Shown here in pieces: positions 1 through 14,753 of a stretch of DNA of 14,753 nucleotides. Below the pieces are notes generated by a model. That model had not been told where the DNA came from. It ran no database searches and saw only the letters and a program-made list of their open reading frames with translations. A program made the translations under genes and the position numbers. Positions within the stretch are counted from its first letter, which is position 1; each line of letters starts with the position of its first letter. Origin of the DNA: an uncultured Pedobacter sp. (GTDB lineage Bacteria > Bacteroidota > Bacteroidia > Sphingobacteriales > Sphingobacteriaceae); NCBI GenBank assembly GCA_946478755.1, contig CAMLDJ010000122.1:1-14753 (forward strand). The letters run 5' to 3'.

Positions 1-44
1 CGCTGCGCATCATCACTAAAATCAAAATAAAATTCCTCTTCCAT
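1..44 (-). CDS. 5' end of an unidentified gene leaving the window
   Basis: On the minus strand an ATG at 44-42 opens a frame that stays open to the window edge and encodes MEEEFYFDFSDDAQ. The acidic and aromatic start looks like an ordinary cytoplasmic protein N-terminus. Only 14 codons are visible, so no family can be assigned. No Shine-Dalgarno sequence or clear promoter precedes it, which is common in Bacteroidota. It would be transcribed divergently from the aldehyde dehydrogenase gene at 327. It could be a chance open frame. Confidence 0.4.
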   Translation of the reverse strand, partial: MEEEFYFDFSDDAQ

Positions 45-326
45 GTATCAAATAATTAAAGAACAGATCCCTTTTTGCTAAATACATTATAAGTTTACAA
101 CTATTATAACTGGTATAAGCGAAATAATTTTCAACATACACACAACTTGGTTGTTAAGTGACTGATTATATTTATAATGTGAAAACCCATTTTTCAGAAT
201 TATTTTACAAAATAACACAACATTATCTGAAATCCGGTAAAATTGAGGTCACGAAACTCACCAGGTGGCCCGACCTACCAGGTTCCAGTATTTTTTTGTT
301 GATTTGTATACCCAATCATATACCAT
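45..326. other. AT-rich intergenic region before the aldehyde dehydrogenase gene
   Basis: About 280 bases separate the left-edge gene from the aldehyde dehydrogenase. The left two thirds are very AT-rich. The right third contains three AGGT tetramers beginning at 246, 263 and 280, exactly 17 bases apart, plus an ACCT at 273-276, which gives short inverted repeats. I see no convincing Bacteroidota promoter: TATTTTTT at 289-296 misses the final G of TAnnTTTG and lacks an upstream TTTG. No RNA gene or credible small CDS is apparent. Confidence 0.4.
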
Positions 327-1865
327 ATGCAGAACAATATTAGTACCATTTTTAAGAATCTAGGCATTCTTGAGGTAAATCCGGCCTTTAGTACCGGCAG
401 TAACTGGGGCGCTTCGGCTAATGCGAAAACGATAGACAGCTATTCTCCGGTTGACGGAAAGAAAATAGCAGGTGTACAGCTGGCTACTGCCGAAGATTAT
501 GAAACGGTGATCAAAAAAGCGCAGGAAGCATTTGTTTTCTGGCGCAGTTTGCCTGCACCAAAACGAGGCGATATCGTCCGCCAGTTTGGTGATGCACTAC
601 GTCTGCACAAAGAAGATCTCGGCACCTTGGTTTCTTATGAAATGGGTAAAAGCCTTCAGGAAGGACTGGGAGAAGTTCAGGAAATGATTGACATCTGTGA
701 TTTTGCAGTTGGCTTGTCGCGCCAGCTTTATGGCTTAACCATGCATTCCGAACGTGCTAACCACCGCATGTACGAACAATGGCAGCCCATGGGGATCGTC
801 GGCATTATATCTGCCTTTAACTTTCCTGTAGCGGTATGGAGCTGGAATGCAGCCCTGGCCTGGGTATGCGGGAATGTATGCATATGGAAACCTTCATCAA
901 AAACACCGCTGTGTGGTATTGCCTGCCAGCACATTATTGCAACTGTACTTAAAAATAACGACCTGCCCGAAGGCATCAGCAACCTGCTGATCGGCAATGA
1001 AATTGGCGACCTGATCAATAACGACAAACGTATCCCGCTGGTTTCCTTTACCGGCTCTACCCGCATAGGTCGTATCGTTTCCCAGGCCGTCGCCGGCAGG
1101 TTCGGAAGAAGTATCCTTGAACTCGGAGGAAATAATGCCATCATCATTTCTAAAGATGCAGACCTTGACATGTCTATTATCGGGGCAGTTTTCGGAGCAG
1201 TTGGAACAGCCGGCCAGCGGTGTACCTCTACCAGAAGACTGATCATACACGAAGACATTTATGAAGACTTCAGGAACAAACTCGTTAAAGCATACGGACA
1301 GCTGCGCATCGGCGATCCGCTTGATCAGCACAACCACGTAGGTCCGCTGATCGACCGTGCTGCGGTAGATCTATATCATAAGGCTATAGAGAAAGGTAAA
1401 AAAGAAGGGGCGCGGTTCGTGGTTGAAGGTGGTGTATTAAGCGGAAGCCCTTACGATTCGGGCTGCTATGTAAAACCTTGTGTAGCAGAAGTGGAAAATC
1501 ACTATGAAATTGTTCAGGAAGAAACCTTTGCACCGATTCTTTACCTCATTAAATATAAAACATTAAAGGAAGCCATCGCACTGCAAAATGGCGTTCCACA
1601 GGGATTGTCCTCGGCCATCATGACCTTAAACCTGCGTGAAGCCGAACATTTCCTATCGGTGTGCGGCTCTGACTGTGGAATTGCCAATGTAAATATCGGG
1701 ACATCAGGTGCGGAAATCGGAGGGGCGTTTGGTGGGGAGAAAGAAACTGGTGGTGGAAGGGAGAGTGGTTCAGATGCATGGAAAGCTTACATGCGCCGCC
1801 AAACCAACACCATTAACTATTCAAACACCCTTCCTTTGGCACAAGGAATAAAGTTTGACCTGTAA
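327..1865 (+). CDS. amaB: ALDH7-family aldehyde dehydrogenase (probable L-piperidine-6-carboxylate / alpha-aminoadipate semialdehyde dehydrogenase)
   Basis: This 512-residue cytoplasmic enzyme is full length for an NAD-dependent aldehyde dehydrogenase. Visible catalytic features are the oxyanion-hole Asn165 in SAFNFPVAV, the cofactor segment WKPSSKTP (187-194), FTGST (241-245), the general base Glu265 in LELGG, the nucleophile Cys299 in GQRCT, and Glu399 in ETFAP. The N-terminal start (NLGILEVNPAFSTG, then SYSPVDGK) and the C-terminal block GAFGGEKETGGGRESGSDAW are characteristic of the ALDH7/antiquitin group. That group oxidises alpha-aminoadipate semialdehyde (in equilibrium with piperideine-6-carboxylate) to alpha-aminoadipate in lysine degradation. 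The family call is strong; the substrate is inferred from family, since no other lysine-catabolic gene is nearby. The ATG at 327 fits the usual family N-terminus and has no Shine-Dalgarno sequence. The gene stands alone and converges with the DUF2807 gene, stop codons 16 bases apart. Confidence 0.93.
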   Translation: MQNNISTIFKNLGILEVNPAFSTGSNWGASANAKTIDSYSPVDGKKIAGVQLATAEDYETVIKKAQEAFVFWRSLPAPKRGDIVRQFGDALRLHKEDLGTLVSYEMGKSLQEGLGEVQEMIDICDFAVGLSRQLYGLTMHSERANHRMYEQWQPMGIVGIISAFNFPVAVWSWNAALAWVCGNVCIWKPSSKTPLCGIACQHIIATVLKNNDLPEGISNLLIGNEIGDLINNDKRIPLVSFTGSTRIGRIVSQAVAGRFGRSILELGGNNAIIISKDADLDMSIIGAVFGAVGTAGQRCTSTRRLIIHEDIYEDFRNKLVKAYGQLRIGDPLDQHNHVGPLIDRAAVDLYHKAIEKGKKEGARFVVEGGVLSGSPYDSGCYVKPCVAEVENHYEIVQEETFAPILYLIKYKTLKEAIALQNGVPQGLSSAIMTLNLREAEHFLSVCGSDCGIANVNIGTSGAEIGGAFGGEKETGGGRESGSDAWKAYMRRQTNTINYSNTLPLAQGIKFDL

Positions 1866-1881
1866 TCGCCAGTTAGAAACA

Positions 1882-2523
1882 TTACCTGATGCTGTTTTCG
1901 GCAACTGCCGTGTCTTTGGGAAGCATGATGGAATAATTTGCCGGCAAAACGCGCCCATCAACTGAGGTTGCTGTTGTTTTCAAAGCCGCAAAACTATTGA
2001 TGTTTAACTTAGCGCCTTTCGCTTTAACCAGTACATGATCTTTGGAAGAACCCTTTAACCTGAGTTCCGAATGGTCTTTGATAACCGTATACAAACTTTC
2101 TGTATCACCACTTACAAAGGCTGTAGCCTTATCTCTTAAAAAGACCTGTAATACAGGGGAGGAGAATTTGCCTCTTGTGGTGACCGATGCATGATCACTG
2201 GCATCAATTCGTTGCAGATCTTTGATGTAAACCACAATATTGACCGGTTGATTTTCCGTAGAGCTGATGTATAACTTATCTTTTTTCTGCACTACAACAG
2301 TGGTCTCTTTGCTGTAATCTTCATACATCATTACATGCTGTCGCTTAGATTGGATCAGGATCAGTCTGACGTTCCCGCTTACAACCACCTTATTGTAGGC
2401 AATTAGTTGAGTTTTTTTAGGTGAATCAGGGCCTTTGTCGCCGGCCACAGCAGTAAAAGCCGCAGCGGCCAGGAATAAGCCTGTTAAAGCCGAGGCGAAT
2501 AACATTTTTAAGGAAGTTTTCAT
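1882..2523 (-). CDS. Secreted head-GIN / DUF2807-type protein
   Basis: The 213-residue product begins with a clear Sec signal peptide: MKTSLKMLFA, then an Ala/Leu-rich core, with a likely cut after AVA at residue 27. The rest is a run of short alternating beta-strands (VVVSGNVRLILIQ, DKLYISST, VNIVVYIKDLQRIDASDHASV, and so on). This spacing of strand, polar turn and 'I.ASDHASV' resembles the head-GIN domain (DUF2807), a beta-helix-like fold found in many Bacteroidota envelope proteins of unproven role, sometimes annotated as putative autotransporter adhesin. There is no lipobox Cys and no anchor, so it is probably periplasmic or exported. It is divergent from the SNF2 gene and convergent with the aldehyde dehydrogenase. 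Function is unknown. Confidence 0.8.
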   Translation of the reverse strand: MKTSLKMLFASALTGLFLAAAAFTAVAGDKGPDSPKKTQLIAYNKVVVSGNVRLILIQSKRQHVMMYEDYSKETTVVVQKKDKLYISSTENQPVNIVVYIKDLQRIDASDHASVTTRGKFSSPVLQVFLRDKATAFVSGDTESLYTVIKDHSELRLKGSSKDHVLVKAKGAKLNINSFAALKTTATSVDGRVLPANYSIMLPKDTAVAENSIR

Positions 2524-2698
2524 AATGGAAGCTGTTAAGGTTATGAATTTGTTTACCTATAAGTCTTCGGAAATTTAAAAACGTTACAGGCTTTTAGGCA
2601 AGATCGGTGTAACGGCCAACCAACAGCCCTGATTTTTCGACGAACACCATAACAGCAACGAATTCATCTGACTTAAATTAAAAAAACACCTTAATTTG

Positions 2699-2729
2699 TT
2701 TGATCACAAATCAATTTGATGTAAGTTTA
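2699..2729 (+). promoter_or_regulatory. Candidate promoter of the SNF2 helicase gene, with overlapping inverted repeats
   Basis: TTTG at 2699-2702 lies 19 bases upstream of TAAGTTTA at 2722-2729. This matches the Bacteroidota -33/-7 pattern TTTG-N19-21-TAnnTTTG except for the last base. The predicted start near 2733 leaves a 5' untranslated region of about 40 bases. The spacer contains TTGAT (2700-2704), ATCAA (2710-2714) and TTGAT (2716-2720), so 2710-2720 is a perfect 5+1+5 palindrome. This could be a repressor site or simply AT-rich chance. The rest of the 250-base gap on either side holds no gene. Confidence 0.45.
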
Positions 2730-2773
2730 GAGTTTTTTAATGCCTATCCTCTGATTGTTTTAACCTTTTGCCA

Positions 2774-5668
2774 ATGTTACGTGTAAATAGCTCCAAACCC
2801 TGCAAGATTGTATATTCTATATGTAAACATGCATACCTTGGCTATTTGATTGAGCCTCATATTGTTCAATTAAACCCACACGGCGACTTCTCGTTAACTT
2901 ATCAGCGCATTTTTTCGCATACCGCAAAAGAGTTTACCAAACACCTTAAAGAAACGGACCTTAAACTGATTAAGATATTAGATGAAACTGAACAGGACTT
3001 CATCATTAAAAAATTTCATAAGAAAGCAATCCGGCCGGTAGAGTTTTTTAGCAAATTTTTTAATGAAAAATTTTATGAAAGCGTTCGCCCCAGGATTGAA
3101 AAAAAATTATCTGAAGTTTTAGAGATCTTAAAGCAGGAAGGCTCCCTGTACCTGATGGATAAAGATGGATGGCCTGCCGAAAGAAAAATAGAAATTGCCG
3201 TTGAGCCTTCAACAGTGCTGTTTCATTTTAGGCGGAACGATACAGAGACCCGTTATTTTCCTACTATAAAATACCAGGGCCTGCGCATTGATTTTATGTT
3301 TAAGGATGCGCAGGTGATCAGCAACCAGCCGTCCTGGCTGTTGCTTAATGACATGCTTTACTATTTTGAGCAGAACATAGAAGGAAAGAAACTACTTCCG
3401 TTTTTAAATAAACGCTACATTACCATTCCAAAAGCTACGGAAGACGCCTACTTCGGGAAATTTGTGGGGCCCTTGATAGAAAAGTACCATGTTTATGCAG
3501 AGGGTTTTGACATTAAAACGGAGAAATATGAACCCAGTCCCATCATCAAGGTTATCTATGTTGATGCGGGAATCTCTCAGCTGCAATTATACTTTAAATA
3601 CGGCGAGCATACTTTTGCCATGGGAAACGAAAAAAAGGTAACCGTTCATCTGCATAAAGAGCAGGACAATTACATTTTTACCCGTATAAAAAGAGATGTA
3701 ACCTGGGAAAAGGAAAAGTTCGATTACCTTTTGGGTCTTGGCTTGAAGAAAACCAGCGCACTTTACCACCATCTGGAATTGCCGGCAGAGCAGGATTCAG
3801 ACCCTTCTTATGGAGTGATCAATTGGGTCAATGAGCACCTGGAACAATTGACCAACCAGGGTTTTGAAATCGAGCAGCATAAAGGAAATAAGCGATTTTT
3901 GTTTGCGGTGAACAAAATCAGCTTTGATATTAAAGAGGATAACGACTGGTTCGATATCAATGCCATTGTTTATTTTGGCAGTCACCCCATCCCTTTTATC
4001 GCTTTAAAACAGCATATACTTCATAAAAAAAGAGAATTCATATTGCCCGACGGATCAATTGCCATCATACCTGACAAATGGTTTACCCAGTATGGCACCC
4101 TGTTTAGCCTGACCGATGGTGGAAAAACACTGAAACTTAAAAAACACCATATCGGTCTGATCAATGACCTAGCCGAAGACAGCATTGCCAACATCACCTT
4201 AAGCCGCAAATTGCAGAAGCTGAATGACTTCGAAGATATTGCCGAAACGCAAATGCCGGTAAATTTTAAAGGCGATCTACGCAGCTATCAAAAGGCAGGC
4301 TACAATTGGTTCAGCTTTTTAAGAGAATATAATTTTGGCGGATGCCTTGCCGATGACATGGGTTTAGGTAAAACCATCCAAACCCTGGCCATGCTGCAAA
4401 AGCTAAAAGAAGAGGACCAGGCCAACTCCACACACAGCACCTCTTTAATTGTTATGCCGACTTCGCTCATATACAACTGGCTAAATGAGGCAAAAAAATT
4501 CACCCCGAAGCTTAAGATACATGCGCACACAGGAACCACCAGAAATAAAGATGTGAGCCGTTTCGCGAATTTCGATATCATCATTACCACTTATGGCATT
4601 ACACGAGTGGATATAGATGCGCTTAAAGAATTTTATTTCAGCTACATTATACTGGATGAAAGTCAAAACATCAAAAATCCTTCATCCAAATCTTTCAAAG
4701 CGGTACGGGTACTCAAATCGAAACATAAATTAATTCTTAGCGGCACGCCGGTAGAAAATTCGGTGAGCGACCTGTGGACGCAGCTGACCTTTCTCAATCC
4801 CGGACTTCTCGGTACACAGGCTTTCTTTAATGAAGAATATGTTCAGGCCATTGAAAAGAAGAAAGATGAGGATAAGGCGCGGAAACTACAAGCCATCATC
4901 AAACCATTTGTATTACGCCGGACAAAGGAACAGGTTGCTGCAGAACTGCCTTCTAAAACCGAACAGATCTTTTACTGCAATATGAGCGAAGACCAGGCTG
5001 CCTATTACGAGAAAACGAAATCGGCATACCGGAACGACCTGTTAAACAGCATGGATGATGGCACTTATGCAAAAAAACAGGTACAACTTTTACAGGGCCT
5101 TACCGCTTTACGGCAGCTGGCCAATCATCCCGTGATGATTGATGAGGGCTATACCTCTGATTCGGGCAAATTCGAAAATGTAGTACACACACTGGATAAC
5201 GTTCTAAAGGGAGGGCATAAGGTGCTTATTTTCTCGCAGTTCGTAAAGCATCTGGCGATTTTCAGGCAATACCTCGACGCGGAAAAAATTCCTTTTTCCT
5301 ATCTTGATGGCACCACTAAAAACCGCGGCGAGATCGTAGCAGAATTTCAGCAGAACACTGCATTGAAAGTCTTTCTGATCTCTATAAAAGCCGGAGGTGT
5401 TGGCTTAAACCTGACACAGGCAGATTATGTCTTTATTCTTGATCCATGGTGGAATCCAGCGGTTGAGCAACAGGCGATTGACCGTACACACCGGATTGGA
5501 CAGGAAAAGAAAGTTTTTATCTATAAGTTTATCGCCAAAGATACGGTCGAGGAAAAGATACTGGCACTTCAAAACCGCAAAAAACGGTTAGCAAGCTCAC
5601 TTATTACTACGGAAGAGAGCTTCTTTAAATCGCTCAGTAAGGAAGACATCAGCGAACTGCTTAAATAG
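2774..5668 (+). CDS. SNF2-family DNA-dependent ATPase / helicase-like protein
   Basis: I place the start at ATG 2774 (MLRVNSSK, 964 residues), because the in-frame TTG at 2768 is only two codons earlier and ATG is the better codon. The C-terminal half holds the full SNF2 ATPase core: Walker A ADDMGLGKT (526-534, Lys533), motif II DESQ (628-631), SGTPVENS near 656-663, the FVLRRTK segment, KVLIFSQF, SIKAGGVGLNLT, and motif VI DRTHRIGQ (903-910). Such proteins move along double-stranded DNA and remodel nucleoprotein complexes; many bacterial members are linked to transcription or repair. The N-terminal 490 residues or so have no motif I recognise and no obvious SWIM-type Cys/His cluster. Motif II reads DESQ where DEAQ or DEAH is more usual, a mild variant. 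The 3' end overlaps convergent aat by 8 bases. Confidence 0.93.
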   Translation: MLRVNSSKPCKIVYSICKHAYLGYLIEPHIVQLNPHGDFSLTYQRIFSHTAKEFTKHLKETDLKLIKILDETEQDFIIKKFHKKAIRPVEFFSKFFNEKFYESVRPRIEKKLSEVLEILKQEGSLYLMDKDGWPAERKIEIAVEPSTVLFHFRRNDTETRYFPTIKYQGLRIDFMFKDAQVISNQPSWLLLNDMLYYFEQNIEGKKLLPFLNKRYITIPKATEDAYFGKFVGPLIEKYHVYAEGFDIKTEKYEPSPIIKVIYVDAGISQLQLYFKYGEHTFAMGNEKKVTVHLHKEQDNYIFTRIKRDVTWEKEKFDYLLGLGLKKTSALYHHLELPAEQDSDPSYGVINWVNEHLEQLTNQGFEIEQHKGNKRFLFAVNKISFDIKEDNDWFDINAIVYFGSHPIPFIALKQHILHKKREFILPDGSIAIIPDKWFTQYGTLFSLTDGGKTLKLKKHHIGLINDLAEDSIANITLSRKLQKLNDFEDIAETQMPVNFKGDLRSYQKAGYNWFSFLREYNFGGCLADDMGLGKTIQTLAMLQKLKEEDQANSTHSTSLIVMPTSLIYNWLNEAKKFTPKLKIHAHTGTTRNKDVSRFANFDIIITTYGITRVDIDALKEFYFSYIILDESQNIKNPSSKSFKAVRVLKSKHKLILSGTPVENSVSDLWTQLTFLNPGLLGTQAFFNEEYVQAIEKKKDEDKARKLQAIIKPFVLRRTKEQVAAELPSKTEQIFYCNMSEDQAAYYEKTKSAYRNDLLNSMDDGTYAKKQVQLLQGLTALRQLANHPVMIDEGYTSDSGKFENVVHTLDNVLKGGHKVLIFSQFVKHLAIFRQYLDAEKIPFSYLDGTTKNRGEIVAEFQQNTALKVFLISIKAGGVGLNLTQADYVFILDPWWNPAVEQQAIDRTHRIGQEKKVFIYKFIAKDTVEEKILALQNRKKRLASSLITTEESFFKSLSKEDISELLK

Positions 5669-6296
5669 CATTCAGATAGCCGGTATATTCTTTAGTGCTG
5701 ATCATTCTGGCACCCAGGCTCATCAGATGATCCGTAGGCAGCTGACAGTCTATCAATTGAAAACCCTTGTTCCGGCATAACCATATCAAGGCATATTTAG
5801 AGGCGTTGCTGACCTTGCTGAACATACTTTCCCCACAAAAAACCTGGTTCATCTGCACACCATACAGTCCGCCCACCAGCAGCTCATCCCGCCATACCTC
5901 TACACTATGCGCATAGCCGAGCTGATGTAACTGAACATAAGCTTCCTGCATATGCCCGCTGATCCAAGTCCCCTGCTGGTCCTTTCTCCCAATTTTAGCA
6001 CAGTTTTCAATAACTTCCTTAAACGACTGGTCATAGGTAATTGTAAAAGCATTGCTGCTCAGTAATCTGGACATGCTCTTGCTCACAACAACCTGTTCAG
6101 GGAAAATGACACAACGTTCCCGCGGTGCATACCAGCATATTGGATCCTCCTCACTAAACCAGGGAAAGATCCCGTTTTTGTATGCAAGAATAAGTCTTTC
6201 AGGTCTCAAATCCCCCCCTATTGCCAATAATCCATCCGGGTCGGCACATCCCGGATCCGGAAAAACGATTTCCCTATCGTCTAACTTAAAAATCAT
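5661..6296 (-). CDS. aat: Leucyl/phenylalanyl-tRNA-protein transferase
   Basis: This enzyme transfers Leu or Phe from aminoacyl-tRNA to the N-terminus of proteins beginning with Arg or Lys, marking them for ClpS/ClpAP in the bacterial N-degron pathway. The 211-residue product carries the family signature in order: PDGLLAIGGDL (20-30), NGIFPWF (41-47), CWYAPRER (54-61), TWISGHMQEAY (110-120), AHSVEVW, LVGGLYG, GESMFS (155-160), LIDCQ (171-175) and HLMSLGAR (180-187). I chose the ATG at 6296 (MIFKL); an in-frame TTG two codons upstream adds only two residues. The stop overlaps the convergent SNF2 gene's stop. App1 lies upstream on the right, same strand, with its own stop about 80 bases away, so co-transcription is possible. 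Confidence 0.95.
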   Translation of the reverse strand: MIFKLDDREIVFPDPGCADPDGLLAIGGDLRPERLILAYKNGIFPWFSEEDPICWYAPRERCVIFPEQVVVSKSMSRLLSSNAFTITYDQSFKEVIENCAKIGRKDQQGTWISGHMQEAYVQLHQLGYAHSVEVWRDELLVGGLYGVQMNQVFCGESMFSKVSNASKYALIWLCRNKGFQLIDCQLPTDHLMSLGARMISTKEYTGYLNAI

Positions 6297-6347
6297 ATAC
6301 AATACTACACACTAAAAACATTTTGTGCATACTTTAATTTTTAATTG

Positions 6348-6359
6348 TAGCCGAAGCTA
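6348..6359 (-). other. Small UUCG-tetraloop hairpin between the App1 gene and aat
   Basis: In the minus-strand transcript the sequence folds as TAGC, loop TTCG, GCTA. The loop-closing pair is C-G, giving the unusually stable C(UUCG)G tetraloop. It sits 18 bases after the App1 stop codon and about 50 bases before the aat start. There is no U-tract directly after it, so it is not a standard terminator; it might protect or pause the transcript. The stem is only four pairs, so chance is quite possible. Confidence 0.3.
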
Positions 6360-6376
6360 TTACCTATTTTAATTCA

Positions 6377-7360
6377 TTAAATTTTGTCAATCAATCCAAT
6401 TGTTTTTGAATGCAGCATCGCTTCTTCATTGTTGTCGAAGAGACAGGTTTTGATTCCATGTTCCTCTTCAACTGCTTTTAACAGTGCATTGGCCTCCTCT
6501 TCTTTTCCTTTACGGATGTTCCTGATGTATATGGCCTCAATGTTCCCTGGGTATTTGTTCGCGATGGTGGTATAGATTGAGGGATCCCGCTGGGAGTTAT
6601 CGCCTATAAATACGAACTTCTGATTTGGAAAGGCATCCAGGATGCGCATTACTCGCATCAGTTTCCCATCGTGCCCTGTTTTGCCGGTCTTAATTAAGTC
6701 TTTCCAGCGTTTGATCTGATTCAATAAAAAAGTTCCCTCAGGAAGCTCATTGTACCTGAACGTTTCTACCAGGTAGTCATATAAATTCCATTCACTGCTC
6801 GATACATAAAAAAAAGGATTGGGCTGCCCGGCCTCCGTATGGGAAAGGGCCAGCAAGCGATAATACCTGGAGGCATCAGTAAATGTTTTACGGGTGCGGG
6901 GGTTTTTGATGAAAAGCTCTCTCAGTCTTCGCCATATGGTGGCAGAATGAGAGATCATGATGGTATCGTCGATGTCCGATACAAAGGCATACTGGGTAAT
7001 GTGGGGCACATAAACGAGCCCGTCATTAACAGCAAGCACAGCCCCATCCTTGCCTAAGGCTTCCACCTTTACCATATGCCAGCCAGCTGCTACATTTTTC
7101 TCGGCTTTCCATTCAAATTTAAAAAAGCCGTCGTATGCGGTATGACCGGAAACGGTTTGGCCGTTAAATTTCAACCTGACATTTATAAATGGATAAGGCT
7201 TAAGGATAAACAGCTTTAAAAGGTGAAAGATATTTACAAAAAAATTATTGCTGTATACCTGATTAACGCTCGCCTTAAAGCGGAATACATGTCCATATAC
7301 CACTAAGTTATGTGTGTGTCCATACCCATGATATACTTTTACGCTAACAGATTTATTCAT
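6377..7360 (-). CDS. App1-type (DUF2183) phosphatidate phosphatase, HAD-like
   Basis: The 327-residue protein has an N-terminal beta-rich region (about 1-118) followed by a HAD-like catalytic domain. The nucleophile motif DIDDT is at 129-133 (Asp129, Asp131). SSSEWN (187-192) matches the Ser-containing motif II, Lys233 in HDGKL fits motif III, and GDNSQRD (253-259) supplies the metal-binding acids. This arrangement is that of the App1 catalytic domain, known from yeast actin-patch protein App1, a magnesium-dependent phosphatidate phosphatase making diacylglycerol. Bacterial members are poorly studied, so the substrate is a family inference. No signal peptide or membrane segment is obvious, which suggests a cytoplasmic or membrane-surface enzyme. 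It is divergent from a diacylglycerol-kinase-family gene across only 47 bases. Confidence 0.85.
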   Translation of the reverse strand: MNKSVSVKVYHGYGHTHNLVVYGHVFRFKASVNQVYSNNFFVNIFHLLKLFILKPYPFINVRLKFNGQTVSGHTAYDGFFKFEWKAEKNVAAGWHMVKVEALGKDGAVLAVNDGLVYVPHITQYAFVSDIDDTIMISHSATIWRRLRELFIKNPRTRKTFTDASRYYRLLALSHTEAGQPNPFFYVSSSEWNLYDYLVETFRYNELPEGTFLLNQIKRWKDLIKTGKTGHDGKLMRVMRILDAFPNQKFVFIGDNSQRDPSIYTTIANKYPGNIEAIYIRNIRKGKEEEANALLKAVEEEHGIKTCLFDNNEEAMLHSKTIGLIDKI

Positions 7361-7407
7361 TACTAATTAAAACAGACCAACAGAACAGTTGTTTTTGCTA
7401 TTATACC

Positions 7408-8283
7408 ATGGAAGAAAATGCCTCATATATAAAGCTACTGTTTATTATCAACCCCGGCTCCGGACGTGGGGAAATAAACTTCGGGCAGATCATTACCGCT
7501 TATTTCAATGACCATCGGTCCAGATTTGAGCTTCACGAGCTGTCCCCGGATTGTACAACAGAAAAGCTTAAAGACATCATTGCAGCATCGAATGCCGACC
7601 GGGTAATTGCTGTTGGTGGAGACGGGACGCTGAAAATGGTCGCTGAATGTCTGCTCGAAACCGAAACACCGATGGGTATCATTCCGGCAGGTTCAGCAAA
7701 TGGCATGGCCAAAGAGCTTGGCATCCCTCTTGATATTCAGCAGGCGCTGGATGTAGCGGTAAAAGGCAGTACGAAAAAGATACATGCGGTTCTTGTGAAT
7801 GGCGAATTGTGCATTCACCTGGCAGACATCGGCTTCAATGCCTATATCGTTAAAAAGTTTGATGATCTTCCCCAACGCGGCATGCTGGGCTATGCCAAAG
7901 CAGCCTGGAAGGCCTTATGGAATCATCATAAAATGGAAGTGGAATTTAAGATCAAAGGTGAGCTCATCCGGTCGGAGGCCGCGATGGTCGTTATTGCGAA
8001 TGCAACCATGTACGGAACTGGTGTCAAGATCAATCCTGTTGGTCAGCTGGATGATGATCTTTTCGAAGTCATCCTGGTTAAAAAATATTCGGTCATGGAG
8101 ATCTTAAAAATAAGGTTTACGAATCTGCCCTTCAATCCCAAAAATATAGAGACCTTTCAAACCAGTGGCCTCAAAATTAAAACCAGGCACAAAGCACATT
8201 TTCAGGTCGACGGCGAATACATAGGCCGGGTTACCAGCGTAAACGCCCGTATCATCACTCCTGCCATCAATATGATCGTATAG
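7408..8283 (+). CDS. Diacylglycerol kinase-family lipid kinase (DagK/YegS type)
   Basis: This 291-residue cytoplasmic protein has the catalytic features of soluble bacterial diacylglycerol/sphingolipid kinases: NPGSGRG near the N-terminus (15-21), the nucleotide loop GGDGT (70-74), the second glycine-rich block PAGSANGMA (93-101), and ADIGFN (139-144) at the start of the C-terminal beta-sandwich. The family phosphorylates lipid alcohols such as diacylglycerol with ATP at the membrane face. Whether the substrate here is diacylglycerol, a sphingoid base (Sphingobacteriaceae make sphingolipids) or another lipid cannot be read from sequence. Length is normal for the family. It is divergent from the App1-type phosphatase and converges with the TonB-C gene, 3 bases between stop codons. 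Confidence 0.9.
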   Translation: MEENASYIKLLFIINPGSGRGEINFGQIITAYFNDHRSRFELHELSPDCTTEKLKDIIAASNADRVIAVGGDGTLKMVAECLLETETPMGIIPAGSANGMAKELGIPLDIQQALDVAVKGSTKKIHAVLVNGELCIHLADIGFNAYIVKKFDDLPQRGMLGYAKAAWKALWNHHKMEVEFKIKGELIRSEAAMVVIANATMYGTGVKINPVGQLDDDLFEVILVKKYSVMEILKIRFTNLPFNPKNIETFQTSGLKIKTRHKAHFQVDGEYIGRVTSVNARIITPAINMIV

Positions 8284-8286
8284 AGG

Positions 8287-8937
8287 TTATTTACAGTATT
8301 TCGACAACATTTCATCTGCCAGGTCAGAGCCCATATGCTTTACAAACAAAAAGTCTTCACAAGCACCCTGTCTGTCTTTTTGCTTCAGCTTTTTAAGTCC
8401 ATCTCTGATGCGTTCCTGAAAGTACTCGTCGTCATAACCCAGCTCGTCCTTCAAAGCGATGAACCTGGCCTCTTCTTCCTTTTTATAGGTGCCTTTTTCC
8501 TTGTTCTTATAGAAATTCAGAATAGAACTGGTAAGTGCCTCGTTAGATCTGTAAGCCAGAATGGCCCGCTTAATCTCCTGCGGATTTTTATCGGCGCAGT
8601 TATAACCAGACAAGCTGAACTTTATGGGCGCAATTAGTGATACCGTTGTATCATGATGCTGCGGCATTATCCATTTGCCACTGCTCATCCTGATGAGCCT
8701 TAAAGCCTCATCATCCAGATCGGTACCGATGCCCGAACTGATCTTCGAATAATATACTTCACCACTTTTATTTAGCTTGAAGCTGATGGTTACCGTCCCC
8801 TGTATGCAGTTGTGAAGGGAATACATGGGATAGACATGATTTGCAATAACAAAGGCCTCCAGTCCGCCTTTTATTACAGGCTGAGCCTTAAGTGTAGATG
8901 CCGATAGAACAAAAAATACTAAGAGAATCTTTGCCAT
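8287..8937 (-). CDS. Secreted protein with a TonB C-terminal-like domain
   Basis: The 216-residue product begins with a short signal peptide (MAKILLVFFVLSAST, likely cut after KAQ). Residues 33-110 resemble a TonB C-terminal domain: a YP near the start, IQGTVTISFKLNKSGEV, then DDEALRLIRMSSGKW, the typical 'D.EALR.....W' pattern. Unlike true TonB it has no uncleaved membrane anchor and no proline-rich spacer. The C-terminal 100 residues are charged and helical, ending in DRQGACEDF and a Cys near the terminus, reminiscent of TPR/Sel1-like repeats. It may be a periplasmic partner protein rather than an energy transducer. It starts 17 bases after rbfA and is probably at the tail of that transcript. 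Function unknown. Confidence 0.7.
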   Translation of the reverse strand: MAKILLVFFVLSASTLKAQPVIKGGLEAFVIANHVYPMYSLHNCIQGTVTISFKLNKSGEVYYSKISSGIGTDLDDEALRLIRMSSGKWIMPQHHDTTVSLIAPIKFSLSGYNCADKNPQEIKRAILAYRSNEALTSSILNFYKNKEKGTYKKEEEARFIALKDELGYDDEYFQERIRDGLKKLKQKDRQGACEDFLFVKHMGSDLADEMLSKYCK

Positions 8938-8954
8938 ATACTAATTTACACATT

Positions 8955-9332
8955 TTATTCCTCCTCTGCGCCACTTTCTTTACGGTCCTTCGAGATTTTG
9001 TCAAACAGCTTATCCATGTGTTCCACATATTCGTTGGTATCGTCTACAAAAAAGGTTAAAGTAGGTATCACCCGTGCCTGATGACGGATCCTCGCACCCA
9101 GTTTATACCTGATCTCGCCGGCATGTGAATTTACTTCAGCTACCGATAAAGTTGTGTTATTTGTATTAAAAAAGCTCAGATAAACCTTCGCTACAGCCAA
9201 ATCCGGAGAAACGCGCACTTTGGTAATGGTCACCAAGGTATTCGGCAAATACGCTGCTCCCTCCCGCTGAAAAATAGCAGCTAACTCCTCTTGTATGATC
9301 CCGGCAAATTTCTGTTGACGTTTACTTTCCAT
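8955..9332 (-). CDS. rbfA: 30S ribosome-binding factor A
   Basis: RbfA is a small KH-fold protein that binds the maturing 30S subunit and is needed for 16S rRNA 5'-end processing and cold growth. The 125-residue product has the expected pattern: basic start (MESKRQQKFAGIIQEELA), VTITKVRVSPDLAVAKVYLS, then RYKLGARIRHQARVIPTLTFFVDD, and a charged tail. I placed the start at ATG 9332 because AAAGGA sits at normal spacing just upstream; an in-frame TTG six codons earlier is less likely. It begins 18 bases after the hflX stop, so the two are surely co-transcribed. Pairing with HflX, another ribosome-associated factor, fits functionally. Confidence 0.93.
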   Translation of the reverse strand: MESKRQQKFAGIIQEELAAIFQREGAAYLPNTLVTITKVRVSPDLAVAKVYLSFFNTNNTTLSVAEVNSHAGEIRYKLGARIRHQARVIPTLTFFVDDTNEYVEHMDKLFDKISKDRKESGAEEE

Positions 9333-9350
9333 AATGGTTCCTTTCTTCAA

Positions 9351-10541
9351 TTAATATAACAACTTATCATAAGGATAACGTTCTGTGTGTAAAGCGACAA
9401 CCTTATCATATAATAATTGCTTAAATTCGTCTAAATTCTCTTTGTGCAGTGCCGATATAAATATCGCAGGTGCATTCTCTGATCCCATCCAGCTCTTTTT
9501 GAAATCCTCCAGCGTAAGCATCACCTGTTCCTCTTCTTCATGATCTGGCTCGGGACTCACATAGGCGTCAATTTTATTGAATACCATGATGGTCTCTTTA
9601 TCTCTTGCGCCGAGATCTTTCAATGTTTCGTTCACCACATTGATCTGATCCTCGAAATTGGGATGTGAAACATCGACTACATGAATCAGGATATCCGCCT
9701 CACGGACTTCATCGAGGGTCGACTTAAAACATTCCACCAGGTGATGTGGCAGCTTTCTGATGAACCCTACCGTGTCAGACAAGAGGAAAGGAAGGTTTTC
9801 TATAACCACCTTTCGCACGGTGGTATCCAAGGTAGCAAAAAGCTTATTTTCGGCAAATACCTCTGATTTAGACAGCATATTCATGATGGTAGACTTCCCT
9901 ACGTTGGTATAACCCACCAGCGCCACACGGATCAGCTGACCGCGGTTCTTGCGCTGTGTTTCATTCTGCTTGTCGATCAGTTTCAGGCGACTTTTCAACA
10001 GGCCGATCTTTTCAAGGATCATCCTACGGTCACTCTCAATCTGGGTCTCACCCGGTCCGCGCATTCCGATACCACCTTTCTGACGTTCCAGGTGGGTCCA
10101 CAAACGGGTTAAGCGCGGCAATAAATATTGAAGCTGCGCCAGCTCCACCTGTGTTTTTGCTTGTGCAGTTTGTGCCCGGCCGGCAAAAATATCAAGAATC
10201 AGGTTACTCCGGTCAAGGACCTTTACCTGCAGTTCCCTTTCAATGTTCCTCAGTTGTGATGGTGACAGTTCATCATCAAAAACAACCATGTCTATCTCTT
10301 CCGACTTCACATAAGCCTGTATTTCTTCCAACTTTCCTGTACCTACAAAGGTAGCGCGGTCTGGCTTAAGCATTTTCTGGGTAAACTCACGCTCCACCAA
10401 TCCACCGGCCGTATCCACTAAAAAAGCCAGCTCATCCAGGAATTCCCTGGTTTCCTCAGGCTTTTCCCCAGGCCTGACCACTCCTACAAGTACTGCCCGT
10501 TCTTGCTTAAGTGCCGTATCATAATATTTCTGTCTTCCCAT
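9351..10541 (-). CDS. hflX: Ribosome-splitting GTPase HflX
   Basis: The 396-residue protein has the HflX layout: N-terminal domain with ATFVGTGKLEEI and VVFDDELSPSQ, the family signature GGIGMRGPGETQ (156-167) on a helical linker, then a Ras-like G domain. GTPase motifs are G1 GYTNVGKST (210-218), G2 near FATLDTT (235-241), G3 DTVGF (256-260), G4 NKID (322-325) and G5 SAL. HflX binds the 50S E-site region and splits stalled or stress-inactivated 70S ribosomes. It starts 22 bases after trpC, so read-through from the trp promoter is possible, but a candidate -7 box lies in the gap. The downstream gene is rbfA. Confidence 0.95.
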   Translation of the reverse strand: MGRQKYYDTALKQERAVLVGVVRPGEKPEETREFLDELAFLVDTAGGLVEREFTQKMLKPDRATFVGTGKLEEIQAYVKSEEIDMVVFDDELSPSQLRNIERELQVKVLDRSNLILDIFAGRAQTAQAKTQVELAQLQYLLPRLTRLWTHLERQKGGIGMRGPGETQIESDRRMILEKIGLLKSRLKLIDKQNETQRKNRGQLIRVALVGYTNVGKSTIMNMLSKSEVFAENKLFATLDTTVRKVVIENLPFLLSDTVGFIRKLPHHLVECFKSTLDEVREADILIHVVDVSHPNFEDQINVVNETLKDLGARDKETIMVFNKIDAYVSPEPDHEEEEQVMLTLEDFKKSWMGSENAPAIFISALHKENLDEFKQLLYDKVVALHTERYPYDKLLY

Positions 10542-10549
10542 GTAAAATA

Positions 10550-10557
10550 CAAAGATA
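10550..10557 (-). promoter_or_regulatory. Candidate internal -7 promoter box before hflX
   Basis: On the minus strand TATCTTTG is a perfect TAnnTTTG match, lying in the 22-base gap between the trpC stop and the hflX ATG. By the usual geometry transcription would start near 10546, only about 5 bases before the hflX start codon. No TTTG is found 19-21 bases upstream, where the 3' end of trpC lies, so the promoter is incomplete. It would let hflX and rbfA be made independently of tryptophan control. Confidence 0.4.
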
Positions 10558-10563
10558 CAAAAC

Positions 10564-11355
10564 TTATATCGAGATCAGCTGTCCGGCGAAGTCCCGCATG
10601 GCCTGCCCCGGATCAGCGGTTTTCATAAAATTTTCCCCGATCAGGAAGCCATTAAAGCCTGCCACTTTCAAATCATTGATGGTCTGCGCTGCGCTTATTG
10701 CACTTTCTGATATCTTCATGAACTCGTCTGGAATCTGTTTAACCAGGTCGAAAGAAGTCTGAATGTTTACTGTAAAGTCGGCCAGATTACGATTATTTAC
10801 GCCAATCGCATCCAAATCTTTACAAATGCTGCGCTGTAATTCCTCCTCGTTATGTACTTCGAGCAGCACATTTAAGCCAAGGCTTTTTGCCAGGGCAGAC
10901 AGGTTTTTTATTTCCACGGGTGTCAAAATTGCAGCAATTAATAAAATGATGTCCGCACCTAAAGCTTTCGCTTCCAGAATCTGGTATTCATCGATCATAA
11001 AATCCTTTCTTAACACAGGGATTTCATTAACCGCCCTTGCAATAAGCAGATCGTCGGTATGCCCGCCAAAGAAATCTACATCCGTCAGTACAGAAAGTGC
11101 TGAGGCCCCTGCCGCAGCATAAGCCTGCGTCACCTCCTCTACCTTCACCTGGTCGTTAATGATCCCTTTAGACGGTGAACGTCGTTTGAACTCGGCAATG
11201 ATACCGGTACGTTTGCCGTCTAATAAAAAATCTTTGAATACGTAAGGGTTGCGGTTAAAGTGGAGGCCTGTTTCCAGCTGCTTCACAGAAACAGCCTGTT
11301 TGGCAAGGGCTACCTCTTCCTTTTTACGCAATACAATTTTATCTAAAATAGTCAT
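10564..11355 (-). CDS. trpC: Indole-3-glycerol phosphate synthase
   Basis: TrpC closes the ring of carboxyphenylamino-deoxyribulose phosphate to indole-3-glycerol phosphate, the fourth step after chorismate in tryptophan synthesis. The 263-residue single-domain TIM barrel shows the expected catalytic residues: Glu55 and Lys57 in EFKRRSPSKG, Lys117 in VLRKDF, Glu166 in LLEVHNEEEL, Asn187 in GVNNRN, and Glu217-Ser218 in ISESAIS, followed by GFLIGENFM. It is not fused to TrpF. The start is 2 bases after the trpG stop, implying translational coupling. No trpD lies between trpG and trpC, unlike the common trpEGDC order. Confidence 0.96.
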   Translation of the reverse strand: MTILDKIVLRKKEEVALAKQAVSVKQLETGLHFNRNPYVFKDFLLDGKRTGIIAEFKRRSPSKGIINDQVKVEEVTQAYAAAGASALSVLTDVDFFGGHTDDLLIARAVNEIPVLRKDFMIDEYQILEAKALGADIILLIAAILTPVEIKNLSALAKSLGLNVLLEVHNEEELQRSICKDLDAIGVNNRNLADFTVNIQTSFDLVKQIPDEFMKISESAISAAQTINDLKVAGFNGFLIGENFMKTADPGQAMRDFAGQLISI

Positions 11356-11357
11356 AT

Positions 11358-11942
11358 TTAATTCTCTAACCAGTTCTGCATCATTTGTTTTCCATATTCT
11401 GTAAGTACGCTTTCCGGGTGAAACTGAACACCTCGAACGTCAAGGTCCTTATGCCTTAAAGCCATGATTTCCGCATCGGCATCTGTTGCGGTTACTGTAA
11501 AGCAGTCCGGCAGCCCTTCGGCATTTACTACCCAGGAGTGGTAACGGCCAACATTTATGGTATCTGGACAATCCTTAAAAAGCAATTCAGTTTTGTCCAG
11601 AACAGTAACGGGTGTGGCAATTCCATGCATTGGTCTGCCTAAATTTAACAAGGTCCCACCAAAAGCCTCTGCAATGGCCTGCTGACCTAAGCATACACCA
11701 AATATACTTTTCGTTGCAGCATAAGTTTTAATGACCTCCAGCAAAAGACCGGCTTCTTCCGGTATCCCTGGCCCCGGCGATAGAATGATCTTGTCGAACT
11801 GATCCACGTCTGCCAGTTCAAACTTGTCATTTCTCCATACCTCCACCTCCCGGCCCAGTTCATTCACCAGGTGTACTAAATTATAGGTGAAAGAATCGTA
11901 GTTATCAATAACCAATACTTTCTTTTGTATGCTCTTATCCAT
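11358..11942 (-). CDS. trpG: Anthranilate synthase glutamine amidotransferase subunit
   Basis: TrpG hydrolyses glutamine and passes ammonia to TrpE for anthranilate formation. The 194-residue class I amidotransferase has VIDNYDSFTYNLV at the start, the oxyanion strand ILSPGPG (53-59), nucleophile Cys84 in GVCLGQQ, GRYHSW (132-137), and the catalytic His175/Glu177 pair in GVQFHPES. It starts 5 bases after the trpE stop and ends 2 bases before trpC, so the three genes form one tight unit. As in other bacteria the subunit might also serve para-aminobenzoate synthesis if no separate pabA exists; that cannot be judged here. Confidence 0.95.
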   Translation of the reverse strand: MDKSIQKKVLVIDNYDSFTYNLVHLVNELGREVEVWRNDKFELADVDQFDKIILSPGPGIPEEAGLLLEVIKTYAATKSIFGVCLGQQAIAEAFGGTLLNLGRPMHGIATPVTVLDKTELLFKDCPDTINVGRYHSWVVNAEGLPDCFTVTATDADAEIMALRHKDLDVRGVQFHPESVLTEYGKQMMQNWLEN

Positions 11943-11947
11943 TTTAT

Positions 11948-13354
11948 TTAAATATCTGCAGCCATTTGTATTGCTTTGCGCAAAGCGGCAATTTTATTAT
12001 TTACTTCATTCAGTTCGTTTACTGCGACAGAATCGGCCACTATGCCTGCCCCTGCCCGGTAATGCAACTGGTTATTTTTACTCATAAATGTTCTGATCAT
12101 GATGGCATGATTGAACTGGTCATTAAAGCCCATATAGCCAATTGCGCCGGCATAAAAATTACGGCCCAGTCCTTCATACTCGTCTATCAGCTGCATCGCC
12201 CTGTATTTCGGTGCGCCGCTCAGCGTACCTGCCGGATAGGTATCTGCGACAACTTTAAAGGCGGATACATCAGGCTGAAGGTTACCACTTACTTTCGACA
12301 CCAGGTGGATCAAATGGGAATAATACTGTACTTCTTTAAAGGATTTTACCTCAACTCCGCTGCAGTGTCTACTCAGGTCGTTCCGGGCCAGGTCAACCAG
12401 CATCACATGCTCCGCACTTTCTTTTGGGTCCTGCTCCAGTTTCCTCGCCAGTTCGGCATCCTCCATGTCGTTACCGGTACGCTTAAAAGTACCGGCAATC
12501 GGAAAAATATTAGCCACATTGTCCTTGATCGTGATCTGTGCTTCCGGCGAAGAGCCAAAAAGTTTAAAGCTGCCGTAGTCAAAGTAAAACAGGTAGGGTG
12601 ATGGGTTGATAGATCTTAAACACCGATAAACATTGAATTCATCTCCCAAAAACCCCTGGTTATAGGCCCTTGAAGGCACAATCTGAAATACATCCCCACG
12701 CAGAATATGCTTCTTCATTTTCTCTACGATCTCCATAAAGCCTTCATTGCTCAGGTTAGAGTGCTCCTCACCGTCTACCTTAAAGCTATACTCTGGGAAG
12801 TTCTTGTTTTGAATGATGTATTCCAGCTTTTCCAGATCGTCATTGTCATCCCCATTAAATGTATTCTTAAACAGCGTGACCTCATTTTTAAAATGGTCAA
12901 TCGCAATGATATACCTGTAAATGTGGTATTGCATCATTGGAACTTCCTGATCCTTAGGCGTGCTTGCACTGAATTGAATATCTTCAAAATGCTGAACGGC
13001 ATTCCAGGTAAAATAGCCGAACAGGCCGCTCGAAATGTAGCGGGTATCTTCCAGTACAGGCGGTTTAAACGCCGCTTTAAAAGCGTCAATCTCTTCGGCA
13101 AGTACAAATTCTTTCTTTTCTTCCTTATATCCGTCGGGAAAATAAGCGGACAGCAGCCCATCCTGCAATACGATGCCCGCCACCGGTTCGGCGCAGACAT
13201 AACTTACAGAATTGGAACGGCTGTGGTAGTCTGAGCTTTCCAGCAGGATGGTGTTGGGGAATACGTCCCTTAACCGCAGATAAATACTTACAGGAGTGGT
13301 GGTGTCTGCCAACCGTTTCTTGTAAGTGGTGTTAATGATATAATTAGTTTTCAT
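11948..13354 (-). CDS. trpE: Anthranilate synthase component I
   Basis: TrpE converts chorismate and ammonia to anthranilate, the committed and feedback-inhibited step of tryptophan synthesis. The 468-residue protein has the N-terminal allosteric motif LLESS (37-41), typical of the tryptophan-binding site, and the chorismate-binding domain with GDVFQIVPSR (220-229), FGSSPEA, PIAGTFKR, HVMLVDLARND (316-326), PAGTLSGAPK (374-383) and GAGIVADS (435-442). LLESS, the adjoining trpG and trpC, and the attenuator upstream favour TrpE over PabB. ATG 13354 is preceded by AT-rich sequence with no Shine-Dalgarno. Expression should depend on read-through of the terminator at 13392-13423. Confidence 0.96.
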   Translation of the reverse strand: MKTNYIINTTYKKRLADTTTPVSIYLRLRDVFPNTILLESSDYHSRSNSVSYVCAEPVAGIVLQDGLLSAYFPDGYKEEKKEFVLAEEIDAFKAAFKPPVLEDTRYISSGLFGYFTWNAVQHFEDIQFSASTPKDQEVPMMQYHIYRYIIAIDHFKNEVTLFKNTFNGDDNDDLEKLEYIIQNKNFPEYSFKVDGEEHSNLSNEGFMEIVEKMKKHILRGDVFQIVPSRAYNQGFLGDEFNVYRCLRSINPSPYLFYFDYGSFKLFGSSPEAQITIKDNVANIFPIAGTFKRTGNDMEDAELARKLEQDPKESAEHVMLVDLARNDLSRHCSGVEVKSFKEVQYYSHLIHLVSKVSGNLQPDVSAFKVVADTYPAGTLSGAPKYRAMQLIDEYEGLGRNFYAGAIGYMGFNDQFNHAIMIRTFMSKNNQLHYRAGAGIVADSVAVNELNEVNNKIAALRKAIQMAADI

Positions 13355-13391
13355 AAAAAATTTTCATTCGTAATCAAAAAATAAGCTCAAC

Positions 13392-13423
13392 AAAAAACCC
13401 GACGTGTGGTCTACGTCGGGTTT
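13392..13423 (-). terminator. trp attenuator terminator (3:4 hairpin)
   Basis: In the minus-strand RNA, CCCGACGT (13420-13413) pairs perfectly with ACGTCGGG (13405-13398) around a seven-base loop AGACCAC. Three A before and three U after extend the stem to 11 pairs, and six T in all follow (13397-13392). It is a textbook intrinsic terminator placed about 37 bases before the trpE ATG and after its promoter. It therefore acts as an attenuator and not as the end of the preceding gene, whose stop lies upstream of the trp promoter. Confidence 0.9.
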
Positions 13424-13496
13424 CAATGTGGTTTGGTTTAGGTTGATAAACTATAAGGTACACAAAGCTACGACTAGACTCTTTTTGGGAGTGCTA
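13409..13496 (-). promoter_or_regulatory. trp attenuator switching region (segments 1, 2 and 3)
   Basis: Segment 1, TAGCACTC (13496-13489), can pair with segment 2, GAGTCTA (13481-13475): seven pairs with one bulged C and a seven-base loop. Segment 2, GTCTAGTCG (13479-13471), can instead pair with segment 3, CGACGTAGAC (13418-13409): nine pairs with one bulged G. Segment 3 is also the left arm of the terminator, so 2:3 and 3:4 exclude each other. The tandem Trp codons end at 13499, two bases before segment 1. A ribosome waiting there would mask segment 1, free segment 2 and permit the antiterminator. All pairings were found by eye; energies were not computed. Confidence 0.75.
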
Positions 13497-13528
13497 CGCC
13501 ATTGCCATGTGTGTATATTGTTAATCAT
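13451..13528 (-). CDS. trpL: trp operon leader peptide
   Basis: A 25-codon frame opens at ATG 13528 with MINNIHTWQW and ends with TAG at 13453-13451. Codons 8 and 10 are TGG (13507-13505 and 13501-13499), two Trp in a 25-residue peptide just before alternative RNA structures and a terminator. That is the hallmark of a ribosome-mediated tryptophan attenuator. The remainder (RSTPKKSLVVALCTL) is basic then hydrophobic and probably has no function of its own. The frame runs through segment 2 and stops about 30 bases before segment 3; in the E. coli leader the stop lies between segments 1 and 2. The ATG is about 3 bases from the predicted transcription start, so it may be read as a leaderless message. 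Confidence 0.8.
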   Translation of the reverse strand: MINNIHTWQWRSTPKKSLVVALCTL

Positions 13529-13534
13529 ATGTCA

Positions 13535-13565
13535 CAAAAATATAAATAAATCTTACAATGCCAAA
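13535..13565 (-). promoter_or_regulatory. trp operon promoter
   Basis: On the minus strand TTTG (13565-13562) and TATTTTTG (13542-13535) are separated by exactly 19 bases, a perfect fit to the Bacteroidota housekeeping promoter TTTG-N19-21-TAnnTTTG. The expected start is near 13531, three bases before the leader-peptide ATG. It lies just after the stop of the preceding membrane-protein gene (13581), showing that trpE has its own transcription unit. No operator-like palindrome stands out. Confidence 0.75.
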
Positions 13566-13580
13566 TTAAAATTGTAATTT

Positions 13581-14024
13581 TTATGAAACACCAAAAAGCG
13601 AACGCGTAGGATCGGCCTTAACCATTGCGATAACTGCAGCTATAATTAGAATCAGCGCGAGGCCAAAATAAAGTGCTACCGACCGGTGTTTTACCGCTGC
13701 ATCTATTCCTTTTTTAGAGCGTGCGTTTCCAACCGTGATCAGTATTACGGCTAAAAGCATCATGCTGATGTGCTCCATTTTCCAATAACGGCCAAGGGCA
13801 ACGCTGCTGTCTGCCTTATACCAGTCGTTCATAAAATAGAGGATCAAACCCAATAATAGCTGTATGTGGGCAGAAATTAATGTAAAAAGGTTTATTTTTC
13901 TATTTCCTTCGGTATATGGTTTTTTGCCAAGCCAGCCGGCCAGTGCTTGAATAATGGCCACTACCAATAAAATTAAAACCAGGTAACGCCAACCTGAATG
14001 TGCGCTTTTTAAGATCTGATACAT
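13581..14024 (-). CDS. Four-helix membrane protein, 'cytochrome B'-annotated Bacteroidota family
   Basis: The 147-residue protein has four predicted membrane segments at roughly 13-31, 46-64, 84-99 and 116-134. Conserved-looking histidines lie at or near helix ends: His9 (SAHSGWRY), His53 (SAHIQLLLG), His85 (KMEHISMM) and His113 (VKHRS). This matches a small Bacteroidota inner-membrane family that databases often call cytochrome B, presumably because of the histidine pattern. Haem binding has not been shown as far as I know, and no redox partner gene is adjacent. It precedes the trp promoter and seems to be a single-gene unit. Confidence 0.7.
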   Translation of the reverse strand: MYQILKSAHSGWRYLVLILLVVAIIQALAGWLGKKPYTEGNRKINLFTLISAHIQLLLGLILYFMNDWYKADSSVALGRYWKMEHISMMLLAVILITVGNARSKKGIDAAVKHRSVALYFGLALILIIAAVIAMVKADPTRSLFGVS

Positions 14025-14038
14025 AATTGTTTTTCTTT

Positions 14039-14073
14039 CAAACTTAGTTATTTACTTCCTGATTCACATCAAA
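14039..14073 (-). promoter_or_regulatory. Candidate promoter of the four-helix membrane protein gene
   Basis: TAAGTTTG on the minus strand (14046-14039) is a perfect TAnnTTTG box. A TTTG at 14073-14070 lies 23 bases upstream, a little longer than the usual 19-21. Transcription would start near 14035, about 10 bases before the ATG at 14024. The remainder of the gap up to 14147 holds no gene or hairpin that I can support. Confidence 0.4.
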
Positions 14074-14147
14074 GGGAAACGGTATATGTTTTTTAGAATC
14101 ATTATAAACTGGGTTTTACTCCGCCAAGGCTGAAAACGGTCCTGTTT

Positions 14148-14534
14148 TTATTTCTTTTTCTTTTTTTCAGCAAGCTCTGTATTTTCCTTTACTCTGAATT
14201 TTGTCATCTCCCCGATCAGTTCTAATGGTATCGGCTGATTTAAGGGAAGTTGAATGGCTGATTTACTTACTTTATACACCGACAATTCTTTTCTAAAGAC
14301 ATCATACACCTTAGATGGAGGAATAGAAATGGAAATATGGTTGGTGTAGGCGGAATAAAAAATGAGCATCCCATGAAGCCTGAAGGCTGGTATGTTATAA
14401 CTGATCAATTCTTCTGCTCCTGCTGCATTTGCTTTAATGACCTGCCTGATCTGCTGTAACCTGGCTTGTATCTCTTCCGGAAGAGCGGCGATATATGCTT
14501 CCACGGTGCTGAATTTTATTTTTTCTCCTGCCAT
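14148..14534 (-). CDS. DUF1801 (YdhG-like) domain protein
   Basis: I start this at ATG 14534 (MAGEKIKFSTV, 128 residues), since the frame upstream offers only a TTG and shows no family resemblance. The sequence TVEAYIAALPEEIQARLQQI, then AEELISYNIPAFRLHGMLIFYSAYTNHISISIPP, then SAIQLPLNQPIP and ELI, is typical of DUF1801. These are small soluble proteins with a fold related to frataxin/YjbR-type domains and of unknown function. It ends in a run of five lysines after a charged helix. It lies between the tRNA terminator and the membrane-protein gene, same strand, with no clear promoter. Confidence 0.8.
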   Translation of the reverse strand: MAGEKIKFSTVEAYIAALPEEIQARLQQIRQVIKANAAGAEELISYNIPAFRLHGMLIFYSAYTNHISISIPPSKVYDVFRKELSVYKVSKSAIQLPLNQPIPLELIGEMTKFRVKENTELAEKKKKK

Positions 14535-14664
14535 ATCTTTAAGTTGATGCTCCCCACAAATATCAGCTGCAACCGGCACATCTGAAAGGGTTACTACCGA
14601 CAATTTAAGGGGCAATTGCGTCAGCCTGTACCTCTTCGATATCGTATACTAGAGGATTTTGCCC

Positions 14665-14703
14665 AAAAAAAAAGAGTAATCTCATCCAAGATTACTCGTT
14701 TTT
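14665..14703 (-). terminator. Intrinsic terminator downstream of the tRNA, possibly bidirectional
   Basis: GAGTAATCT (14674-14682) and AGATTACTC (14689-14697) form a perfect nine-pair stem with a six-base loop. On the minus strand the stem is followed by nine T (14673-14665), ending the tRNA transcript that comes from the right. On the plus strand it is followed by G and five T, so it could also work the other way. It insulates the tRNA gene from the DUF1801 gene. Confidence 0.85.
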
Positions 14704-14729
14704 AACTAACTTATTATTCATAAAAAAAC

Positions 14730-14753
14730 TGGCTGTTGGGGAAGGAGTCGAAC
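14730..14753 (-). tRNA. 3' end of a tRNA (possibly tRNA-Gln), cut by the window edge
   Basis: Read on the minus strand the last bases give G53, T-loop TTCGACT, T-stem arm CCTTC, acceptor arm CCCAACA, discriminator G73 and an encoded CCA (14732-14730). The geometry fits positions 53-76 of a tRNA. A72 implies a U1-A72 pair which, with G73, is most usual for tRNA-Gln or tRNA-Asn. The anticodon is outside the window, so identity is a guess. The terminator at 14665-14703 follows about 27 bases downstream. Confidence 0.85.

Follow-up and report, generated by a model that had tools for sequence, protein, structure and literature searches.

In Escherichia coli trpL, segment 1 of the leader RNA contains the Trp codons, the 1:2, 2:3 and 3:4 pairings exclude each other, a terminator precedes trpE, and transcription terminates when no ribosome is present. 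A second described system is trpLE(G) of Sinorhizobium meliloti (rnTrpL/peTrpL). According to passages of PMC7298713, its attenuator RNA starts at the trpL ATG, and trpE(G) is under the control of attenuation rather than of a repressor. Hence, a near-leaderless layout has a precedent. For the Bacteroidota, parts of PMC9723704 report strong indications that amino-acid operons of Flavobacterium psychrophilum are subject to attenuation by leader peptides; the section concerned names pheA, hisG and others, and the term 'trp' is absent from the main text of that paper. Leader-peptide-like sORFs in Bacteroides are described in a section of PMC7366714, and large searches are cited in a passage of PMC4833913.

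Here we describe a locus in the window, by which we mean the whole 14,753-nucleotide stretch of DNA that was analysed. This locus is very probably a ribosome-mediated transcription attenuator, predicted to control a trpE-trpG-trpC operon. The mechanism is the textbook one; new are the lineage, the layout of the start and the breadth of conservation. A literature search gave, among the matches listed, no description of a trpE attenuator for Pedobacter or Sphingobacteriaceae. The initial suggestion that the element may be undescribed therefore holds for trpE of these groups, among those matches, but not for the principle, since attenuation was already suspected in Flavobacterium (in the part of PMC9723704 mentioned above) and leader-peptide-like sORFs were already reported from Bacteroides (PMC7366714, in the section cited).

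With E. coli trpL the window shares the Trp codons in segment 1, three exclusive pairings, the terminator before trpE and, as a prediction, termination without a ribosome. An E. coli-like logic had been proposed in the sequence-only reading that preceded this analysis, and the mutually exclusive 1:2, 2:3 and 3:4 pairings were indeed found by folding. Unlike in trpL, the stop codon of the leader lies after segment 2, and a near-leaderless start is predicted. Kinship between the two elements is not detectable, since the window gave no match to Rfam 15 at the gathering score (weak, unrelated matches at E <= 5 occur in 13300-13640). A further difference from E. coli concerns the repressor: the TrpR profile had no match in 10 related genomes, although the named control was matched. 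The S. meliloti system resembles the window in an RNA 5' end at or near the leader ATG and in the control of trpE(G) by attenuation, both of them predicted for the window. It differs in phylum and promoter, in a leader of 14 instead of 25 codons and in the lack of any 5'UTR, as opposed to a predicted 5'UTR of 1-3 nt. The structured 5' regions of F. psychrophilum, as presented in parts of PMC9723704, have in common with the window the phylum, an amino-acid operon and a leader peptide governing elongation.

Operon and leader in the window

The window is Pedobacter-like, its TrpE sharing 96% identity with the Pedobacter nyackensis protein in a sequence search, in agreement with the Bacteroidota background assumed at the outset. 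The best NCBIfam profile of trpE is anthranilate synthase component I, with a score below its curated cut-off. The leader found at 13528-13451 of the minus strand has 25 codons and a Trp-Gln-Trp run, exactly as claimed from the sequence, so that a short leader ORF with Trp codons, as known from trpL-type attenuators, is present. Such a leader gene is too short for usual annotation. A terminator and U-tract upstream of trpE had likewise been proposed and were confirmed, with trpE-trpG-trpC as the genes that follow; an intrinsic terminator is thus predicted between the leader and the first structural gene. The interval originally given for the element covers the leader and the hairpins, but leaves the promoter (13565-13535) outside. 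The features are listed below in the order of transcription. A1 denotes an alignment of 68 of the 81 genus-level rows, from which 13 near-identical rows were omitted.

13562..13565, minus: -33 element TTTG, separated from the -7 box by 19 nt (sequence; motif from a section of PMC7366714)
13535..13542, minus: -7 box TATTTTTG (TAnnTTTG, Bacteroidota primary sigma factor; sequence, relatives)
13530, minus: predicted transcription start (+1), with a predicted 5'UTR of 2 nt (13530-13529; from the box position)
13451..13528, minus: leader peptide ORF MINNIHTWQWRSTPKKSLVVALCTL, 25 codons and TAG (ORF list, conserved in relatives)
13505..13507, minus: Trp codon 8 (TGG), invariant in the 68 rows of A1
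13499..13501, minus: Trp codon 10 (TGG), invariant in the 68 rows of A1
13489..13512, minus: segment 1, pairing with 13460-13481 (folding, alignment)
13460..13481, minus: segment 2, in which 13471-13479 is the antiterminator 5' strand (folding, alignment)
13435..13455, minus: conserved linker TATAGTTTATCAACCTAAACC, the 5' part pairing with the leader start region 13516-13527 (alignment, folding)
13409..13423, minus: segment 3, comprising the antiterminator 3' strand 13409-13418 and the terminator 5' arm 13413-13423 (folding, alignment)
13395..13405, minus: segment 4, terminator 3' arm (folding, alignment)
13392..13397, minus: U-tract, six T (sequence)
11948..13354, minus: trpE, predicted gene under control, coding for anthranilate synthase component I (ORF, sequence search, profile)
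11358..11942, minus: trpG, glutamine amidotransferase of anthranilate (or aminodeoxychorismate) synthase (ORF, NCBIfam profile)
10564..11355, minus: trpC, indole-3-glycerol phosphate synthase (ORF, NCBIfam profile)

In the stretch 9351-11942, trpG is directly followed by trpC and then by hflX, which was named by its NCBIfam profile; no trpD, trpF, trpB or trpA turned up between these genes in the ORFs and profiles that were inspected. Upstream of the attenuator, an ORF of 147 aa at 13581-14024 has no NCBIfam match. By eye, two relatives (L047 and L049) show a similar C-terminal coding end ahead of the leader.

RNA pairings and ribosome positions

The 216-nt region folds with -55.4 kcal/mol, compared with a mean of -38.6 kcal/mol after shuffling (z -4.2), and none of 200 dinucleotide shuffles equals this value. 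The pairings proposed from the sequence were recovered. Both the inner 1:2 pairs (13496-13489 with 13481-13475) and the 3:4 pairs (13420-13413 with 13405-13398) are present in the unconstrained fold, the latter reaching on to 13423/13395. The 2:3 pairs (13479-13471 with 13418-13409) appear in the stalled-ribosome fold with 13414 bulged. The 1:2 helix is longer than originally described, however, and joins 13512-13489 with 13481-13460. It had been claimed that the Trp codons end two bases before segment 1; this has to be abandoned, because the full 1:2 helix puts these codons inside segment 1.

Folding of the window RNA began at the predicted +1 and covered five states, with any ribosome footprint masked. 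As long as segment 4 is still to be transcribed, a ribosome stalled at Trp codon 8 or 10 leaves the core pairs of the antiterminator formed with P 0.88-1.00, compared with 0.00 both without a ribosome and with a ribosome on segment 2. This is the outcome expected for the masked folding that the sequence-only reading had put forward as a check. A ribosome positioned at the stop codon still allows the antiterminator a probability of about 0.44. In silico, a stall at the Trp codons releases an antiterminator that cannot coexist with the terminator. In the full-length RNA, the terminator prevails in all five folded states with P of at least 0.96. Hence, the choice made by the switch must be kinetic.

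The following course of events is proposed. Transcription would start 1-3 nt before the start codon of the leader, and a ribosome would load on the almost leaderless RNA and then follow the polymerase. If charged tRNA-Trp is scarce, the ribosome would stall at Trp codon 8 or 10, thereby covering segment 1 and leaving segment 2 free. According to the pairing calculated in silico, and with kinetics that we infer, free segment 2 would capture emerging segment 3 before segment 4 exists, and with 2:3 formed the polymerase would continue into trpE. If tryptophan is plentiful, the ribosome would proceed over segment 2, so that 3:4 could pair and transcription would end at the U-tract. Without any ribosome, a long 1:2 rod would form and transcription would likewise end.

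The attenuator is supported in that all computed tests favour it, save the window's own shuffle test. The antiterminator of the window taken alone has an occupancy of 0.48 compared with a shuffled mean of 0.30 (p 0.115). On its own it is not beyond chance, and the case rests on the relatives.

The linker TATAGTTTATCAACCTAAACC between segments 2 and 3 (13435-13455) is strongly conserved, even where the leader stop precedes it, and a partner is predicted for its 5' part only. The helix between leader start and linker is paired in 94% of the cells of A1, with almost no covariation. Occlusion of the start codon by this helix, suggesting one ribosome per transcript, was considered as a candidate and rejected, since outside the genus the AUG is paired about as often as in shuffles (0.42 vs 0.39, p 0.25, 26 loci; for all 33 loci p 0.06).

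Conservation and covariation in the genus

For the genus set, the 80 best were taken out of 120 relatives that had been confirmed; most of them are Pedobacter, and the set also includes a Nubsella, a record labelled "Flavobacteriaceae" and some MAGs. A W-x-W leader is present in all 81 genus-level loci, i.e. in the 80 relatives and the window; an earlier script with a limit of 330 nt had found the leader in 78 of these and missed three. The conservation of the TGG codons, suggested as a check, is complete in A1 (68/68 rows for both), and the codon between them varies among CAA, CTT, CAC, CAG and CTA in the 80 unique genus-level loci. Conservation of the terminator is nearly as strict: 80 of the 81 loci show the strict pattern, and L019 has the same hairpin with one G-U pair.

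Some pairs of both structures change in a concerted manner. In the terminator, columns 140/165 change from AU to GC in 23 of the 68 rows of A1, and columns 145/160 do so in 20 rows and are unpaired in 9. The antiterminator pair 75/145 changes from UA to CG in 20 of the 68 rows. For both structures, the number of double-change cells, the covariation score and the percentage of paired cells exceed those of all 500 shuffles and of six slid versions. The covarying pairs in A1 (8 and 3) are no more numerous than in the shuffles of the tool (7.2 and 4.0), and the same applies to the pair types. The expected compensatory changes were found as concordant changes in segments 2, 3 and 4, but the number of covarying pairs is not above that in shuffles, and L070, whose segment 2 is changed without matching changes in segments 3 and 4, speaks against them.

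Since few clades carry the covariation, two observations weigh more. In L073, L157 and L164, an A in segment 2, a U in segment 3 and an A in segment 4 occur together, so that the 2:3 and the 3:4 pair both survive. The loci of the WLW-leader clade conserve segment 2 although they read it in frames +1, +2 and 0 (22, 5 and 1 of 28 loci). Consequently, segment 2 is kept as RNA, and the end of the peptide is free. Six loci (L063, L067, L068, L069, L072 and L075) have a frame shift after the Trp codons, with the same segment 2 RNA and different peptide ends.

These data bear on two other explanations. Tryptophan might be sensed in another way, by a TRAP-like protein, a T-box, a repressor or a TnaC-like nascent-peptide arrest, the Trp codons then being incidental. 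The dependence on tRNA-Trp is a prediction so far, which leaves some room for such a mechanism. We nevertheless consider it very improbable: besides TrpR, the TRAP (TrpBP) profile is without a match in the 10 related genomes, with a control that matches in B. subtilis, the window lacks an Rfam match at the gathering score, and the reading frame of the peptide downstream of the Trp codons is not conserved, although an arrest peptide would require this. By analogy with Sinorhizobium rnTrpL/peTrpL, the terminated RNA of about 139 nt and the peptide might also act in trans in addition to the control in cis. The near-leaderless layout resembles rnTrpL, and after termination the transcript would amount to a short mRNA with hardly any 5' leader. 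Such an action in trans nevertheless seems improbable to us, since the C-terminus of the peptide is frame-shifted among relatives.

Promoter and near-leaderless start

The promoter box with the near-leaderless start and the breadth of conservation had both been missed in the sequence-only reading. In the window, the promoter elements (13535-13565) end 6 nt before the AUG of the leader. A TAnnTTTG box precedes the leader start codon in all 81 genus-level loci, at a distance of 6 nt (55 loci), 7 nt (24) or 5 nt (2). A section of PMC9723704 places this box at -12 to -5. From the spacing of 5-7 nt, a 5'UTR of 1-3 nt is predicted, and the start of the leader is thereby inferred to be near-leaderless. 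The TTTG element with a spacer of 18-19 nt is present in 55 of the 80 unique genus-level loci, including the window. As regards frequency, leaderless mRNAs make up 5.5% in F. psychrophilum (a passage of PMC9723704), whereas in B. thetaiotaomicron 5'UTRs shorter than 10 nt account for about 3.7% (a passage of PMC7366714).

Among unique loci, the box lies 4-8 nt from the leader start in 80/80 cases in the genus, 46/68 in the family and 10/29 in the class. It is found at the leader start in 13 of 32 group representatives, which stand for groups that are less than 70% identical. In contrast, such a box accompanies only 3 of the 1805 remaining ATGs of these regions, and only 1 of the 192 start codons of trpE. 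In the whole genome of P. nyackensis, a box followed by an ATG after a 6-nt gap occurs 175 times, compared with 150 times for the reversed control. This is close to background, and the pattern therefore means little away from the conserved leader site.

The near-background spacing of box and ATG in the genome would fit an attenuator that is real but transcribed from further upstream with an ordinary 5'UTR, TATTTTTG not being an active -7 box. The same holds for the class level, where the box is at least 10 nt away in 10/29 loci and was not found in 8/29, and for the near-leaderless 5' end itself, which is a prediction. Since both box and spacing recur in every genus-level locus as opposed to the 3/1805 other ATGs, we regard a start further upstream as rather unlikely and retain the near-leaderless start as the prediction.

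Survey beyond the genus

The 81 genus-level loci were joined by a wider set of 89 trpE upstream regions from the family and order and 44 from the class. No strong TrpE was present in 15 of 81 family genomes, and 12 TrpE places and one place at a contig end were left out; at the class level, 100 of 149 genomes were without a TrpE at E <= 1e-80. A locus was counted if it contained a short ORF with a Trp cluster and, 40-150 nt past the last Trp, a terminator. Leader and terminator were found in 192 of the 214 loci, or in 177 of 199 after 15 duplicates had been taken out. The 22 undetected loci were inspected by eye. Six have a leader with a Trp run and a hairpin outside the limits of the script, eight a leader with one Trp or with Trps apart, two show nothing and three are cut by a contig end. 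In the remaining three, trpE lies behind another gene, presumably trpB. At the class level, three loci (L176, L181 and L184) have a single-Trp leader that begins with MKLWQ ahead of the hairpin and is apparently of a different type.

Applied to the last 400 nt, the same test is positive in all 32 representatives and in none of 1920 dinucleotide shuffles, 154 of which contain the Trp ORF alone. On the antisense strand, none of the 32 has ORF plus terminator and two have the ORF alone. One representative, L178, was scored on a wrong ORF. A plain terminator accompanied by a chance short ORF is hence the least credible explanation. Terminators between genes are common, which would speak for it, but the arrangement is missing from all 1920 shuffles, the TGG codons are invariant and the promoter box sits between the upstream ORF and the terminator. 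The attenuator as predicted is conserved throughout the family and, among the class loci examined, in a part.

Ribosome-dependent pairing was followed in the same loci. With a stalled ribosome, the pairing of segment 3 is above the shuffled mean in 31 of the 32 representatives (0.70 vs 0.44, Wilcoxon 2.3e-9), and the stalled antiterminator reaches p <= 0.05 in 13 of them. Taken singly, 12/81 genus, 26/82 family and 10/29 class loci reach p 0.05. The occupancy of the antiterminator is higher with a stalled ribosome than with none in 180 of 192 loci. A fall from more than 0.5 to less than 0.2 without a ribosome was seen in only 35/192 loci, and the antiterminator without a ribosome is still substantial, with means of 0.28, 0.43 and 0.45 by group. 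Hence, many relatives have a weak protector helix; in the window its effect is clear.

Parts of PMC9976891 state that ribosomes of Bacteroidia do not recognise Shine-Dalgarno sequences. With some hesitation, we incline to the view that near-leaderless trp attenuators are an old and widespread control of trpE in Bacteroidia, in which the start codon at the 5' end of the RNA would allow the first ribosome to load at once and to keep pace with RNA polymerase. If true, such attenuators would imply coupling of transcription and translation in Bacteroidota. The trpE gene of Pedobacter and its relatives would be a natural assay of whether ribosomes keep close to RNA polymerase, and its leader one of the translation of near-leaderless RNA in this phylum. 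An alignment and a covariance model are now given for this element without an Rfam 15 match.

Leaders with His or Phe runs and a terminator near hisG and pheA were not found in a crude scan of 20 loci from 10 genomes; in L258 a His-rich ORF is present, but no terminator goes with it. At E <= 1, the covariance model R1 matches 57 of the 81 genomes of the family. Below E 1e-3, all matches are at trpE except for two places (G029:C118:67944-68025 and G038:C1:2175443-2175540), which may be due to chance or may represent other attenuators.
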